Positions 1-60,088 of a stretch of 60,088 nucleotides of DNA are shown here, one piece after another. The translations under genes and the position numbers were made by a program. The stretch is from Halorubrum sp. 48-1-W. GTDB lineage: Archaea > Halobacteriota > Halobacteria > Halobacteriales > Haloferacaceae. Below the pieces are notes generated by a model. That model had not been told where the DNA came from and made no database searches. It saw only the letters and a program-made list of their open reading frames with translations. Numbering within the stretch: the first letter of the stretch is position 1; the number at the start of each line of letters is the position of its first letter. The stretch spans positions 1 through 60,088 of the forward strand of contig NZ_QMIM01000028.1 in NCBI RefSeq assembly GCF_003287355.1. Direction: 5' to 3'.

Positions 1-61
1 CGATCCCGATCGTCATCGCCGAGACCAGCCCCAGGTCCTTCGCCAGCTCCTCGTCGCTCAT
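1..61 (-). CDS. APC-family amino-acid permease, N-terminal fragment
   Basis: Only the first 20 codons lie in the window; the gene runs off the left edge. The visible residues (MSDEELAKDLGL, then SAMTIGI) match the start of haloarchaeal amino acid-polyamine-organocation permeases, in which a short cytoplasmic stretch leads into the first helix and its glycine-rich motif. The same pattern (ERDLGLPAVTAISIGAMVGSG) is seen in the fused permease at 783-2981. The ATG overlaps the stop codon of the UspA gene upstream (ATGA type), so the two are probably co-translated. Substrate cannot be told. Confidence 0.75.
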   Translation of the reverse strand, partial: MSDEELAKDLGLVSAMTIGI

Positions 62-510
62 TCCGTTCGCTCCACACGCGGGAGCGCGATCACGGGACGG
101 TCCGCGTTCGTGACCAACTTCAGGGAGAGGTCGCCGGAGAGGAACTGCATGATCCGGTTCCCGCCACGGGACCGGTAGGCGATCGCGCTCGCGTCGACCG
201 CCTCGGCGGCGTCGAAGATCGCGCCGACGACGTCGCGGGCGTAGGCGGTGTGGTCGTCGGCGTCGGGGAACACCGTCCGGACCGCGGCGTACGACTCCGC
301 GGCCACCTCCTCGGACTGTTCGACCGGCGTCTTGTCGGGGACTCCCTCGCCCTTCTCGACGACGTGGAGGGTCGTCACGCGGTCCGGCTGATACGGTTCG
401 AGCGCCTCCGCCGTCGCGAGCGCGTCCTTCTCGTGGGCGACCGGAAGGAGCACGTGGGCGAGCAGGTCCTCGGATCGCGGTCCGGATTCGGTCATATCAG
501 TCGAGTACAT
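58..510 (-). CDS. UspA-domain protein
   Basis: A 150-residue universal stress protein family member, a small Rossmann-like alpha/beta fold that in some members binds ATP. The N-terminal strand (LLAHVLLPVAH) and the C-terminal segment ending in ADRPVIALPR are the usual family ends, but the classic GxxGxxxxxxxxGS nucleotide loop is only weakly preserved (YRSRGGNRIMQFLSGDLS). Its stop codon overlaps the start of an amino-acid permease, so it probably forms an operon with it and modulates transport, as such pairs are thought to do in haloarchaea. An alternative start is the ATG ending at 495; a purine-rich GGAGG lies just before the ATG at 510. Confidence 0.8.
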   Translation of the reverse strand: MYSTDMTESGPRSEDLLAHVLLPVAHEKDALATAEALEPYQPDRVTTLHVVEKGEGVPDKTPVEQSEEVAAESYAAVRTVFPDADDHTAYARDVVGAIFDAAEAVDASAIAYRSRGGNRIMQFLSGDLSLKLVTNADRPVIALPRVERTE

Positions 511-550
511 CCTCCTCTCGTAATAACTGCTTCCTCTCGGACGGGCGAGG

Positions 551-615
551 ATCCGACCGCCGAAGCGTAATCGGAGGATCGATGGTCCGACCGGGAAAGC
601 GTAATCGGACGATCG
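551..615. repeat. 34-bp-period direct repeat between divergent genes
   Basis: Two near-identical 31-base copies lie at 551-581 and 585-615 (shared core AAGCGTAATCGG, then GGATCG or CGATCG). They sit in the 272-bp gap between the UspA gene (minus) and the permease-UspA fusion (plus). This could be a regulatory duplication or just one of the many short tandem duplications in this window. Confidence 0.7.
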
Positions 616-782
616 TCGGTCGGCCGACCAGCACGCGACTGAGACCTGCCTCGATCACGTCACTTATTCGAGTCCGTCCTAAGATATCGGACACACGTGA
701 ACGACCGGTCAGTCGTGTGGGTTCCTCGTCCCGTGATCGGATCGACCGACCGAACCGGCCGCGCCGGACCTCCCACGCGGTA

Positions 783-2981
783 ATGGGGAAGCAACTGGAG
801 CGTGACCTCGGTCTCCCCGCGGTGACGGCCATCAGCATCGGCGCGATGGTCGGCAGCGGCATCTTCATCCTGCCGGGGTTGGCGATGGAGATGGCGGGTC
901 CGGCGGTCGTGTTCGCGTACTTCCTCGCGGGCGTGTTGGTGTTGCCGGCGGCGCTGAGCAAGTCCGAGATGGCGACGGCGATGCCCGAGGCCGGCGGGAC
1001 CTACCTCTACATCGAGCGGGCGATGGGTCCGCTCTTCGGGACGATCGCCGGGGTCGGGACGTGGTTCTCGCTGACGTTCAAGGGCGGGCTGGCGCTGGTC
1101 GGGGGCGCGCCGTACCTGGTGTTGTTGTTCGACCTCCCGGTGAAGCCGGTCGCGCTCGCGGTCGCGGCGCTGCTGATCGTGTTGAACGTCGTCGGCGCGA
1201 AACAGACCGGGCGGATGCAGATCGTCATCGTCGCGGTCATGCTGGCGGTGATGGTCTGGTTCATCGTCGTCGGCGCGCCGAGCGTCGAGAACGCCCGGTT
1301 CGAGGGCTTCTTCGACGGCGGGATGGAGGGGATCCTCGGCGCGACCGGGTTCGTGTTCGTCTCCTACGCCGGCGTCACGAAGGTCGCCAGCGTCGCCGAG
1401 GAGGTCGAGAACCCCGACCGGAACCTCCCGCTCGGGATCCTCGGCTCGCTCGTGATCACCGCCGGGATCTACGTCGCCATCGTGACCGTGATGGTCGGCG
1501 TCGCGGACGAGGCCGTCCTGACCGACACGGAGACGCCGATGCAGGTCGCGGCCGAAAGCGCGCTACCCGCGGTCGGCGTCGCCGCCGTCGTCGTCGCGGC
1601 GCTACTCGCGCTGATCAGCACCGCCAACGCGGGGATCCTCTCCTCCTCGCGCTACCCCTTCGCGATGAGTCGCGACGGGCTCGCACCCGACGTCTTCGAG
1701 ACCGTCAGCGACCGGTTCGACACCCCGGTCAACGCGATCACGATCACCGGCGGGGTGTTGCTCGTCCTGATCGCGTTCGTTCCAATCGACGACATCGCCA
1801 AACTCGCCAGCGCGTTCAAGATCCTGGTGTTCATCCTGATCAACGTCGCGCTGATCGCCTTCCGGCAGGGCTCGATCGAGGCGTACGACCCCAGCTTCGA
1901 GTCGCCGCTGTATCCGGTCCCCCAGCTGGTCGGGATCGTCGGCGGGGTCGTTCTCCTCCGATACATCGGGTTCGTCCCCCTGGTCGGGGCCGTCGTCATC
2001 ACCGTCGGGTCGACGGCGTGGTACTACTTCTTCGTCCACCGCCGGGGCGGCGTCGCGCGCGAGGGAGCGATGACCGACGCGCTCCGCCGAAGCGTCGGGC
2101 GGGACGTAGTCGAGCAGACCGAGTCCGCGGTCGGGACCGACGGACACGAGGTCCTCGTGGCGGTCACCGAGCGGACGGCGCCCGCCGTCGAGCGGTCGCT
2201 CGTCGACCTCGCCACGGACCTCGCGCGCACCCGGGAGGGAGGCGTCCGGGTGGCCCAGTTCGACGAATCGCCCGACCAGACGCCGCTCCCACAGTCCGCG
2301 TCCGAACTCACCGAGGCCGACCGGGCGTTCGAGGCCCGGATGGCCGACCGCGCGACCGATTCGGAGATGCCGATCCGGTACGGCGAGGTAGTCAGCCACG
2401 ACACCCGACACGCGGTCGTCAACTACGCCGCCGAGATCGACGCCGACACGCTGGTGATCGAACGCTCCACCGGGTCCGGAACGTTGCTCGGTAGCGATTC
2501 GGACTGGATCGAGCGCCACGCGCCGTGTACCGTCATCGAGGCGTCGAACCTCGACCACGACGCGGTCGAACGCGTCGGCGTCGTCACCGACGAGGGACCG
2601 TTCGATCCCGCGAAGGTCGCGCTCGCCGACGCGCTCGCGACGGCGACCGACGCGACGGTCACGTTCTATTTCGCCCTCGGCGCGGACCCGGCCGAGAGCC
2701 GCCGGAACACCACCGACGACTACCTCTCGGAACTGGCGGCGCTGTGTGAGGCCCCGGTCGAGACCCAGGTCGTCGAGTCGGACGCCGACGACGCGGTCGA
2801 ACTCGCAGCCGGCGACGCCGACGTCCTCGTCGTCAACGGCGTCCAGCGCGGTCTCACCGACCGCCTGTTCGCGCGCGGTGCGGACCCGGCGACGGTCGGC
2901 CCGGAGCACGGGACCCTCGTCGTCTACGGCGCGAGCCAACCGGGACGGCTCCGTCGGGCGGTGGAACGGCGACTGTTCTGA
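783..2981 (+). CDS. APC permease fused to C-terminal UspA domains
   Basis: A 732-residue protein. Residues 1-440 are a 12-helix amino acid-polyamine-organocation permease with the family motif GAMVGSGIFILPG in helix 1. About 465-730 hold two UspA-like cytoplasmic domains (beginning GHEVLVAVTERT and VERVGVVTDEG). This architecture is common in haloarchaea and suggests amino-acid or cation-amino-acid uptake gated by a nucleotide- or stress-sensing tail. The open frame extends upstream to 582, but the ATG at 783 is preferred because it begins the conserved MGKQLERDLGL and the upstream residues are arginine-rich and not haloarchaeal in character. The divergent permease/UspA operon next door has the same two parts as separate proteins. 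Confidence 0.88.
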   Translation: MGKQLERDLGLPAVTAISIGAMVGSGIFILPGLAMEMAGPAVVFAYFLAGVLVLPAALSKSEMATAMPEAGGTYLYIERAMGPLFGTIAGVGTWFSLTFKGGLALVGGAPYLVLLFDLPVKPVALAVAALLIVLNVVGAKQTGRMQIVIVAVMLAVMVWFIVVGAPSVENARFEGFFDGGMEGILGATGFVFVSYAGVTKVASVAEEVENPDRNLPLGILGSLVITAGIYVAIVTVMVGVADEAVLTDTETPMQVAAESALPAVGVAAVVVAALLALISTANAGILSSSRYPFAMSRDGLAPDVFETVSDRFDTPVNAITITGGVLLVLIAFVPIDDIAKLASAFKILVFILINVALIAFRQGSIEAYDPSFESPLYPVPQLVGIVGGVVLLRYIGFVPLVGAVVITVGSTAWYYFFVHRRGGVAREGAMTDALRRSVGRDVVEQTESAVGTDGHEVLVAVTERTAPAVERSLVDLATDLARTREGGVRVAQFDESPDQTPLPQSASELTEADRAFEARMADRATDSEMPIRYGEVVSHDTRHAVVNYAAEIDADTLVIERSTGSGTLLGSDSDWIERHAPCTVIEASNLDHDAVERVGVVTDEGPFDPAKVALADALATATDATVTFYFALGADPAESRRNTTDDYLSELAALCEAPVETQVVESDADDAVELAAGDADVLVVNGVQRGLTDRLFARGADPATVGPEHGTLVVYGASQPGRLRRAVERRLF

Positions 2982-3033
2982 GATGCCGGACGAACCGGAG
3001 GGGAGCCGTTCGTTCGGGGCTCCTCGCGGAGCC

Positions 3034-3042
3034 GTTATATGG
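3034..3042 (+). promoter_or_regulatory. TATA element of the 118-residue protein gene
   Basis: GTTATATGG lies 23-31 bases before the ATG at 3065, the spacing expected when transcription starts at or next to the start codon (leaderless message). Confidence 0.55.
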
Positions 3043-3064
3043 CTTCGAGTTCGAACCTCCGGAC

Positions 3065-3421
3065 ATGCCCAGTTCCACAGAGGAGCCCACGCCTCCGGAG
3101 GGGTTGCCGGACCGACTCGCCGCGGAGTTAGGGGAGGCGTCGCCGGAGGAGCTCCGAACGGCGATCGTTCACGCTCGGGAACTGCTCCGGTTTCAGGAGG
3201 AGCGGGAACTCCCGATCGAACCGGAGCCCGGCGAGGACGTCGTTCGTGTCATCGAACACGAAGGATACACGGAGGTCGTCAAACGGCACCGCTGTGAGGA
3301 GGGCTGTGAGGAGTGTCCGCACGGTCCCTACCTCTACCACGTCACCGAGGAACCCCAGCCGGACGGCGAGCCGAAGGTCCACTGGTCGTTCATCGGCGAG
3401 GTGAACGCCGACGGGGACTGA
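3065..3421 (+). CDS. Conserved haloarchaeal protein with C-x4-C-x2-C-P-H-G-P-Y motif
   Basis: A 118-residue soluble acidic protein. The N-terminal half is helical and charged; the C-terminal half holds RCEEGCEECPHGPYLYHV, a cysteine-rich turn followed by GPY and aromatic residues. This pattern resembles the DUF6788 type of small protein (Cys cluster, then HGPYYY), tentatively recognised and without known function; metal binding by the cysteines is an inference. A TATA element at 3034-3042 supports this start. It converges on trkH (stop 40 bp away) and shares no operon with its neighbours. Confidence 0.75.
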   Translation: MPSSTEEPTPPEGLPDRLAAELGEASPEELRTAIVHARELLRFQEERELPIEPEPGEDVVRVIEHEGYTEVVKRHRCEEGCEECPHGPYLYHVTEEPQPDGEPKVHWSFIGEVNADGD

Positions 3422-3461
3422 TCGCGGGACCGCGACGCGGCTCCGTCGTCCGACGGCGCCG

Positions 3462-5030
3462 TCACCGGCTGTCGATCGCCGAGATGAACACCGCGAGCAC
3501 CGGGACGATCTCCAACCGGCCGACCCACATGAGGAATATCATCAACAGCTTCGAGGCGTTCGAGAAGAACTCGTAGCTCCCGAACGGCCCCAGCCGGCCG
3601 AACCCCGGCCCGATGTTGCCGATGGTGGCGAGCGACGCGCTGATCGACTCCAACACCGACAGCTGGATCCCGATCCGCGCCGTGTCGAGCGCGATGAACA
3701 CCGCCGAGAGCGCGAACAGAACGACGTAGAGGAGGGTGAACACCATGATCCCGCGGATCGCATCCTCGTCGACGACGTTGCCGCCGAGGCGAACCGGCCG
3801 GACGACGTCCGGATGCGCCGTGGTGAACAGCTCGCGTCGGATCGTCTTCCCGACGATGAGCCACCGGACGACCTTGACTCCGCCGCCGGTCGAGCCGGCC
3901 GACCCGCCGATGAACATCGCGAACAACAGCAGGACCTGCGCGTGCGTGTCCCACTGGGCGAAGTCGGCGGTCGCGTATCCGGTGGAGTTGAGCAACGACC
4001 CGATCTGGAACGCCGCCTGTCGGAGCGCGTTCTCGGTGACGCCCTCGGTCGCGCCACCCAGTTCGATCGGGGGTGCGGCACCCCGGAACAGCAACACCGC
4101 GAGGACGGCGGTCACGACCGCGAGCGCGCCGGCGTACGCGCGGAACTCCGCGTTCTCTAGCATGACCTCGGCCTCGCCGCGCAACACGTGCCAGAACAGC
4201 GCGAAGTTGACCCCGGCGACGAGCATGAAGGGGATGACGACCCACTGGACGGCCGCCGAGAACGCCGCGATGCTGTCCGCCTCCGGCGAGAACCCGCCGG
4301 TCGGGAGCGTGGTGAACCCGTGGGCCACGGCGTTGTACAGGTCCATGTTGGGGGCCATCCCACCCAGGTGGAGCCCGTACAGGATCGCGATATAGACGAC
4401 CGTGAACCCGAAGTAGATCAGCCAGAGCGCGCGCGCCGTCTCGGCGATCCGCGGCGTGAGCTTCTGGAGTTCGGGCCCCGGCGCCTCCGACTCCATCAGT
4501 TGGGCCCCGTTGACGGCGACCTCGGGGAGGATCGCGATCATCAGCACGATGATCCCCATCCCGCCGAGCCACTGGGTGAGCTGCCGCCACATCAGCAGGG
4601 CGTGGGAGTGGCGGTCGGTACTTATCTCGCCGAGCACGGTCGCACCCGTCGTCGTGAACCCGCTCATCGACTCGAAGAGGGCGTTGATGATGGACTCGGA
4701 GAACGCGCCGAACGACCCGGTCTGGAGCCCGACCGTCGAGGCCGTCCCGTACCCGGCGAGCAGGTACGGAACGGTGCCGATCACCGCGGCTGCGAGCCAG
4801 GCGAGCGAGACGAAAAGCAACGCCTCGCGCGGCCCGAGGTCCGGGTCCGGGTCGACTCGCTCTACGGCGAATCCGATCCCGGCGACGAGCGCGAGCGAGA
4901 CGAGGAACACCCACACGTCCTCGCCGTAGACCACGGCGACGACGAGCGGAACCAGCATCGTGACGGCGAGGTACTTGATCCCGACCCCGAGAAGCCCCAC
5001 GCTCGCCTTCCAGTTGACGCCCCAGGACAT
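3462..5030 (-). CDS. trkH: TrkH-family potassium uptake membrane subunit (first copy)
   Basis: A 522-residue integral membrane protein of the TrkH/KtrB superfamily, the pore that carries K+ across the membrane. The four pore-loop segments with their selectivity glycines are visible: SGFTTTGATV, GFTTLPTGGFSP, STGYATADF and NIGPGFG. The second position varies, as is usual. It is the last gene of a minus-strand cluster yhbY-mscS-trkA-trkH-trkH, separated by 79 bp from the second trkH, where an AT-rich TTTAATAC element could provide its own promoter. The gating subunit is probably the TrkA encoded upstream. Confidence 0.93.
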   Translation of the reverse strand: MSWGVNWKASVGLLGVGIKYLAVTMLVPLVVAVVYGEDVWVFLVSLALVAGIGFAVERVDPDPDLGPREALLFVSLAWLAAAVIGTVPYLLAGYGTASTVGLQTGSFGAFSESIINALFESMSGFTTTGATVLGEISTDRHSHALLMWRQLTQWLGGMGIIVLMIAILPEVAVNGAQLMESEAPGPELQKLTPRIAETARALWLIYFGFTVVYIAILYGLHLGGMAPNMDLYNAVAHGFTTLPTGGFSPEADSIAAFSAAVQWVVIPFMLVAGVNFALFWHVLRGEAEVMLENAEFRAYAGALAVVTAVLAVLLFRGAAPPIELGGATEGVTENALRQAAFQIGSLLNSTGYATADFAQWDTHAQVLLLFAMFIGGSAGSTGGGVKVVRWLIVGKTIRRELFTTAHPDVVRPVRLGGNVVDEDAIRGIMVFTLLYVVLFALSAVFIALDTARIGIQLSVLESISASLATIGNIGPGFGRLGPFGSYEFFSNASKLLMIFLMWVGRLEIVPVLAVFISAIDSR

Positions 5031-5109
5031 GATTACTCGAACGATATGGGAGTGGCCCGTTCGGTGTATTAAACTGTCGAAGGGGCCACGACGGTGGGCG
5101 AAGACGGGG

Positions 5110-6612
5110 TCACGACGTCCAGAACGCCTTCGTGAACAGCACGAGCACGGGGATGATCTCGATCCGGCCGATCCACATCAGGACGATCATCACGGCGCGG
5201 GTGCTCATCGGGAACGACGCGAACGTGCCGTACGGGCCCGCCTCGCCGAACGCGGGGCCGATGTTGAGGAACGTGGTCGCCGCGGCGCCGAGCGCCTCGA
5301 ACTCGGTCACCCGGAGGTCGGCCCGCTCCGCGTCGACGACGATCACGACGGTGAGCAGGAAGAATATCACGATGCTCAAAAGGAGGTACGCGTAGATGTC
5401 GCGGATCGCCCCCTCGTCGACCGGCTTTCCCGTGATCCGGACCGGCCGCACCGCCTCCGGGTGGATGGCGGTGTAGAGGTTCCGACGGAACGACTTCAGC
5501 GCGACCAGCCACCGCAGCGACTTGATCGAGCAGGTCGTCGACCCGACCATCCCGCCGATGAACATCGCCATGAACAGCATGTGTTTCGCTGCGGGCGCCC
5601 ACAGCACGTAGTCGGTGCTGGCGTACCCCGTCGTCGTCACGATGGACGCGACGTTGAAGACGGCGTGGCGGACCGTCGCCTCGGCGCCGAAGCTGATACT
5701 GGGATCGAGGAACAGGCCGAGGGCGACGACCGACGCGAGCGTTCCCATCGCACCGAGGTAGAAGTGGAACTCCTCGTTTCTCAACAGGCGCATCGGCTCG
5801 CCGTTGATGGCGAAGTAGATGAGGATGAAACTCGTCGAGCCGATCACCATGAACGGGACCACCGCCCACTGGATCAGCGGGTGGAACGCGCCGACGGAAA
5901 GCGGCTCCGGGGAGAACCCGGCGGTCGCGACCGACGTGAACGCGTGCGCGACCGCGTTGTACAGGTCCATCCGCGGGTCGACGGCGAGGCCGAGCAGGAA
6001 GTAGACGACGACCGCGAGCCCGGTGAGCCCGAAGTAGATCCCCCAGATGAGCTGTGCCGTCCGGGAGATCTTCGGCGTGAGCTTGTTGACGTCCTGGGTC
6101 TGCGACTCCGTCTCCATGAGCTGTGCCCCGCCGACGCCGAGCTCGGAGAGCACCGCGGTCGCCAAAATGAGGATCCCGAGCCCCCCGAGCCACTGGATCA
6201 CCTGCCGCCACATCATGACCGAGCGCGAGTGGAGCGAGAAGTCGACGAGGACGGTCGCGCCCGTCGTCGTCAACCCGCTCATCGACTCGAACATCGCGTT
6301 CACCGGGTGCGCGACCGTCCCCACGCCCGCGGCGACGAAGGGGATCGCGCCGACCACGGCGACGAGCAGCCAGATCATCGCCACCGCGAGGAACGCCTCG
6401 CGGGGCCCGAGGTCCACCTCCGGGTCCTTCACCGACCGGAACGCCACCCCGAGCGCGAGCGAGACCGCGATCGCCGCGATGAAGGGCAGCGGCGACTCCC
6501 CGTAGTAGAGCGCGACGAGGAGCGGGAAGGACAGTGGAACGGGAAGCGCCGTAAGGACGTCGCCGGTGAGTCCCACGCTCGCCCGCCAGCCGACCCGGAT
6601 CCTGGTGGTCAC
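5110..6612 (-). CDS. trkH: TrkH-family potassium uptake membrane subunit (second copy)
   Basis: A 500-residue paralogue of the neighbouring TrkH, with pore loops SGLTTTGATV, AFTSVATAGFSP, TTTGYASTDY and NIGPAFG. It differs from the first copy enough (for example AFTSVATAG against GFTTLPTGG in loop 2) that the two may differ in ion preference or affinity. It starts 7 bp after the trkA stop and is therefore the copy most tightly coupled to trkA. It acts in the cytoplasmic membrane in the K+ accumulation on which a salt-in osmotic strategy depends. Confidence 0.93.
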   Translation of the reverse strand: MTTRIRVGWRASVGLTGDVLTALPVPLSFPLLVALYYGESPLPFIAAIAVSLALGVAFRSVKDPEVDLGPREAFLAVAMIWLLVAVVGAIPFVAAGVGTVAHPVNAMFESMSGLTTTGATVLVDFSLHSRSVMMWRQVIQWLGGLGILILATAVLSELGVGGAQLMETESQTQDVNKLTPKISRTAQLIWGIYFGLTGLAVVVYFLLGLAVDPRMDLYNAVAHAFTSVATAGFSPEPLSVGAFHPLIQWAVVPFMVIGSTSFILIYFAINGEPMRLLRNEEFHFYLGAMGTLASVVALGLFLDPSISFGAEATVRHAVFNVASIVTTTGYASTDYVLWAPAAKHMLFMAMFIGGMVGSTTCSIKSLRWLVALKSFRRNLYTAIHPEAVRPVRITGKPVDEGAIRDIYAYLLLSIVIFFLLTVVIVVDAERADLRVTEFEALGAAATTFLNIGPAFGEAGPYGTFASFPMSTRAVMIVLMWIGRIEIIPVLVLFTKAFWTS

Positions 6613-6619
6613 GGGTGCC

Positions 6620-7957
6620 TCACGCCATCGACGCGATCTCGCTCACGGAGTCGGAGTCCACGAGCAGGACCACGTGATCGCCCGGCTCGAGGACGGTGTC
6701 TCCCCGCGGCGTGACGAGGGCGTGGTCCCGCGTGATCGCGCCGATGACGAACCGCACGTCGGTCTCCTCGACCAGCTCCGCGATCGACCGGCCGGCGAAC
6801 CGGCTCCCCTCGGTGAGCTCTAGCTCGAGGACCTCGGCCTGGTCGTTCTCGAGGACCGCGATGTTCTCCGCGATGCTCTCGTAGGTGAACCGGGTGATCT
6901 CCTCGGCGGTGACGGTGCGGGGATTGATCGCGATGTCGATGCCGATCTCCTCGAAGACGGTGACGTAGTCGGGGCTGTCGACGACCGCGATCACGCGGTC
7001 GACGCCCAGCCGCTTGGCGAGCACCGAGACGAGCAGGTTCTGCTCGTCCGAGCCGAGCGCGGTGACGACGATGTCGGCCTCGTCGACGTGTTCCCTCGAG
7101 AGGAACTCCGTGTCGGTCGCGTCGTGTTCCATCACGACCGTGTTCGGGAGGTCCTCCGCGAGGGTTCGTGCGCGCCCCGGATCCCGCTCGATCAGTCGCG
7201 GCGTGAAATCGCGCTCCTCGAGGAGCCGGGCGGTCTGATAACCGATCTCGCTGCCGCCGACGATCACGATCTCGTCGGCGCGGTCCGGGGTGGTCTCGGG
7301 CGCGACGTCGTTCGCGAACGACTGGACGCTCTCGGGGCTCCCGATCACCACGGCGCGATCGCCCGCCCCGATGTCGGTGTCGCCGCGGGGGATGATCATC
7401 TCGCCGTTACGGAAGATACCGACGAACGTCAGCGACTCGAACCGGTCGGCCTCGGAGACGGTCTGTCCGGCGACCGGGCTCTCGGCCGATATCTCGAACT
7501 CCGCCATCTGGACGAGCCCGCTCGCGAACGGGTCGACGTCGATCGCCGCCGGCAGCCCGATGACCCGGACGATGTTCTGGGCGGTCAACAGGTCCGTACA
7601 CACCATGAAGTCGACGCCGAACGCGCCTCGCGTGTCCTCCCACGTCCGGAGGTACTCGGTGCTTTTCACCCGCGCGATGGTGAAGGCGTCCCCGAGCGTC
7701 TTCGCGGTCCCGCAGGTGACGAGGTTGGTCCGGTCGTCGTCGGTACACGCGATGACCATGTCGGCGTCCCCGACGTCGGCGGCCGTCTGGATCCCGGCGG
7801 TCGTCCCGTCGCCGGCGATCGTGAGCACGTCGAGTTCGTACTTGAGCTGTTCGGCGCGGTCGGGGTCGACGTCGACGACGACGACCTCGTGGTCGGGTGC
7901 GAGGCTCGCAGCGATGCTCGTGCCGACCTCCCCCGCCCCGACGATGACCACGTGCAT
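6620..7957 (-). CDS. trkA: TrkA potassium channel gating subunit (two RCK_N/RCK_C units)
   Basis: A 445-residue peripheral membrane protein with two NAD/nucleotide-binding RCK domains in tandem: the glycine loop VGAGEVGTSIA near the N terminus and VGGSEIGYQTA near residue 230, each followed by a TrkA_C domain; the last ends GDHVVLLVDSD. Tandem RCK rings bind NAD(H) or ATP and open or close the TrkH pore. One trkA beside two trkH genes suggests one gating ring serving both pores, though other trkA genes may exist elsewhere. The upstream gap to mscS is 48 bp. Confidence 0.94.
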   Translation of the reverse strand: MHVVIVGAGEVGTSIAASLAPDHEVVVVDVDPDRAEQLKYELDVLTIAGDGTTAGIQTAADVGDADMVIACTDDDRTNLVTCGTAKTLGDAFTIARVKSTEYLRTWEDTRGAFGVDFMVCTDLLTAQNIVRVIGLPAAIDVDPFASGLVQMAEFEISAESPVAGQTVSEADRFESLTFVGIFRNGEMIIPRGDTDIGAGDRAVVIGSPESVQSFANDVAPETTPDRADEIVIVGGSEIGYQTARLLEERDFTPRLIERDPGRARTLAEDLPNTVVMEHDATDTEFLSREHVDEADIVVTALGSDEQNLLVSVLAKRLGVDRVIAVVDSPDYVTVFEEIGIDIAINPRTVTAEEITRFTYESIAENIAVLENDQAEVLELELTEGSRFAGRSIAELVEETDVRFVIGAITRDHALVTPRGDTVLEPGDHVVLLVDSDSVSEIASMA

Positions 7958-8005
7958 GGACGCACCCAGTTACCGGACCCTCAAGTTCGTTACTATCGGG
8001 GCCGT

Positions 8006-8950
8006 TCAGTCTTTCCTGCCGAACGCCGCCGGCTCGGACCACGCGTCGCGTCCCGAGACGGTCCGCTGCGGGAAGGGGATCGAGATGTCCTCGGCGTCGA
8101 ACCGCGCCTTGACCGCCTTCACGTAGTCGGCGCGCGCCTTCACGAAGTCCGACCGCGAGGGGTCGTCGATCCAGATCCGCGACTGTAGGCCGACGTAGGA
8201 GTCGGCGAGTTCGGTCAACCGCACCGAGGGCGCGGGGTCGTCGAGGATCGCCTCGCTCCGTTCGGCCTCCTCGACGATGATCTCCGTCGCGCGCTCGACG
8301 TCGTCGTCGTAGTCGATCCCGAAGACGAACTTCAGCCGCAGCGTCTTCTTCGCGACCGGGTTCTTCACCACGTCGCTGGTCAGGGCGTGGTTCGGCACCG
8401 TGAGCAGCTCGTTGTCGAACGTGCGGACGCGAGTGACCCGGAAGGAGATGTCCTCGACGACCCCCGAGTTGTCGTTCCACTCGATCCAGTCGCCGATGCG
8501 GAACGGCTTGTCCGTGTAGATGAACACGCCCGCGACGAAGTTCTTGATCACGTCCTGGAGCGCGAACCCGACCGCGAGCGTGGCCGCGGCGGCGATCGTC
8601 GCCAGCGACCGGAGAAAGCCCTGGTAGCCGGCCGCGCCGAACGCGACCGTGACGCCCGCGAAGAGCACGAGGAAGGTCGCGATCTTCTGGAGCGGCCGGC
8701 GCGCGTGCTCGTCGAGCCCCTGTCGGTCGAACAGGCGGCCGACGAGCGGGGAGAAGACGGCCTTGTTGAGCACGAACACGGTCACGAGCACGACGAGGAA
8801 TATCGCCGCGGAGACGACGACTCCGGAGAGCGGACCGAGGTACGGCTCCAGGAGGTCGACGGCGGGCGCGGTCGGGCCGGTCTGCGCGGTCGTGACGGCC
8901 ACGGCGGATGGAACGGGGTCGGCGCCGACCGCCGTCGCGGCCGTGGCCAT
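8006..8950 (-). CDS. mscS: Small-conductance mechanosensitive channel (MscS family)
   Basis: A 314-residue membrane protein. Hydrophobic helices fill the first 150 residues, including the pore-lining region before GFALQDVIKNFVAGV; the beta domain follows (DKPFRIGDWIEW and VPNHALTS), then the alpha-beta C-terminal domain. It opens when membrane tension rises and releases solutes on dilution shock. Its ATG overlaps the yhbY stop by one base (TGATG), so the two are translationally coupled. Lying just upstream of trkA, it pairs solute release with potassium uptake in one cluster. Confidence 0.92.
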   Translation of the reverse strand: MATAATAVGADPVPSAVAVTTAQTGPTAPAVDLLEPYLGPLSGVVVSAAIFLVVLVTVFVLNKAVFSPLVGRLFDRQGLDEHARRPLQKIATFLVLFAGVTVAFGAAGYQGFLRSLATIAAAATLAVGFALQDVIKNFVAGVFIYTDKPFRIGDWIEWNDNSGVVEDISFRVTRVRTFDNELLTVPNHALTSDVVKNPVAKKTLRLKFVFGIDYDDDVERATEIIVEEAERSEAILDDPAPSVRLTELADSYVGLQSRIWIDDPSRSDFVKARADYVKAVKARFDAEDISIPFPQRTVSGRDAWSEPAAFGRKD

Positions 8951-9195
8951 CAGTGGAACACCGCCGTGTTCCCACGCGTCTCGATCAGGTCGGCTCCGAC
9001 CGCCTCGGCGAGCTCCACGGCGAGCTCGTCGGTCGAGGTCCCGCCCCGGGCAGCCCGGAGGAACTTCGCTTTCACCAGTTTCCGGTCGTCGAGCTGGTCG
9101 GACAGCTCGTCGACGACGGCCTCGATGCCGCTCTTCCCGACCCAGACGGTGACGTCGAGGTCGTGTGCCTCCTTGCGGAGCTGTTGGTCGGTCAT
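8950..9195 (-). CDS. YhbY/CRM-domain RNA-binding protein
   Basis: An 81-residue single-domain protein of the CRM (chloroplast RNA splicing and ribosome maturation) family. The family signature is the WVGKSGI loop (usual form GKxG), followed by LSDQLDDRKLVKAKFLRAARG and a C-terminal strand ending ETRGNTAVFH. Such proteins bind rRNA precursors and may act in large-subunit assembly. It is the first gene of the mscS-trk cluster, overlapping mscS by one base. A 171-bp gap separates it from the divergent metal transporter. Confidence 0.9.
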   Translation of the reverse strand: MTDQQLRKEAHDLDVTVWVGKSGIEAVVDELSDQLDDRKLVKAKFLRAARGGTSTDELAVELAEAVGADLIETRGNTAVFH

Positions 9196-9297
9196 ACCCG
9201 GTTCACTCGCTCGCCAGCATTGAAGCTTGATGTTCGCGCGCGACCCGTCCGAGCCGGGATTCTCACGTCGACACGCCCGCCGATCCGGGTCGGCGTG

Positions 9298-9315
9298 AAT
9301 TAGACTAGTCTAATT
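9298..9315. promoter_or_regulatory. Perfect 18-bp palindrome, likely DtxR-family metalloregulator operator
   Basis: AATTAGACTAGTCTAATT is its own reverse complement. The form TTAG-n6-CTAA matches the operators bound by DtxR/MntR/SirR-type repressors. It lies 51 bases before the metal-transporter start codon and is followed at once by a T-rich tract. Placement next to a Zn/Mn ABC operon makes metal-responsive repression the likely role; the binding protein is not in this window. Confidence 0.7.
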
Positions 9316-9366
9316 TTTTCGTTAGAGGCGCAAAGACTATCCGTCTCCCGGGCGGACGGACAGCCA

Positions 9367-10425
9367 ATGAGTTCCGATGGAGACGGGATCGAACGAACCG
9401 ACACGGCGGTCTCACGGCGCCGGGTCCTCGCCCTCGGTGCCGGGAGCCTCGCCGGCGGCGTCGCGGGCTGTCTCGGCGGGTCGGCGGACCCGGGCGGCGG
9501 GGACGCCGGCGCTGACGAGGGCCCCACGGTCGTCGCCTCCTTTTTTACGTTCTACGACTTCGGACGACAGCTCGCGGAGGGGACGGATATCACGGTCGAG
9601 AACCTGGTCCCGACGGGCCTGCACGGCCACGGCTGGGAGCCGGACCCGTCGATACAGCGGGACATCACCGACGCGGACGCGTTCGTCCACGTGGGGCCCG
9701 ACTTCCAGCCGTGGGCCGATCGGGCGATCGACGCGCTGGAATCCGAGTCGACCGAGACGGTCCTGATAAACAGCCGGGAGGGGATCGACCTCATCCCCCT
9801 CGACGACTCGCTGGACGAGGAGGAGGCGGTCGAGGGGGCGAGGGACCCGCACTTCTGGCTCGACCCGGGGCGCGCGAAGGGTGCCGTTCGAAACGTCGCC
9901 GAGGGGCTGATCCGGGTCGCACCCGACGACGAGGACCGCATCGAGGAGAACGCGACGTCCCTCGAAGCCGACCTCGACGAGCTCGACGCGGAGTGGGAGA
10001 CGCTGTTCGCGGAGGCCGACCGCGACGTCGCCTTCCTCGCTGCCCACAACGCCTTCTCCTACCTCGCCGACCGGTACGGGACGACGATCGAACCGCTCGT
10101 GGTGAACCTCGCGGCCAACGGCGACGTGCGCCCCGCGGACATGCGACGGGCCCAAGAGACGATCGCCGAGAACGAGATCGGACACATCGGCGCGGCCGTC
10201 TTCGAGCCGATCCGCTCGGCGAGACAGCTGGTCGAGGAGACCGACGTGGAGGCGTACTACCCCGTGACCCCGTACGCCGGGACCGCGGAGTCGTGGGCCG
10301 AGCGCGACTGGGGATACTTCGACATCGCCCGCGAGGTCAACCTTCCGACGTTCCGGGTCCTCCTCGACGTGGAGGCGCCCGAGGACGTGAGCTTCGTCGA
10401 CCACGGCCGCAACTTCGAGCCCTGA
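9367..10425 (+). CDS. Zn/Mn ABC transporter substrate-binding lipoprotein (cluster A-I)
   Basis: A 352-residue secreted metal-binding protein. The N terminus has a twin-arginine motif (SRRRVLAL) and a lipobox (AGGVAGC), so it is exported folded and anchored by lipid. The cluster A-I (ZnuA/TroA) fold is shown by the metal-ligand segments LHGHGWEP, DPHFWLDP and AAHNAFSY and a late acidic ligand region. No long His-rich loop is present, so zinc and manganese cannot be separated; the DtxR-type palindrome upstream favours Mn or Fe-type control. It is the first gene of a three-gene operon, with the ATPase gene starting 5 bases after its stop. Confidence 0.92.
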   Translation: MSSDGDGIERTDTAVSRRRVLALGAGSLAGGVAGCLGGSADPGGGDAGADEGPTVVASFFTFYDFGRQLAEGTDITVENLVPTGLHGHGWEPDPSIQRDITDADAFVHVGPDFQPWADRAIDALESESTETVLINSREGIDLIPLDDSLDEEEAVEGARDPHFWLDPGRAKGAVRNVAEGLIRVAPDDEDRIEENATSLEADLDELDAEWETLFAEADRDVAFLAAHNAFSYLADRYGTTIEPLVVNLAANGDVRPADMRRAQETIAENEIGHIGAAVFEPIRSARQLVEETDVEAYYPVTPYAGTAESWAERDWGYFDIAREVNLPTFRVLLDVEAPEDVSFVDHGRNFEP

Positions 10426-10429
10426 TATC

Positions 10430-11251
10430 ATGTCGTTCGAAGGAGCGTCGTCCGTCGGCGACGGCGGAACCGGCGTGGGAGACACCGTCGGCCGCGTCGT
10501 CGACACGGACGACCGCGTCGTCGACGCCGACGACCTCACGTTCGGGTACACCGCAGCGCCGGTAGTCGAGGACGTCTCGTTCGCCGTCGACCGCGGCGAG
10601 TACGTCGGGATCGTCGGCCCCAACGGCTCCGGCAAGAGCACGCTGTTGCGGCTCGTCTTGGGTCTCCACGAACCCGACTCCGGGAGCTGTCGACTGCTCG
10701 GTCACCCCTCGCTCGCGTTCGCGGAACGCGAGCGCGTCGGCTACGTCGCCCAGGACGTGACGGAGGACACGAAGCGGATGCCGATCACGGTCGCGGAGGT
10801 CGTGTTGATGGGGCGGTTCCCCCACGCCGGGTTCGGTCGGGTGACCGAGTCGGACCGCGAGCGCGTCCGCGAGGCGCTCCGAACGGTCGGGATCGAGCGG
10901 CTCGCGGACCGGAAGGTCACGGCGCTGTCGGGCGGACAGCGCCAACGCACGTACATCGCGCGGGCGCTCGCCGGCGAGGCCGAACTCCTCGTGTTGGACG
11001 AGCCGACCGTCGGGGTCGACGCCGAATCCGTGGACGCCTTCTTCGACCTGCTCGAACGCCTCAACGACGAGGGGATGACGGTACTCCTCGTCGAACACGA
11101 CATCGGGGCCGTCCTCGAACACGCCTCGCGGGTGATCTGTCTCAACCGCGAGGTGTACTTCGACGGGTCGCCGACGGCCTTCGCCGAGAGCGACGCCCTC
11201 GACCGGGCGTACGGGACGAACCTGGTCGGGAGGAAGGAGGGAGAGAAATGA
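10430..11251 (+). CDS. Metal ABC transporter ATP-binding protein
   Basis: A 273-residue ABC ATPase with Walker A GPNGSGKST, signature LSGGQRQR, Walker B LLVLDEP and the switch histidine in VEHD. It powers import of the metal delivered by the lipoprotein encoded upstream. The first 35 residues form a low-complexity acidic extension before the ABC domain proper (VDADDLTFGY); an internal start is possible but none has a better context. The stop codon overlaps the permease start (ATGA), indicating translational coupling. Confidence 0.93.
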   Translation: MSFEGASSVGDGGTGVGDTVGRVVDTDDRVVDADDLTFGYTAAPVVEDVSFAVDRGEYVGIVGPNGSGKSTLLRLVLGLHEPDSGSCRLLGHPSLAFAERERVGYVAQDVTEDTKRMPITVAEVVLMGRFPHAGFGRVTESDRERVREALRTVGIERLADRKVTALSGGQRQRTYIARALAGEAELLVLDEPTVGVDAESVDAFFDLLERLNDEGMTVLLVEHDIGAVLEHASRVICLNREVYFDGSPTAFAESDALDRAYGTNLVGRKEGEK

Positions 11252-12252
11252 CCGGCTCCGCCATCGGCGACGCGGTCCGGGCCCCCTACGAGGTCCTCGC
11301 GTGGCTGATCGGGCGCTGGAGCGACGCCCTGGCCGCCGTCGGCGACGCGCTCGGGATCGGAATGTTAGACTACGTCTTCATGCATCACGCGTTCCTCGTC
11401 GGGGGGCTGATCGCGGTGATGGCCCCGCTCGTCGGGACGTTCCTCGTCCACCGACAGATGGCGCTCATCGGCGACGCGCTCGCACACACCGCCTTCGCGG
11501 GCGTCGCGGTCGGGCTGTTCGTCAACTCGATACTGGGCACGGGGATCTCCCCGTACATCGCCGCGGTCGTCGTCGCCATGCTCGCCGCGCTCGCCATCGA
11601 GCTGATCTCGGAGGTCACCGACGCGTACAACGACGTCTCGATGGCGATCGTGCTCTCGACGGGGTTCGCGCTCGGGGCCGTCCTCATCAGCCTGAACACC
11701 GGCGGGCTGGCGGTCGGGATCAACCAGTACCTGTTCGGGAACCTCGCGACGGTCTCCCGGGAGAACGCGGCGCTGCTCGTCGTCCTCTTCCTCGTCGTCT
11801 CCGTCGTGGTGACGGTCACCTACAAACAGCTGTTGTACGTGACGTTCGACGAGACCGCCGCCCGCGTCGCCGGGCTCGACGTCCGCTGGTACAACCGCCT
11901 CATGACGAGCCTGACCGCGATGGTCGTGGTCGGCGCGATGCAGATCATGGGCGTGATCCTGGTCGCCGCGATGCTCGTGGTCCCCGTCGCCGCGGCCGCC
12001 CAGGTCGCCCGCGGGTTTCGCGAGGCGCTGCTCGCGTCGGTCGTCCTCGCGGAGATCGCGGTGATCGTCGGGATCACCCTGTCGTACCGGTACGAGGCCA
12101 CCGCCGGCGGCACGATCGTCCTCGTCGCCGTCGCGGTCTACGTCGCCATGGTGTTGGCCGGGAAACTCCAGTCGCGACGGGGGGTCGCCGAGGAGTCCGG
12201 CGCAACCACGACGGCGGTCGATCCGGACGCCGACGGAACCGCCGGCGACTGA
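11248..12252 (+). CDS. Metal ABC transporter permease
   Basis: A 334-residue polytopic membrane protein of the ZnuB/TroC/MntB type (ABC-3 family). Residues 40-300 contain eight or so hydrophobic helices, including MAPLVGTFLVHRQMALIGDALAHTAFAG near the second helix region, characteristic of this permease family. It completes the substrate-binding protein/ATPase/permease set. The C-terminal 30 residues are polar and acidic, probably cytoplasmic. There is no dedicated fourth gene; the minus-strand gene beyond converges on it. Confidence 0.92.
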   Translation: MTGSAIGDAVRAPYEVLAWLIGRWSDALAAVGDALGIGMLDYVFMHHAFLVGGLIAVMAPLVGTFLVHRQMALIGDALAHTAFAGVAVGLFVNSILGTGISPYIAAVVVAMLAALAIELISEVTDAYNDVSMAIVLSTGFALGAVLISLNTGGLAVGINQYLFGNLATVSRENAALLVVLFLVVSVVVTVTYKQLLYVTFDETAARVAGLDVRWYNRLMTSLTAMVVVGAMQIMGVILVAAMLVVPVAAAAQVARGFREALLASVVLAEIAVIVGITLSYRYEATAGGTIVLVAVAVYVAMVLAGKLQSRRGVAEESGATTTAVDPDADGTAGD

Positions 12253-12261
12253 GACCGCAGT

Positions 12262-12305
12262 TCGTCGAGACGACGGCCGCTACTCGTCGAGACGACGGCC
12301 GCTAC
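12262..12305. repeat. 22-bp tandem duplication over a gene 3' end
   Basis: Two perfect copies (12262-12283 and 12284-12305) of a 22-base unit beginning TCGTCGAGACGACGG. The second copy contains the TAG stop codon of the minus-strand gene at 12302, so the duplicated material is the end of that gene plus its immediate downstream sequence. Confidence 0.85.
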
Positions 12306-12808
12306 TCGGTGACTTCCACCGCGACCGCGTCCCGTTCGACCGCGAGCCGGAACGTCGGGACCGTCCGATAGATCACCTCGACGACGTTCTTTCGTTCCAG
12401 GCTCCGGAGCGCGCGGCGAACCGCCCCCACGTCGGGATCGATGTCGTACGCCTCCCGGAGGTCCTCGAGGACGCTCACGACCGACTGCGAGCGCTCGTCC
12501 GGGCCGGCGACGACAGCGAACACCCGCGCTTCGAGCTCCAGGACGCGGATCGTCTCGGGGGCGGCCCCCTTCGCGACCGCGTCCGCCTCGATGCCGGGCT
12601 CGACGTCGACGAGGTCGTTCGCCTCCGCCGTCGCCCGTATCAGGCTGTCGTCGTCGCGGTAGTAGTACTCCTTGAGGTGGTCCTCGAGGTAGCGGTGGAC
12701 CTCGCTGCCGCCGTCGACGCCCCACGCCTCCTCCAACTCGGCGTTCTTCGTCGGCTGGAGACGCACCACCGCTGCGAGGCGGTCGAGTTCCTCGTCGGTC
12801 AGGCTCAT
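12302..12808 (-). CDS. Haloarchaeal conserved protein (DUF5797-like)
   Basis: A 168-residue acidic soluble protein. The N terminus (LQPTKNAELEEAWGV) followed by HRYLEDHLKEYYYRDDDSLIRAT suggests a winged-helix-like fold that reads as a DNA-binding regulator. It resembles a haloarchaeal family I recall as DUF5797, and I am not certain of that label. Its ATG overlaps the gatA stop (ATGA), so it is the third gene of a gatC-gatA transcript. The open frame extends further upstream, but only inside gatA, so the start at 12808 is chosen. Function unknown. Confidence 0.75.
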   Translation of the reverse strand: MSLTDEELDRLAAVVRLQPTKNAELEEAWGVDGGSEVHRYLEDHLKEYYYRDDDSLIRATAEANDLVDVEPGIEADAVAKGAAPETIRVLELEARVFAVVAGPDERSQSVVSVLEDLREAYDIDPDVGAVRRALRSLERKNVVEVIYRTVPTFRLAVERDAVAVEVTE

Positions 12809-14109
12809 CGCCCCTCGACCGCGCTCGCTGTGCGGATCACGGCCGCCTCGTCGAACTTCGGCCCGACGAGTTGGAGCCCCACCGGGAGCCCGTCCGCCTC
12901 GCCCGCGGGCACCGAGATCGCCGGCAGGTTCGCGAGGTTGACGGGGGTCGTGTTCGCGTCCGCGAGGTACATCCGGAGCGGGTCGTCGAGGCTCTCGCCC
13001 AGCTCGAAGGGGAGCACGGGCATCGTCGGCGACGCGATCACGTCCACGTCCGCGAAGGCGTCCTCGAAGTCCCGCCGAACCCACTCGCGGGCGTCCTGAG
13101 CCTTCCGATAGTACTTGTCGTGGTAGCCCGCCGAGAGCGCGTAGGTCCCGAGGAGGATCCGCCGTTTGACCTCCGGGCCGAACGCCTCGCGGGTCTCGGC
13201 GAACGACTCGTTCCAGTTGCCGTCGGAGTCGGCACGGTGGCCGTACCGCACGCCGTCGAACCGCGCGAGGTTCGAGGAGGCCTCCGAGGTGGCGATCACG
13301 TAGTACGCCTGGACCGCGTGTTCGACCGAGGGGAGGGAGATCTCCGCCGTCTCCGCGCCCCGCGCCTCGAGGTCGGCGATCGCGGCCTCGACCGTCCCGA
13401 CCACGCGCTCGTCGGCCCCGTCGAACAGCTCCGTGGGGACGCCCACGGTCATCCCGTCGACGTCGCCGTCGGCGGCCGCGGCGTACCCGCCCTCGGGGAC
13501 GCCCACGTCGACTCCGTCGACCGCGCGCGGATCGCGGGTCGTCCCGTCGTTGGGGTCGGGGCCGGCGATGACGTCGAGCGCCTCGGCGGCCGCCTCGACG
13601 GTCCCCGCGATCGGGCCGATCTGCTCGAGCGAGTTGGCGTACGCGACCAGCCCGTACCGCGAGACCAGCCCGTAGGTGGGCTTTATTCCGACGACGCCAC
13701 AGAACGCGGCCGGACAGCGCACGGACCCGCCCGTGTCCGACCCCAGCGCGACGTCGGCCTCGCCCGCGGCGACCGCCGCCGCGGACCCGCCGGAGGAGCC
13801 GCCGGGGACGCGCTCGGGGTCGACGGGGTTCCGCGTGGGACCGAACGCGGAGGTCTCCGTGGTGGTTCCCATCCCGAACTCGTCCATGTTCGTCTTCCCG
13901 ACGACCGTCGCGCCGGCGTCGGTCAGCCGCTCGACGACCGTGGCGGAGTACGGCGGGACGTAGTCGGCGAGCATCTCCGAGCCGCAGGTCGTCCGGACGC
14001 CCGCGGTGGAGATGTTGTCCTTGACCGCGACGGTCGTGCCCGCGAGCGGGCCCTCGTCGTCGCCCTCGATCGTCTCCTCGGTGATGAACGCGTTGTAGTC
14101 GACGGCCAT
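12805..14109 (-). CDS. gatA: Glutamyl-tRNA(Gln) amidotransferase subunit A
   Basis: A 434-residue amidase-signature enzyme. It releases ammonia from glutamine or asparagine for GatCAB, which converts Glu-tRNA(Gln) (and possibly Asp-tRNA(Asn)) to the correct aminoacyl-tRNA. The catalytic triad region is visible: TVAVKDN with the lysine, and the serine-rich stretch GGSSGGSAAAVAAG with the cis-Ser and Ser nucleophile in SDTGGS. It is a little shorter than bacterial GatA (about 480), as in other haloarchaea. It directly follows gatC with no gap. GatB is not in this window, as is usual for these archaea. Confidence 0.95.
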   Translation of the reverse strand: MAVDYNAFITEETIEGDDEGPLAGTTVAVKDNISTAGVRTTCGSEMLADYVPPYSATVVERLTDAGATVVGKTNMDEFGMGTTTETSAFGPTRNPVDPERVPGGSSGGSAAAVAAGEADVALGSDTGGSVRCPAAFCGVVGIKPTYGLVSRYGLVAYANSLEQIGPIAGTVEAAAEALDVIAGPDPNDGTTRDPRAVDGVDVGVPEGGYAAAADGDVDGMTVGVPTELFDGADERVVGTVEAAIADLEARGAETAEISLPSVEHAVQAYYVIATSEASSNLARFDGVRYGHRADSDGNWNESFAETREAFGPEVKRRILLGTYALSAGYHDKYYRKAQDAREWVRRDFEDAFADVDVIASPTMPVLPFELGESLDDPLRMYLADANTTPVNLANLPAISVPAGEADGLPVGLQLVGPKFDEAAVIRTASAVEGR

Positions 14110-14442
14110 CTACGACACCTTCGGTCCCGTGAAGAAGCCGTCCGTCGTCTCCGCGGCGTTCGAGAGCGCCTCCTCCTGGGTGAGTCCCTCCTCGACCTCG
14201 TCATCGCGCATCACGTTGACGAGCTCCTCCTCTCGGTCGAGGTCGGGCACCTCGTCGAGCGCCTCGAAGTACTCGAGGATCTCCGCGAACTGGTCGGCGA
14301 ACGCCGCCGTTTCGCCCTCCGCGAGGCGAACGCGGGCCAGCTCCGCGACGTGCTCCACTTCGGCGACGTCGACGGCGGGATCTGCGGAACCGTCCCCGTC
14401 TCCGGCGTCGGGATCGCCGTCGGGATCCGAGCTGTCTGTCAT
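14110..14442 (-). CDS. gatC: Glutamyl-tRNA(Gln) amidotransferase subunit C
   Basis: A 110-residue small subunit that wraps around and stabilises GatA and GatB in the amidotransferase. The family core is seen as VEHVAELARVRLAEGE, then FAEILEYFEALDEV, and the end FFTGPKVS. An acidic, aspartate-rich N-terminal extension of about 25 residues is typical of haloarchaeal versions. The stop codon abuts the gatA start, so the two are certainly co-transcribed. Confidence 0.94.
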   Translation of the reverse strand: MTDSSDPDGDPDAGDGDGSADPAVDVAEVEHVAELARVRLAEGETAAFADQFAEILEYFEALDEVPDLDREEELVNVMRDDEVEEGLTQEEALSNAAETTDGFFTGPKVS

Positions 14443-14502
14443 ACGTTGGGGTACGACGGACCCGGAGTAAGGGTTTCGGAACGGACGACCGGCTGGTGGC
14501 CG

Positions 14503-14976
14503 TTACTCGTCCGCGTCGGCGCGGACCGTGACCACCGGCGGGTCGGCCAGTCGCACGACCTTCTCGGAGACGCTACCGAGCAGGTAGCGCTCGACGCCGG
14601 TGCGTCCCTCGGTGCCCATCACGACGAGGTCGATGTCGTGCTCGTCGATGTAGTCGAGGATGACCTTATGCGGGTTCCCTTCACGGACCGCGGGTATCGT
14701 CTCGATCCCCTCGAAATCGGCCGCGAGCTCCTCGACGAACGGGGTGGCACGGTCCTCCAGCTCGCGCCGCCGTTCCTCTTCCGACGGTCGATCCTTCCCG
14801 TACCCCTTCGGCCCGGACATGTAGTTGCCGCTCATCCCGAGGGAGAACTGGCGCGTGTCGACGACGTGTAACACGTGTACCGTCGCGTCGAACGCCTCGG
14901 CGATCTCCCGTACGTGTTCTATCGCGGCCTCGGAACCTGCGCTCCCGTCCGTGGGATACAGTATGTGCTTGTACAT
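14503..14976 (-). CDS. UspA-domain universal stress protein
   Basis: A 157-residue single-domain UspA protein with the full ATP-binding signature: MYKHILYPTDGSAGSEAA at the start and VVMGTEGRTGVERYLLGSVSEKVV near the C terminus (G-x2-G-x9-G-S type), which marks the ATP-binding subclass. It is soluble and probably dimeric. The open frame extends upstream, but the ATG at 14976 begins the conserved first strand and has a TATA element at 15006-15015. It stands alone, between gatC and an aminotransferase gene. Confidence 0.9.
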   Translation of the reverse strand: MYKHILYPTDGSAGSEAAIEHVREIAEAFDATVHVLHVVDTRQFSLGMSGNYMSGPKGYGKDRPSEEERRRELEDRATPFVEELAADFEGIETIPAVREGNPHKVILDYIDEHDIDLVVMGTEGRTGVERYLLGSVSEKVVRLADPPVVTVRADADE

Positions 14977-15005
14977 GGCGTCACCAAGCGAACCATCCGC
15001 ACGGG

Positions 15006-15015
15006 TATATAAAAT
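15006..15015 (-). promoter_or_regulatory. TATA element of the UspA gene
   Basis: On the minus strand ATTTTATATA lies 30-39 bases before the ATG at 14976, giving a predicted short leader of only a few bases. It stands out as AT-rich in very GC-rich surroundings. Confidence 0.65.
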
Positions 15016-15108
15016 CCCACCGACGGAGCGGGGCACGAACGCGGACCGACCGGACGACTCCGACACAGCCGTCGGAACCGGCCGCTCGGAGCCCGGAACC
15101 GATCGCTC

Positions 15109-15216
15109 GGAGCAGGTCGTTCGCGACCAGCCGGTCGACCGCTCAGAGCAGGTCGTTCGCGACCAGCCGATCGACCGCTCAGAGCAGGTCGTTCGCGACC
15201 AGCCGATCGACCGCCT
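15109..15216. repeat. 36-bp tandem repeat, three copies, over an aminotransferase 3' end
   Basis: Copies at 15109-15144, 15145-15180 and 15181-15216 share the core GAGCAGGTCGTTCGCGACCA and differ at a few bases. The last copy is the true end of the aminotransferase gene (residues RLVANDLL and stop at 15179-15181); the other two are duplicated 3' ends lying downstream of the stop. A further partial unit is visible at about 15100. No spacers are present, so this is not a CRISPR. Confidence 0.88.
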
Positions 15217-16333
15217 CGCGCAGTCGCTCCTCGCTCGCGGCGTAGGAGATCCGGGCGAATCCGGGGGCGTTGAATGCGCTCCCCGGGACGCAGGCGACGG
15301 AGGCCTGCTCGATGGCGCGCTCACACCAGTCGGCGTCGTCCTCGTCGACCGGGATCATCATGTAGAACGCGCCGTCGCCGACGTCGACGTCGACGCCGTG
15401 TTCGTCGAACAGGTCGACGAGCAGGTCGCGGCGGTCGGCGAACGCCCGCCGCATCTCCTCGACCGACTCGTCGGTGTTCTCGAGCGCTTCGACCCCCGCA
15501 CGCTGGACGAAGTTGGTCGCACACGAGACGGAGTGCGAGTGGAGCTTGCCCGCCTGCCCGACGAACTCCTCGGTCGCGTGGAGGTAGCCGAGCCGCCAGC
15601 CGGTCATCGAGTACGCCTTCGAGAAGCCGTTTACCGTCACCGTGCGGTCGGCCATCCCGTCGAGGCTCGCGAGCGAGACGTGGTCGGCGTCGTAGACGAT
15701 CCGCTCGTAGATCTCGTCGGAGATCACGGCCAGGTCGTGTTCGACCGCGAGGTCCCGGACCGCCTCGAGGGCGGCCTCCGAGAACACCGCGCCCGTCGGG
15801 TTCGACGGCGAGTTCACGACGAGCAGTTCCGTGTCGTCCGAGACCGCCTCGGCGAGGTCGTCGAGGGCGGGCTCCAGCTGGAAGCCGTGCGGCGCGAGGT
15901 CGACCCGCGAGAGCTCGCCGCCGGCGAGTTTCACCATCGCCTCGTAGGAGACCCACGCGGGGTCCAACAGGACCACCTCGTCCCCGTCGTCGATCAGCGT
16001 CTGGAACGTCTCATAGAGCGCCTGCTTGCCGCCGGGGGTGACGACCACCTCGTCGGCGCTCGCGTCGATCCCGTCACTGCGGAGCTTCGCCGCGATCGCC
16101 TCGCGTAGCTCGGGGACCCCGTTCGAGGAGGTGTAGCCCGTGTGGCCGGCGTCGAGCGCCGCCTTGCCGGCCTCCACGACGTTCTCGGGCGTGTCGAAGT
16201 CGGGTTCGCCGACCGAGAGGTCGACGATGTCGGCCCCTTCGGCCGCCTTCTCGGCGGCCAGGTTCGATATCGCCAGCGTCGCGCTGGGCTCTACGCGTCC
16301 GATCCGGTCGGAGTAGTCGTATGCGTCGGTCAT
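15179..16333 (-). CDS. Class I aminotransferase, aspartate aminotransferase type
   Basis: A 384-residue PLP-dependent fold-type I aminotransferase of the prephenate/aspartate aminotransferase-like group. The Schiff-base lysine is K239 in NGFSKAYSMTGWRLGY, and the phosphate- and carboxylate-binding segments SPSNPTGAV and SDEIYE are intact; the substrate-carboxyl arginine lies in ARISYA. It transfers amino groups between aspartate (or another amino acid) and 2-oxoglutarate. The gene is monocistronic or paired with ribH upstream (63-bp gap). The 3' end is part of a tandem repeat, described separately. Confidence 0.9.
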   Translation of the reverse strand: MTDAYDYSDRIGRVEPSATLAISNLAAEKAAEGADIVDLSVGEPDFDTPENVVEAGKAALDAGHTGYTSSNGVPELREAIAAKLRSDGIDASADEVVVTPGGKQALYETFQTLIDDGDEVVLLDPAWVSYEAMVKLAGGELSRVDLAPHGFQLEPALDDLAEAVSDDTELLVVNSPSNPTGAVFSEAALEAVRDLAVEHDLAVISDEIYERIVYDADHVSLASLDGMADRTVTVNGFSKAYSMTGWRLGYLHATEEFVGQAGKLHSHSVSCATNFVQRAGVEALENTDESVEEMRRAFADRRDLLVDLFDEHGVDVDVGDGAFYMMIPVDEDDADWCERAIEQASVACVPGSAFNAPGFARISYAASEERLREAVDRLVANDLL

Positions 16334-16344
16334 TGTGTTCCGTT

Positions 16345-16377
16345 GGTCGTGGGAATCGGTCGGTCGTGGGAATCGGT
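16345..16377. repeat. 17-bp tandem duplication between ribH and the aminotransferase
   Basis: GGTCGTGGGAATCGGT occurs at 16345-16360 and again at 16362-16377, a period of 17. It sits in the short gap between the two minus-strand genes. The period is the same as for the repeats at 21072 and 33288. Confidence 0.8.
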
Positions 16378-16396
16378 TGGCCAGCGTGGGGGACCG

Positions 16397-16801
16397 TCAG
16401 TCGAGCTCCTCCGCGAGGTCGACGGCGGCGTGGATCGCCTCCGCTCCCTTGTCGATCCGTTCGCGGGCCTCGGCGCCGGACATCCCCGGGCCGCTCACGC
16501 CGAAGGTGACGGGGGTGTCGCGGTCGAGGCTCACCCGCGTGAGCGTCTCCGCGGTCGCGTCCGCGATGACGCGGTCGTGGTCGGTGTCGCCGGTGACGAT
16601 CGCGCCGACGACGGCGACCGCGTCGACGTCCTCGCGCCGCGCCAACCGGTCGGCCGCGAGCGGGCTGTCGTACGCGCCCGGCACGGACAGTTCGTCGACG
16701 ACGACCGCGTCGCGTTCGGCCGCCGCCTCCCGGGCTGCCTCGGCCATCGGTTCCGTGACGGAGCCGTTGAACCGCGCCACGACCAGTCCCAGCGAGACCA
16801 T
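16397..16801 (-). CDS. ribH: 6,7-dimethyl-8-ribityllumazine synthase
   Basis: A 134-residue lumazine synthase, the penultimate enzyme of riboflavin synthesis, joining a ribityl-aminouracil with dihydroxybutanone phosphate. Visible motifs are VVARFNGSV at the N terminus, SVPGAYDSP for substrate binding, and AIVTGDTDHD carrying the catalytic His region. Length fits the short archaeal form. It lies upstream of the aminotransferase on the same strand. Confidence 0.93.
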   Translation of the reverse strand: MVSLGLVVARFNGSVTEPMAEAAREAAAERDAVVVDELSVPGAYDSPLAADRLARREDVDAVAVVGAIVTGDTDHDRVIADATAETLTRVSLDRDTPVTFGVSGPGMSGAEARERIDKGAEAIHAAVDLAEELD

Positions 16802-16926
16802 ACCACGGCTCGGAGGGGGGACGGCAAAGCTCTACCGTTCGCAGACGACGGCCGCGCCCTCGAACCACCTTCATCGGCTACCGTTCGCGGACGGTGTTTA
16901 AGAGGTTCGCGCCCCTACACGAGAGT

Positions 16927-17463
16927 ATGGCGAAACAGCTCGAGACGGCGACGTTCGGCGGCGGCTGCTTCTGGTGTATCGAGGCGGCGCTCGAGGAGCT
17001 CTCGGGCGTCGAGTCGGTCACCTCCGGATACGCCGGCGGACACACGGAGGACCCGACGTACCGGGAGGTCTGTAGCGGCGAGACCGGCCACGCCGAGGTC
17101 GTCCAGGTCGAGTACGATCCCGAGGTCGTCGGCTACGACGACCTCCTCGAGGCGTTCTTCACGATCCACGACCCGACGCAACTGAACCGGCAGGGCCCCG
17201 ACGTGGGGAGCCAGTACCGGTCCATCGTCCTCACGCACGGCGAGGAGCAGCACGAGCGGGCCGCGGCGTACATCGAGGCGCTCGACGAGGAGTACGACGA
17301 CGAGGTCGTGACCGAACTCGAGCCGTTGGAGACGTTCTACCGCGCCGAGGAGAAACACCAGGACTACTTCGCGAAGAACCCCGACGACGCCTACTGTACG
17401 TTCCACGCACAGCCGAAGATGGAGAAGGTCCGCGAGAAGTTCGAGGCGAAGGTCTCGACGTAA
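16927..17463 (+). CDS. msrA: Peptide-methionine (S)-S-oxide reductase
   Basis: A 178-residue MsrA, repairing the S-epimer of methionine sulfoxide in oxidised proteins. The catalytic motif GCFWC is present, with the reactive cysteine at residue 14, and GYAGG and DPTQLNRQGPDVGSQYRS follow as in all MsrA proteins. A C-terminal YCTFH cysteine may serve in recycling. The open frame starts slightly earlier, but the ATG at 16927 begins the conserved MAKQLETATFGGG. It stands alone between ribH and a decayed gene. Confidence 0.95.
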   Translation: MAKQLETATFGGGCFWCIEAALEELSGVESVTSGYAGGHTEDPTYREVCSGETGHAEVVQVEYDPEVVGYDDLLEAFFTIHDPTQLNRQGPDVGSQYRSIVLTHGEEQHERAAAYIEALDEEYDDEVVTELEPLETFYRAEEKHQDYFAKNPDDAYCTFHAQPKMEKVREKFEAKVST

Positions 17464-17481
17464 GTTCTCCCGACGGGTTCA

Positions 17482-17757
17482 CTACTTCGAGCCGATCCCG
17501 TCGTTCGGGATTCGGCTGTGGCCGCATCCGGTGGTGATCGTCCTCGCGGTTCGGGATCTCGACGTGTCACTCGATCGTGTTCTCGAACTCGTGACCGGGC
17601 CGTAGCCCTTCCTGGAGAACCGAACGGGGTGGTCATCCTGAAGTTCGTCCGCGTTGTACGTCGTGAGCTGAGGGAGGTCCCGTTCGAGCTCGTTCTTGGC
17701 ATATCCGCTCGACTCGTGGGTGACGATCACCGCGTTCGCGTCGGTGTGAAGGCACAT
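17482..17757 (-). pseudogene. Decayed gene fragment, unidentified family
   Basis: From 17757 the minus strand reads a natural-looking haloarchaeal sequence (ANAVIVTHESSGYAKNELE, then TTYNADELQDDHPVRFS). At about 17612 the plausible frame shifts: the first frame becomes arginine/serine-rich, while another reads EGLRPGHEFENTIE, then a stop, then HVEIPNREDDHH. This looks like a gene broken by a frameshift and a nonsense codon, with its 3' part already lost beside msrA. I do not recognise the family. It adjoins the wHTH/partner pair at 17931-18986, so both may belong to one accessory patch. Confidence 0.5.
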
Positions 17758-17876
17758 CGGACGGCGAAGACGTCGTGATGGGCCTGCTGGTATGCCTCTC
17801 GCGTCTCACGGGGTCACCCCCGCTTGTGCTCGTTCGATATCATCTGGCTCACAACGTGATCTCGATTATACGAGAG

Positions 17877-17893
17877 GGTATAAAGATATATGA
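17877..17893 (+). promoter_or_regulatory. AT-rich promoter of the wHTH/partner pair
   Basis: GGTATAAAGATATATGA is a clear TATA-type element about 40-50 bases before the ATG at 17931. Just before it, CTCGATTATACGAG forms a 4+4 inverted repeat, a possible autoregulatory site. Confidence 0.55.
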
Positions 17894-17930
17894 GAGGAGA
17901 GCGCGAACGTTGACGACAGAGGTGCCCAGT

Positions 17931-18482
17931 ATGTCCGAGTCCTCGCGAGGCGGGGTTCAGTCGTGGACCGAGTCGATGAGCGCCCGCGAACGCGTTCGGG
18001 CGGTCGCCGAGACGCTCCGGGAACCCCGATCGATCAACTGGATCAGCGATCAGGCGGACGCCGCCTGGAGTACGACCAACGAGGAACTCCAAGCCCTCGT
18101 CGAACGGGGACGGCTGTGCCGCGTCGAGGCCGGCGAGACGACGCTCTATCGGCCGGATCATGCCCAATTGCTCTTCGACGAGATCCGCACGCTTATCGAG
18201 GAGAACACGCGCGGGGAACTCCACAATGAACTGACCGCGATCACCGAGGAGATCGAGGAATGGCGGGCGACCTACGACGTCGAGACGTGGGAGGACCTCG
18301 AACAGTCGCTCGCCGACGGTGCGCTGGGGAGTGATGAGCTCCGTGAACGGCGTAACTCCATCGCGTTCTGGCGTGAGAACGAGGAAGATCGTCGACTCAT
18401 CAAGCACGCACTAGAACTCTACACGGACGTCGAATCCGCCCGTGAGCAACTGACTGACGTGGCGGACCGCGCTACGAGCTGA
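17931..18482 (+). CDS. Haloarchaeal winged-helix protein (DUF7342-like), candidate antitoxin/regulator
   Basis: A 183-residue soluble protein. Residues 15-80 form a winged helix (ERVRAVAETLREPRSINWIS, then recognition-helix region STTNEELQALVERGRLCRVEAGETTLYRPD); the rest is a helical, probably dimerising tail (EEIEEWRATYDVETWEDLE). The layout matches a widespread haloarchaeal family I recall as DUF7342. The reading frame is open to 17775, but the ATG at 17931 is chosen because it follows the TATA element and starts the conserved part. It is followed 15 bp later by a partner gene, the usual arrangement for this family. An antitoxin or autorepressor role is inferred, not shown. Confidence 0.75.
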   Translation: MSESSRGGVQSWTESMSARERVRAVAETLREPRSINWISDQADAAWSTTNEELQALVERGRLCRVEAGETTLYRPDHAQLLFDEIRTLIEENTRGELHNELTAITEEIEEWRATYDVETWEDLEQSLADGALGSDELRERRNSIAFWRENEEDRRLIKHALELYTDVESAREQLTDVADRATS

Positions 18483-18497
18483 TTCACGGTCCACGGA

Positions 18498-18986
18498 ATG
18501 AGCTTCCTTGCTGGTCGTGACCGATACACACAGCGGACTCTCCTTCGAGACGTTCACGACCGAGTGACGGATCAGGCCGGGTGTGAGGACGTGCGCTATC
18601 GCCCGTCGCGACGACGACCGCGGTACGTCGTTGCGGATGTCGATCCCACGACGTTCCTGAGCGACGCCTACGACGTGGAGACCGCACGACTGGAGGTTCG
18701 CTTCTGGTACCCACCCGGCGTTGACCACGAATACTACCGTATCAACTGGGTCGAACCGGACCGGAACCTCATGGTCGGCTTCCATCAGGATGCCGACCAT
18801 CCGGACCGCGGACCCTGTCACGTCCAGCTCGATTACGAGGACGTGCCGGTCGACCGACACGGTGTAGCCTTCCTCGATGCGCACCCACTCGCCGTCCTGG
18901 ATGACCGACTACGGCAGTTCTCGTCGGCGATCGATTCGATCCATTGGGAGAACGGGAGGCCCTCGCTCCCCCCGTGGCCCGGCTAG
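18498..18986 (+). CDS. Partner of the wHTH protein, candidate toxin-like (TumE/DUF6516-like)
   Basis: A 162-residue basic-to-neutral protein with no membrane segment. The central part (TARLEVRFWYPPGVDHEYYRINW) and HVQLDYEDVPVD resemble the layout of DUF6516/TumE-type small proteins and the usual downstream partner of DUF7342 regulators, in which a beta-rich core carries aromatic and His residues. Similarity is by pattern only. It begins 15 bases after the wHTH stop on the same strand. Third positions are less GC-rich than in neighbouring core genes, consistent with transfer. Function unknown; toxin is a hypothesis. Confidence 0.7.
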   Translation: MSFLAGRDRYTQRTLLRDVHDRVTDQAGCEDVRYRPSRRRPRYVVADVDPTTFLSDAYDVETARLEVRFWYPPGVDHEYYRINWVEPDRNLMVGFHQDADHPDRGPCHVQLDYEDVPVDRHGVAFLDAHPLAVLDDRLRQFSSAIDSIHWENGRPSLPPWPG

Positions 18987-19149
18987 ACGGCTCGTCCATG
19001 AGCGTCTCTTGGCGCATCCGGACAGCAGTGTACTCTCCTTGGTGGGAATACTGTGGACTCTCTCCTCGATTTCCTGTAGCTGGACGAACCTCGCGGGGGA
19101 TCGATCGGAGAGCCAAACCGCTTTAGGACCGCCGCCGTAAGGGGGCGTA

Positions 19150-20106
19150 ATGGCGACGTGCGACGAGTGCGGGGAGTACGAGAACCTCCCGTACCAGTGT
19201 CGACGGTGCGGGAAGACGTTCTGTGCTGACCACCGGCTGCCGGAGAACCACAACTGTCCGGGGCTCGCCGAGTGGAACGACCCCGGCGGCGTCTTCGACA
19301 GCGGCTTCGACGACGGCGTCGAGGGCGGGAACCGCGCCGACGCCGACGACGGCGTCACGGGCCGGGTGAAACGACGGATCGACCGCGAGACCGGGACCGG
19401 CGGCCTGCTCGGGTACTTTCGGGGAAACGCCACATACGTTCTGCTCGCGGCCATGTGGCTCACCTTCGTGGCGCAGTGGGCGGTGACGCTCACCCTCGGC
19501 GAGGCGGCCCACAGCCAGATCTTCGTGTTGCGGTCGGACGCGATCGCCAACGTCTGGACGTGGCTCACGTCGGTCTTCTCACACTCGCGGGGCGGGCTGT
19601 TCCACATCCTCGGCAACAGCATCGTGCTGTTCTTCTTCGGGCCGCTCGTCGAGCGCGCGGTGGGGTCGAAGAAGTTCCTCGGGTTCTTCCTGATCGCCGG
19701 GATCCTCGCCGGGCTCGGCCACGTGCTGTTCGTGCTCGCGACCGGCGGGCTCGTCGGCGTGCTCGGGGCCAGCGGCGCGACGTTCGCGATCCTCGGCGTG
19801 TTGACGGTCTGGCGGCCGAACCTCGAGATCCTGCTGTTCTTCGTGATCCCGATGAAGCTCAAGTACCTCACGTGGGGCGTGGCGCTGATCTCCGCGTTCC
19901 TCGTGGTGTCGACGGGCGCGGGCGGCGTCGGCGGGATCGCCCACGTCGCCCACCTGATCGGGTTCGCGATCGGCCTCGCGTTCGGCACGCGGAACCGCGA
20001 CCTCGCGAGCCGTGCGGGCGGTCCCGGCGGGGTCTCGATGGGCGGCGGCCGCGCCCGCGGGCCGGGCGGTCCCCGAGGTCCCGGCGGCCCCGGCGGGCGG
20101 TTCTGA
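19150..20106 (+). CDS. Rhomboid family intramembrane serine protease with AN1-type zinc finger
   Basis: A 318-residue protein. Residues 1-40 hold an AN1-like zinc finger (CDECGEYENLPYQCRRCGKTF, then CADH and HNC). Residues 95-270 are a six-helix rhomboid core with the helix-2 segment HILGNSIVLFFFGP, the serine nucleophile in GASGA and the partner histidine in VAHLIG. It cleaves membrane proteins within the bilayer. The C-terminal tail is rich in Gly, Pro and Arg. The endonuclease V gene starts immediately after its stop, so the two are co-transcribed. Confidence 0.92.
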   Translation: MATCDECGEYENLPYQCRRCGKTFCADHRLPENHNCPGLAEWNDPGGVFDSGFDDGVEGGNRADADDGVTGRVKRRIDRETGTGGLLGYFRGNATYVLLAAMWLTFVAQWAVTLTLGEAAHSQIFVLRSDAIANVWTWLTSVFSHSRGGLFHILGNSIVLFFFGPLVERAVGSKKFLGFFLIAGILAGLGHVLFVLATGGLVGVLGASGATFAILGVLTVWRPNLEILLFFVIPMKLKYLTWGVALISAFLVVSTGAGGVGGIAHVAHLIGFAIGLAFGTRNRDLASRAGGPGGVSMGGGRARGPGGPRGPGGPGGRF

Positions 20107-21018
20107 ATGTCGCCGGACCCGCTCGCACGCCCGGAGTTCCTCCCCGACCCGGACCGCTCGCGCGGGGAGATGGAGTCGCTCCAGCGCGAGCTGGCGGCGG
20201 AAGCGACGTTCGTCGACGACCTCGGTTTCGGACCCGACGACGTCGCGATCGACGAGGCCGTCGACCTCTCGGCGGGACTGCCCCCCGCCGTCGGGGGCGG
20301 GGCCGCCACGCTATCGGACGGCCCCGGCGACCCCCACGCGCCGGTCGTCGTGGGCGTCGACGGGGCGTTCCGTCCCGAGCACGACGAGGCGGTGTCGGCC
20401 GCGGTCGCGATCCGTGACGGGACGGTCGTCGAGTACGCGCACGCGGTCACACCGCTCTCGATCCCGTACGTTCCGGGACTGCTGGCCTTCCGCGAGGGGG
20501 AGCCGGTGCTCGCCGTGCTCGAAGCGCTCTCCGTGACCCCCGACCTGCTCGTGTGTGACGGTTCCGGGCGGATCCACTTCCGGCAGGCCGGGATCGCGAC
20601 CCACGTCGGCGTGATCCGCGACCTGCCGAGCGTCGGCGTCGCGAAGAACCTCCTGTGTGGCGAACCCGACGAGCCGGTCGGGGAGCGACCGGAAGGGTGG
20701 TCGACCCCGATCCGCGCCGACGACTCGGTCGAGCGGATCGATACGACGGCCGGCGGAGGCGACGGGGTCGGCGAGGGCGACGCGGACGGCGTCGACGCCG
20801 ACGACGGGACCGTCATCGGTCACGCCTACCAGTCGCGGCAGTACCCGAACAGCCGTCGGGTGAACCCGCTGTACGTGAGCCCGGGCCACCGCGTCTCGGC
20901 GGAGACGACCGTCGACCTCGTCTCAGCGCTGTGTGCCGGCTACAAGCTCCCGGAGCCGACCCGGCTCGCGGACGCGCACGCGGACCGGGTGAAACGTCGA
21001 CTCGAGGAGGACGGTTGA
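20107..21018 (+). CDS. nfi: Endonuclease V
   Basis: A 303-residue deoxyinosine-specific endonuclease that nicks the second phosphodiester bond 3' of a deaminated adenine. Motifs: VVGVDGAFR with the first metal-binding Asp, YVPGLLAFREG (the conserved PYIPGxLxFRE), DGSGRIHFRQAGIATHVGV with the second Asp, and SVGVAKNLLCG. It has an N-terminal extension of about 50 residues and an acidic Gly/Asp insert near residue 215. Its start is adjacent to the rhomboid stop. The last codons are duplicated just downstream (repeat at 20996-21047). Confidence 0.92.
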   Translation: MSPDPLARPEFLPDPDRSRGEMESLQRELAAEATFVDDLGFGPDDVAIDEAVDLSAGLPPAVGGGAATLSDGPGDPHAPVVVGVDGAFRPEHDEAVSAAVAIRDGTVVEYAHAVTPLSIPYVPGLLAFREGEPVLAVLEALSVTPDLLVCDGSGRIHFRQAGIATHVGVIRDLPSVGVAKNLLCGEPDEPVGERPEGWSTPIRADDSVERIDTTAGGGDGVGEGDADGVDADDGTVIGHAYQSRQYPNSRRVNPLYVSPGHRVSAETTVDLVSALCAGYKLPEPTRLADAHADRVKRRLEEDG

Positions 21019-21047
21019 CGGGTCGGCTCGAGGAGGAGGGCTGACGG
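20996..21047. repeat. 26-bp tandem duplication over the endonuclease V 3' end
   Basis: Two imperfect copies, 20996-21021 and 21022-21047, share CTCGAGGAGGA and TGACGG. The first contains the last residues (RLEEDG) and stop of nfi; the second is an untranslated duplicate with its own in-register TGA. Confidence 0.75.
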
Positions 21048-21071
21048 TCGCCGCGCTTCGCGCCGCCGGCT

Positions 21072-21114
21072 CGGATCTTCGGCCGGCGCGGATCTTCGGC
21101 CGGCGCGGATCTTC
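21072..21114. repeat. 17-bp tandem repeat, about 2.5 copies
   Basis: CGGATCTTCGGCCGGCG occurs at 21072-21088 and 21089-21105, with a partial third at 21106-21114. It lies 34-76 bases before the adenylate kinase start and can also fold as GGCCGGC-type short hairpins. Confidence 0.85.
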
Positions 21115-21147
21115 AAGGCTTTACGTGCGCGGGATGACCGCCTCGAT

Positions 21148-21771
21148 ATGAGCCATCGGATCCTGCTTTTGGGCGCACCGGGCGCCGGGAAAGGGACACA
21201 GAGCGCGAAACTCGCCGGGGAGTACGGGATCGAGCACGTCACCACCGGCGACGCGCTCCGGGCGAACAAGGACATGGAGACGGAGTACGGGACGCCCCGA
21301 TCGTTCATGGAGGCCGGCGAGCTCGTCCCGGACCCGGTCGTCAACGAGATCGTGAAGACCGCCCTGGCGGACGCCGACGGCTTCGTGCTCGACGGCTACC
21401 CGCGGAACCTCGAGCAGGCGGAGTACCTCTCGGAGATCACCGACCTCGACGCCGTGATCCTCCTCGACGTCGACGACGAGGTGCTCGTCAGGCGGCTCAC
21501 CGGTCGCCGCGTCTGTGAGGAGTGTGGCGCGAACTACCACATCGACTTCCAGCCGCCCGAGGAGGCCGGTGTCTGTGACGAGTGCGGCGGCGAGTTGGTC
21601 CAGCGCGAGGACGACACGGAGGAGACCGCCCGCGAACGGCTCGAGGTGTTCGCCGAGAACACCGAGCCCGTGATCGACCACTTCCGCGAGGAGGGCGTCC
21701 TCGTGGAGGTCGACGGCGAGGCAACCCCGGACGAGGTCTTCGACCGGATCCGCGACGTCGTCGAGGCGTAA
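21148..21771 (+). CDS. adk: Adenylate kinase
   Basis: A 207-residue nucleoside monophosphate kinase (ATP + AMP to 2 ADP). The P-loop is [14 protein letters not shown]-binding LDGYPRN is present; the LID domain carries a structural zinc site of two Cys pairs (CEECG and CDECG). This is the bacterial-type long adenylate kinase found in Halobacteria. The DUF106 gene follows on the same strand 101 bp later, a gene order preserved across archaea near the secY end of the ribosomal-protein cluster. Confidence 0.95.
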
Positions 21772-21872
21772 TCGATCACGTCGCCACAGCGAAACGAAAT
21801 ACGAGCCATCGTCGCGGTTCTCCCGCGACGATCCTACAAGGTTCTTAACCGTCGACCGCTAACCGCCCGATA

Positions 21873-22787
21873 ATGAGCAAGGTCGAACGGCGCGTCCGCT
21901 CGCTCGTCTCCGAGGACGGCGAGATGCGGGACGCGATCGAAACCGTCCTCGATCACGCCACCGACGGCGAGGTCCGGTGGGTCGACGTCCGCGACGAGAT
22001 CACCAGCGGACAGTGGGGACGGCTCATCGAGAAGGAGGTCCTCGTCGACGGCGAGACCGGGTTCGCGCTCGCCGACCGCGAGGAGATCGAGACGGGGTTG
22101 ACCGACGACGACGGGAGCGGCGGGGGCGACAGCGACGTCGAGACCCCGGAGACCACCTCGTGGACGAAGTGGGACAAGCTGGCGGCGCTGGCGACGGTCG
22201 GCGCGTTCGTCGGCTACGCGGTCCCGCCGGTTCGAAACGTCATCGCCGGCGCGATAGATCTGGTGTTGGGACCGCTTCTCGACATCGTCCCCTTCTACGT
22301 CGTCATCATGCTGATCGCGTTGAGCACCGGGCTCTACTCCACGCTCCTGCGTGCGGGGCTGATGGACATGGAGAAGATGGGCCAGTACCAGGACCGCATG
22401 AAGGAGATCCAGGAGCGCAGAAAGGACGCCAAAGAGCGCGACGACCAGGAGGCACTCGACGCGATCCAACAGGAGCAGATGGACGCGATGGGTGACCAGC
22501 TCGGGATGTTCAAAGAGCAGTTCCGCCCGATGGTGTGGATCATGTTCCTGACCATCCCGGCGTTCCTCTGGATGTTCTGGGTCATCGGCTACCGCGGGTC
22601 GGACGCCGCGTACCCCGCGATCGCCGCCCAGGAGATCGTCGTGCCGCTCGCCGGGACGGTCACCTGGGACGCCGGCCTCGTCGGCCCGATCCAGATGTGG
22701 ATCGTCTGGTACTTCCTCTGTTCGATGGCGTTCACCCAGGTGATCCAGAAGAGCCTGAACATCTCGATGTCGCCGTCCTCATCGTAG
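21873..22787 (+). CDS. DUF106 (EMC3/TMCO1-type, Oxa1 superfamily) membrane protein
   Basis: A 304-residue membrane protein. Residues 1-80 are a soluble acidic winged-helix-like part; about 100-165 contain two hydrophobic helices; 165-205 is a charged coiled coil (GQYQDRMKEIQERRKDAKER); two or three more hydrophobic segments follow, ending in a short polar tail. This order (helix, coiled coil, helices) is that of the archaeal YidC-like DUF106 family, related to eukaryotic EMC3 and TMCO1, thought to insert membrane proteins. Position beside adk fits the conserved archaeal context. Confidence 0.88.
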   Translation: MSKVERRVRSLVSEDGEMRDAIETVLDHATDGEVRWVDVRDEITSGQWGRLIEKEVLVDGETGFALADREEIETGLTDDDGSGGGDSDVETPETTSWTKWDKLAALATVGAFVGYAVPPVRNVIAGAIDLVLGPLLDIVPFYVVIMLIALSTGLYSTLLRAGLMDMEKMGQYQDRMKEIQERRKDAKERDDQEALDAIQQEQMDAMGDQLGMFKEQFRPMVWIMFLTIPAFLWMFWVIGYRGSDAAYPAIAAQEIVVPLAGTVTWDAGLVGPIQMWIVWYFLCSMAFTQVIQKSLNISMSPSSS

Positions 22788-22812
22788 CCGGCGTGTCGGG
22801 GGCCGCTCGTCG

Positions 22813-24162
22813 TTACTGATCGTCGTCGGCGACCGCATCGGCGACGTCGTCGGCGTCATCGGCTTCGACCTCCTCCGCGACGGCCTCGAACGCCGTGAGT
22901 ATCACGCGTTTGCACGCCTGTCCCTCGGTCGTCCAGTGGTGGGCGTAATCGAGCATGTCGTCGTAGATGTCGGGTTTACACCCGGCTGCCTGCGGGTGGC
23001 CGCCCCCGTTCACCTTCCCCGCGACCTCGTGGGCGTGCCGGAAGCCCTCGGAGCCGCGTACCGAGGCGGACCCCGCGGGCTTGACGATCACGGCGGCGTC
23101 GGCCCCCCGCTCGCGGAGCGCCTCGGCCACTTCGTTCTGTGAACACCGGCCGTACGTCACCGCGACGCGCCAGTCGCCGACCTCGTGGGTGACTGCGCGG
23201 TCGACGGCGGCGTCGATCCGCGCGGCCTTCTCGACCCGACGCGTCTCGACGTACTCGCGGACGACGGGTGGGAGGTCGGCGCCGTAGGCGCCTATCACGG
23301 CCGCGTACTCCTCGCTACCGGACCAGTAGGAGTAGTCGGCGAGGTCGTCCGAGCGCGGGTCCTCCTTGATCCAGAGGTCGTGGTCGCGGGTCACCGCCGC
23401 CAACTCGGCCCAGCGTTCGTCGAAGTCGTGGTCCAGAGATCGGAGGGTCACGTCGGCGGTGCACTCCTCGTCGGACGCGCCGACGACGAGGTCGACGCCG
23501 CGCTCGCGGACCGCCGCTGCGACCGCGTCGTCCCACTGGTGGTGGTCGAACCACCGGATCGACGCACAGGACGCCGAGAGCGCGTCGAGGGCCTCCTCGA
23601 TGGGCTCGAACTCGTCGGGACAGAGGTCACAGACGTAGAGGTCGATCCCGTCGTCGGCGTACGCGACGACGCGTTCGAGGGCGGTGTCGAGGGAGTACGG
23701 CCCGGCCGAGACCAGTCCCACCGGCGACTCCATGTGCGCGTTCTCGGTCGGGTCGTCGGGTTCGGCGTCGTCGGGTTCGGCGTCGTCGGGTTCGGCGTCG
23801 TCGGGCGTGTCGTCGGGTTCGGCGTCGTCGGGCGTGTCGTCGACGGCGACATCGTCCGTGGTCTCGCTGTCGCCGTCCGCGGGTTCCCCCTCGTCCGTGC
23901 CTGCCGCTCGCTCGGCGATGGCGGCCTCGAACGGTTCGACGTCGAGGGCGGCGCCGTACGCTTCGCGGATCATCGCCGCGCAGGCGAGCCCGTCGGCGTC
24001 GCCGTCGGCGATCACGACCGCTTCGCTGTCGGATATCGTCTCGCTGGCGCGCCGCTCCGCGCGTTCGTCGTCGAGCGAGTCGGGATAGAAGAACCCCGTC
24101 CCGGGGAGCTTGGTGTACCGGGACAGCGGGGCCCCGGTCTCGTCGATGAGGTCGTCGTCCAT
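22813..24162 (-). CDS. DHH-family phosphoesterase with acidic repeat linker
   Basis: A 449-residue phosphoesterase of the DHH/DHHA1 class (related to RecJ and nanoRNase/c-di-AMP-type enzymes). The catalytic motifs look intact: ADGDADGLACA near residue 55, WFDHHQWDD in the middle and VNGGGHPQAAGC near 395. Between the first two is an acidic linker containing repeats of DDAEP encoded by a 15-base tandem repeat (about 23756-23830). The start at 24162 is chosen as the first ATG beginning the natural MDDDLIDETGAPL. Divergent from thiL across a 115-bp gap. Substrate (nucleic acid or dinucleotide) not predictable. Confidence 0.85.
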   Translation of the reverse strand: MDDDLIDETGAPLSRYTKLPGTGFFYPDSLDDERAERRASETISDSEAVVIADGDADGLACAAMIREAYGAALDVEPFEAAIAERAAGTDEGEPADGDSETTDDVAVDDTPDDAEPDDTPDDAEPDDAEPDDAEPDDPTENAHMESPVGLVSAGPYSLDTALERVVAYADDGIDLYVCDLCPDEFEPIEEALDALSASCASIRWFDHHQWDDAVAAAVRERGVDLVVGASDEECTADVTLRSLDHDFDERWAELAAVTRDHDLWIKEDPRSDDLADYSYWSGSEEYAAVIGAYGADLPPVVREYVETRRVEKAARIDAAVDRAVTHEVGDWRVAVTYGRCSQNEVAEALRERGADAAVIVKPAGSASVRGSEGFRHAHEVAGKVNGGGHPQAAGCKPDIYDDMLDYAHHWTTEGQACKRVILTAFEAVAEEVEADDADDVADAVADDDQ

Positions 24163-24277
24163 ACTCGGGGAGCGGGCTGAAACGGGAAAACTCCGCCGCT
24201 CCGCGCCGGCCGGTGCGGTCGCGAACGGTCCGCCACCGACCGAACCACCTAACCTCACGGCGACCCGTTCGGGGAGC

Positions 24278-25282
24278 GTGAACGAGCGCGACGCCCTCCG
24301 GAGACTCGCGGTCGACCTCCCCCGCGCCGGCGACGACGCCGCGGTCGTGGACGGCACCGTCATCACCACGGACATGCTCCACGAGCGGACCGACTTCCCG
24401 CCGGGGACGACCCGGTACACCGCCGGGTGGCGCGCGGTGGGGGCGTCGCTGTCGGACGTCGCGGCGATGGGCGCGGAGGCGACCGCGGCCGTGGCGGTGT
24501 ATGCGGACGAGGCGTTCGACCCCGAGGAGCTCGACCGGTTCGTCGCCGGCGCGGTCGACGTCTGTGAAGCCGTCGGCGCGGAGTACGTCGGCGGGGACCT
24601 CGACGAACACGTCGAGTTCACGACCGCGACGACCGCCATCGGGACCGTCGACGACGACGACGCGTCCGCCGGCTCCGCCTACGTCACCCGGAGCGGGGCC
24701 GAGCCGGGCGACGCGCTCTGTGTGACCGGCGAGTGGGGCCGGTCGGCGGCCGCGCTCCGGCTCTTCGAGCGGGGGACCGACGACGCGGTCGAGCGCGCGA
24801 ACGACCTCTTCCGGTTCACGCCCCGGGTCGCCGACGGGCGCGCGCTGTCGGGGGGCGCGACGGCGATGATGGACTCGTCGGACGGGCTCGCGCGCTCGCT
24901 CCACCAGCTCGCGGAGGCGAGCGGCGTCGGGTTCGCGCTCGAGCGCGACGCGGTCCCGGTCCACCCGGCCGTCGACGACGTGGTCGACGACGGGAGGGTC
25001 GACGCCGACCGCGGGAGGGACGACGGCGACGTCGACTACAGCGACGCCGACTACAGCGACGCCGGCGACGACGCCGACCGCGGCGGCGGGGAACGCTTCG
25101 AGCTGGCTGTACACTTCGGCGAGGACTTCGAGCTGGTGTGTACGGTTCCGGAGGCGGAGGTCGATCGGGTCCGGGCCGAGTGCCCGGCCGGGCTCGTCCG
25201 GGTCGGGACGGTCGTCGGGGCTGACGAGGGGGTCACCGCCGATGGCGACCCGCTCCCGGACCGCGGGTACACCCACGGCTGA
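24278..25282 (+). CDS. thiL: Thiamine-monophosphate kinase
   Basis: A 334-residue ATP-dependent kinase converting thiamine phosphate to thiamine diphosphate, the last step of the cofactor's synthesis. Typical segments: AGDDAAVVD at the N terminus, the VITTDMLHERTDF substrate loop, GGDLDE, MDSSDGLARSL and FGEDFELVCTVPE. The start is GTG at 24278, which begins VNERDALRRL; upstream in-frame codons lie within the opposite gene. Residues 237-271 are an acidic insertion with the tandem repeat DYSDADYSDA, absent from the family core. The stop lies 5 bp from the convergent pspA stop. Confidence 0.9.
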   Translation: MNERDALRRLAVDLPRAGDDAAVVDGTVITTDMLHERTDFPPGTTRYTAGWRAVGASLSDVAAMGAEATAAVAVYADEAFDPEELDRFVAGAVDVCEAVGAEYVGGDLDEHVEFTTATTAIGTVDDDDASAGSAYVTRSGAEPGDALCVTGEWGRSAAALRLFERGTDDAVERANDLFRFTPRVADGRALSGGATAMMDSSDGLARSLHQLAEASGVGFALERDAVPVHPAVDDVVDDGRVDADRGRDDGDVDYSDADYSDAGDDADRGGGERFELAVHFGEDFELVCTVPEAEVDRVRAECPAGLVRVGTVVGADEGVTADGDPLPDRGYTHG

Positions 25283-25287
25283 GCCGT

Positions 25288-26151
25288 CTAGTTCTTCGGT
25301 TCGTCGGCGTCGACCTCGGACTCCTCGAGTTCCACGTCGGCGTCGAGGTCCTCCTCGAGGTTCGCGCCGTCGACCTCGGTCTGGAGGTCGTCGAGTTCGG
25401 CGTCGATCTCCTCGTCCGTGCTCTCGCTCCCGCCGTCATCGCTCGAGGCGTCCGCCTTCCCGAGCTCGCCTTTCAACGTCTCCAGCTCGGCGTCGACCTC
25501 GCTGTTCGTCGAGAGCCCCTCCAGCTCGCGGTCGATGCTGTCCTTGTCGGAGAGCGCGTCCTCGAACGCGCCGGTCTCCTCGAGTTCGTCCATCGCCTCC
25601 GAGCGCGCCTCCATCTCCTCGGTCCGCTCCTCGGCGCGTTCGATCGAGCGGCTCACGTCCTCCATCTCGTCGCCGACGCCGGTCATCGCCTCCGAGACCC
25701 GCGAGGACGCCTCCGCGGCCTCGTAGCGGGCCTTCATCGTCTCCTTCCGCGTGCGGAACTCCTCGATCCGGTTCTGGAGCTTGTTCTTCTTCTCGACGAG
25801 CTGGTCCTGGGTGTCGTTCAGCTTCGCGATCTGTCCCTCCAGCTCCTCGATCTGCGTCATCTTCGACTTCTTCTTCTCGAGGGCCTTCCGCGCGAGGTCG
25901 TCGCGGTCCTGTTGGACCGCCTCCCGGGCCTGTCGGTTGTGCTTCTCGACGTTCTCCTCGAGCTTTCGCTTCTGGATCTCCAGGCGCTTCTTCTGGGTCG
26001 TCAGGTCCGCGATCCCCTGTTTGACGTCCTGGAGTTCGTCGCGCATCTGCTCGTAGGAGTAGTCGAGCGACTCGGTCGGGTCCTCGGCCCGGTTCAGGAG
26101 GGCGTTCACCTTCGAACGGATGACGTAGGAGGCGCGCGAGAGGATTCCCAT
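25288..26151 (-). CDS. pspA: PspA/IM30 family coiled-coil protein
   Basis: A 287-residue protein. The first 220 residues are an almost continuous coiled coil beginning MGILSRASYVIRSKVNALLNRAEDP, the amphipathic membrane-binding helix of PspA/Vipp1, then EQMRDELQDVKQGIADL. This family assembles into ESCRT-III-like rings that stabilise the inner membrane under stress. The C-terminal 70 residues are an acidic haloarchaeal tail (DDGGSESTDEEIDAELD). Start at 26151 fits the family; the frame extends much further upstream without merit. Monocistronic. Confidence 0.9.
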   Translation of the reverse strand: MGILSRASYVIRSKVNALLNRAEDPTESLDYSYEQMRDELQDVKQGIADLTTQKKRLEIQKRKLEENVEKHNRQAREAVQQDRDDLARKALEKKKSKMTQIEELEGQIAKLNDTQDQLVEKKNKLQNRIEEFRTRKETMKARYEAAEASSRVSEAMTGVGDEMEDVSRSIERAEERTEEMEARSEAMDELEETGAFEDALSDKDSIDRELEGLSTNSEVDAELETLKGELGKADASSDDGGSESTDEEIDAELDDLQTEVDGANLEEDLDADVELEESEVDADEPKN

Positions 26152-26264
26152 GGGCCGTATATGCGCCCCATCCGTTAAAACCTCCTGTGGTTCGCTCTCC
26201 CGTCCGTGCCGCCCTCCCGCGTGGGTCGCCCGCCTTCGTGGTTCGACCCGTCGCGAACCCGGGT

Positions 26265-26306
26265 CGACGGTCCGACCGTCTCCTGCGACGGTCCGACCGT
26301 CTCCTA
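26265..26306. promoter_or_regulatory. Two 21-bp near-palindromic repeats before the sugar-isomerase gene
   Basis: CGACGGTCCGACCGTCTCCT is present twice (26265-26285 and 26286-26306, period 21). Each copy has the almost perfect inverted core GACGGTC-C-GACCGTC. They end just before a TTTATTC TATA-like element at about 26311, placing them where an activator or repressor dimer would bind. Confidence 0.55.
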
Positions 26307-26340
26307 AAGGTTTATTCGGGATGTAGTTAGATTCACACGT

Positions 26341-27312
26341 ATGGACATCGGCGTACTGACCGTTCCGCTCGGTGACGAATCGATCGAGGACGCGTTCGCG
26401 TATCTCGCCGACCTCGGCGTCGACGCGGTCGAGATCGGCGTCGGCGGCTTCCCCGGCGAGGACCACGTCGACCGCGGCGAGTACCTCGGGAACGACGCGA
26501 CACGGGCCGAGCTCGACGACCTGCTCGGCGAGTACGGACTGCGCGTCTCCGCCCTGGCGACCCACAACAACCCGCTTCACCCCGACGAGGAGCGGGCCGA
26601 TCGGGCCGACCGGGAGCTCCGCGAGGCGATCGAGCTGGCCGACGAGCTCGGCGTCGACACGGTCACCTGCTTCTCCGGGTTGCCCGCGGGCGCGCCCGGC
26701 GACTCGACGCCCAACTGGGTCACCGCCCCGTGGCCGACCGAACACGCCGAGGCCCACGAGTACCAGTGGGAGGAGGTCGCGATCCCGTACTGGAGCGACC
26801 TGGCCGACCACGCCGACGCCCACGACGTCGACGTCGCGATCGAGATGCACCCGAACATGCTCGTCTACGAGCCGACCGGGATGTTGCGCCTCCGGGAGGC
26901 GACCACCGAGCGTCTCGGTGCGAACTTCGACCCCTCACACCTCTACTGGCAGGGGATCGACGTGACCGAGGCGATCCGCTTTTTGGGCGAGCACGACGCG
27001 ATCCACCACGTCCACGCGAAGGACACCAGGGTGTACGAGTCGAACGCCCGCGTGAAGGGCGTCCTCGACACGGAATCGTACACCGAGGAGGCCGACCGCT
27101 CGTGGCTGTTCCGGTCGATCGGGTACGGCCACGACGAGGGCCACTGGAAGGACGTCGTCTCGACGCTCCGGATGGTCGGCTACGAGGGCGCGCTCTCGAT
27201 CGAACACGAGGACTCGCTCACCTCCTCGCGCGAGGGGTTGGAGAAGGCCGTCGACGTGCTCTCGCGGGCCGTTTTCGAGACACGGCCGGGCGACGCGTAC
27301 TGGGCGGAGTGA
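26341..27312 (+). CDS. Sugar phosphate isomerase/epimerase (xylose isomerase-like TIM barrel)
   Basis: A 323-residue AP-endonuclease-2/xylose-isomerase-type TIM barrel. Visible strand ends carrying likely metal ligands are GVDAVEIGVGG, THNNPLHPDEE, VDVAIEMHPN (Glu ligand), NFDPSHLYWQG (Asp/His), HHVHAKDTR (His) and LSIEHED (Glu). Such enzymes isomerise or epimerise keto- and aldo-sugars or inositol derivatives. It is followed 22 bp later by an oxidoreductase of the Gfo/Idh/MocA family, the common pairing in inositol or sugar-acid breakdown. Exact substrate unknown. Confidence 0.88.
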   Translation: MDIGVLTVPLGDESIEDAFAYLADLGVDAVEIGVGGFPGEDHVDRGEYLGNDATRAELDDLLGEYGLRVSALATHNNPLHPDEERADRADRELREAIELADELGVDTVTCFSGLPAGAPGDSTPNWVTAPWPTEHAEAHEYQWEEVAIPYWSDLADHADAHDVDVAIEMHPNMLVYEPTGMLRLREATTERLGANFDPSHLYWQGIDVTEAIRFLGEHDAIHHVHAKDTRVYESNARVKGVLDTESYTEEADRSWLFRSIGYGHDEGHWKDVVSTLRMVGYEGALSIEHEDSLTSSREGLEKAVDVLSRAVFETRPGDAYWAE

Positions 27313-27334
27313 CCGAGAGGGAACGACACCAACG

Positions 27335-28465
27335 ATGACGGACGAACCACTGACGGTCGGCGTGCTGGGGTATCGATTCATGGGCAGAGCGCACGCGAAC
27401 GCGATGGCGCGGCTCCCGATGTTCTTCCCGGACGCGCCCGAGGTCGAGCGACACACGCTCGTCGGGCGCGACGAGGAGGCGCTCGCGGAGGCGGCCGACC
27501 GGCTCGGGTTCACCCACACCGCGACCGACTGGGCCGACGCCATCGAGGCGGTCGACGTCTTCTACAACCTCGGACCGAACCACGTCCACGTCGAGCCCTC
27601 GGTCGCAGCGCTGGAGGCGGGCGTTCCCGTCCTCTGTGAGAAGCCGCTCGCGCCCACCCTCGAGGGGGCCGAACGGATGCGCGACGCAGCCGCGGACGCC
27701 GGCGTCCCCGCCGGCTGCGCGTTCAACTACCGGTTCGTCCCGGCGCTCCAACACGCACGGAACCTGATCGCCGACGGCGAACTCGGCGAGATCCGACAGG
27801 TCCGGGGGCGGTACCTCCAGGACTGGCTCGTCGACCCCGAGGCGCCCTGGGCGTGGCGGATGGACGCCGACCTCGCCGGGTCCGGCGCGCTCGGCGACCT
27901 CGGCGCGCACTCGATAGACCTCGCGGGGTTCCTCGTCGGCGACAGGGTCGGAGAGATAGACCACGTCTCCGGACACCTCGAGACGTTCGTGGAGGAGCGG
28001 CCCGTCCTCGACGGGGAGGGAGACGTCGAGGCGTACCGCGACGTGACGGTCGACGACGCGTTCTCGGCGCAGGTCGCCTACGAGTCCGGTGCGATGGGCA
28101 CCTTCGAGGCGTCGCGGTTCGCGACCGGCCACAAGAACGACCACACGATCGAGGTCCACGGGTCGACGGGGAGCCTGCGGTTCTCGCTCGAGCGGCTGAA
28201 CGAGCTCGAGGTGCTCCGCGAGGGCGACCGCGGCTACGAGACGGTGCTCGTCACCGACGAGTCGGACCCATACGTCGACCACTGGTGGCCGCCGGGGCAC
28301 GTGCTCGGCTGGGAGCACACCTTCGTCCACGAGAACTACGAGTTCTTGTCTTCGGTGTCGACAGGAACCTCGTTCGAGCCGTCCTTCGAACAGGGATACG
28401 CCGTTCAAAGAGTCATGGACGCGATTCAACGCAGCGACGAGCGGGGCGAATGGGTTTCCCTGTGA
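27335..28465 (+). CDS. Gfo/Idh/MocA-family NAD(P)-dependent oxidoreductase
   Basis: A 376-residue dehydrogenase. The Rossmann domain starts VGVLGYRFMGRAHANA; the EKP motif is in LCEKPLAP; the C-terminal alpha/beta domain contains GSGALGDLGAHSIDLA with the catalytic His region. It oxidises or reduces a sugar, inositol or related polyol. It forms an operon with the isomerase upstream. Its stop codon coincides with the first bases of an IS605-like hairpin (28463-28497), so the very end of the protein may have been set by that insertion; the C terminus (GEWVSL) still looks family-like. Confidence 0.9.
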   Translation: MTDEPLTVGVLGYRFMGRAHANAMARLPMFFPDAPEVERHTLVGRDEEALAEAADRLGFTHTATDWADAIEAVDVFYNLGPNHVHVEPSVAALEAGVPVLCEKPLAPTLEGAERMRDAAADAGVPAGCAFNYRFVPALQHARNLIADGELGEIRQVRGRYLQDWLVDPEAPWAWRMDADLAGSGALGDLGAHSIDLAGFLVGDRVGEIDHVSGHLETFVEERPVLDGEGDVEAYRDVTVDDAFSAQVAYESGAMGTFEASRFATGHKNDHTIEVHGSTGSLRFSLERLNELEVLREGDRGYETVLVTDESDPYVDHWWPPGHVLGWEHTFVHENYEFLSSVSTGTSFEPSFEQGYAVQRVMDAIQRSDERGEWVSL

Positions 28466-28497
28466 CATCCTCGCGCTGAAGCGCGGGGAGGATGTCA
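28463..28497. mobile_element. Isolated IS200/IS605-type terminal hairpin
   Basis: A 10-base perfect outer stem (TGACATCCTC at 28463-28472, GAGGATGTCA at 28488-28497) encloses an inner GCGC-TGAA-GCGC stem. GACATCCTC...GAGGATGTC hairpins are typical of the ends of haloarchaeal IS605/IS1341 elements. No transposase gene accompanies it, so it is a solo remnant. Its first three bases are the TGA of the upstream oxidoreductase gene. Confidence 0.6.
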
Positions 28498-28556
28498 AAC
28501 GAACTCTCATCCCACACGACCGTGGTATTTATGTTCACTCTCACTGCGGTACCGGT

Positions 28557-29741
28557 ATGACCGGGGAAATCCCCCCTGAGACGTCCGAAGAGGAAGTAGC
28601 CGATCTCCTTGCCGAACTCGTTTCGATCGACACCCAGAACCCACCCGGTCGGGAGGAACCGCTCGCCAGGTTCATTCACGAGTGGCTGGACAGCCGAGGG
28701 ATCGACGCGAAGATCGTCGACCGCCCCGACCCCGATCGTCCGCAGGTCGTCGCGGAGATAGATGCCGGCGATCCGGACGCGGGAACGCTGGTTCTCAACG
28801 GGCATATGGACGTCGTACCACCGGGGGACCGCGATCGCTGGTCCGTCGATCCGTTTGCCGGCGTCGTCGCCGACGGGAAAGTGTACGGTCGCGGTGCCAG
28901 CGACATGAAAGCCGGTCTCGCGGCAGCGATGCTTGCGGGGCGGGCCGCGGAGTGCTCCGGTGCCGTCGACGGAAAGCTTATCCTCACCTTCGCGATGGGC
29001 GAGGAGACCGCTGAGCCCGGTACCAAGACGTTGTTGGAGGACATCGATGCCGATTACGGCGTGGTTCTGGAACCGACCGAACTTCACGTACACACGGTCG
29101 GGAAGGGGCTCGCGTGGTACGCCGTCGAGATCGGAGGGAAGTCCAGCCACGCAAGCAAGCCGGAACTCGGAAAGAACGCGCTCGACGCGCTTTTGCGGAA
29201 CGAAGGTCGACTCTCCGCCTATCGTCGTCGGATCGCCGAACGGACGCACCCGCTCATCGGCGAGTCGCTGTGTACACCGACGATGGCTTCGGCGGGGACC
29301 AAGGAGAACGTGATCCCGGAGTCCGCGGAACTCCGGATGGACCGTCGGTTCCTGCCGTCTGAGGACGTCGACGATCTCGATGAGGAGATCGACGACGTGT
29401 TCGATCCACTCCGCGAGGAGGGGTTCGACGTATCGATCGACCGGGTTCGGACGTACGAGGCGGCCGAGATCGACCCCGACGAGCACGTCGCGACGGTTTT
29501 CAGGAAACACGCGAACGACGTCGCCGGTGTCGACACCACCCCTGCCGGCAAAAACGCGGCCACCGATCAACGAAACTTCGTCAACGACGCCGGCATTCCG
29601 GCGATCATCTGGGGTCCAGGTACCTCGCCCCAATCGCACACGACCGATGAGTGGGCGCGGGTCGATCTCCTCTATGACAGCGTCGACGTCCTCTGTCGCG
29701 CCGTCGAAGACCTCTGTTCGGTCTCGGTTGAAGGGACCTAA
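28557..29741 (+). CDS. M20-family metallopeptidase/deacylase (ArgE/DapE type)
   Basis: A 394-residue di-zinc hydrolase. Metal and catalytic motifs: LNGHMDVVPPGD (His and Asp), YGRGASDMKAG (bridging Asp), AMGEETAEPGT (catalytic Glu-Glu) and GPGTSPQSHTTDEWA near the end (last His). The central dimerisation domain carries GGKSSHASKPELGKNA. It removes acyl groups from amino acids or cleaves small peptides; exact substrate unknown. Codon choice is visibly less GC-biased than in neighbouring core genes and an IS605-like hairpin lies 60 bp upstream, so recent acquisition is possible. A GTATTTATG TATA element is at about 28526. Confidence 0.88.
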   Translation: MTGEIPPETSEEEVADLLAELVSIDTQNPPGREEPLARFIHEWLDSRGIDAKIVDRPDPDRPQVVAEIDAGDPDAGTLVLNGHMDVVPPGDRDRWSVDPFAGVVADGKVYGRGASDMKAGLAAAMLAGRAAECSGAVDGKLILTFAMGEETAEPGTKTLLEDIDADYGVVLEPTELHVHTVGKGLAWYAVEIGGKSSHASKPELGKNALDALLRNEGRLSAYRRRIAERTHPLIGESLCTPTMASAGTKENVIPESAELRMDRRFLPSEDVDDLDEEIDDVFDPLREEGFDVSIDRVRTYEAAEIDPDEHVATVFRKHANDVAGVDTTPAGKNAATDQRNFVNDAGIPAIIWGPGTSPQSHTTDEWARVDLLYDSVDVLCRAVEDLCSVSVEGT

Positions 29742-29792
29742 CTCGATCCGGGTCTTCAGCTCCGTCCTGACGAGCCACCGGAAGCGGTCGAG

Positions 29793-30257
29793 CTACGCCG
29801 CGACCGGCGCGGACGCCGGCCCGTTCTCCTCGGCCCACTCGTCGATCTCGGAGTCCTCGTCGGGCTCGTAGCTACCGAGCGTCTCGCTTCGGTCGAACGC
29901 GACGGGCTCCCAGACGACCTCCACCGTCTCGTCGCCGGTCGCGTTAGGGACGGTTATGCGGTCGTTCGGGCGGACGACGCCCTCGTCGGGCCAGCCGCCG
30001 AACGTCACCGAGTCGTCGGGGTCCTCCCCGCGGACGTACAGCTCCTCGGCCGGGACCGGCTCGGGGCCGACCGCGACCACGACGAGCTCGTCGCCGTCCT
30101 GTTCCACCTCGAACTCCGCGTCCGGCGGGGCGACCCCGTCGATGAGTCCGAACACCGCGGCACCGACGACCGCCAACACCAACACCACGGTGCCGACGAG
30201 CACGCCGGTGCCCGCCATCGGCGCGAACCCCCGTTCGTCGTCGCGATACCCACTCAT
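29793..30257 (-). CDS. Type IV pilin-like protein with class III signal peptide
   Basis: A 154-residue secreted protein. The N terminus (DDERGFAPMAGTGVLVGTVVLVL) is a prepilin-type signal: a charged head, a cleavage site near RGF/A, and a hydrophobic helix that forms the pilus core or a membrane anchor. The rest is an acidic beta-rich domain (VVVAVGPEPVPAEELYVRG) as in haloarchaeal pilin-domain proteins. Processing by PibD-type peptidase is inferred. It converges on the M20 peptidase gene; no other pilus gene is beside it. Confidence 0.85.
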   Translation of the reverse strand: MSGYRDDERGFAPMAGTGVLVGTVVLVLAVVGAAVFGLIDGVAPPDAEFEVEQDGDELVVVAVGPEPVPAEELYVRGEDPDDSVTFGGWPDEGVVRPNDRITVPNATGDETVEVVWEPVAFDRSETLGSYEPDEDSEIDEWAEENGPASAPVAA

Positions 30258-30403
30258 TCGTCCCCCGCTCCGCTGCGGGCGGTATAAGGGTTTACCCGCC
30301 GGCTATCAGTCCGGATAACGGGCGACGCGCCGTCGCCGCCGCGTGCTCGCGGCGGGGGAACCGAACCGGAACCCCGTTATTCGGGGACCCCGTACCGTCG
30401 GGT

Positions 30404-31021
30404 GTGAACTCGTGGATAGGGAACCCGGAGGGCGGACGGGACCGCGGCCTTCGGGGGCTAGCTCGCGCGTGGCTCGAGGTGCTCGTCCGGCCGCGACGCT
30501 TCTTCGCGAACGGTGTCGCCCCGGGCGATCAGGCCCCGGGACTGACGTTCGCCGCGGCCGTCGCCGCCGTCTTCGTCCTCGGCTGGGTCGCGACCGAGCC
30601 GACCGTCGTGCCGGCGATCGCCGAGAGCACCGCCCTCTCGGCTGCCGTCGTGGTCCTGCTCGTCACGGCGCTCGCGGCTCCCGTCGGGCTCCACCTGACC
30701 GCCGCGCTCGCGACGGTGTCGCTCGTGATCGCGAGCCTAGAGGTCGACGGCGGGGTCTCGTTTCGGGACCGCGGCGGCGTGAGCGAGACGGTACAGGTGG
30801 TCGCGTACGCGAGCGCGCCGATGGCGCTCGCAGGACCGGCGATCCCGGCGCTCCGGGTCGTCTGTGGCGGGTACGCGACGCTACTGTTGTTGGTGGGTTT
30901 CCGGATCGTCCACGGAACGACGCCGTTCCGGACGATTCTCGCCGGGCTCCCGCCGGCAGCGTTCGGATACGGGGTCGGCTACCGGGTCGTGGCAGCGATT
31001 CGAACGCTCTTCGGCGGGTGA
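30404..31021 (+). CDS. Yip1-domain integral membrane protein
   Basis: A 205-residue membrane protein with about five hydrophobic helices from residue 45 on. The soluble N terminus (LARAWLEVLVRPRRFFANGVAPGDQAPGL) is the signature opening of archaeal YIP1-family proteins, seen before the first helix. The start codon is GTG at 30404. Function is unknown in archaea. It stands alone, 96 bp before the large DHH-like gene on the same strand. Confidence 0.85.
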   Translation: MNSWIGNPEGGRDRGLRGLARAWLEVLVRPRRFFANGVAPGDQAPGLTFAAAVAAVFVLGWVATEPTVVPAIAESTALSAAVVVLLVTALAAPVGLHLTAALATVSLVIASLEVDGGVSFRDRGGVSETVQVVAYASAPMALAGPAIPALRVVCGGYATLLLLVGFRIVHGTTPFRTILAGLPPAAFGYGVGYRVVAAIRTLFGG

Positions 31022-31117
31022 TCTGGCGGTCGACCCACCCAGATGTCGGGTGCCAACGGCTTCCGCGCGGACGGCTTTCGACAACCGTTTTAGGCGTGAG
31101 CCACTCGAGTCACGCAA

Positions 31118-33286
31118 ATGGGATCCTGTATCATCTGTGGCGTCGACGTCGACGGCGGCGGTCGCATCTGCCGCTCACACCAGGAAGACGTGGTCTTCGA
31201 CTTCCGTGGCGACAGCCCCGACCAGCTCGTCGCGAACCGCTTCTACCGCGGGGTCGTCGACGGCTACGCCGAGTTCGGCGTGTTCATCGACCTCGCGCCC
31301 GGCGTCACGGGACTGCTCCACCGCTCGGAGCTCGACAGGCGGCTGGACAGCCTCGAGTGGGAGCCGGGAGACGACGTGTTCGTCCAGGTGAAGGGCGTCC
31401 GGGACAACGGAAACATCGACCTCTCGTGGTCGATCCGTCAGGCGGACCGCGAGTTCCGCGGGGCGCTCGTCCAGGACGGCGAGACCGAGTACGTGCCAGG
31501 CGAGGACGACGACGCGGAGGCCGACGACGCGGAGGCGGAGGCCGACGACGCGGAGAAGGAGGCCGACGACGCCGACGGAGACGCCGACGACGCCGACGGA
31601 GACGCCGACGACTCGACGGAAGTCACGGAGGAAACGGACGACGCAGACGACGCGGAGGCGGAGGCCGACGACTCGACGGAAGTCACGAAGGAGACGGACG
31701 ACGCGGACGACGTGGACGACGGGACAGCTGCGGACGACACGGACGACACGACGGATACGGACGAGGAGACCGAGGTCACGGACGTGGACTACGAGCGCGT
31801 CGACGTCGAGACGCTCTCGGACCGCGTCGGCGAGACGGTCCGGCTGGAGGGGGAGGTCGTGAGCACACACCAGACCGGCGGACCGACCATCTTCGAGCTT
31901 CGTGACGCGACCGGCGTCGTCGACGCAGCCGCGTTCGTCGAGCCGGGCGTCCGCGCGTACCCCGAGGTCGAAGTCGGCGACGTCATCCGGATCGACGGCG
32001 AGGTCGAACGGCGCCGCGGCGACATTCAGGTGGAGACGGAGGCGCTCGCGGTGCTCGACGGCGAGGACGCCGGGGCGGTCCGCCACCGGCTCGCCGAGGC
32101 GCTCGTCGCGAAGGCCCGCCCCGAAGGGCTCCAGCCGCTCGCCGGCGACGAGGCTGTCGCGGGGCTCGGCGAGGGGCTCCTGGACGCCGCGGAGGCCGTC
32201 CGGCGTGCGGTCCTCGAGTCGCGACCCATCGTGGTGCGCCACCCCGCGACCGCCGACGGCTACGTCGCCGGCGCCGCGGTCGAGCGCGCCGTGCTTCCCC
32301 TCATCCGCGACGAGCACGCGAAAAGCGACGCGGAGTACCACTACTTCACCCGTCGGCCGAGCGAGGAACCGGTCTACGACATGGACGCGGCGACGAACGA
32401 CGTCACCCGCATGCTTCAGGACCGCGACCGCCACGACGAGAAGCTCCCGTTGTTCCTCCTCGTCGGCACCGGTTCCACCGTGGAATCCGCGGACGGGCTC
32501 GACCTGCTCTCCGTCTACGGGGTGGAGGCGGTCGTCGTCGACGCCGCCGTCGCGGACGCCGAGACGCGCGAGCAGGTCGACACGCTCGTGTCGCCGGAGC
32601 TCGCCGAGGTCGACGACGACCTGTCGACCGGCGCGCTCGTCGCGTCCCTCGCCTCCGCGGTCAACGACGAGGTTCGGCCGGACCTCGTCCACCTGCCCGC
32701 CGTGAGCTACTGGGACGACACCCCGGACCGCTACGTCGACCTCGCGCGCGACGCCGGCTACGACCGCGAGCGGATCGCGGAGCTCCGCGAGGCGGTGGCG
32801 CTCGAGGCGTACTACCAGTCGTACCAGGACAAGCGCGAACTCATCGCCGACCTGCTGTTCGAGGACGGCGGCGACCTCGCCGCGCACGTCTCCGAGCAGT
32901 TCCGCGAGAAGCTCGAGACCGAGATCGAGACCGCGAGCGCGAACGTCGTCACCGAGTCCGTCGACGGCGTCGAGTTCGCGCTGCTCGACACCGACGAGTA
33001 CACCCACCGGTTCGACTTCCCGCCGACGCCCCTGCTCCTCGACGACCTCCACCGGCGGCACGCGAACGGGTCGCCGTTCGCCACGGTGGGCATCGGCACC
33101 GACGAACTGTACGTGCGGTCGAGCGCGCCCCTGTCGGTCAGGGAGGTGGCCGCCCGGGCGGACGAACTCGCCCCGACTGCGGACGTCTCGACCGCCGGGC
33201 TCCGCGAGGGGAAGATCGGCTTCCTCTCGGGCGAGCGCGACGCCGTCGAGGACGCCGTCGTCGCCGCCATCGCCGAGCAGTTCTAG
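31118..33286 (+). CDS. RecJ-like (COG1107-type) protein with S1 and OB domains, DHH motifs lost
   Basis: A 722-residue protein. Residues 1-25: a small zinc-ribbon-like start (CIICGVDVDGGGRIC, then SH). About 40-115: an S1 RNA-binding domain (YRGVVDGYAEFGVFIDL). About 130-224: a very acidic linker of DADDA-type repeats. About 228-310: an OB-fold nucleic acid-binding domain. From 365 on: a DHH-type domain matching archaeal COG1107 RecJ-like proteins, but the catalytic signatures are altered: RHPATADGY at 374-382 (usually RHH-x-D-x-DG), VVVDAA at 475-477 (usually DHH) and STAGL near the end (usually GGGH). So it probably binds nucleic acid without cleaving it, if the family reading is right. Confidence 0.82.
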   Translation: MGSCIICGVDVDGGGRICRSHQEDVVFDFRGDSPDQLVANRFYRGVVDGYAEFGVFIDLAPGVTGLLHRSELDRRLDSLEWEPGDDVFVQVKGVRDNGNIDLSWSIRQADREFRGALVQDGETEYVPGEDDDAEADDAEAEADDAEKEADDADGDADDADGDADDSTEVTEETDDADDAEAEADDSTEVTKETDDADDVDDGTAADDTDDTTDTDEETEVTDVDYERVDVETLSDRVGETVRLEGEVVSTHQTGGPTIFELRDATGVVDAAAFVEPGVRAYPEVEVGDVIRIDGEVERRRGDIQVETEALAVLDGEDAGAVRHRLAEALVAKARPEGLQPLAGDEAVAGLGEGLLDAAEAVRRAVLESRPIVVRHPATADGYVAGAAVERAVLPLIRDEHAKSDAEYHYFTRRPSEEPVYDMDAATNDVTRMLQDRDRHDEKLPLFLLVGTGSTVESADGLDLLSVYGVEAVVVDAAVADAETREQVDTLVSPELAEVDDDLSTGALVASLASAVNDEVRPDLVHLPAVSYWDDTPDRYVDLARDAGYDRERIAELREAVALEAYYQSYQDKRELIADLLFEDGGDLAAHVSEQFREKLETEIETASANVVTESVDGVEFALLDTDEYTHRFDFPPTPLLLDDLHRRHANGSPFATVGIGTDELYVRSSAPLSVREVAARADELAPTADVSTAGLREGKIGFLSGERDAVEDAVVAAIAEQF

Positions 33287-33287
33287 A

Positions 33288-33330
33288 CCGCTCTCCGTTC
33301 GTCCCCGCTCTCCGTTCGTCCCCGCTCTCC
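33288..33330. repeat. 17-bp tandem repeat, about 2.5 copies, after a gene stop
   Basis: CCGCTCTCCGTTCGTCC occurs at 33288-33304 and 33305-33321, with a partial third at 33322-33330. It fills most of the 57-bp gap between two convergent genes. Confidence 0.85.
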
Positions 33331-33343
33331 CCCTTTCCCCGTC

Positions 33344-33997
33344 TCACTTCGAGGCCGCCCGCCGGAACGGCCCGGGCGGCAGTCGAAGCTCGTCCAACTC
33401 GGGGAGGTGTTTGACGTTGAAGACGACCTTCAGCTCGTCGGAGAGCGGATAGCCGTTACACGAGAGCCGGAAGCCCCGCTCGGCGTGCTCCTCCGAGAGG
33501 ATGTGGTTCGCGGGCTGGGAGAGCTCGCCCTCGACGAGGTAGACGGCGCAGTTCGCACAGGCGCCGCCGCGGCACGAGAAGGGCCAGGAGTACCCGCGGT
33601 TCTCGGCGGCCTCGAGCAGGCTCTCGTCGGGTTCCACGAGGAGGCGGCCGTGGTCGGCCGAATCGAGGTCGGCGTCGGCCGCCTTCGCGAAGAGGTCGTC
33701 GTCCGCGAGGTCCCACCCGCGGTCCGCGATCGCCTCGTAATCGAGGAACTCTACGCGGATCGACCCGGTGCCGTCGCCCTCCGTGAGGTCGACGTCGGCG
33801 GGGTCCGTTCCGTCCGACCCCGAACCGTTCGCGTCGCGCTCGGAGAGCGTTCGGTAGGCGCGCCTGACGAGCTGGAACTCCTCTATCGACCCACCCGTGT
33901 CGGGGTGCGCCTCCTTCACCCGCTCGCGGTAGGCCCGCTCGACGTCGTCGGGGTCGGCGTCCTCGTCGAGATCCAACACGTCGAACGGTGAGACCAT
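33344..33997 (-). CDS. 2Fe-2S ferredoxin with N-terminal J domain
   Basis: A 217-residue two-domain protein. Residues 1-60 form a DnaJ-like J domain (FDVLDLDEDADPDDVERAYR with HPDTGG, the HPD motif). About 80-215 form a plant-type 2Fe-2S ferredoxin with cluster ligands in CRGGACANC and a fourth Cys in LSCNGYP. The fusion is a known haloarchaeal electron carrier (Fer), used by enzymes such as 2-oxoacid oxidoreductases. The ATG at 33997 is chosen because it begins the J domain. It is divergent from the CobW gene across 149 bp. Confidence 0.92.
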   Translation of the reverse strand: MVSPFDVLDLDEDADPDDVERAYRERVKEAHPDTGGSIEEFQLVRRAYRTLSERDANGSGSDGTDPADVDLTEGDGTGSIRVEFLDYEAIADRGWDLADDDLFAKAADADLDSADHGRLLVEPDESLLEAAENRGYSWPFSCRGGACANCAVYLVEGELSQPANHILSEEHAERGFRLSCNGYPLSDELKVVFNVKHLPELDELRLPPGPFRRAASK

Positions 33998-34146
33998 TCG
34001 GTTGTCGGACCTAGCCGATAGAGACACATAAACGTCTCACAAGCACCGTTCGACGCCGGTATCCGGAGGGATATGTCCGATGACCGGTCGAACGATCCAC
34101 CCGATCGATCGTTTCATACAGCCGGCACGAGTGGATATGGGTACGC

Positions 34147-35286
34147 ATGACACGCGACGATCGCATCCCCGTTACCGTTCTCAGCGGGTACCTCGGCGCC
34201 GGCAAGACGACGCTGGTGAACCACCTGTTGGAGAACCCGGGGGACCGACGGATCGCGGTGATCCTCAACGACATGGGCGAGGTGAACGTCGACGCGGAGC
34301 TGATCGCGCGTGAAAACGACGATGAGGGTGTGATCGACCTCTCGAACGGGTGTATCTGCTGTCGGCTCCAGGACGACCTGTTGACGGAGGCCACCCGGCT
34401 CGCGGACGCGCGGGAGTTCGATTACCTCCTCGTCGAGTCCTCCGGGATCTCCGAACCCGTCCCGATCGCGCGGGCGTTCCTCGAGGGGACCGAGGGCACG
34501 GCGGTCGATCCCACGGAGCGGTTCAGGCTGGACACCATGGTGACCGTCCTCGACACGTACGGCTTCTGGAAGGAGTTCGACGCGGGCGAGGACCTGCCCG
34601 GTGGCGCGAACGGCGGCGCGGACCGGCCCCTCGCCGACGTGCTCGTCGAGGGGATCGAGTTCTGTGACGTCCTGCTCTTGAACAAGACGGACATGGTACC
34701 CGACGACGTGATAGGGCGGATCGAGTCGGTGGCGGAACGGCTGGGCCCCCGCGCCGAGAGGATCCGCACGACCTACTCGTCGGTCGACCCCGGTCGAGTG
34801 CTCGACACGGGGCTTTTCGACTTCGAGGAGGCGAAGCGCTCGGCCGGGTGGAAGCGCGCCATCGCCGGGGGGGATGGGGACCCGAACGACGACGGTCGGG
34901 GACACGCGAGACACGGGCACGACCACGCCGAGGGGACTGCCGCCGCCCACGGCGTCGACTCGTTCGTCTACCGCGCCGACCACCCCTTCGACCCGGCGGC
35001 GTTCGCGGACTGGCTCGACGACTGGGACGGTTCCGTGATCCGCGCGAAGGGGTTCGCCGTCGTCGCTGGTACCGACGAGGTGATCGGCGTGAGCCAGGCC
35101 GGCCCGTCGGTCCAGGCCGGTCCAATCGGCGAGTGGAACCCCGACGACGACCGGCGGACGCGACTGGTGTTCATCGGCGAGAGCATGGACGAAGCCCGAT
35201 TGCGTGCGGAACTCGACGACTTGACGGTGACGGACGGGGCGGGCGAGGACCACGGGCGGACCGTCGAGGACGTCTTCCCGATCTGA
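34147..35286 (+). CDS. CobW/COG0523 family GTP-dependent metallochaperone
   Basis: A 379-residue G3E GTPase. Walker A is GYLGAGKTTL; the metal-binding GCICC follows (SNGCICCRL); Walker B ESSGISEP and the guanine-specificity NKTD are present. A histidine-rich loop (RHGHDHAEG near residue 255) and a C-terminal CobW_C domain complete it. COG0523 proteins deliver zinc, cobalt or other metals to target enzymes. No target gene is adjacent. The start is the first ATG after a divergent promoter region shared with the ferredoxin gene. Confidence 0.92.
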   Translation: MTRDDRIPVTVLSGYLGAGKTTLVNHLLENPGDRRIAVILNDMGEVNVDAELIARENDDEGVIDLSNGCICCRLQDDLLTEATRLADAREFDYLLVESSGISEPVPIARAFLEGTEGTAVDPTERFRLDTMVTVLDTYGFWKEFDAGEDLPGGANGGADRPLADVLVEGIEFCDVLLLNKTDMVPDDVIGRIESVAERLGPRAERIRTTYSSVDPGRVLDTGLFDFEEAKRSAGWKRAIAGGDGDPNDDGRGHARHGHDHAEGTAAAHGVDSFVYRADHPFDPAAFADWLDDWDGSVIRAKGFAVVAGTDEVIGVSQAGPSVQAGPIGEWNPDDDRRTRLVFIGESMDEARLRAELDDLTVTDGAGEDHGRTVEDVFPI

Positions 35287-35337
35287 GGGGCGGTCGACCG
35301 AGTCGGCCGTCACCGAACGGTCGGCCGGACGCCCACG

Positions 35338-36531
35338 TCAGTCGTTCGTCGTCGCGTCGATCCGGCCGGCCGGGGCCGGGGCGGTCGCGGAGTGGTAGAA
35401 CGCCTCGCCGGTCTCGGGAGCGAAGAGGTGGAGCCGCGCCGGGTCGTAGGTCACGGAGACCGTTCCGCCCGGCTCGAGCGACGACCGGGGTTCGGCCCCC
35501 ATCTTGAACGTCGCGTCCCCGACCGAACAGTGGACGAGCAGGCTGTCCCCGAGCGGCTCCGTGACCTCGACCGTCGCATCGAACGTCGTCTCCCCGAGAT
35601 CGGGACGGTCACGGGCCGGATACAGGTCCTCCGGTCGGATCCCGAGAACCGCGGTCGGTCGGTCACCCGCGTCGGGATCGGCGAGCGCCTCGGCTTCGGT
35701 CCCGTCGAGCCACTCCCCGTCGGTCCCGTCCACCGTCTTCCCGCTCGGCAACGGGATCCGGAAGCCGTCGTGGACCGCGACACCGTCTTCGACCGCCACG
35801 TCGATCATGTTCATCGCCGGGTCGCCGATGAACTCCGCGACGAATCGGTTCGTCGGGAAATCGTACAGCGCCTGCGGCGGGTCGACCTGCTGGATCCGCC
35901 CGTCGTCCATCACGACGACCCGTTCGCCGAGCGTCATCGCCTCCGTCTGGTCGTGGGTGACGTAGACGGTCGTCGTGCCGAGTTCCGCGTGGAGCCGCGT
36001 GAGCTCCGCACGCATCTGGATCCGTAGCTTCGCGTCGAGATTCGAGAGCGGCTCGTCCATGAGGAACGCGTCCGGGTCCCGAACGATCGCCCGGCCGAGT
36101 GCGACGCGCTGTCGCTCCCCGCCGGACATGGCCTGCGGCTTGCGGTCGAGCAGGTCGGTGATGTCGAGCGTCTCGGCGGCCTCCGCGACGCGTCGGTCGA
36201 TCTCCTCGTCGGCGAACGAGTCGGTAGCGTTCATGCCGAAGGTGATGTTCCGCCGTCCCGTCATGTGCGGGTACAACGCGTAGTTCTGGAACACCATCGC
36301 GACGTTCCGGTCCTTCGGCTCCGTGTGCGTGACGTCGCGGTCGTCCATGCGTATCTCGCCGTCCGTCGCCGTTTCGAGCCCGGCGAGAAGCCGGAGCGTC
36401 GTGCTCTTCCCGCAGCCACTCGGGCCGACGACGACGAGGAACTCGCCGTCCCGGACCGTCAGGTCCAGCCCGTTGACTGCGACGACGTCGTCGAACTCCT
36501 TTCGGAGGTTTCGTAGCGTTATCGTGGTCAT
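35338..36531 (-). CDS. ugpC: ABC transporter ATPase, UgpC/MalK type
   Basis: A 397-residue ABC ATPase with a C-terminal TOBE domain. Walker A GPSGCGKST, signature MSGGERQRVALGRAI, Walker B FLMDEPLSNLDAKLR and the switch His in VTHDQTEA. It energises the UgpAE membrane pair encoded just upstream on the minus strand; the ugpE stop is one base from its start. The long C-terminal regulatory region (from residue 240) carries TOBE repeats. It may serve several sugar importers, as MalK-type ATPases often do. Confidence 0.92.
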   Translation of the reverse strand: MTTITLRNLRKEFDDVVAVNGLDLTVRDGEFLVVVGPSGCGKSTTLRLLAGLETATDGEIRMDDRDVTHTEPKDRNVAMVFQNYALYPHMTGRRNITFGMNATDSFADEEIDRRVAEAAETLDITDLLDRKPQAMSGGERQRVALGRAIVRDPDAFLMDEPLSNLDAKLRIQMRAELTRLHAELGTTTVYVTHDQTEAMTLGERVVVMDDGRIQQVDPPQALYDFPTNRFVAEFIGDPAMNMIDVAVEDGVAVHDGFRIPLPSGKTVDGTDGEWLDGTEAEALADPDAGDRPTAVLGIRPEDLYPARDRPDLGETTFDATVEVTEPLGDSLLVHCSVGDATFKMGAEPRSSLEPGGTVSVTYDPARLHLFAPETGEAFYHSATAPAPAGRIDATTND

Positions 36532-36532
36532 G

Positions 36533-37441
36533 TCATTTCTGTTGGATCGCGAACGTCTCCAGGAGCGGTTTCCGGAAGAGGATCATGAGCGCCAGCGGGG
36601 GCAGAAGCGTCAACACCGAGCCGGCCATCACGAGCGACCAGGAGAGCTGACCGCCCTGAACGTCGCCCTGGAGCAGCTGTAAGCCGACCTGTGCGACCTG
36701 GTTCGCCTCCGAGTCGATGATCACCAGCGGCCAGAGGTACTGGTTCCACGCGTAGACGAACATGATGATCGAGACGCCGACGAGGACGCCCCTCGACATC
36801 GGGATCAACACCCGGAGCGTGAACGCCACCGGGCCAACCCCGTCGAGCTTGGCGGTCTCCACGATCGACGTCGGAATGGAGAGGAAGTGTTGCCGGAGGA
36901 TGAAGACGGTCGTCGCGCTCGCGAGGTACGGAACCGTGATCGCGAGCAGGCTGTTGCCCCACCCGAGGTCGTTGATCAGCTGGAACAACGGGACGAACCG
37001 GATCGGGACCGGCAACAACAGCGTGAACAGCACGAACAGGAACACGAGGTCCTTGTACGGGACCCGGTAGTAGACGATCGCCACCGCGGCGAGCACGGAG
37101 ATCACGAGCTTTCCGACGACGACGACGACGGACATCAGAAGCGAGTTCCACATGAACCGACCGAAGCCGTAGTCGACGATCGCCTCCCGGTAGTTCTCGA
37201 CGGCGTACGTTCCGGGGATCAGGTCGGGGAGGCTCGTCACGATCCCCTGCTGTTTGGTGCTCACGACGACCGCGATGAAGATCGGGAACACGACGAGCGT
37301 CACCAGAAACCAGAGCTGGAGGTGGACGCCGGCGTTGCCCTCGCGTCCGGCCAGCAACGTCGACTCCTCGTCCCGATCGCCGACTATCGACCGTTTCACT
37401 GCCTCGAACCGCCGTTTCGCGTACTGGATCGTGTCCGTCAT
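36533..37441 (-). CDS. ugpE: ABC sugar/glycerol-3-phosphate permease, UgpE type
   Basis: A 302-residue inner permease with six hydrophobic helices. The EAA loop that docks on the ATPase is VETAKLDGVGPVAFTLRVLIP. The 45-residue polar N terminus is longer than usual. It forms the channel with UgpA. The stop is one base from the ugpC start, and its start abuts the ugpA stop. Confidence 0.9.
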   Translation of the reverse strand: MTDTIQYAKRRFEAVKRSIVGDRDEESTLLAGREGNAGVHLQLWFLVTLVVFPIFIAVVVSTKQQGIVTSLPDLIPGTYAVENYREAIVDYGFGRFMWNSLLMSVVVVVGKLVISVLAAVAIVYYRVPYKDLVFLFVLFTLLLPVPIRFVPLFQLINDLGWGNSLLAITVPYLASATTVFILRQHFLSIPTSIVETAKLDGVGPVAFTLRVLIPMSRGVLVGVSIIMFVYAWNQYLWPLVIIDSEANQVAQVGLQLLQGDVQGGQLSWSLVMAGSVLTLLPPLALMILFRKPLLETFAIQQK

Positions 37442-37442
37442 C

Positions 37443-38327
37443 TCACGCCCCGTAGTAGGAGTACTCCTCGGTCAGTCTGAACTGTATCACCATCAGGACC
37501 GCCACGACGAGGAACAAGACGACGGATTTCGTCGAGGCGACCCCGAAGTTGAAATAGGAGAACGCCTCGCGGTAGAGGTCGAATATCAGGATGTTCGTGG
37601 CGTTCGAGGGGCCGCCGCTCGTCAGCAGGTCGACGAACGCGAACGTACCGAAGAACGCGTAGATCGTGTTGATGATGACGAGGAAGAACAGCGTCGGGGT
37701 CATGATCGGGACGTACACGGAGACGAGCCGACGGAATCGGCCGACGCCGTCGATCTCTGCCGTCTCCGTGAGGGCGTTCGGGACGTTGTTCATCGCTGCG
37801 ATCATGAATATCACGTTGTACCCGATCTGCTTCCAGATCGCCGCGAGCACGACCACGACGAACGCCTGTGGGCCGTCGTTGAACCAGTCGAGGTCGATGC
37901 CCACCGCCTCGATCGGCCCGGTGAGGACGCCGAGCGTCGGGTGGAGAACGAACAGGAACACGAGCGCGGCGACCGCGGGCGGGAGGGCGTACGGCCAGAT
38001 CACGGAGATCAGGTACCAGTCCTGTCCGGAGTCGACCTCGTGAATGAGGAACGTCACGTACAGCGAAACGACGATCACGCCGGCGACGACGAGCGCGGCG
38101 AAGAGGACGGAGAGCGCCACGCTGGAGTGGTAGCTCGAATTCGTCAACAGCGTCGCGTAGTTTTCGAGCCCCACGAACTCCTCCGCACGACCGAACCCGG
38201 CCTTGAAGAAGCTGGTTCGGAACGCCCTCGCCGTCGGATAGTAGAGGAACACGACGGAGACGAGAACCGTCGGTACCAACAGCAGGGCTGCCTGTAGGCG
38301 ACCGTCGAATATCTCCCGTGTGGACAT
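37443..38327 (-). CDS. ugpA: ABC sugar/glycerol-3-phosphate permease, UgpA type
   Basis: A 294-residue permease with six helices, partner of UgpE. The EAA loop is TETAEIDGVGRFRRLVSVYVP. The periplasmic-side region (GLENYATLLTNSSY) is typical of MalF/UgpA-type subunits. It starts 18 bp after the binding-protein stop, so the cluster ugpB-ugpA-ugpE-ugpC is one transcript. Confidence 0.9.
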   Translation of the reverse strand: MSTREIFDGRLQAALLLVPTVLVSVVFLYYPTARAFRTSFFKAGFGRAEEFVGLENYATLLTNSSYHSSVALSVLFAALVVAGVIVVSLYVTFLIHEVDSGQDWYLISVIWPYALPPAVAALVFLFVLHPTLGVLTGPIEAVGIDLDWFNDGPQAFVVVVLAAIWKQIGYNVIFMIAAMNNVPNALTETAEIDGVGRFRRLVSVYVPIMTPTLFFLVIINTIYAFFGTFAFVDLLTSGGPSNATNILIFDLYREAFSYFNFGVASTKSVVLFLVVAVLMVIQFRLTEEYSYYGA

Positions 38328-38345
38328 GTGAGCCGTCGACCTCGT

Positions 38346-39701
38346 TCACTCGTAGTACTCGGCCAGGACGGACTCGACCTCCGATTTCATCGCTTCCAGC
38401 TCCGAAGCCGGATCGTCGGCGTTGATCGCGTCGACGGACTTGTCCTGTATCACCGTCTGGACGTTCCGGGCCGGGCCGAGAAGCGCCCGCTTCGTGGCGG
38501 GGTCGGAGGCGTCGCCGTTCTGGAGCTGTTCGAGCGCGACGTTGTACATCGGGTTCTCCTCGAACCACCCCTCCTCGCGGAGCGCGTCGACCGACGGTTG
38601 CGTGATCGGGTAGTACCCCGACCCCTTGTGCCACTCCGTCTGGACCTCCGGTTGGGCCATGTACTGGAGCAACCGGCCGATCTCCTCGTACCGGTCCTCG
38701 GGGAGCCCGTCGGGCACGTAGAAGGACGCCCCACCGATGACCGGACCGACCCGGGTGTCGCTGATGGACGGATAGGGGGCCGCGTCGACGGTGAAGTCCT
38801 CGGAGTCGGCGATCAGTCCCGCGACCGACGCGGTGCTCGTGAGGACCATGGCCGACTCCTCGCTGATGAAGAGCGAGGTCGCCTCGCCCCACGCCTCGAT
38901 CCCCGGATTGGTGTAGAGGCCGTCGTCGGCCATCCCCTTCCACCAGTCGTAGAGGTCGTAGACGGCGTCGGGCGTGTAGAACTCCGAGGGGTCGCCGGCG
39001 TGGCCGTTCTCGGCGTCGGTCATGAGTTCGCCCTCGAAGCCGTACCACGTCTCCACGAACCAGACGTGGTTCGGCCAGGTGATGCCGTACTGGGTGACGC
39101 CCTCGTCGACGAGCGTCTCGGAGGCGGACCGGACCTCCGCGAGCGTGCTCGGCGGGTCGTCGGGGTCGAGGCCCGCCTCCTCGAACGCGTCGCGGTTGAT
39201 GTACATGATCGCGTTCGAGTTGTTGAACGGGAGCGAGGCGAGCTCGCCGTCGACCGTGAAGAACTCGGTGACGTTGTCGAGGAAGACGTCAGTGTCGAAG
39301 TCGTCGGGGAGGATCTCCGCGACCGACCGCACCTGATCGGTGTCGAACACCTGCTGGGCGAACAGGCTGTCGACCTGGAACATGTCCGCGACGTTCCCGG
39401 AGTCGAACGCCGAGAGGGTGTTCGTCAGGACGTTCTCGTAGGAGTCTTGAAACTCCATGTTCGCCTCTATCCCGTGTTCGGCCTCGAAGTCGGACGCGAT
39501 CGCGTCGAGCGTCTCGCCGTTCGTCCCGCCCATCGCGTGCCACGCCGTCAGTTCGTCGGCGACGGGCGAGAACTCCGCCTCGCTCCCGCCGAGGGTTCCC
39601 ATACATCCCGCCAGCCCGGTCGTCGCGCCCAGCGCCGCCCCCGCGGTGGCGAGCGTGCTTCGGCGTGAGATCTCGCGCGTCGAGTCGTTGTTCGACGTCA
39701 T
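38346..39701 (-). CDS. ugpB: Extracellular solute-binding lipoprotein, UgpB type
   Basis: A 451-residue binding protein. The N terminus has a twin-arginine motif (SRRSTLA) and a lipobox (TGLAGC) for export and lipid anchoring. The mature fold begins LTAWHAMGGTNGETLDAIAS, close to the tryptophan-containing opening of UgpB proteins; LSAFDSGNVADMFQV follows. The context (glycerophosphodiesterase gene upstream, UgpAEC downstream) supports sn-glycerol-3-phosphate or glycerophosphodiesters as substrate. First gene of a four-gene transport operon with its own promoter (see 39749-39787). Confidence 0.88.
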   Translation of the reverse strand: MTSNNDSTREISRRSTLATAGAALGATTGLAGCMGTLGGSEAEFSPVADELTAWHAMGGTNGETLDAIASDFEAEHGIEANMEFQDSYENVLTNTLSAFDSGNVADMFQVDSLFAQQVFDTDQVRSVAEILPDDFDTDVFLDNVTEFFTVDGELASLPFNNSNAIMYINRDAFEEAGLDPDDPPSTLAEVRSASETLVDEGVTQYGITWPNHVWFVETWYGFEGELMTDAENGHAGDPSEFYTPDAVYDLYDWWKGMADDGLYTNPGIEAWGEATSLFISEESAMVLTSTASVAGLIADSEDFTVDAAPYPSISDTRVGPVIGGASFYVPDGLPEDRYEEIGRLLQYMAQPEVQTEWHKGSGYYPITQPSVDALREEGWFEENPMYNVALEQLQNGDASDPATKRALLGPARNVQTVIQDKSVDAINADDPASELEAMKSEVESVLAEYYE

Positions 39702-39748
39702 GCGACCGGAGGTGACGAAAGCAGGCTAAAAGCCTCTGCTAAGAGCGC

Positions 39749-39787
39749 TACGGACCGGTTTGAGCCGTACGGACCGCTATATATCGC
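39749..39787 (-). promoter_or_regulatory. ugpB promoter with TATA element and direct repeats
   Basis: On the minus strand a TATATAG element lies at about 39778-39786. Two copies of TACGGACCG (plus-strand 39749-39757 and 39768-39776, 19 bp apart) lie just downstream of it, around the expected start of transcription. This is a sensible place for a repressor. The remaining leader to the ATG at 39701 is about 50 bases and contains a GCAGGCT/AGCCTCTGC hairpin. Confidence 0.5.
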
Positions 39788-39892
39788 TCCGTGGTTCGGG
39801 CCGATCCGGGTCATCCGACGTGGTGTATCCACCGACCGGGATCGGCAGCCCGGTCATCCGTGGCCGAGCAGTCAGGACCGTCCGATCGGTCT

Positions 39893-40990
39893 TCAGTGAC
39901 CGCCGAGCAGGCCCGCGTAGTCGGCGATGATCCCGTCGACGCCGACCGCCTCGAGCCACAGTGCCTGATACCACGTCTCGACCGTCCAGACGTTCACCTC
40001 GCAGTCCGCGGCGTGGGCGGTCTCCACGAGACCGACACCCGCGTCCTCCGTCCCCTCGGAGAAGGGCGTTCCCCGGATCATGCCGATCGGTGGATGGATC
40101 GCCTCCGCGTCGTACGCGTCCGCGATCTCGAGGCCGTCCTCGACCGACTCGGACAGGATCGGCGCGAGCGGATACGACGAGACCTCACGGCTCGCCGCCA
40201 GCGCGGCCTCGTAGAACGACGACAGGAGCACCTCGTTGTCGTAGTCGTCGAGGACCGAACACACACGCTCGACGAACGGCCGCCAGACCGCCGTGCGCTC
40301 GACCAATTCGTCGGCCGGAAGCTTCTCGCCGAGGCGGAGATCCCCGCGACCGGGGTTCTTCAACTCGACGTTCACGCCCACGTCCGTGGGGAGCGCCTCG
40401 AGTACGTCCCGAAGGAGGGGAACCGTCTCGCCGCTGTCGAGGACCTCCGCGTTCGTGACCGTCTCCGTGTCCGTCTCGTACACGAGACCCTCGGCGTCGG
40501 TGAGGCCGAGCAGACCGCCGGCACGCTCCGAGAGCCGGTCGTCGTGGAAGAGTACCACGTCGCCGTCGGCGGTCGCGACGGCGTCGACCTCGACGAGGTC
40601 GGCCCGTCGAGCGTCGGCGACGTCGGGGCCCGCGGCAGCCTCCACCGCTGTAACCGTGTTCTCCGGGTTCTCGCCAGCGAACCCGCGGTGAGCGATGAGC
40701 GTCGGCGTGGACCCGCTCCCGGGTTCGCGCGGCTCCGGCGGGTCGGTCCCCGTTCCGGATGCCCCCTCGCGGTCCGTATCCGTCGTGTCGCGCGTGCCAC
40801 CGTGCGTGTCGTGCGTTCCGCCGTCCGTGTACGCCAGCCCGACCGCTCCGGCGGTCGCTAGGCCGGCAGTCCCCGCCAGCAGGGTCCGACGACGGGAGAC
40901 GGGCGTTTCATCCGCGGCGTTCGTTTCGCGCTCGTCGGTCGTCGAGGGAGTCGTCTCGGTTGCTCGGGGCGGGTCGTCGGACCGGGTCAT
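39893..40990 (-). CDS. ugpQ: Glycerophosphodiester phosphodiesterase (exported)
   Basis: A 365-residue GDPD-family enzyme that splits glycerophosphodiesters into glycerol-3-phosphate and an alcohol. Motifs: LIAHRGFAGENPENT (His-Arg and Glu) and VEVDAVATADGDVVLFHDD (catalytic Glu/Asp/His). A twin-arginine signal (SRRRTLLAG) and a hydrophobic stretch point to export; an acidic Thr/Asp-rich linker follows. It probably makes glycerol-3-phosphate outside the cell for the UgpBAEC importer encoded next to it. Gap to ugpB is 191 bp, so it may be separately transcribed. Confidence 0.9.
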   Translation of the reverse strand: MTRSDDPPRATETTPSTTDERETNAADETPVSRRRTLLAGTAGLATAGAVGLAYTDGGTHDTHGGTRDTTDTDREGASGTGTDPPEPREPGSGSTPTLIAHRGFAGENPENTVTAVEAAAGPDVADARRADLVEVDAVATADGDVVLFHDDRLSERAGGLLGLTDAEGLVYETDTETVTNAEVLDSGETVPLLRDVLEALPTDVGVNVELKNPGRGDLRLGEKLPADELVERTAVWRPFVERVCSVLDDYDNEVLLSSFYEAALAASREVSSYPLAPILSESVEDGLEIADAYDAEAIHPPIGMIRGTPFSEGTEDAGVGLVETAHAADCEVNVWTVETWYQALWLEAVGVDGIIADYAGLLGGH

Positions 40991-41026
40991 GGACGTCGGT
41001 GTCGCGTTCCGGGTATAGGGGCTGCT

Positions 41027-41152
41027 ATGAGGCCTCCCGAGGGCTCCGTACCCGGACGTACCGGCCGCGTCGCGGTCGCGGTCGTCGTCCTAGTCGCGGT
41101 CGTGGTCGTCGTCCCGATCACGGTCCAGTTCAGATCCCGAGTTCCGCTCTGA
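41027..41152 (+). CDS. Possible 41-residue single-helix membrane peptide
   Basis: ATG at 41027 opens a frame of 41 residues: a short polar start (MRPPEGSVPGRTGR) then a purely hydrophobic stretch of Val, Ala, Leu and Ile (AVAVVVLVAVVVVVPITV). The coding region is made of GTCGCG and GTCGTC repeats, so a chance hydrophobic frame is a real possibility. Its end overlaps, antisense, the end of the better supported 50-residue gene at 41130-41282. No family known. Confidence 0.22.
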   Translation: MRPPEGSVPGRTGRVAVAVVVLVAVVVVVPITVQFRSRVPL

Positions 41153-41282
41153 GGTCGTCCCACTCCTCGTGGAAGCCGTGGGTGGACTCCGTCTCCACAC
41201 CCACGGCGGACTGGTACACCTCGTCGTACTGGAGCAGTTCGCCCCACCCGTCGTGGAACGCCCAGTTACAGTATTTACACAT
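41130..41282 (-). CDS. Small 50-residue CxxC protein
   Basis: A short frame not seen in long-ORF scans: MCKYCNWAFHDGWGELL, then an acidic end (EEWDDLRAELGI). It starts with a C-x2-C pair plus His, opening like many haloarchaeal zinc-finger micro-proteins, and it has the acidic composition of real halophile proteins. A CGCTTATC TATA-like box (41306-41313) lies 24-32 bases before the ATG, the right distance for a leaderless message. No homologue can be named. It lies between ugpQ and the alcohol dehydrogenase. Confidence 0.6.
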   Translation of the reverse strand: MCKYCNWAFHDGWGELLQYDEVYQSAVGVETESTHGFHEEWDDLRAELGI

Positions 41283-41373
41283 GTATCGGCGGACGTGTCG
41301 CCCAATGATAAGCGTTGTCGAGGTCGAAAAAACGCGAGGACGGAACCACGGTCGTGCGGACGGATCACCCGGT

Positions 41374-42543
41374 TCAGGGCTCGAGCAGGACCTTCGTGAC
41401 GCCCTCCTCGCGGGCGTCGAACGCCTCGTACATCTCGGGCGCCTCCTCGAGGTCGACCCGGTGGGAAACGACCCAGCTCGGGTCCGCGCGGCCCTCGATG
41501 ATCATGTCGCGCAGGTACCGGTTGTACGCCTTCACGTTGCACTGGCCGGTCCCGCACTTGAGGCCCTTCTCGAAGAACTTCCCGAAGTCGATGCCGAGCC
41601 GTCCCTGCGCGGCCATGTCGTCCGGGGCGCCGGGGTCCTCCGGGACGTAGAGTCCGGGGACGCCGAGCTGTCCCGTCGGCCGAACGACCCGGATCAGGCT
41701 GTTGAGCACGACCGCCGGGTTCTCCTTGGCCGGCTGGTAGGAGTAGTCCTCCGAGTCGGTGTCGACGTCGTCGGGGTCCGTCGCCTGGTACCCGACCGCG
41801 TCGACTCCCTTGTCGACCATCCCGCCGTGTACCTCGATGATCTGGTCGACCGGGTCGCCCTCCGAGAAGTCGATCGCGTGGGCGTCACAGTGTTCCTCGG
41901 CGAGGTCGAGCCGGCTCGGTACCTGATCGACGACGTAGATCTCGGCCGCGCCCTTGATCTTGGCGCTGTAGGCGGCCATCAGTCCGACCGGACCGGCCCC
42001 GAAGACCGCGACCGACTCGCCGGGTTGGAGGTCGGCCAGTTCGGTGCCGTGCCAGCCGGTCGGGAAGATGTCCGCGAGAAGCGAGAACGCGTCCTCGTGT
42101 TCGCGCCCCTCAGGGAGTTTCAGCGCGTTGTGGTCCGCGTAGGGGACGCGGAGCTTCTCGGCTTGTCCGCCCGGATAGGGGCCCATGGCGACGTAGCCGT
42201 AGGCGCCGCCAGCGAACCCGGGGTTGACGTTGGTACAGAAGCCGGTGTATCCCTCCTCACAGTTCTGACAGAAACCACAGGAGACGTTGAACGGCATGAC
42301 GACGCGGTCTCCCTCCTCCAGCGTGGAGACGGCCTCGCCGACCTCGCTTACGATCCCCATGTTCTCGTGGCCGAAGACGATGCCCTCCTCGGCCGCGGTT
42401 CGGCCCTCGTACATGTGGAGGTCCGACCCACAGATACACGACGTCGTGATGTCCACGACCACGTCGTTCGGGTGTTCGATCGCCGGTTCCTCCACGTCTT
42501 CGACAGCGACCTCGTACGGTCCCTGATACACTACTGCTTTCAT
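41374..42543 (-). CDS. Zinc-dependent alcohol/formaldehyde dehydrogenase
   Basis: A 389-residue medium-chain dehydrogenase of the glutathione-independent formaldehyde dehydrogenase (FdhA-like) group. Catalytic zinc ligands are in CICGSDLHMYEG and GHENMGIV; structural zinc cysteines in CGFCQNCEEGYTGFC; the NAD loop is FGAGPVGLMAAYSAK. The substrate could be formaldehyde or another alcohol/aldehyde. The ATG at 42543 (MKAVVYQGPYEV) is chosen over an upstream one because it matches the family start. An inverted repeat operator candidate lies just upstream. Confidence 0.92.
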   Translation of the reverse strand: MKAVVYQGPYEVAVEDVEEPAIEHPNDVVVDITTSCICGSDLHMYEGRTAAEEGIVFGHENMGIVSEVGEAVSTLEEGDRVVMPFNVSCGFCQNCEEGYTGFCTNVNPGFAGGAYGYVAMGPYPGGQAEKLRVPYADHNALKLPEGREHEDAFSLLADIFPTGWHGTELADLQPGESVAVFGAGPVGLMAAYSAKIKGAAEIYVVDQVPSRLDLAEEHCDAHAIDFSEGDPVDQIIEVHGGMVDKGVDAVGYQATDPDDVDTDSEDYSYQPAKENPAVVLNSLIRVVRPTGQLGVPGLYVPEDPGAPDDMAAQGRLGIDFGKFFEKGLKCGTGQCNVKAYNRYLRDMIIEGRADPSWVVSHRVDLEEAPEMYEAFDAREEGVTKVLLEP

Positions 42544-42552
42544 AAACGATCC

Positions 42553-42593
42553 GTGTAAACAAAGCACCCCATATCACCTAAATCTATTTACAC
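42553..42593 (-). promoter_or_regulatory. Inverted repeat in the alcohol dehydrogenase leader
   Basis: GTGTAAA (42553-42559) and TTTACAC (42587-42593) form a perfect 7+7 inverted repeat with 27 bases between, in an AT-rich region upstream of the ATG at 42543. A TTTATTAAAGG TATA-like element is at about 42603-42613. The arm spacing and position over the predicted start of transcription suit a repressor. Confidence 0.5.
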
Positions 42594-42720
42594 ATCAATT
42601 ACCTTTAATAAATTCATCACGATCGATAGCAACATTTTCTCGACACGGGACGACCCCCGACCGTCCCATCGAGATCCGTGACCGCTCCTATCGAGGGATT
42701 CAAACCGTTCGGCCGCCTCC

Positions 42721-42927
42721 ATGCGATCGAATGTCTCCCATTCGGAACACGGGGTCCGTATCGTGACCTACCGCCGCGGTGGCCACGTCCGGAGCGGTAC
42801 CGACGCGGTCGAGCGAGGGTGTGACCTCTGTGGATGGCACGGCGTCGCTGACTCCTACCCACGGCTGATAACCTCCTATCAGCGACACCTCAGGGAGGAG
42901 CATCCGAAGGCCTGGCTCAGGGCGTGA
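42721..42927 (+). CDS. Small C2H2-like zinc finger protein (68 residues)
   Basis: Only 68 residues, ending with CDLCGWHGVADSYPRLITSY and RHLREEHP, a C-x2-C...H-x4-H arrangement of classical zinc-finger spacing. Haloarchaea encode many such single-finger micro-proteins; some are regulators. The N-terminal 30 residues are basic and less conserved in appearance, so translation could start later. It is divergent from the alcohol dehydrogenase and converges on the next minus gene. Confidence 0.75.
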   Translation: MRSNVSHSEHGVRIVTYRRGGHVRSGTDAVERGCDLCGWHGVADSYPRLITSYQRHLREEHPKAWLRA

Positions 42928-42966
42928 AGTAGGGGCACCCGCCGCCACTATCGGTCGCGAGTCGAG

Positions 42967-43566
42967 TCACGGCTCGGCGTGTTCCGTCCGTCGTCGCCAG
43001 ACGACCATGTACAGCTCCCACGGGTCGAGGCCGTACCGGTCCGTGAGTTCGTCACACGCTGTGAGGTAGTCGTCGTACTCGTCGACCGAGGGCGGGTCCG
43101 GGTACGGCCCGAGGTCCGTCAGGTCGCGAACGGTCCGCCACTCCCGGGGGCCGACGACGACGAACTGGTCCGGGTGGACGAACGCGAGGAACGCCGAGGC
43201 GACCGGGAGGTCGATGCCGGGAAGCGCGGTCAGGTCGTCGATCGCCGTCGCGTAGCCCGTCGATCCCGCCGAACCCGACCCCTCGCGTTCCGCCTCGACC
43301 GCGGTCGCGATGGCGTCCCGGACGGCCTCGAAGTCGGCCCCCTCGAACGCCTCCTCGCGTCGGCTCCGGTCCTCGCCCGCGGGCTCGTCGCCGAGGTAGC
43401 GACGGCCGTACCACCGAACCACCCACTGGGCGTCCCGGCGACCGTACTCGCCACTTCGGAACGCGTCCGGCAGGGTCTCGACCGCCTCGGACTCGACCGT
43501 GTACAGGGGCTCTTCGGATCGGTACGCCTCCAGTGCCGTCTCGACGTCGGCTCGTGAGGGGTCCAT
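42967..43566 (-). CDS. Haloarchaeal protein with helix-hairpin-helix-like segment
   Basis: A 199-residue acidic soluble protein. About residues 120-155 read LTALPGIDLPVASAFLAFVHPDQFVVVGPREW: a hairpin LPGI-x-LPVASA like HhH motifs of DNA glycosylases, followed by the D/H-P-x-x-F-x-V pattern seen in HhH-GPD-like proteins. No catalytic Lys/Asp pair is obvious. The frame is open upstream, but the ATG at 43566 (MDPSRADVETALEAY) is natural. A DNA-binding or nucleotide-related role is a guess. Confidence 0.72.
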   Translation of the reverse strand: MDPSRADVETALEAYRSEEPLYTVESEAVETLPDAFRSGEYGRRDAQWVVRWYGRRYLGDEPAGEDRSRREEAFEGADFEAVRDAIATAVEAEREGSGSAGSTGYATAIDDLTALPGIDLPVASAFLAFVHPDQFVVVGPREWRTVRDLTDLGPYPDPPSVDEYDDYLTACDELTDRYGLDPWELYMVVWRRRTEHAEP

Positions 43567-43957
43567 GTCCCCGCGATCGGCCGCTGGCCACCTAACGCTT
43601 CCGCGCTGTCGGGCAGCGTCCCACGAGCCCGGCGGCGAAGCGAGCGTCCTGCTCCGGCGCGTCGCCTCCGCCCCACACGCGAGCACGTGTGGGTGCCGAC
43701 TTCACCCGTGTTTTTCCGGTCGTGCTGAATACAGAGGATGGACCGTGTTTAGACGCGGTGTAGGTTGGCTTCTATTGCCGTTATCGACCCAACGAGAGTG
43801 GAGTGACTTCACGGCTGATCCCGTTCCCACTACCAGCCCTGAACTGACGCTTTCTGGGGCGTCTAAACGAGGCCTAACGCGCGTACTTAGCGACACTGAG
43901 CTAACCAGCGAATTCGATTCGACATTTTATAGTCACTGTACTCTACAGCACGTATAC
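43567..43957. other. Gene-free stretch with hairpins and an inverted-repeat-bounded segment
   Basis: About 390 bases without a convincing gene. It holds: a perfect 8-bp hairpin CCCACACG-6-CGTGTGGG (43672-43693); a GGGTG/CACCC hairpin (43691-43707) followed by a T run (43711-43715), terminator-like on the plus strand; and a 122-bp segment bounded by GTTTAGACGC (43747-43756) and GCGTCTAAAC (43859-43868), a perfect 10-bp inverted repeat. Composition changes to AT-richer here, at the edge of the histidine-kinase patch. A TTTTATAG box (about 43925) lies 30 bases before the kinase start. Confidence 0.6.
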
Positions 43958-44995
43958 ATGTCGCCGGAGACCGAGGAAGACACGAATCTCCGGGGACTCA
44001 TCGAGAGTTCGCCGGATTCGATCGTAATTGCCAACCCCGAGACGGGGGAGATCGTCGAGGTGAGTCAAGCGGCTGAAACGTTCTTCGGCTACACCCAGGA
44101 GGAGTTGTACTCAATGGACGTGCTTGCCCTCCACCCTGCCGACGAGCGAGATCGGTATGAAGACCTCTTCAAAACGCACTTTGAGCGGAACCCAGCGGTC
44201 ATTTCACAGTTCGACGACGGATCACCTGTGTTCGCGGTCACGGCTGATGGCGACCGGATTCCCGTCGAAATCAATGCCTGGGCCATGGAAGACGTGAACC
44301 ACGACCAGCCGCTCTTCCAGGGCGTCTTCCGAAACATTTCGGAGCGGCTACGGCGGCAACGTGAACTCCAACGCCAGAACGAACAACTCGATGAGTTTGC
44401 GAGCGTCATCTCTCATGATTTACGGAACCCACTGAACGTCGCACAAGGCCGCACAGCGCTTCTTGATCGGGAGTACGAGAGCGAACATATCGAGTCCCTT
44501 CGGACTGCATTGAGCCGGATGGAAGAGATCGTTGAGGATACCCTAGCGCTCGCCCGTAACGGCCAACGAGTCGGTGAGATGGAACCGGTCAACCTCGTGA
44601 GTGCGATCGGCAAGTGTTGGGAGACGGTTGATACCTCCGCCACTACGTTGGAGATCGAAGACGACCTGAGGATCCGCGCGGACCCAGATCGAATCCAACA
44701 CGTCTGTGAGAATCTGCTTCGCAATGCCGTCGAACACGGCGGCGACGATGTGACGGTTCGGATCGGCCAGGCGGACGAACAGACGCTCTATTTTGAAGAC
44801 GACGGGCCGGGCATTCCTGAAGACGAACGGGATGCGGTCTTTGAGCCGGGATACTCGTCCACGGGTGGTGGAACCGGATTTGGGTTGGCGATCGTACAGC
44901 GGATCGCTGAAGCACATGGGTGGGGGGTCACGCTGACTAACAGCGAATCCGGTGGTGCGCGTTTCGAGTTCACCGACGTCGAAATTCAGCGATGA
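43958..44995 (+). CDS. PAS-domain sensor histidine kinase
   Basis: A 345-residue cytoplasmic sensor kinase without membrane segments. Residues 8-130: a PAS domain (SPDSIVIANPETGEIVEVSQAA); 140-205: a HisKA dimerisation helix with the phospho-accepting His153 in VISHDLRNP; 225-345: a HATPase domain (N box NLLRNAVEHGG, G1 FEDDGPGIP, G2 STGGGTGFGLAIV). Start at 43958 begins this natural sequence and has a TATA box before it; the upstream in-frame extension is poor. Codon use is clearly more AT-rich than core genes. No response regulator is adjacent. It lies between an IR-bounded segment and a tRNA gene, suggesting horizontal arrival. Confidence 0.9.
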   Translation: MSPETEEDTNLRGLIESSPDSIVIANPETGEIVEVSQAAETFFGYTQEELYSMDVLALHPADERDRYEDLFKTHFERNPAVISQFDDGSPVFAVTADGDRIPVEINAWAMEDVNHDQPLFQGVFRNISERLRRQRELQRQNEQLDEFASVISHDLRNPLNVAQGRTALLDREYESEHIESLRTALSRMEEIVEDTLALARNGQRVGEMEPVNLVSAIGKCWETVDTSATTLEIEDDLRIRADPDRIQHVCENLLRNAVEHGGDDVTVRIGQADEQTLYFEDDGPGIPEDERDAVFEPGYSSTGGGTGFGLAIVQRIAEAHGWGVTLTNSESGGARFEFTDVEIQR

Positions 44996-45078
44996 CTACA
45001 GCCTCTGTATTCTACAGGGGACCCCAAACTTCACCGGCCAGGAACGTGCTCATAAAAAGTCTCAGAATCGCTTTTTGA

Positions 45079-45180
45079 AGCCGGAGGAGGCGATTGTGAA
45101 CCACGGTCGTTTCGCTCCGCTTCACGCTCTGATTCAAACCCCTCCCGCGGCTCTTCGACTCCACGTCGTTCCGTCAGAAG
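45079..45180. repeat. Degenerate copies of the tRNA-Thr 3' end
   Basis: AGCCGGAGGAGG (45079-45090) repeats the 3' end of the adjacent tRNA gene (45181-45192) in direct orientation, with similar bases continuing (GATTGTGAACC against GATTTGAACCC). A second stretch at about 45132-45154 (TTCAAACCCCTCCCGCGGCTC) looks like the same tRNA end inverted and mutated. Such scars are what repeated integration and excision at a tRNA attachment site would leave. Confidence 0.55.
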
Positions 45181-45181
45181 A

Positions 45182-45253
45182 GCCGGAGGAGGGATTTGAA
45201 CCCTCGACCTATTCCTTACGAAGGAATCGCTCTGCCAGCTGAGCTACTCCGGC
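45182..45253 (-). tRNA. tRNA-Thr, anticodon CGT
   Basis: 72 bases fold into a full cloverleaf on the minus strand: acceptor GCCGGAG/CTCCGGC (7 bp), D stem GCTC/GAGC, anticodon stem ATTCC/GGAAT around loop TTCGTAA (anticodon CGT, reading ACG threonine), and T stem GAGGG/CCCTC with loop TTCAAAT. There is no intron and no encoded CCA. A TTATTTTC TATA-like element (about 45279-45290) is about 30 bases upstream. Its 3' end borders degenerate copies of itself, marking it as an integration site. Confidence 0.97.
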
Positions 45254-45867
45254 ACGCATCCGTTCATACCCCGATGACGAAAATAAGGGTTCCGAAACGG
45301 AGTCGCCGACGGGACCGCCGATCGCCCGAATCGGCTCCGATCGAACGCGACAGGTTGACCGCGATCGACCGTTATCGAAGAGATTCCGATACACGAAACG
45401 ATACGAACGATAGCTACCCGATCGTTTCACAGTATCTCGAGTCTTGGTATCTATATAAGGAAAAAACATATATATCCGATTGGGCATCCATCGAGTGCCG
45501 AAAGACACTGTGTACCTCCCAACAGCGGGGACCGGTTCCCGCGACGGTGTCTGCCCGATCGGAGCCCGTATCGGGCGGCGACGACCGCGGCGGCGACAGC
45601 GTGACACGGCACGTCACGACGTCCCTACGATCCGCCGTCGAGCGGTCATCGGCTGTCAGCAACGACCGCGGCCGACGTGTGATCCACGTCTTCGAGACGC
45701 CAAGCGCGAGGTCGCCTCTGGCCCCGACGTCACGGCCGCGGACTCTCGTCATGTGACGGGCTGTGGTCGTCGGCCCCGATCGTCGCTCGGGGTTGACGGC
45801 GTTTCCGTCGTCTCCGTTCCGACCCTGAGGACCGCCCAACGCCATTCGTCACGTGCCGTCGTCGGGG
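45254..45867. other. Gene-free stretch with a strong unassigned TATA element
   Basis: About 610 bases upstream of the tRNA. The part nearest the tRNA is its promoter. From about 45390 to 45480 the DNA is AT-rich and contains two adjoining TATA-like boxes (CTATATAAGG at about 45451-45460 and CATATATATCC at 45468-45478). Open frames on both strands here are arginine-rich and do not look like haloarchaeal protein. The rest (to 45867) shows no feature I can name. A small RNA transcribed from this promoter is possible. Confidence 0.5.
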
Positions 45868-46257
45868 TCAATCGACGAAGCGGCGTACGGCATCCGCCGC
45901 CGCCGACAGACCGCTCCAGCCGGCACCGACCAATCCGGCGAGGCGGATTTCGGCGGGAGAGACACCCAGCGCGCGTGCGATCGGACCAGGGCGTGCGGCA
46001 GCACCGAGCACCGCGACGGTTCGTCCGCGGACGCGGAACTCTGTCGTAAGGTCCGCCCCGACCAGGAACCGCGTCGGGCCGGTCGCGTCCGCTTCGACCG
46101 GGAGGTTCCGAACGACCCGGACGGCCCCCCGGACGCTGGGTACCTCCACGAACACGTGGTCGCCGGTCGACCGGACGTCCATCCGAACGCCGTCGACCGT
46201 GAGAGTCAGGTCGTCCGTCGTGATCGAAAGCGGAGCGGGCGGGTCAGTCCCGTTCAC
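45868..46257 (-). CDS. Haloarchaeal hypothetical protein (second of a pair)
   Basis: About 129 residues when started from GTG at 46257 (VNGTDPPAPLSITTDDL), which gives a short overlap with the upstream gene's end; an ATG at 46314 is possible but would overlap by 70 bp. The protein is a beta-rich N-terminal half (LTLTVDGVRMDVRS, HVFVEVPSVRGAVRVV) and a helical hydrophobic C-terminal end (GVSPAEIRLAGLVGAGWSGL). No family recognised. It shares a transcript with the 73-residue gene upstream. Confidence 0.6.
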   Translation of the reverse strand: MNGTDPPAPLSITTDDLTLTVDGVRMDVRSTGDHVFVEVPSVRGAVRVVRNLPVEADATGPTRFLVGADLTTEFRVRGRTVAVLGAAARPGPIARALGVSPAEIRLAGLVGAGWSGLSAAADAVRRFVD

Positions 46258-46465
46258 GGGTCGTGACGCGAACGGTACCGTCGAGTCGCCAGCGAGCGTG
46301 CTCGACGTCCTCACCGGTGCCGCTCGGGACGTCGACGTACATGTCTTCGAACTCGTAGATGATCTCCGCGTTCCGGCCGGTCAGCCGGTCGTACAGGCCG
46401 ATCGCCAGCTCCGGCCAGGTGGTCGTCTCCTCGATCCGCTCTTCGGGGTCTTCCGTGTCGCTCAT
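46244..46465 (-). CDS. Haloarchaeal conserved small protein (73 residues)
   Basis: MSDTEDPEERIEETTTWPE begins a 73-residue acidic protein; TWPELAIGLYDRLTGRNAEI then VDVPSGTGEDVEHARW follow, ending DGTVRVTTRERD. A GCATATAAC TATA element (46491-46499) lies 26-34 bases before this ATG, giving a leaderless message and deciding the start. It overlaps the next gene by about 14 bases. Function unknown. Confidence 0.75.
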   Translation of the reverse strand: MSDTEDPEERIEETTTWPELAIGLYDRLTGRNAEIIYEFEDMYVDVPSGTGEDVEHARWRLDGTVRVTTRERD

Positions 46466-46490
46466 GCGATCGACGATACGCGCCCGAGCG

Positions 46491-46499
46491 GCATATAAC
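46491..46499 (-). promoter_or_regulatory. TATA element of the 73-residue protein gene
   Basis: GTTATATGC on the minus strand, 26-34 bases before the ATG at 46465, is well placed for a start of transcription at the first base of the codon. Confidence 0.55.
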
Positions 46500-46645
46500 T
46501 TGTCACTGGAATGAAAATAGGTCGCGGTCGAGTCTCCCACGGCGGAACGGTCCCAGGCCACGGAGCGTGGTCCGCGGATCGCCGCCCGCCGGAAACGGCG
46601 GCCGGATCGCGGTCCGTTTTTGATGACGGCCGTACCAGACGGGGT

Positions 46646-46732
46646 ATGGGTCTCACGCCAGCCGACATCGCGCACCGTATACGACCGCAGGGGCTTCCCG
46701 TGGACGACGACGAGGAAAACGAACGGTCATGA
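46646..46732 (+). CDS. Possible 28-residue peptide overlapping the EamA gene start
   Basis: ATG at 46646 opens MGLTPADIAHRIRPQGLPVD and an acidic end (DDDEENERS); the TGA overlaps the ATG of the next gene (ATGA type). Composition and the coupled overlap favour a real leader peptide or small protein; alternatively it is just the tail of a chance frame. A TTTTTGATG stretch (46616-46624) upstream is a weak promoter candidate. Confidence 0.35.
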   Translation: MGLTPADIAHRIRPQGLPVDDDEENERS

Positions 46733-47142
46733 ACCAGGTAGTCGTCCTCGCGCTCGTGGGCGCGGTCGCGTGGGGGTTCTGGGCGGTCCTCGCCGACGCG
46801 GCGACCCGGTCGATGGCGCCGGAGGTGGCGATGATAGTCTCCTACGCGGTCGCCATCGCCGTCGCGGGGGTGTACACCTGGCATCGTGGAACGAGCCTAC
46901 TCGGGAGCGACCCGATGGCGCTCTGGTTCGCGGGTCTCGGCGGGGTCGCCGCCGGCGTCGGCGCGGTCGCCTACTACATGGCGCTCCAGGTCGGCTCGGC
47001 GGGGATCGCGACGACGATCACGGCGATGTACTTCGTCGTCGCCGCCGGCCTCGGCTTCGTCGCCTTCGGAAACGTCCCCGAAGCCAGCGACCTGGCGGGG
47101 ATCGCCGCGGCGGTCGTCGCGGTCGTGCTGATCGCGTACTGA
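46729..47142 (+). CDS. Half-size EamA/DMT membrane protein
   Basis: A 137-residue membrane protein of about five hydrophobic helices, corresponding to a single EamA unit (VALVGAVAWGFWAVLADAA at the start, GNVPEASDLAGIAAAVVAVVLIAY at the end). Full-length drug/metabolite transporters have two such units; single-unit ones work as dual-topology or hetero-dimers. No second half is nearby, so it probably forms homodimers. Substrate unknown. It starts in the stop codon of a 28-residue frame. Confidence 0.85.
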   Translation: MNQVVVLALVGAVAWGFWAVLADAATRSMAPEVAMIVSYAVAIAVAGVYTWHRGTSLLGSDPMALWFAGLGGVAAGVGAVAYYMALQVGSAGIATTITAMYFVVAAGLGFVAFGNVPEASDLAGIAAAVVAVVLIAY

Positions 47143-47175
47143 CCCTCCGACCGGTTCCACCGACTCCGACCGGCC

Positions 47176-48165
47176 TCACGCCCGGGTCAACCGGACGTCG
47201 AGACAGACGTTGTACTCGTGGGGCGCGTACGACCGGACGACGCGCTCGGTCTCGACGGCGACGTCGTACTCGTCGCCCACGGCCGCACGGATCGCCCGGG
47301 TCCCTGGACCGAACGGGTCGTCCTCGCCCTGGATGTCGTAGTAGTGGATCACGCACTCCTCGCCCGCGAGCGACACCGCGGTGTCGAGGAACGCGTCGGC
47401 CGAGTGCGGGAGGTTCATCACGAGCCGGTCGGCAGCGTCCGCATACGCGTCCGTCGTCTCCCGGACGTCGCCGGCGAGCGCGGTCACGCGGTCGGTGACC
47501 CCGTTCCGCTCGGCGTTCTCCTCGAGGTACGCGATCGCCGCCTCGTTGAGGTCGCAGGCGACCACCTCCGAATTGCGGGCCGCCATCGGGATCGCGTACG
47601 GGCCGACCCCGGCGAACATGTCGACGACGAAATCGCCGGGTTCGACCGTCTCCACGACCCGGTGTCGCTCGGTCGCGAGCCGGGGCGAGAAGTACACCTC
47701 GGCGACGTCGAGCGCGAACTCGTGGCCGTACTCGCGGTGGACGGTCTCAGTGCCGTTCCCGGCGAGCACGTCCCACCGGCGAACGCGCAGTTCGCCCTCG
47801 ATCGGCGAGGCACGGTTGAGGACGGTCGCACACGGGAGGTCGGAGGCCATCACGGCGTCGGCGATCTCGCGGGCGCGCCCGTCGTCGTCCTCGTCGAGGA
47901 TCACGATGTCGCCGAGGCGTTCGAGCGACGGCTCGTAGCCGAGCAGGTCGGCGGGGGTCCGCGGGCGGTCGCGCTCGGCCGCGTCGCGCTCGACGATCCG
48001 GTCGGCGAGGTCCGCCGGGACCGCGGAGGCGTCGGTGACGGGAATGTAGATGGACCCGTCCTCGACGGCGATCTCGTGATCGCCGTCGAGGAGGTCGGCG
48101 GCGGCGAGCCGTTCGCGGACGGCCTCGCCGCGCTCGCGCTCGACGGCGACGCAGGGGACGCTCAT
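47176..48165 (-). CDS. trm5: tRNA (guanine37-N1)-methyltransferase, Trm5 type
   Basis: A 329-residue class I methyltransferase that adds a methyl group to N1 of G37 next to the anticodon, preventing frameshifts. The three-part layout is visible: an N-terminal D1-like domain (CVAVERERGEAVRERL), a central domain, and the SAM-binding Rossmann domain with FVVDMFAGVGPYAIP, VVACDLNEAA and the catalytic NLPHSA motif. It acts in the cytoplasm on tRNAs with G37. It is monocistronic, converging on the EamA gene. Confidence 0.92.
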   Translation of the reverse strand: MSVPCVAVERERGEAVRERLAAADLLDGDHEIAVEDGSIYIPVTDASAVPADLADRIVERDAAERDRPRTPADLLGYEPSLERLGDIVILDEDDDGRAREIADAVMASDLPCATVLNRASPIEGELRVRRWDVLAGNGTETVHREYGHEFALDVAEVYFSPRLATERHRVVETVEPGDFVVDMFAGVGPYAIPMAARNSEVVACDLNEAAIAYLEENAERNGVTDRVTALAGDVRETTDAYADAADRLVMNLPHSADAFLDTAVSLAGEECVIHYYDIQGEDDPFGPGTRAIRAAVGDEYDVAVETERVVRSYAPHEYNVCLDVRLTRA

Positions 48166-48216
48166 TGCCGGAGGGACGGGGGCGGGCCGATAAAGCGTGA
48201 CGTTTCGGGGGCAAGG

Positions 48217-49413
48217 CTACGTCGACCCGTTCGAGTCCGCCCCGTCCGCCGCCGCGTCCGCGACCGCCTCGAGCACCGCCTCCCCGTCGACGTCGGCGGG
48301 GACCTCGACGACTCGCTCCGCGGCGGAGACGACCTCGCTCACGTCGGAAGCGGACTCCCCACACCCGTCGCTCCGGCCGACGACGAGGGTCACGTCCGCC
48401 GCCACGGCCAACTCGCGTGCCGCCGCGAGCGACTCGGCGTCGACGCCGGCGAAGGGAGGGACCGTCACGACGGGGGCGTCCGCGTCGGCGGCCGCGACGG
48501 CGGCGGCGTCGCCGGCGGGGACCACGCCGAGGGAGACCCCGTGGTCGGCGGCCGCGAGCCGGGCGACGACCCGCGCAGTGTCCGGGCCGGTGCCGACGAC
48601 GTGGACCCGTCGGGGCTCGGCGTCCGACCGCGGGAAGGCGGTCACGGCGGGCGTCCCCGTTGCCGGGTTCCGGCCGACGAACGGTTCCGCGTCGAACGCC
48701 CCGCGGACCGACCCGGCGTCGAGCACCGCCGTAGGCGGGCCGCCGGCGTGGACCGACCCGCCCGCGAGGACGACGACCCGGTCGCAGTACCGTGCCGCCA
48801 TGTCGAGGTCGTGGATCGCCGCGATCGCCGCCCGGCCCTCGTCGACGAGGTCGCGGACGAGGTCCATCGCCGTCACGGCGTGGTTCACGTCGAGGCTCGC
48901 GGTGGGCTCGTCGAGGACCAGCGTCGGCGTTCCCTGTGCCAGCGCTCGCGCGAGCAGGACGCGTTGACGCTCGCCCCCGGACACTTCGCCGATCGATCGG
49001 TCCGAGAAGCGCTCGACGCCGGCGGCAGCCATCGCCTCGTCGACGGCCGCGACGTCCGCGGGCCCGTGGCCGTCGAACCGACCGAGGTGCGGGGTCCGCC
49101 CCATCTCGACGACGTGGCGCACCCGGAAGTCGAACGCGAGGCCGGTGTCCTGGGGGATGCTTGCCACGCGCCGGCCGACCTCGCGGGCGGACAGGCCGTC
49201 GATCGGGTCGCCGTCCAGTCGGACCGTGCCCGCGTCGGGCTCGACGGTCCCCTTGATCGCCCGGAGGACGGTCGTCTTGCCCGCGCCGTTGGGGCCGACG
49301 AGCCCGACGAACGAGCCCGGTTCGAGCGTCACGTCGACGCCGGAGAGGGCCTCGACGTCGCCGAAGGAGACGGAGAGGTCGCGGACGGAGACGAGCGGAC
49401 CGTCGACGCTCAC
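48217..49413 (-). CDS. btuD: Cobalamin ABC transporter ATPase, BtuD type, with C-terminal domain
   Basis: A 398-residue ABC ATPase. Walker A GPNGAGKTT, signature VSGGERQRVLLARAL, Walker B TLVLDEPTAS, switch His in AAIHDLDMA. Residues from about 260 form an extra alpha/beta domain (RRVHVVGTGPDTARVVARL, then VVPAGDAAAVAAAD and VTLVVGRSDGCGES) common in haloarchaeal BtuD but absent from the bacterial subunit. The start is GTG at 49413, overlapping the btuC stop (GTGA). It powers vitamin B12 uptake with BtuC and BtuF. Confidence 0.9.
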   Translation of the reverse strand: MSVDGPLVSVRDLSVSFGDVEALSGVDVTLEPGSFVGLVGPNGAGKTTVLRAIKGTVEPDAGTVRLDGDPIDGLSAREVGRRVASIPQDTGLAFDFRVRHVVEMGRTPHLGRFDGHGPADVAAVDEAMAAAGVERFSDRSIGEVSGGERQRVLLARALAQGTPTLVLDEPTASLDVNHAVTAMDLVRDLVDEGRAAIAAIHDLDMAARYCDRVVVLAGGSVHAGGPPTAVLDAGSVRGAFDAEPFVGRNPATGTPAVTAFPRSDAEPRRVHVVGTGPDTARVVARLAAADHGVSLGVVPAGDAAAVAAADADAPVVTVPPFAGVDAESLAAARELAVAADVTLVVGRSDGCGESASDVSEVVSAAERVVEVPADVDGEAVLEAVADAAADGADSNGST

Positions 49414-50552
49414 AGTTCGTTCACCTCCCGGCTCATCAGGAGGTAGACGAAGAAGGGCGCGCCGACGGCGGCGGTCACGACGCCGACCGGGAGCTCCGCA
49501 GTCCCCGAGCGCGCCGCGGTGTCGGCGGCGACGAGGAAGGTCCCGCCGGCGAGCGCGGCGGTCGGGAGCAGAACGCGGTGGTCGGGACCGACGACGAGCC
49601 GGAGCATGTGCGGGACGATCAGGCCGACGAAGCCGATGACGCCCGCGAACGCGACCCCCGCGGCCGTGATCAGCGCGCTCGCTGTGAGCAGTATCCGCTT
49701 GGTTCGCTCGACCTCGATCCCGAGCCCGTGGGCTTCCTCCTCGCCGAGTAAGAGGACGTTCAGGTCCCGGGAGTACACGAGGAGCACGAGGAAGAGCGGC
49801 GGGACGACGAGCGCGGTGGCCGTGACCTCGCTCCAGGCGGCCCCGGAGAGGTGGCCCATCAGCCACGCGACGATCCGGCGGAGAGACTCGCCCGCCTGGA
49901 GTTGGAGGTACGAGATGACCGCGCCGAGGAACGTCTGGACGGCCACGCCGGCCAGGAGCAGGGTCGCGACCGGGGTCCGGCCGTGTCGCGTCGCGATGGC
50001 GTACACGCCGAACGCCGCCACTAGCGCACCGACGAACGCGAACAGGCTCACGCCCGCCCCGTACGAGAGGCCGACGTCGACCGCGCCGACGAGGGGCAGC
50101 GTCAGCGTCGCCGACAGCGCGGTCGGGAAGACGATGAACGCGACCGCGCCGACGGCCGCGCCCGAGGAGACGCCGATGATGGACGGATCCGCCATCGGGT
50201 TCCGGAAGAACCCCTGCATCACGGTGCCCGCGGCCGCGAGCGAGAACCCGACGAGCGCCGCGAGCAGGATCCGCGGGAGCCTGACGAGCAGGACGATCCG
50301 GCGGTGGACGTCGTCGACGGGGAACGCGAACGGCGAGCGGTACGCGAGGTCGATCCCCGGGAGCGCGAGCGGGCCCGCGCCCCGCGTCCCGAGCTCGACG
50401 CCCGCGGGAACGACCGTCGCGTTCAACACGACCTTCAGCACCTCCGCGGGGGGGATCCGCACCGGTCCGATCCCCGCACTGACGACGACGACGACGGCGA
50501 GCACGGCGGCTAGGGCTGCCGACCACGTCACCGCTCGACGCCGAACACGCAT
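49410..50552 (-). CDS. btuC: Cobalamin ABC transporter permease, BtuC type
   Basis: A 380-residue FecCD/BtuC-family permease with about ten hydrophobic helices. The loop GTVMQGFFRNPMADPSIIGVSSGAA near residue 115 is the family signature, and AGVIGFVGLIVPHMLRLV near residue 285 is the docking region. It is divergent from btuF across 62 bp, with a shared TATA element between them, so the two transcripts are switched on together. Confidence 0.92.
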   Translation of the reverse strand: MRVRRRAVTWSAALAAVLAVVVVVSAGIGPVRIPPAEVLKVVLNATVVPAGVELGTRGAGPLALPGIDLAYRSPFAFPVDDVHRRIVLLVRLPRILLAALVGFSLAAAGTVMQGFFRNPMADPSIIGVSSGAAVGAVAFIVFPTALSATLTLPLVGAVDVGLSYGAGVSLFAFVGALVAAFGVYAIATRHGRTPVATLLLAGVAVQTFLGAVISYLQLQAGESLRRIVAWLMGHLSGAAWSEVTATALVVPPLFLVLLVYSRDLNVLLLGEEEAHGLGIEVERTKRILLTASALITAAGVAFAGVIGFVGLIVPHMLRLVVGPDHRVLLPTAALAGGTFLVAADTAARSGTAELPVGVVTAAVGAPFFVYLLMSREVNEL

Positions 50553-50576
50553 TCGCTAGTCAACAGAACTTGTAGT

Positions 50577-50590
50577 AGGTAAATACTTAT
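50577..50590. promoter_or_regulatory. Shared bidirectional TATA element, btuCD and btuF
   Basis: TAAATACTTATTGG is AT-rich on both strands and lies about 25-28 bases from both the btuC start (50552) and the btuF start (50615). One near-symmetrical element therefore could serve two leaderless transcripts in opposite directions. No other AT-rich box is in the gap. Confidence 0.5.
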
Positions 50591-50614
50591 TGGACCGGGC
50601 GCGTCGATCCACCG

Positions 50615-51703
50615 ATGCGAGACAGCTTCGCGGTCGTGGTCGCCCTGCTCGTGACGACGGCCCTCGTGGGCGGCGTCGCGGGCGGGGCGGCGGGGGCACA
50701 GCCGGTAACCGAGGTAGCGGGTGGCTCGGACGTCCAGCACGAGGTAGCGGGTGGCTCGGACGTCCAACAGACGGACGGGGAGTGTTCGTTCCCGCTCGAG
50801 GTGACCGACGCGACGGGCGAGACGATCACGCTCGAGGAGCCGCCCGATCGGATCACGACGACGAACCCCTCGGCGGCCCAGACGCTGTGGGAGGTCGGCG
50901 CACGGGATCGCGTCGTCGGCGTGACCCAGTACGCGGCGTACCTCGACGGAGCCGAGGGGAAGGAGAACGTCTCCGCGGAGGGGCTCGGCGTCAGCGTCGA
51001 GCGCGTCGTCGGCACCGAGCCCGACCTGGTGTTGGCCCCTAACGCCTCCGCGGACCAAGTCGAGGACCTCCGGAACGCCGGCCTCACCGTCTACCACTTC
51101 CCCGAGGCGACCGGCGTCGCCGACATCGCCGACAAGACCGAAACGATCGGCCGGCTGGTCGGCGAGTGCGACGCCGCTGTCGAGACGAACACGGAGATGA
51201 ACGACACCGTCGAGGAGGTCCGGGACCGGACCGCCGACCTCGACCGCCCGGCCGCGCTCTACCCGCTCGGGAGCGGTTTCGTCGCCGGCGGGAACACCTT
51301 CATCGACGAGGTGATGACGATCGGCGGGCTCGAGAACGTCGCCGGCGAGGAGCACGAGGGGTACCCGCAGCTCTCGGACGAGGTCGTCCTCGAGATGGAC
51401 CCGGAGCTGATCCTCGTCAACGAGCCGGACTCGCCGATCATGAACGAGACCCCGTACGCGGAGACGACCGCCGGCCAGGAGGGGAACGCGATCGTGATCG
51501 ATGTCCACTGGCTGAACCAGCCCGCGCCGCGCAGCGTGATCGAAACGACGACGAGGATCGCGGACGCCGTCGAGGAGTACGCCGCCTCGGAGGGCGGGGA
51601 CGGGGCGTCCGAAACCGGCGGGAACGCCCCCGGGTTCGGCGTCGTCACGGCGGTCCTCGCGGTCCTCGCGACGCTCGCTGCGGGCGTGGCACGCAGCCCG
51701 TAG
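50615..51703 (+). CDS. btuF: Cobalamin-binding protein, BtuF type, PGF-CTERM-anchored
   Basis: A 362-residue secreted binding protein of the helical-backbone (FecB/BtuF) class. Residues 1-28 are a Sec-type signal peptide; about 30-50 hold a tandem repeat (EVAGGSDVQH, EVAGGSDVQQ) encoded by 30-base repeats; the fold then runs from CSFPLEVTDATGETITLEEPPDR to about 325. The end (APGFGVVTAVLAVLATLAAGV) is a PGF-CTERM-like surface anchor processed by archaeosortase, which replaces a lipid anchor. It delivers B12 to BtuCD. Confidence 0.9.
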   Translation: MRDSFAVVVALLVTTALVGGVAGGAAGAQPVTEVAGGSDVQHEVAGGSDVQQTDGECSFPLEVTDATGETITLEEPPDRITTTNPSAAQTLWEVGARDRVVGVTQYAAYLDGAEGKENVSAEGLGVSVERVVGTEPDLVLAPNASADQVEDLRNAGLTVYHFPEATGVADIADKTETIGRLVGECDAAVETNTEMNDTVEEVRDRTADLDRPAALYPLGSGFVAGGNTFIDEVMTIGGLENVAGEEHEGYPQLSDEVVLEMDPELILVNEPDSPIMNETPYAETTAGQEGNAIVIDVHWLNQPAPRSVIETTTRIADAVEEYAASEGGDGASETGGNAPGFGVVTAVLAVLATLAAGVARSP

Positions 51704-51740
51704 CGGCTCGAGTTCCCTCGCCGACTCGGACCCCGTCGAC

Positions 51741-52970
51741 TCAGATCCCTTGACCCATCAGGTGGCTCCGCAACACGTCGGGCGTCTTGAGCCCGGCGTC
51801 GGTGTTGAGCAGGACGACGGTCTCGTCGCCGTCGAAGTAGTCCGCCTCGGCGAGCTCCCACGCGCCCGCGGGTGCGGCCCCGCCGGCCACGCCCATCTCG
51901 ATCACCTCGTTCTGGGCGACGGCGACCGCGCTCGCGAGGACGTCCCCGTCGTCCGCGGTCACGGCGGTCCCGCCGCTCCGCTCGATCGCCTCGAGCGCGG
52001 CGCGGCCGCCGGCCGGGTCGGGGACCTCCAGCTCGCCGCAGATGGTGTCGGGCGTCGACCACGGTTCGGGCTCGTCGAGCCCGCGTTCGACCGCAGCCGC
52101 GATCGGGGCACACCCGCTCGCCTGCGCCGCGACGAGCCGGGGTATCGCGTCGATCACGTCGACCCGTGCCAGCTCGGCGAACCCCTTGTACACGCCCGCG
52201 AGCACCTCGCCGGTGCCGGTCGGGACGACGACGACGTCGGGAGCGCCGCCGAGGTCGGCGACCAGCTCGAACGCGACCGTCTTCACCCCCTCGTGGCGGT
52301 AGGGCGTCGTGAACTCGTTCAGGTCCGTGTACGTCGTCTCCAGCTGGTCGTCGACGGCGGCGACCGCGTCGGGGAACCGCCCGCCGACGACCCGCATGTC
52401 GCCGCCGTGGACGTTGGTCATCGCCTTGTTCGAGAACGCACACCGCGAGGGGACGAACGCGTACGACCGCAGGTCGGCCCGCCCCGCGTACGCCGCCATC
52501 GACTGCCCCGCGTTGCCGGGGCTCGCGCACGCGAGCGGCTCGACGTCGGCCCCCGCCGCTGCCCGGCCCGCGACCGCAGTCATCGCGACGGAGAGCCCGC
52601 GGTCGAGGACGGTCCCCGTCGGGTTCCGCCCCTCGTCTTTGACGTACACGGCCCTGACGCCGAGCTCGTCGGCCAGCCGCTCGGTCGGCACGAGCGGGGT
52701 CGACCCCTCGCTGGCGGAGAGCCCGGCCGACGCGGGGAACGGGAGGAGCGCGTCGAACCGCCAGTGGCCCGCAGCAGGGGTCCCGGCGGGACCGCCGCTG
52801 ACCGTCGACGCGCTCGTCCCCTCGAACAGGTCCTCCGGGTCGACCGCGTCGTAGTCGTAGGTCGGTTCGACGCGCCCCGCCTCCTCGGGGAGTTCCGCCG
52901 GGTCCGCCGTCTCGTACACTCGCCCGGACGCACGACTCTCCAGCCCGCGGAACGCCTCGGTCGTCTCCAT
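51741..52970 (-). CDS. Threonine synthase-like fold-type II protein, PLP lysine absent
   Basis: A 409-residue protein of the tryptophan-synthase-beta fold, closest to threonine synthase by pattern: VKDEGRNPTGTVLDRGLS, SPGNAGQSMAAYAGR, VVVPTGTGEVLAGVYKGF and NTDAGLKTPD. In the first motif the family normally has NPTGSFKDRG with the PLP-binding lysine; here codon 122 is CTC, leucine (TVLDRG). The rest of the PLP pocket looks intact, so it may be a pseudoenzyme or bind a different ligand. Another threonine synthase is expected elsewhere in the genome. It is divergent from the FAD oxidoreductase gene. Confidence 0.82.
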   Translation of the reverse strand: METTEAFRGLESRASGRVYETADPAELPEEAGRVEPTYDYDAVDPEDLFEGTSASTVSGGPAGTPAAGHWRFDALLPFPASAGLSASEGSTPLVPTERLADELGVRAVYVKDEGRNPTGTVLDRGLSVAMTAVAGRAAAGADVEPLACASPGNAGQSMAAYAGRADLRSYAFVPSRCAFSNKAMTNVHGGDMRVVGGRFPDAVAAVDDQLETTYTDLNEFTTPYRHEGVKTVAFELVADLGGAPDVVVVPTGTGEVLAGVYKGFAELARVDVIDAIPRLVAAQASGCAPIAAAVERGLDEPEPWSTPDTICGELEVPDPAGGRAALEAIERSGGTAVTADDGDVLASAVAVAQNEVIEMGVAGGAAPAGAWELAEADYFDGDETVVLLNTDAGLKTPDVLRSHLMGQGI

Positions 52971-53068
52971 ACGAAAGCTTCCGGCGGGCGGGACTAATCG
53001 CTTCCCACTCCGGTCGAAACGGTGGCGTCCCGCCGTCGCTTATAAGCGACCGGCCCGAACCCCCACGC

Positions 53069-54385
53069 ATGGACGCAGACGCCATCGTCGTCGGCGGCGG
53101 ACTCGCCGGGCTCGGCTCGGCGGCTCGGCTCGCGGAGGCGGGCAGGGACGTGACGCTCCTCGAACGACGGCCGACAGTCGGCGGTCGGGTTCGGTCCCGC
53201 GAGGTCGACGGCTTCACGCTCGACCGGGGCTTCCAGATACTGTTCACGAGCTACCCCGCCGTGAGGCGCGAACTCGACGTCGACGCGCTCGACCTCCGCG
53301 CGTTCTCGCCTGGCGCGACGATCTGTCGACCGGGGTCGCGGGCCGTCCTCGCCGACCCGCTCCGCGAACCGACCGCCGTCGTCGAGTCCGCGCTCAACCA
53401 CGAGGTCCCCTTCTCGGACAAGCTCCGGACGCTCGCGCTCCGGTACGACCTCTCGAAACGCGCTGCGGACGAGTTCTTCGCGGGATCCGGCCCCGACGCG
53501 TCGATCCGCGAGTATCTCACGGACTGGGGCTTCTCGAGCGACTACGTCGCGAACTTCGTCGAACCCTTCTACGGCGGGATCACGCTCGACCGGTCGCTTT
53601 CGACCTCCAAGGCCGTCTTCGAGTACACCTTCCGCGCGATGAGCCGCGGGTCGATCGCGATCCCCGCCGGGGGGATGACGGCGATCCCCGAGCAGTTGGC
53701 CGAGCGCGCGGCGGACGCCGGCGTCGAGGTCCGCACGGGCGAGGACGTCGAGGCGGTCGACGTCGGCTCGGGCGGCCGGTTCCGCCTCGGTTCCGGGGGC
53801 CCGGCGGACGGCGCGCGCGTCGAACTCGCCGACGGCGAGACCCTCGACGCCGACGTCGTCGTCGTCGCGACGACGCCGCCGGAGGCGCGGACGCTGACCG
53901 GCGTCGAGTCGATCCCCGATGCCGGCGTTCCCAACGTCACCGCGTGGTACGCGCTCCCCGAGCGCTCGTCGTTCGCGACCGGACGGCGGATCCTGCTCAA
54001 CGCGGCCGACGAGTCGCCGAACGCGGTCGTGCCGATATCGGAGGTCGCCACCGAGTACGCGCCCCGGAACCGGCCCCTGCTCGCAGCGACGTTCCTCGGC
54101 GAGTCGGCGTTGGAGCGCGACGCGGAGGACCTCCGTGTGGACACTCGCGAGGCGCTCTCGTCGTGGTTCCCCGAACGCGGGTTCGAGAGCCTCGAGACGG
54201 TCGCCGTCGACCGGATCCCCTTCGCGCAGTTCGCCCAGCCGCCGGGGATTCACGCGACCCTCCCCGACCCGGACGACCCGGAGGGGCCGGTGGTGCTCGC
54301 TGGCGAGTACACCGAGTGGTCCTCGATCCAGGGCGCGTTGGCGAGCGGGCGGAAGGCGGTGACGACGGCGAGCAAGTACCTCTAG
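53069..54385 (+). CDS. FAD-dependent amine oxidase-family oxidoreductase
   Basis: A 438-residue flavoprotein of the phytoene-desaturase/protoporphyrinogen-oxidase superfamily. The FAD loop is VVGGGLAGLGSAARLAEAG with GGRVRSREVDGFTLDRG just after; a second FAD contact (VVVLAGEYTEWSSIQGALASG) is near the end. A substrate domain fills the middle. It could act on a carotenoid, a quinone or an amine; the superfamily alone cannot decide. It is monocistronic; the membrane winged-helix gene converges on it with a 4-bp overlap of stop codons. Confidence 0.85.
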   Translation: MDADAIVVGGGLAGLGSAARLAEAGRDVTLLERRPTVGGRVRSREVDGFTLDRGFQILFTSYPAVRRELDVDALDLRAFSPGATICRPGSRAVLADPLREPTAVVESALNHEVPFSDKLRTLALRYDLSKRAADEFFAGSGPDASIREYLTDWGFSSDYVANFVEPFYGGITLDRSLSTSKAVFEYTFRAMSRGSIAIPAGGMTAIPEQLAERAADAGVEVRTGEDVEAVDVGSGGRFRLGSGGPADGARVELADGETLDADVVVVATTPPEARTLTGVESIPDAGVPNVTAWYALPERSSFATGRRILLNAADESPNAVVPISEVATEYAPRNRPLLAATFLGESALERDAEDLRVDTREALSSWFPERGFESLETVAVDRIPFAQFAQPPGIHATLPDPDDPEGPVVLAGEYTEWSSIQGALASGRKAVTTASKYL

Positions 54386-55653
54386 TCGGTCGACGCGTCG
54401 CGGTCGGTGTCACCGCCGCCGTCACCGGGTTCGTCGTCACCGACGCCGGCTTCGCCATCGCCGTCGTCCGGCAACGAGAGCACGTTCTCGCGGCCCAGCC
54501 GGAACCCCTCCAGGTCGCCCTCGTCGCGGAGGCCGGTCACGACCTGGCTCGTCTTGGCGGCCGTCCAGTCGAGCTCCTCCGCGACCCGCTTCTGTTTCAT
54601 CCGTCCCCCCTCGCGCTCGATGAGCCGGAGCACCTGCTCCTCGTTGCTCAGGAGCTCCGCGTCGACGGGCGAAACGTCCCCACCGTCGTCCGCGGAGCCC
54701 CCGTCGGCGGGCTCGCCGTCCGACGGTCCGCCGTCGACGGGGCCCGCCTCCGCCGAACCCTCGCCCGCGGCCGTTTCCGCCGTCGAACCCTCGCCCGCGG
54801 CCGTTTCCGCCGTCGACCCCTCGTCCGCGGTAGCGCCGGTAGTCGGAGGCGCCGACCCCGCCGATTCCGACGACCCCCGATCGCGCCGGACGTACGCCAC
54901 AGCTCCGCCGAGGACGACGAGGAGCCCGACCACGGCGAGTGCCGGGAGCCAGCCCGGGAGCGAACTCAGGGCGGACTCCGGGACAGCCGTGAGCCGCGGT
55001 TCCCCCCCGGCGAAGTCGACGGGGCCGACCCAGACGACCGACCCCTCGCGCGTCTCCGCGGGGTCGGGCGAGGCCGACGCCAACTCGTGGGAGTCCGGCC
55101 ACGAGAGGATGAGCGAGCTCTGCTCGTCGAGGAACATCCCGTCTATCGCGTCGCCGACGGCGATCCGGCCGTCCTCGACGGTCGCGAACCCGCCCCAGCG
55201 GAACCGGTAGGTGACGACCCCGTACTCCTGGGGGATCTCCCGGCGCTCCGCGGTCACGGAGACGTTCGAGACGGACATCTCCCGTCCCGTCGCGTTCGAC
55301 GCCTCTCCGACCGTCGTCTCCATCCGTCCCCGGAAGCGGTCGGTGTACGCCCCGGGGTCCGCCTCGAGGTCCGTCCGGAACTCCTCGAAGGCCTGCTCCT
55401 CGTCGTCCGTCGAGAGCCGTACCCGGTACTCGATCGTCCATATCGCGTCGCCGTCGGCGTCGACGTCGGCGGTGATCAGGACGTCGTCTGGGTCGATCTC
55501 TTCCTGTTGGGCGAAGGGATCGCCCGCGACCCCCGCGACGCCGGTGGACGCGCCGACGAGGAGGCCGGCGACGAGACAGCAGGCGACCACGAGGAGGGCG
55601 GTCGTTCGCTTCACGGACGGGCGAACACGCGCGCGTGCTAAATCGCTTCGCAT
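54382..55653 (-). CDS. Membrane-anchored winged-helix regulator (extracellular sensor domain)
   Basis: A 423-residue protein: signal/anchor helix at residues 15-42, a 180-residue beta-rich outer domain (DDVLITADVDADGDAIWTIEY), a transmembrane helix near residue 235 (LPALAVVGLLVVLGGAVAYV), a low-complexity linker with GSTAETAAGE repeated, then a C-terminal winged helix (NEEQVLRLIEREGGRMKQKR, VAEELDWTAAKTSQVV) that should bind DNA. Such one-component membrane regulators are common in haloarchaea. It lies next to a secreted protein gene on the same strand (63-bp gap). The ligand is unknown. Confidence 0.85.
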   Translation of the reverse strand: MRSDLARARVRPSVKRTTALLVVACCLVAGLLVGASTGVAGVAGDPFAQQEEIDPDDVLITADVDADGDAIWTIEYRVRLSTDDEEQAFEEFRTDLEADPGAYTDRFRGRMETTVGEASNATGREMSVSNVSVTAERREIPQEYGVVTYRFRWGGFATVEDGRIAVGDAIDGMFLDEQSSLILSWPDSHELASASPDPAETREGSVVWVGPVDFAGGEPRLTAVPESALSSLPGWLPALAVVGLLVVLGGAVAYVRRDRGSSESAGSAPPTTGATADEGSTAETAAGEGSTAETAAGEGSAEAGPVDGGPSDGEPADGGSADDGGDVSPVDAELLSNEEQVLRLIEREGGRMKQKRVAEELDWTAAKTSQVVTGLRDEGDLEGFRLGRENVLSLPDDGDGEAGVGDDEPGDGGGDTDRDASTD

Positions 55654-55716
55654 GTCTCCCAGTCGTCACCGACCCCAGTGGCCGTTCGACGACCGTTTCT
55701 CCACGTCATCGGCAAG

Positions 55717-56862
55717 CTACGGCTCGCCCCGATCGCTTCCGTCCGCGTCCCCGTTCGAGTCCTGGCCGGAACCACCGTCGGTTCCGGAGGTCTCGTCGTC
55801 CGTTGAGCCGTCACTCGTGGAACCGTCGTCACTCGTGGGACCGTCGTCGCCCTCGGCGTCCGTTCCGTCGCCGCCCTCGGCGTCCGTTCCGTCGCCGCCC
55901 TCGGCGTCCGTTCCGTCGCCGGTCGCCCCATCGCCGGTCGATCCGTCATCGCCCGCGTCCGCTCCGGCGGTGGCGTCGCCCCCGGCGGTGGCGTCGCCCC
56001 CGGCGTCGGACTCGCTCGCGTTCGCACCGTCACGCTCCGGGGCGTCCCCGGCCGTGTCGTTCCCGATCGTGTCGTTCCCGATCGTGTCGTTCCCCGCCTC
56101 CGAGACGTTTGCCGTCGAGTTCGGACCGCCGATCGCCGGAGTCGAACCGTCCGATCCGCCGGGGCCGGCTCCCGGACGGTCACGCTCGGGTCCCATCGGC
56201 GCCCCGGTCCGGTTCCCGCCGATCTCACGGGCGATCGCCGCCGTCTCCGGGCCGCTCAGCTCGCTCGCCCGCTCCCTGAGCGTCCGGATCCGCTCCGCGT
56301 CGACGCCCTGCTCCGCGAGGACGTCAGCCGGGAGCCCGGACGCGACCTCCGCGCTCCGCTCCGTCGTCCGGTTCACCGTTACCGCCCGTGCGCCGATCTC
56401 CGCCTCCTGTCCTGCGTACACGCCGTCGCTCACGTTTCCGGCGGAGCGGCGTTCGCGGAGGTCGCGCCGTCGCTCGCGGAGCTCCGCGACCCGCTCCTCG
56501 TTCCGGTCGAGTTGGTCCGCGATCACCGCTGCGCGCTCCTCGTCGGTCTCCGCCTCCGCGAGCCGGATCCCGAACGACCGGGACTCGACCTCGCCGTCGA
56601 CTTCGGCCCCCTGTACGCCGATGACCCCGGAGAGCCGCTCTCCGGGGCTGATGTCGCTCGTGTCGTTCTCCGCGACCTGCGTGTCGTTCTCCCCGGCTTG
56701 CGTGTCGTTCTCGTCGACCTGTGCGTTCTCGTCGACCCCCGTGGCGTCGCCGATGGCCGGTGCCGACCCGGGCTCGCCGGTCACCGCGGCACCCAGCGGG
56801 ACCATCGCGATCAGTCCAACGACGACCAGCGCCGCCACGAGCAACGGGATCCGTCGAATCAT
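55717..56862 (-). CDS. Secreted haloarchaeal protein with Asn/Asp/Thr repeats (DUF7096-like)
   Basis: A 381-residue protein: signal peptide (MIRRIPLLVAALVVVGLIAMVPLGAAVTG), short acidic repeats (ENDTQ type), a helical middle (AEAETDEERAAVIADQLDRNEER with ERRRDLRERRSAGN) and a long low-complexity tail of NDTIG, DATAG and DGTDAEGG repeats. The layout resembles haloarchaeal DUF7096-type proteins found beside membrane HTH genes; I am only moderately sure of that label. Start at 56862 begins the signal peptide and is preceded at about 56882-56894 by a TTTACCC/ATACT TATA-like element. It may be cell-envelope-associated. Confidence 0.75.
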   Translation of the reverse strand: MIRRIPLLVAALVVVGLIAMVPLGAAVTGEPGSAPAIGDATGVDENAQVDENDTQAGENDTQVAENDTSDISPGERLSGVIGVQGAEVDGEVESRSFGIRLAEAETDEERAAVIADQLDRNEERVAELRERRRDLRERRSAGNVSDGVYAGQEAEIGARAVTVNRTTERSAEVASGLPADVLAEQGVDAERIRTLRERASELSGPETAAIAREIGGNRTGAPMGPERDRPGAGPGGSDGSTPAIGGPNSTANVSEAGNDTIGNDTIGNDTAGDAPERDGANASESDAGGDATAGGDATAGADAGDDGSTGDGATGDGTDAEGGDGTDAEGGDGTDAEGDDGPTSDDGSTSDGSTDDETSGTDGGSGQDSNGDADGSDRGEP

Positions 56863-56996
56863 GTCCGTCGATCGGCGGCCGCCGGGTAAATACTCCCACA
56901 CCCCTCGTCCCGAATTAAGCCGAATTAAGCCGGATCTCGGCGCGAGACACCCTTCGAGGGGCGGTCCGGGGCGCGAGCCGTCGGTGAGTGACCCGT

Positions 56997-58478
56997 TCAG
57001 TACGACTTCGCGAAGTACGCCGTTCGCTCGGCCGGGTCGCCGCAGATCGCGCACGTCTCCCCGTGGTCCGCGTCGCCGTCGACGAGCGGGTCGTCGTCCT
57101 CGAAGGGGACCATGACGATCTCGGCGGCCATCGGCTCCTTGATCGGCTCCTCGCACGCCTCGTCGCCGCACCACGGCGTCTTCACGTACCCGCCGTGCTG
57201 GCCGAGCGTCCCGAGGATCCCGGCGCGGTCGTCCGCCTCCCTGACCGCGCCGTCGAGGGTCTCCTCGGCCGCCGCGTACAGCTTCGCGTACACCTCGTCG
57301 AGGTGTTCACGGACCGTCTCGACGACGCCCTCGCGGTCCTCGACGTGCTCCTCGCCGTCGGGACGGTGGTTCAGCGTGAGCTCGTCGTCTTCGACCTCGT
57401 AGGGGCCGATCTCGACCCGCAGCGGGACGCCGTTCAGCTCGTGCTCGTTGAACTTGAACCCGGGGTTGCGCTCGTCGCGGTCGTCGAGTTCGACGCGGAT
57501 CCCCGCTGTCTCGAGGTCGTCCGCGACGCCCTCAGCGTACTCGAGCACCTCGTCTCTGGTGTCCTCCTGCCAGATGGGGACGACGACGACCTGCGTCGGC
57601 GCGACCGTCGGCGGGAGCACCAGCCCCTGCTCGTCGGAGTGGGTCATGATCAGCGCGCCGAGTGCGCGCCAGGAGAGCCCCCAGGAAGTGGTGTGCGCGG
57701 TCCGCTCGTCCTCGTTCTCGTCGGAGAACGTGATGCCGAACGCCTCCGCGAACGACCGCCCCAGGTGGTGGGAGGTCGCGCCCTGAACCGACTTGCCGTC
57801 GGGCATGAGCGCCTCGACGGTCGTCGTCGTGTCCGCGCCGGGGAACTTGTCGTGGTCCGGCTTCTGGCCCTTCAACACGGGGATCGCGAGCAGGTCCTCG
57901 TAGACGGACTCGTACTGGTCGAGCCGCGTCATCGTCTCCTCCCAGGCGCCCTCGCTCGTCGCGTGGGCGGTGTGGCCCTCCTGCCAGAGGAACTCCTTCG
58001 TCCGGAAGAACGGCTTCGTCTCCGTCGCCTCCCAGCGCACGACCGAACACCACTGGTTCACGCGTAGCGGGAGGTCGCGGTGGCTCCGCACCCACTGGGA
58101 GATGTACGGCGTGATGATCGACTCCGAGGTGGGCCGGACCGCGAGCCGTTCTTCGAGCTCCTCGGTCCCCGCCTCGGTCACCCACGCCACCTCGGGGTCG
58201 AACCCCTCGACGATGTCCTTCTCGCGTTCGAGGTACGACTCCGGGATGAACATCGGGAAGTAGGCGTTCCGGACGCCGGTGTCCTTGAACTTCGCGTCGA
58301 GGAACCCCTGGAGCCGCTCCCAGACCGCGTACGCCCGCGGCCGCGTGACGATGAACCCGCTCATCCCCTCGGGGCCGTAGTCCGCGAGCCCCGCCTTCCG
58401 CACGACTTCGGCGTACCACTCGCCGGTGTTGTGTGACTTGGACTCGGTGATCCCGAGCTCCTGGTCGTCGTCGCTCAT
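56997..58478 (-). CDS. proS: Prolyl-tRNA synthetase, archaeal type
   Basis: A 493-residue class II synthetase that charges tRNA-Pro. Motif 2 and 3 regions are visible (KDTGVRNAYFPMFIPESYLE, VRPTSESIITPYISQWVRSHRDLPLRVNQWCSVVRWE), then the anticodon-binding domain. The C-terminal zinc-binding-type domain of the archaeal/eukaryotic form is present (WCGDEACEE and CAICGDPAERTAYFAKSY). Start MSDDDQELGITESKSHN is typical of haloarchaea. It is divergent from the Nudix gene. Confidence 0.96.
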   Translation of the reverse strand: MSDDDQELGITESKSHNTGEWYAEVVRKAGLADYGPEGMSGFIVTRPRAYAVWERLQGFLDAKFKDTGVRNAYFPMFIPESYLEREKDIVEGFDPEVAWVTEAGTEELEERLAVRPTSESIITPYISQWVRSHRDLPLRVNQWCSVVRWEATETKPFFRTKEFLWQEGHTAHATSEGAWEETMTRLDQYESVYEDLLAIPVLKGQKPDHDKFPGADTTTTVEALMPDGKSVQGATSHHLGRSFAEAFGITFSDENEDERTAHTTSWGLSWRALGALIMTHSDEQGLVLPPTVAPTQVVVVPIWQEDTRDEVLEYAEGVADDLETAGIRVELDDRDERNPGFKFNEHELNGVPLRVEIGPYEVEDDELTLNHRPDGEEHVEDREGVVETVREHLDEVYAKLYAAAEETLDGAVREADDRAGILGTLGQHGGYVKTPWCGDEACEEPIKEPMAAEIVMVPFEDDDPLVDGDADHGETCAICGDPAERTAYFAKSY

Positions 58479-58593
58479 TGTTCCTCACAGGGTGGGTCGC
58501 CGGCTTAAAACGTCCGAAGCCGAACGAGGCACCCCCTTTCGATCCGCCGGAACCCGGAGAAACGTTAACCACGTCCGGACGCCTACGTCCCGT

Positions 58594-59193
58594 ATGGACC
58601 TGTCGGGGCTCCGCCGTCACACGCCACGGTCGCTCGCCGGCCGCCGGGAGGCGGCCGTGTTGGCCCCGGTGATCGAACGCGACGGCGACGCCCACCTGCT
58701 TTTCACGAAGCGCGCGGAGCACCTCGGCGAGCATCCCGGACAGATGAGCTTCCCCGGGGGCGGCCGCGAGCCGGTCGACCGGACCCTGACCGACACCGCC
58801 CTCCGCGAGGCGAACGAGGAGGTGGGAATGCGCCCGAACGAGGTCGACGTCGTCGGCCGCATGGACGACACGCGGACCAGCAGCCACTACGCGGTCCGCC
58901 CCTTCGTCGGCGTCGCGCCCGACCGGGAGTACGTCCCCGACGAGTCGGAGGTCGCCGAGGTCGCCGTCCTCGCGGTCGACGACCTGACCGACCCCGCGAA
59001 CTACGAGTCCGAACGACGGGTCGGCCACCCGGAGTACGGCGACCACCGCGTCCACTACTTCCACGTGGACGGCTACACCGTCTGGGGGGTGACGGGCCGG
59101 ATGGTCGTCCAACTGCTCGAGCACACGACCGACTGGCGCGCGCCGGCGGAGGTCGACCGCGTCGTCGGTCCCGACGCGGACCTCCCAGTCTGA
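58594..59193 (+). CDS. Nudix hydrolase, CoA pyrophosphatase-like
   Basis: A 199-residue Nudix enzyme that cleaves nucleoside diphosphates linked to another group. The Nudix box G-x5-E-x7-RE-x2-EE-x-G is seen as GGGREPVDRTLTDTALREAN and EEVG. The residues before it (GEHPGQMSFPGGG) match the NUDT7/CoA-pyrophosphatase group (H/PGQIAFPGG). The ATG at 58594 (MDLSGLRRHTPRSLAGR) fits the family; an upstream frame is poor. Its end marks the border of the transposon region. Confidence 0.9.
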   Translation: MDLSGLRRHTPRSLAGRREAAVLAPVIERDGDAHLLFTKRAEHLGEHPGQMSFPGGGREPVDRTLTDTALREANEEVGMRPNEVDVVGRMDDTRTSSHYAVRPFVGVAPDREYVPDESEVAEVAVLAVDDLTDPANYESERRVGHPEYGDHRVHYFHVDGYTVWGVTGRMVVQLLEHTTDWRAPAEVDRVVGPDADLPV

Positions 59194-59326
59194 TAGTGAT
59201 TACCAAAATTGAGGCGAGAATGCCCCTTCCTCCACGAGCGAGTACCGCGAGCGAGTAAGGAGGGGATGAATCGCCGTACACCAGTACAAACCATTAAATC
59301 GACATATCTCTAATCAAGAGACAGCG
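59194..59326. other. Leader of the tnpB fragment with a hairpin
   Basis: This 133-bp stretch, AT-richer than the Nudix gene, leads into tnpB. It contains a stem of CCCC-TTCC (59223-59230) with GGAGGGG (59259-59265) enclosing a direct repeat of CGAGCGAGTA, then GTTTGTACTGG-type unstructured DNA and a weak TATA region (CATTAAATCGAC). It could be the left end of the IS605-type element, or the right end of another one. Confidence 0.4.
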
Positions 59327-59986
59327 ATGGAGTACAGTCACCGCTACCACGCCTACCCAACACAAGAGGTAGCGGAGCGGCTTGATCACCACATCGATGT
59401 TCATCGCCAAGCGTACAACTACACCCTCTACGAGTACGAGAACGTGGACGCCGACGACATCGGCTCTGCGTACAAGCACCACTCTCGACTTCCCGACTGG
59501 AAAGACGAGTTTCCCATCTTCTCGGACGTCAATTCGAAGGCTCTCCAACGAACCGTCACGCGGTTCTATCAGAACCTCACCGGACTCTCCGAACAGAAGC
59601 AAAATGGGAACAGGGTCGAGAAACTCACATGGAAATCACCCAGAGACTACCAGAGCATGACGTACTCGCAGTCCGGCTTCGAGCTCAAAAACACGAGTGG
59701 CTGCACCGCGACACTCTGGCTCTCCAAAATCGGAGATATCGAGATCTGCTACCATCGCGAGATCCCCGACGAGGCATTCATCAAAGAAGTCACGGTGAAA
59801 CAGGAAACGACCAGCGAGTGGTTCGTCTCCTTCGGCCTCGAAACTGACACGGCAGATCTGCCTGAGAAACCCGAGGTAGAGACGCTCGATACGAGCAACA
59901 GTATCGGGATTGACCTCGGGATTGTAAACTACCCTACCCTACTCCCTCGGCGCTACGCGCCTCGGTCCTTGAGGGTAAGGCTTTGA
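59327..59986 (+). pseudogene. tnpB: IS605-type tnpB, truncated after the RuvC-I motif
   Basis: An ATG opens a TnpB (OrfB) RNA-guided nuclease: residues 1-200 show the family start (MEYSHRYHAYPTQEVAERL), the N-terminal domains and the RuvC-I motif GIDLGIVNY with its catalytic Asp. Full TnpB proteins are about 400 residues and need RuvC-II, a zinc ribbon and RuvC-III; all are missing. After codon 202 the frame runs into foreign DNA (PTLLPRRYAPRSLRVRL and stop), which is the right end of another element in the opposite direction. So the gene is dead. Confidence 0.85.
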
Positions 59987-60002
59987 TGTGGACTCCCGGC
60001 AA
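59929..60002 (-). mobile_element. Right end of an inverted IS605-type element inserted in tnpB
   Basis: Read on the minus strand, this is the sequence after the stop of the tnpB at 60003: hairpin GGCGC-TAC-GCGCC (59949-59961) flanked by CCCTC/GAGGG (59944-59948 and 59971-59975), ending in GGGTAGGGTAG at 59929. GGGT-rich tips of this sort close haloarchaeal IS1341/IS605 elements. The plus-strand tnpB reading frame breaks exactly here. Confidence 0.65.
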
Positions 60003-60088
60003 TCAGTCCCCAGCAATAGTCTGGTAACTCTCGCCGTTCAACGTCCCACCATTCACACGCACGTCTACTGGTGCGTCTCCGCTCCCCG
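60003..60088 (-). CDS. tnpB: Second tnpB gene, C-terminal fragment
   Basis: The last 27 residues and stop (TGA, complement at 60003-60005) of a gene running in from the right edge on the minus strand: PVDVRVNGGTLNGESYQTIA and GD. This is the characteristic C-terminal tail of haloarchaeal IS1341-type TnpB proteins. It is in the opposite orientation to the truncated tnpB at 59327, and its right end follows directly. Whether the full gene is intact cannot be seen. Confidence 0.7.
   Translation of the reverse strand, partial: GSGDAPVDVRVNGGTLNGESYQTIAGD

What the first reader, a model, noticed from the sequence alone, without database searches (positions are those of the whole stretch)
59327..60088. 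A tnpB element inserted head-on into another tnpB, just past RuvC-I
The plus-strand tnpB breaks inside codon 202, immediately after GIDLGIVNY, where the right end of a minus-strand tnpB element begins. In IS605-type elements the RNA guide of TnpB comes from the DNA flanking the right end. Here that flank is the RuvC-I coding region of the other tnpB (about 59908-59928). If the inserted element is active, its guide would match uninterrupted copies of the family it disrupted, one element acting against another.
Basis: partly seen in the sequence, partly recalled or inferred. Interest (0 to 1): 0.6.

Follow-up and report, generated by a model that had tools for sequence, protein, structure and literature searches.

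The report
Jumping gene inside another jumping gene
In a salt-loving archaeon, one transposon carrying the RNA-guided nuclease gene tnpB has inserted into the catalytic region of a different tnpB, destroying it; the insertion is real, but such nesting is already known in these organisms and nothing shows that the two elements fight each other.

Summary
The window is a whole contig that ends inside the inserted element. That element is an IS200/IS605-type, tnpB-only transposon (~1.47 kb in full copies; TCAG target, right end GTAGTTTAC). It sits head-on in a different tnpB. The break is at 59923/59924, exactly between codons 199 and 200. The apparent 'VNY' is the element's right end (GTAAACTAC) replacing the native LNY (CTGAACTAT). 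The other half of the broken gene is at the end of contig C8. Gene order in relatives (proS-NUDIX-gatD) shows that C14 and C8 are neighbours. Removing the element restores GIDLGI|LNYIHTSDG, as in uninterrupted relatives. The broken tnpB element itself sits in a terminal repeat of a 108-bp MITE, so the nest is three deep. The predicted guide does cover RuvC-I, but this genome holds no other target copy, and the nearest relatives differ at two of 20 guide bases. Ordinary TnpB retention (the guide matches the empty site) explains it. Nested IS605 elements were already reported in haloarchaea (PMC3119063). In passing: 17 of 42 insertions of this family lie on a head-on TGA stop codon, where the element's end supplies TAA in the same phase.

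The parts
58594..59193 (+). NUDIX-type hydrolase gene; its TGA stop codon (59191-59193) is the 3-bp target duplication of the outermost insertion
   Evidence: and ORF (NUDIX name from own reading of the sequence); same gene sits next to gatD in relatives L107-L109
59194..59203 (.). First 10 bases (TAGTGATTAC) of a 108-bp MITE with 15-bp terminal inverted repeats and TGA duplication; the rest is on contig C8 (77610-77707)
   Evidence: joined halves give a 108-bp repeat matching copies in C1, C10 and congeners at 82-89%
59204..59923 (+). Left part of the interrupted IS605-type (tnpB-only) element; its remaining part and its right end (...TAGTTCAC) are on contig C8
   Evidence: removing it restores the perfect 15-bp MITE terminal repeat
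59327..59923 (+). N-terminal 199 codons of the interrupted tnpB, ending ...SIGIDLGI; the reading frame runs on through element DNA to a stop ending at 59986
59924..60088 (-). Right-end 165 bp of the inserted IS200/IS605-type tnpB element (element continues beyond the contig end)
   Evidence: common to copies across the genus, diverging after GTAGTTTAC
60003..60088 (-). C-terminal 27 codons plus TGA stop of the inserted element's TnpB
   Evidence: matches the C-terminus of full-length copies
59931..59981 (-). Right-end imperfect hairpin (GCCTTACCCTC...GAGTAGGGTAGGGT), last structure of the predicted omega RNA before the guide
   Evidence: helix conserved in 28 copies, with mostly one-sided or G-U changes and little true covariation
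59904..59923 (-). Predicted TnpB guide (AATCCCGAGGTCAATCCCGA) = right flank = RuvC-I codons of the interrupted tnpB
   Evidence: Position deduced from the right-end boundary; guide location by analogy with ISDra2 reRNA (PMC8612924); not observed experimentally

Best explanation
A tnpB-only element of the IS200/IS605 kind (mobilised in trans by a TnpA not identified here) inserted, without target duplication, 3' of a TTCAG in the bottom strand of an older tnpB of another IS605-type element, at the codons LNY just after the RuvC-I aspartate. This split and inactivated the older tnpB. The element's RNA guide should now read the RuvC-I codons of the victim. Its most likely role is the normal one for TnpB: cutting the empty site on sister chromosomes or donor joints so that the element is kept. 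Shown: anatomy, exact boundaries, empty site, synteny, family membership by sequence. Inferred: ssDNA transposition, guide production and retention function.
For: Right ends of many copies across the genus share GTAGTTTAC and left ends begin C(A/G)TTTTCGAGG or close variants after (N)TCAG in nearly all. C14 plus C8 gives GGGATT|CTGAAC, i.e. GIDLGI|LNYIHTSDG, a single open full-length TnpB reading frame, and congeners (G005, G016 and others) align over all 1266 bases without interruption. proS-NUDIX-gatD is contiguous in relatives. Left and right ends carry subterminal hairpins. Full copies encode one 414-415 aa TnpB and no TnpA; the relative on C35 scores above the guided_TnpB cut-off and aligns with solved Cas12f/TnpB chains, with GIDLG, FEEL and NADYN motifs. 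Guide/TAM logic from ISDra2 (PMC8612924) and IS drive in multicopy DNA (PMC11870625).
Against: The interior of this copy is not assembled, so whether its TnpB is intact is unknown. No RNA data. No TnpA element with matching ends was found near the Y1_Tnp hits. Right-end covariation is weak. The pairing C14-C8 rests on synteny and sequence, not on reads.
Confidence: 0.88

Rival explanations
1. Element-against-element targeting: the inserted TnpB uses its RuvC-I guide to cut intact copies of the interrupted tnpB family arriving on plasmids or in other strains.
For: The predicted guide covers the catalytic-site codons, and the uninterrupted gene carries TTCAG next to it. Relatives of the interrupted tnpB occur on many haloarchaeal plasmids at up to ~82% identity.
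Against: No second target in this genome; best targets in 51 congeners have 2 mismatches, one in the TAM-proximal part, and many relatives carry TTGAG instead of TTCAG; none in viral contigs by the pattern used; no recurrence of the junction in the scanned genome set.
Confidence: 0.08
2. Assembly or chimera artefact: a tnpB fragment joined by chance to a repeated right end at a contig edge.
For: The junction lies 165 bp from a contig end, and two similar copies of the element collapse at four contig ends (C14, C65, C8, C26).
Against: The independent second junction on C8 fits to the base, and proS-NUDIX-gatD synteny in relatives demands the join. The element's target motif is present exactly at the joint.
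Confidence: 0.03
3. Dead wreckage only: the inserted copy is itself inactive and the site is a neutral pile-up of transposons in an intergenic gap.
For: Three nested elements in one intergenic gap; another copy in this genome (C7) has a broken tnpB reading frame; nested pile-ups are common in haloarchaea (PMC3119063).
Against: This copy's right end is 97% identical to copies with intact 414-415 aa TnpB, and the visible C-terminus is intact.
Confidence: 0.25

Closest known systems
IS605-type (TP-A) elements inserted in IS605-type elements of Haloquadratum walsbyi (PMC3119063, Table 5)
   Same: tnpB-bearing haloarchaeal elements with subterminal palindromes, no target duplication, nested in one another (5 TP-A in TP-A and 12 PATE in TP-A listed)
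   Different: There most tnpB genes are pseudogenes and the RNA guide was unknown in 2011; here the exact junction, empty site and predicted guide over RuvC-I are given
ISDra2 / TnpB of Deinococcus radiodurans (PMC8612924)
   Same: TnpB with an RNA guide taken from the right-end flank, target motif on the left flank, no target duplication
   Different: ISDra2 carries tnpA and uses TTGAT; this family is tnpB-only, uses (N)TCAG and its TnpB scores closer to Cas12f-type chains than to ISDra2 TnpB
IS200/IS605 gene drive in plasmids (PMC11870625)
   Same: Guide directed at the empty allele in multicopy DNA, the likely use of this guide in a multi-copy chromosome
   Different: Shown for plasmids in a bacterial system; not tested for this element

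Membership tests
IS200/IS605, tnpB-only (IS1341-like) element (inserted) | TnpB with RuvC motifs and zinc ribbon | tested here: met
   C35 relative: guided_TnpB 172.9 bits, cut-off 100, GIDLG/FEEL/NADYN plus Cys motifs; this copy itself visible only for its last 27 aa
IS200/IS605, tnpB-only (IS1341-like) element (inserted) | No terminal inverted repeats, subterminal hairpins at both ends | tested here: met
IS200/IS605, tnpB-only (IS1341-like) element (inserted) | Fixed short target 5' of left end, no target duplication | tested here: met
   (N)TCAG at nearly all left ends; empty site restored without a leftover base
IS200/IS605, tnpB-only (IS1341-like) element (inserted) | Mobilised by a Y1 TnpA | tested here: inconclusive
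   Full copies lack tnpA; 4 Y1_Tnp hits in genome but none with matching ends found nearby
Active RNA-guided TnpB | Right-end RNA with guide and target cleavage | not testable with these tools
   Only anatomy and a conserved right-end helix; no Rfam match in 59000-60088
IS200/IS605-type element (interrupted) | TnpB, ends and target defined | tested here: met
   Joined frame is a full TnpB; removal restores the MITE repeat at TTAC

The most novel reading that the evidence does not exclude
This element family is built for harmless landing: its target (TCAG, the complement of C|TGA) and its right end (TTAC, the complement of G|TAA) place a stop codon in the same phase, so insertion head-on at a gene end swaps TGA for TAA and leaves the protein almost unchanged, while the TnpB guide reads the gene's last codons. 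The tnpB insertion studied here is the same chemistry in another frame, which is why LNY became VNY. Whether this is an evolved trait or only what purifying selection leaves is open.
Probability: 0.3. Interest if true: 0.55.

Novelty: new member of a known kind. Interest (0 to 1): 0.33.

Why it matters
It is a base-exact case of one guided-nuclease element destroying another at its catalytic site, with the predicted guide lying on that site; it gives a clean testable target pair (exact empty site versus two-mismatch relatives) to ask whether TnpB guides act beyond retention. The stop-codon-preserving insertion pattern of the same family, if evolved, would help explain how tnpB-only elements persist in gene-dense archaeal chromosomes.

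Tried and rejected
Rfam search of 59000-60088: no match. Scan of 84,980 genomes for the same junction (right end followed by a GIDLG-type RuvC-I coding motif): only five Streptomyces matches, taken as chance and not opened; the own genome may be left out of that scan. Viral contigs for the target by a partly degenerate pattern: none; phage records for the right end: none. Search for a TnpA with matching ends around the Y1_Tnp loci: none convincing. Idea that copy 2 (C26/C65) targets other elements: its flank is the end of a 52-bp terminal-only PATE-like repeat found also in C22, C3 and C10 with 0-1 mismatch, but without TCAG beside it. Idea that the interrupted element, when intact, was guided to other MITE copies: the MITE copies in this genome have a changed motif and mismatches. 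Structure prediction was not run: family assignment by sequence was already clear.

Full report
What was checked. The window is an entire contig (C14, 60088 bp) of a 69-contig genome of 3.58 Mb. Its last 762 bases hold a + strand tnpB start and, on the minus strand, the end of another element. The + strand reading frame 59327-59923 matches the NCBIfam RNA-guided TnpB model over positions 2-206 and the OrfB_IS605 helix-turn-helix.

Exact boundary. Copies of the minus-strand element's right end occur in C65, C35 and C7 of the same genome and in 30 further genomes of the genus. Nearly all end in GTAGTTTAC and diverge right after it. In the window this puts the last element base at 59924, so the gene breaks after 597 nt, between codons 199 and 200. 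The likeness is a feature of the element: its right end resembles its target.

The other half. Contig C8 ends with 92 bp of the element's left end, next to TTCAG, and on the other side of it a TnpB C-terminal half starting LNYIHTSDG. Joining the two flanks gives one open TnpB frame with GIDLGILNYIHTSDG, and congeners align over the full 1266 bases without interruption (G005, G016, G029, G035 and others). In relatives proS, NUDIX and gatD are contiguous (gene names from own reading of the translations); C14 ends proS-NUDIX-tnpB and C8 runs tnpB-gatD, so the contigs are neighbours and the junction is not an artefact. A second similar copy explains the four contig ends: left ends C8 and C26, right ends C14 and C65.

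Three layers. Between NUDIX and gatD the relatives have only a short gap. Here a 108-bp MITE (15-bp perfect inverted repeats TAGTGATTACTGCGA, TGA duplicated, at the NUDIX stop codon) was followed by the interrupted tnpB element inserted after TTAC in the MITE's left repeat, then by the second element in that tnpB. Removing each layer restores the sequence below it exactly.

What the inserted element is. Full-length congeneric copies are ~1474 bp with a single 414-415 aa TnpB, no tnpA, the stop codon 79-81 nt from the right end, target (N)TCAG and subterminal hairpins. The C35 relative exceeds the TnpB family cut-off and aligns with solved Cas12f/TnpB chains including the catalytic motifs. The family is spread over haloarchaeal plasmids and already annotated there as RNA-guided endonuclease TnpB. 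The inserted copy's own interior is not in the assembly, so its integrity is unknown.

Function. By the ISDra2 model (PMC8612924) the guide is the ~16 nt beyond the right end and the motif is the transposition target; here TTCAG plus AATCCCGAGGTCAATCCCGA, i.e. the RuvC-I codons of the victim. Within 3 mismatches this genome has no other such site; the junction itself carries TTTAC, which should protect it. In 51 congeners the best sites with TCAG have two mismatches in 20, at positions 4 and 16 or 4 and 13. No viral contig matched the pattern used. So the guide's only perfect target known here is the empty site, which is what retention, or drive between sister copies (PMC11870625), needs. Action against the other tnpB family remains possible but unsupported.

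Known context. Insertion of one mobile element in another is frequent in haloarchaea; the Haloquadratum study counted 192 cases, including 5 IS605-type elements and 12 PATEs inside IS605-type elements (PMC3119063).

Side result. Of 42 insertions of this family with readable right flanks, 17 lie exactly on the TGA stop codon of a head-on gene (open frame of at least 150 codons with haloarchaeal codon bias), against 18 of 211 TCAG sites in the window and 9 of 128 in the local flanks (binomial p about 2e-8 against the window rate). In all 17 the element's end supplies TAA in the same phase; the last codon changes C to G in its third position, synonymous in 9 of 17. Pfam places several of these genes (TruD, SurE, aminotransferases, a pyridine nucleotide-disulphide oxidoreductase), and a RefSeq ABC-transporter gene in Haladaptatus is annotated as ending inside the element. 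The eight annotated plasmid hits opened show only this one case. Purifying selection against insertions inside genes would produce part of this excess, so an evolved safe-landing trait is a hypothesis.

Noticed in passing
L162, L163, L167, L168, L170, L174, L176, L179, L180, L185, L189, L190, L191, L192, L198, L036, L037 (right flanks): 17 of 42 insertions of the family sit head-on at a TGA stop codon, and the element's right end replaces it by TAA in the same phase.
   Followed up: partly
window 59194-59203 and C8:77610-77707 (L041): A 108-bp MITE with 15-bp terminal inverted repeats and TGA/TCA duplications; many copies in congener G043, 2 further copies in this genome (C1, C10).
   Followed up: partly
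L035 166-217; C22:31851-31902, C3:53998-54049, C10:35397-35449: A 52-bp terminal-only PATE-like repeat abuts the second copy of the element; that copy's predicted guide matches the other three repeats with 0-1 mismatch, but none has TCAG beside it.
   Followed up: partly
L123 (G050:C19) 1133-3757: Another nested case in a congener: a different tnpB element lies in the same orientation inside a relative of the interrupted tnpB, around its base 234-244.
   Followed up: no
L036 1337-2569: The inserted family's TnpB has Cas12f2 as its second-best NCBIfam match and hits Cas12f structures more strongly than ISDra2 TnpB.
   Followed up: no
C50:25390-25734 (L038): A ~340-bp element with a left and a right end of this family and too short for tnpB, probably an internally deleted derivative.
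   Followed up: no
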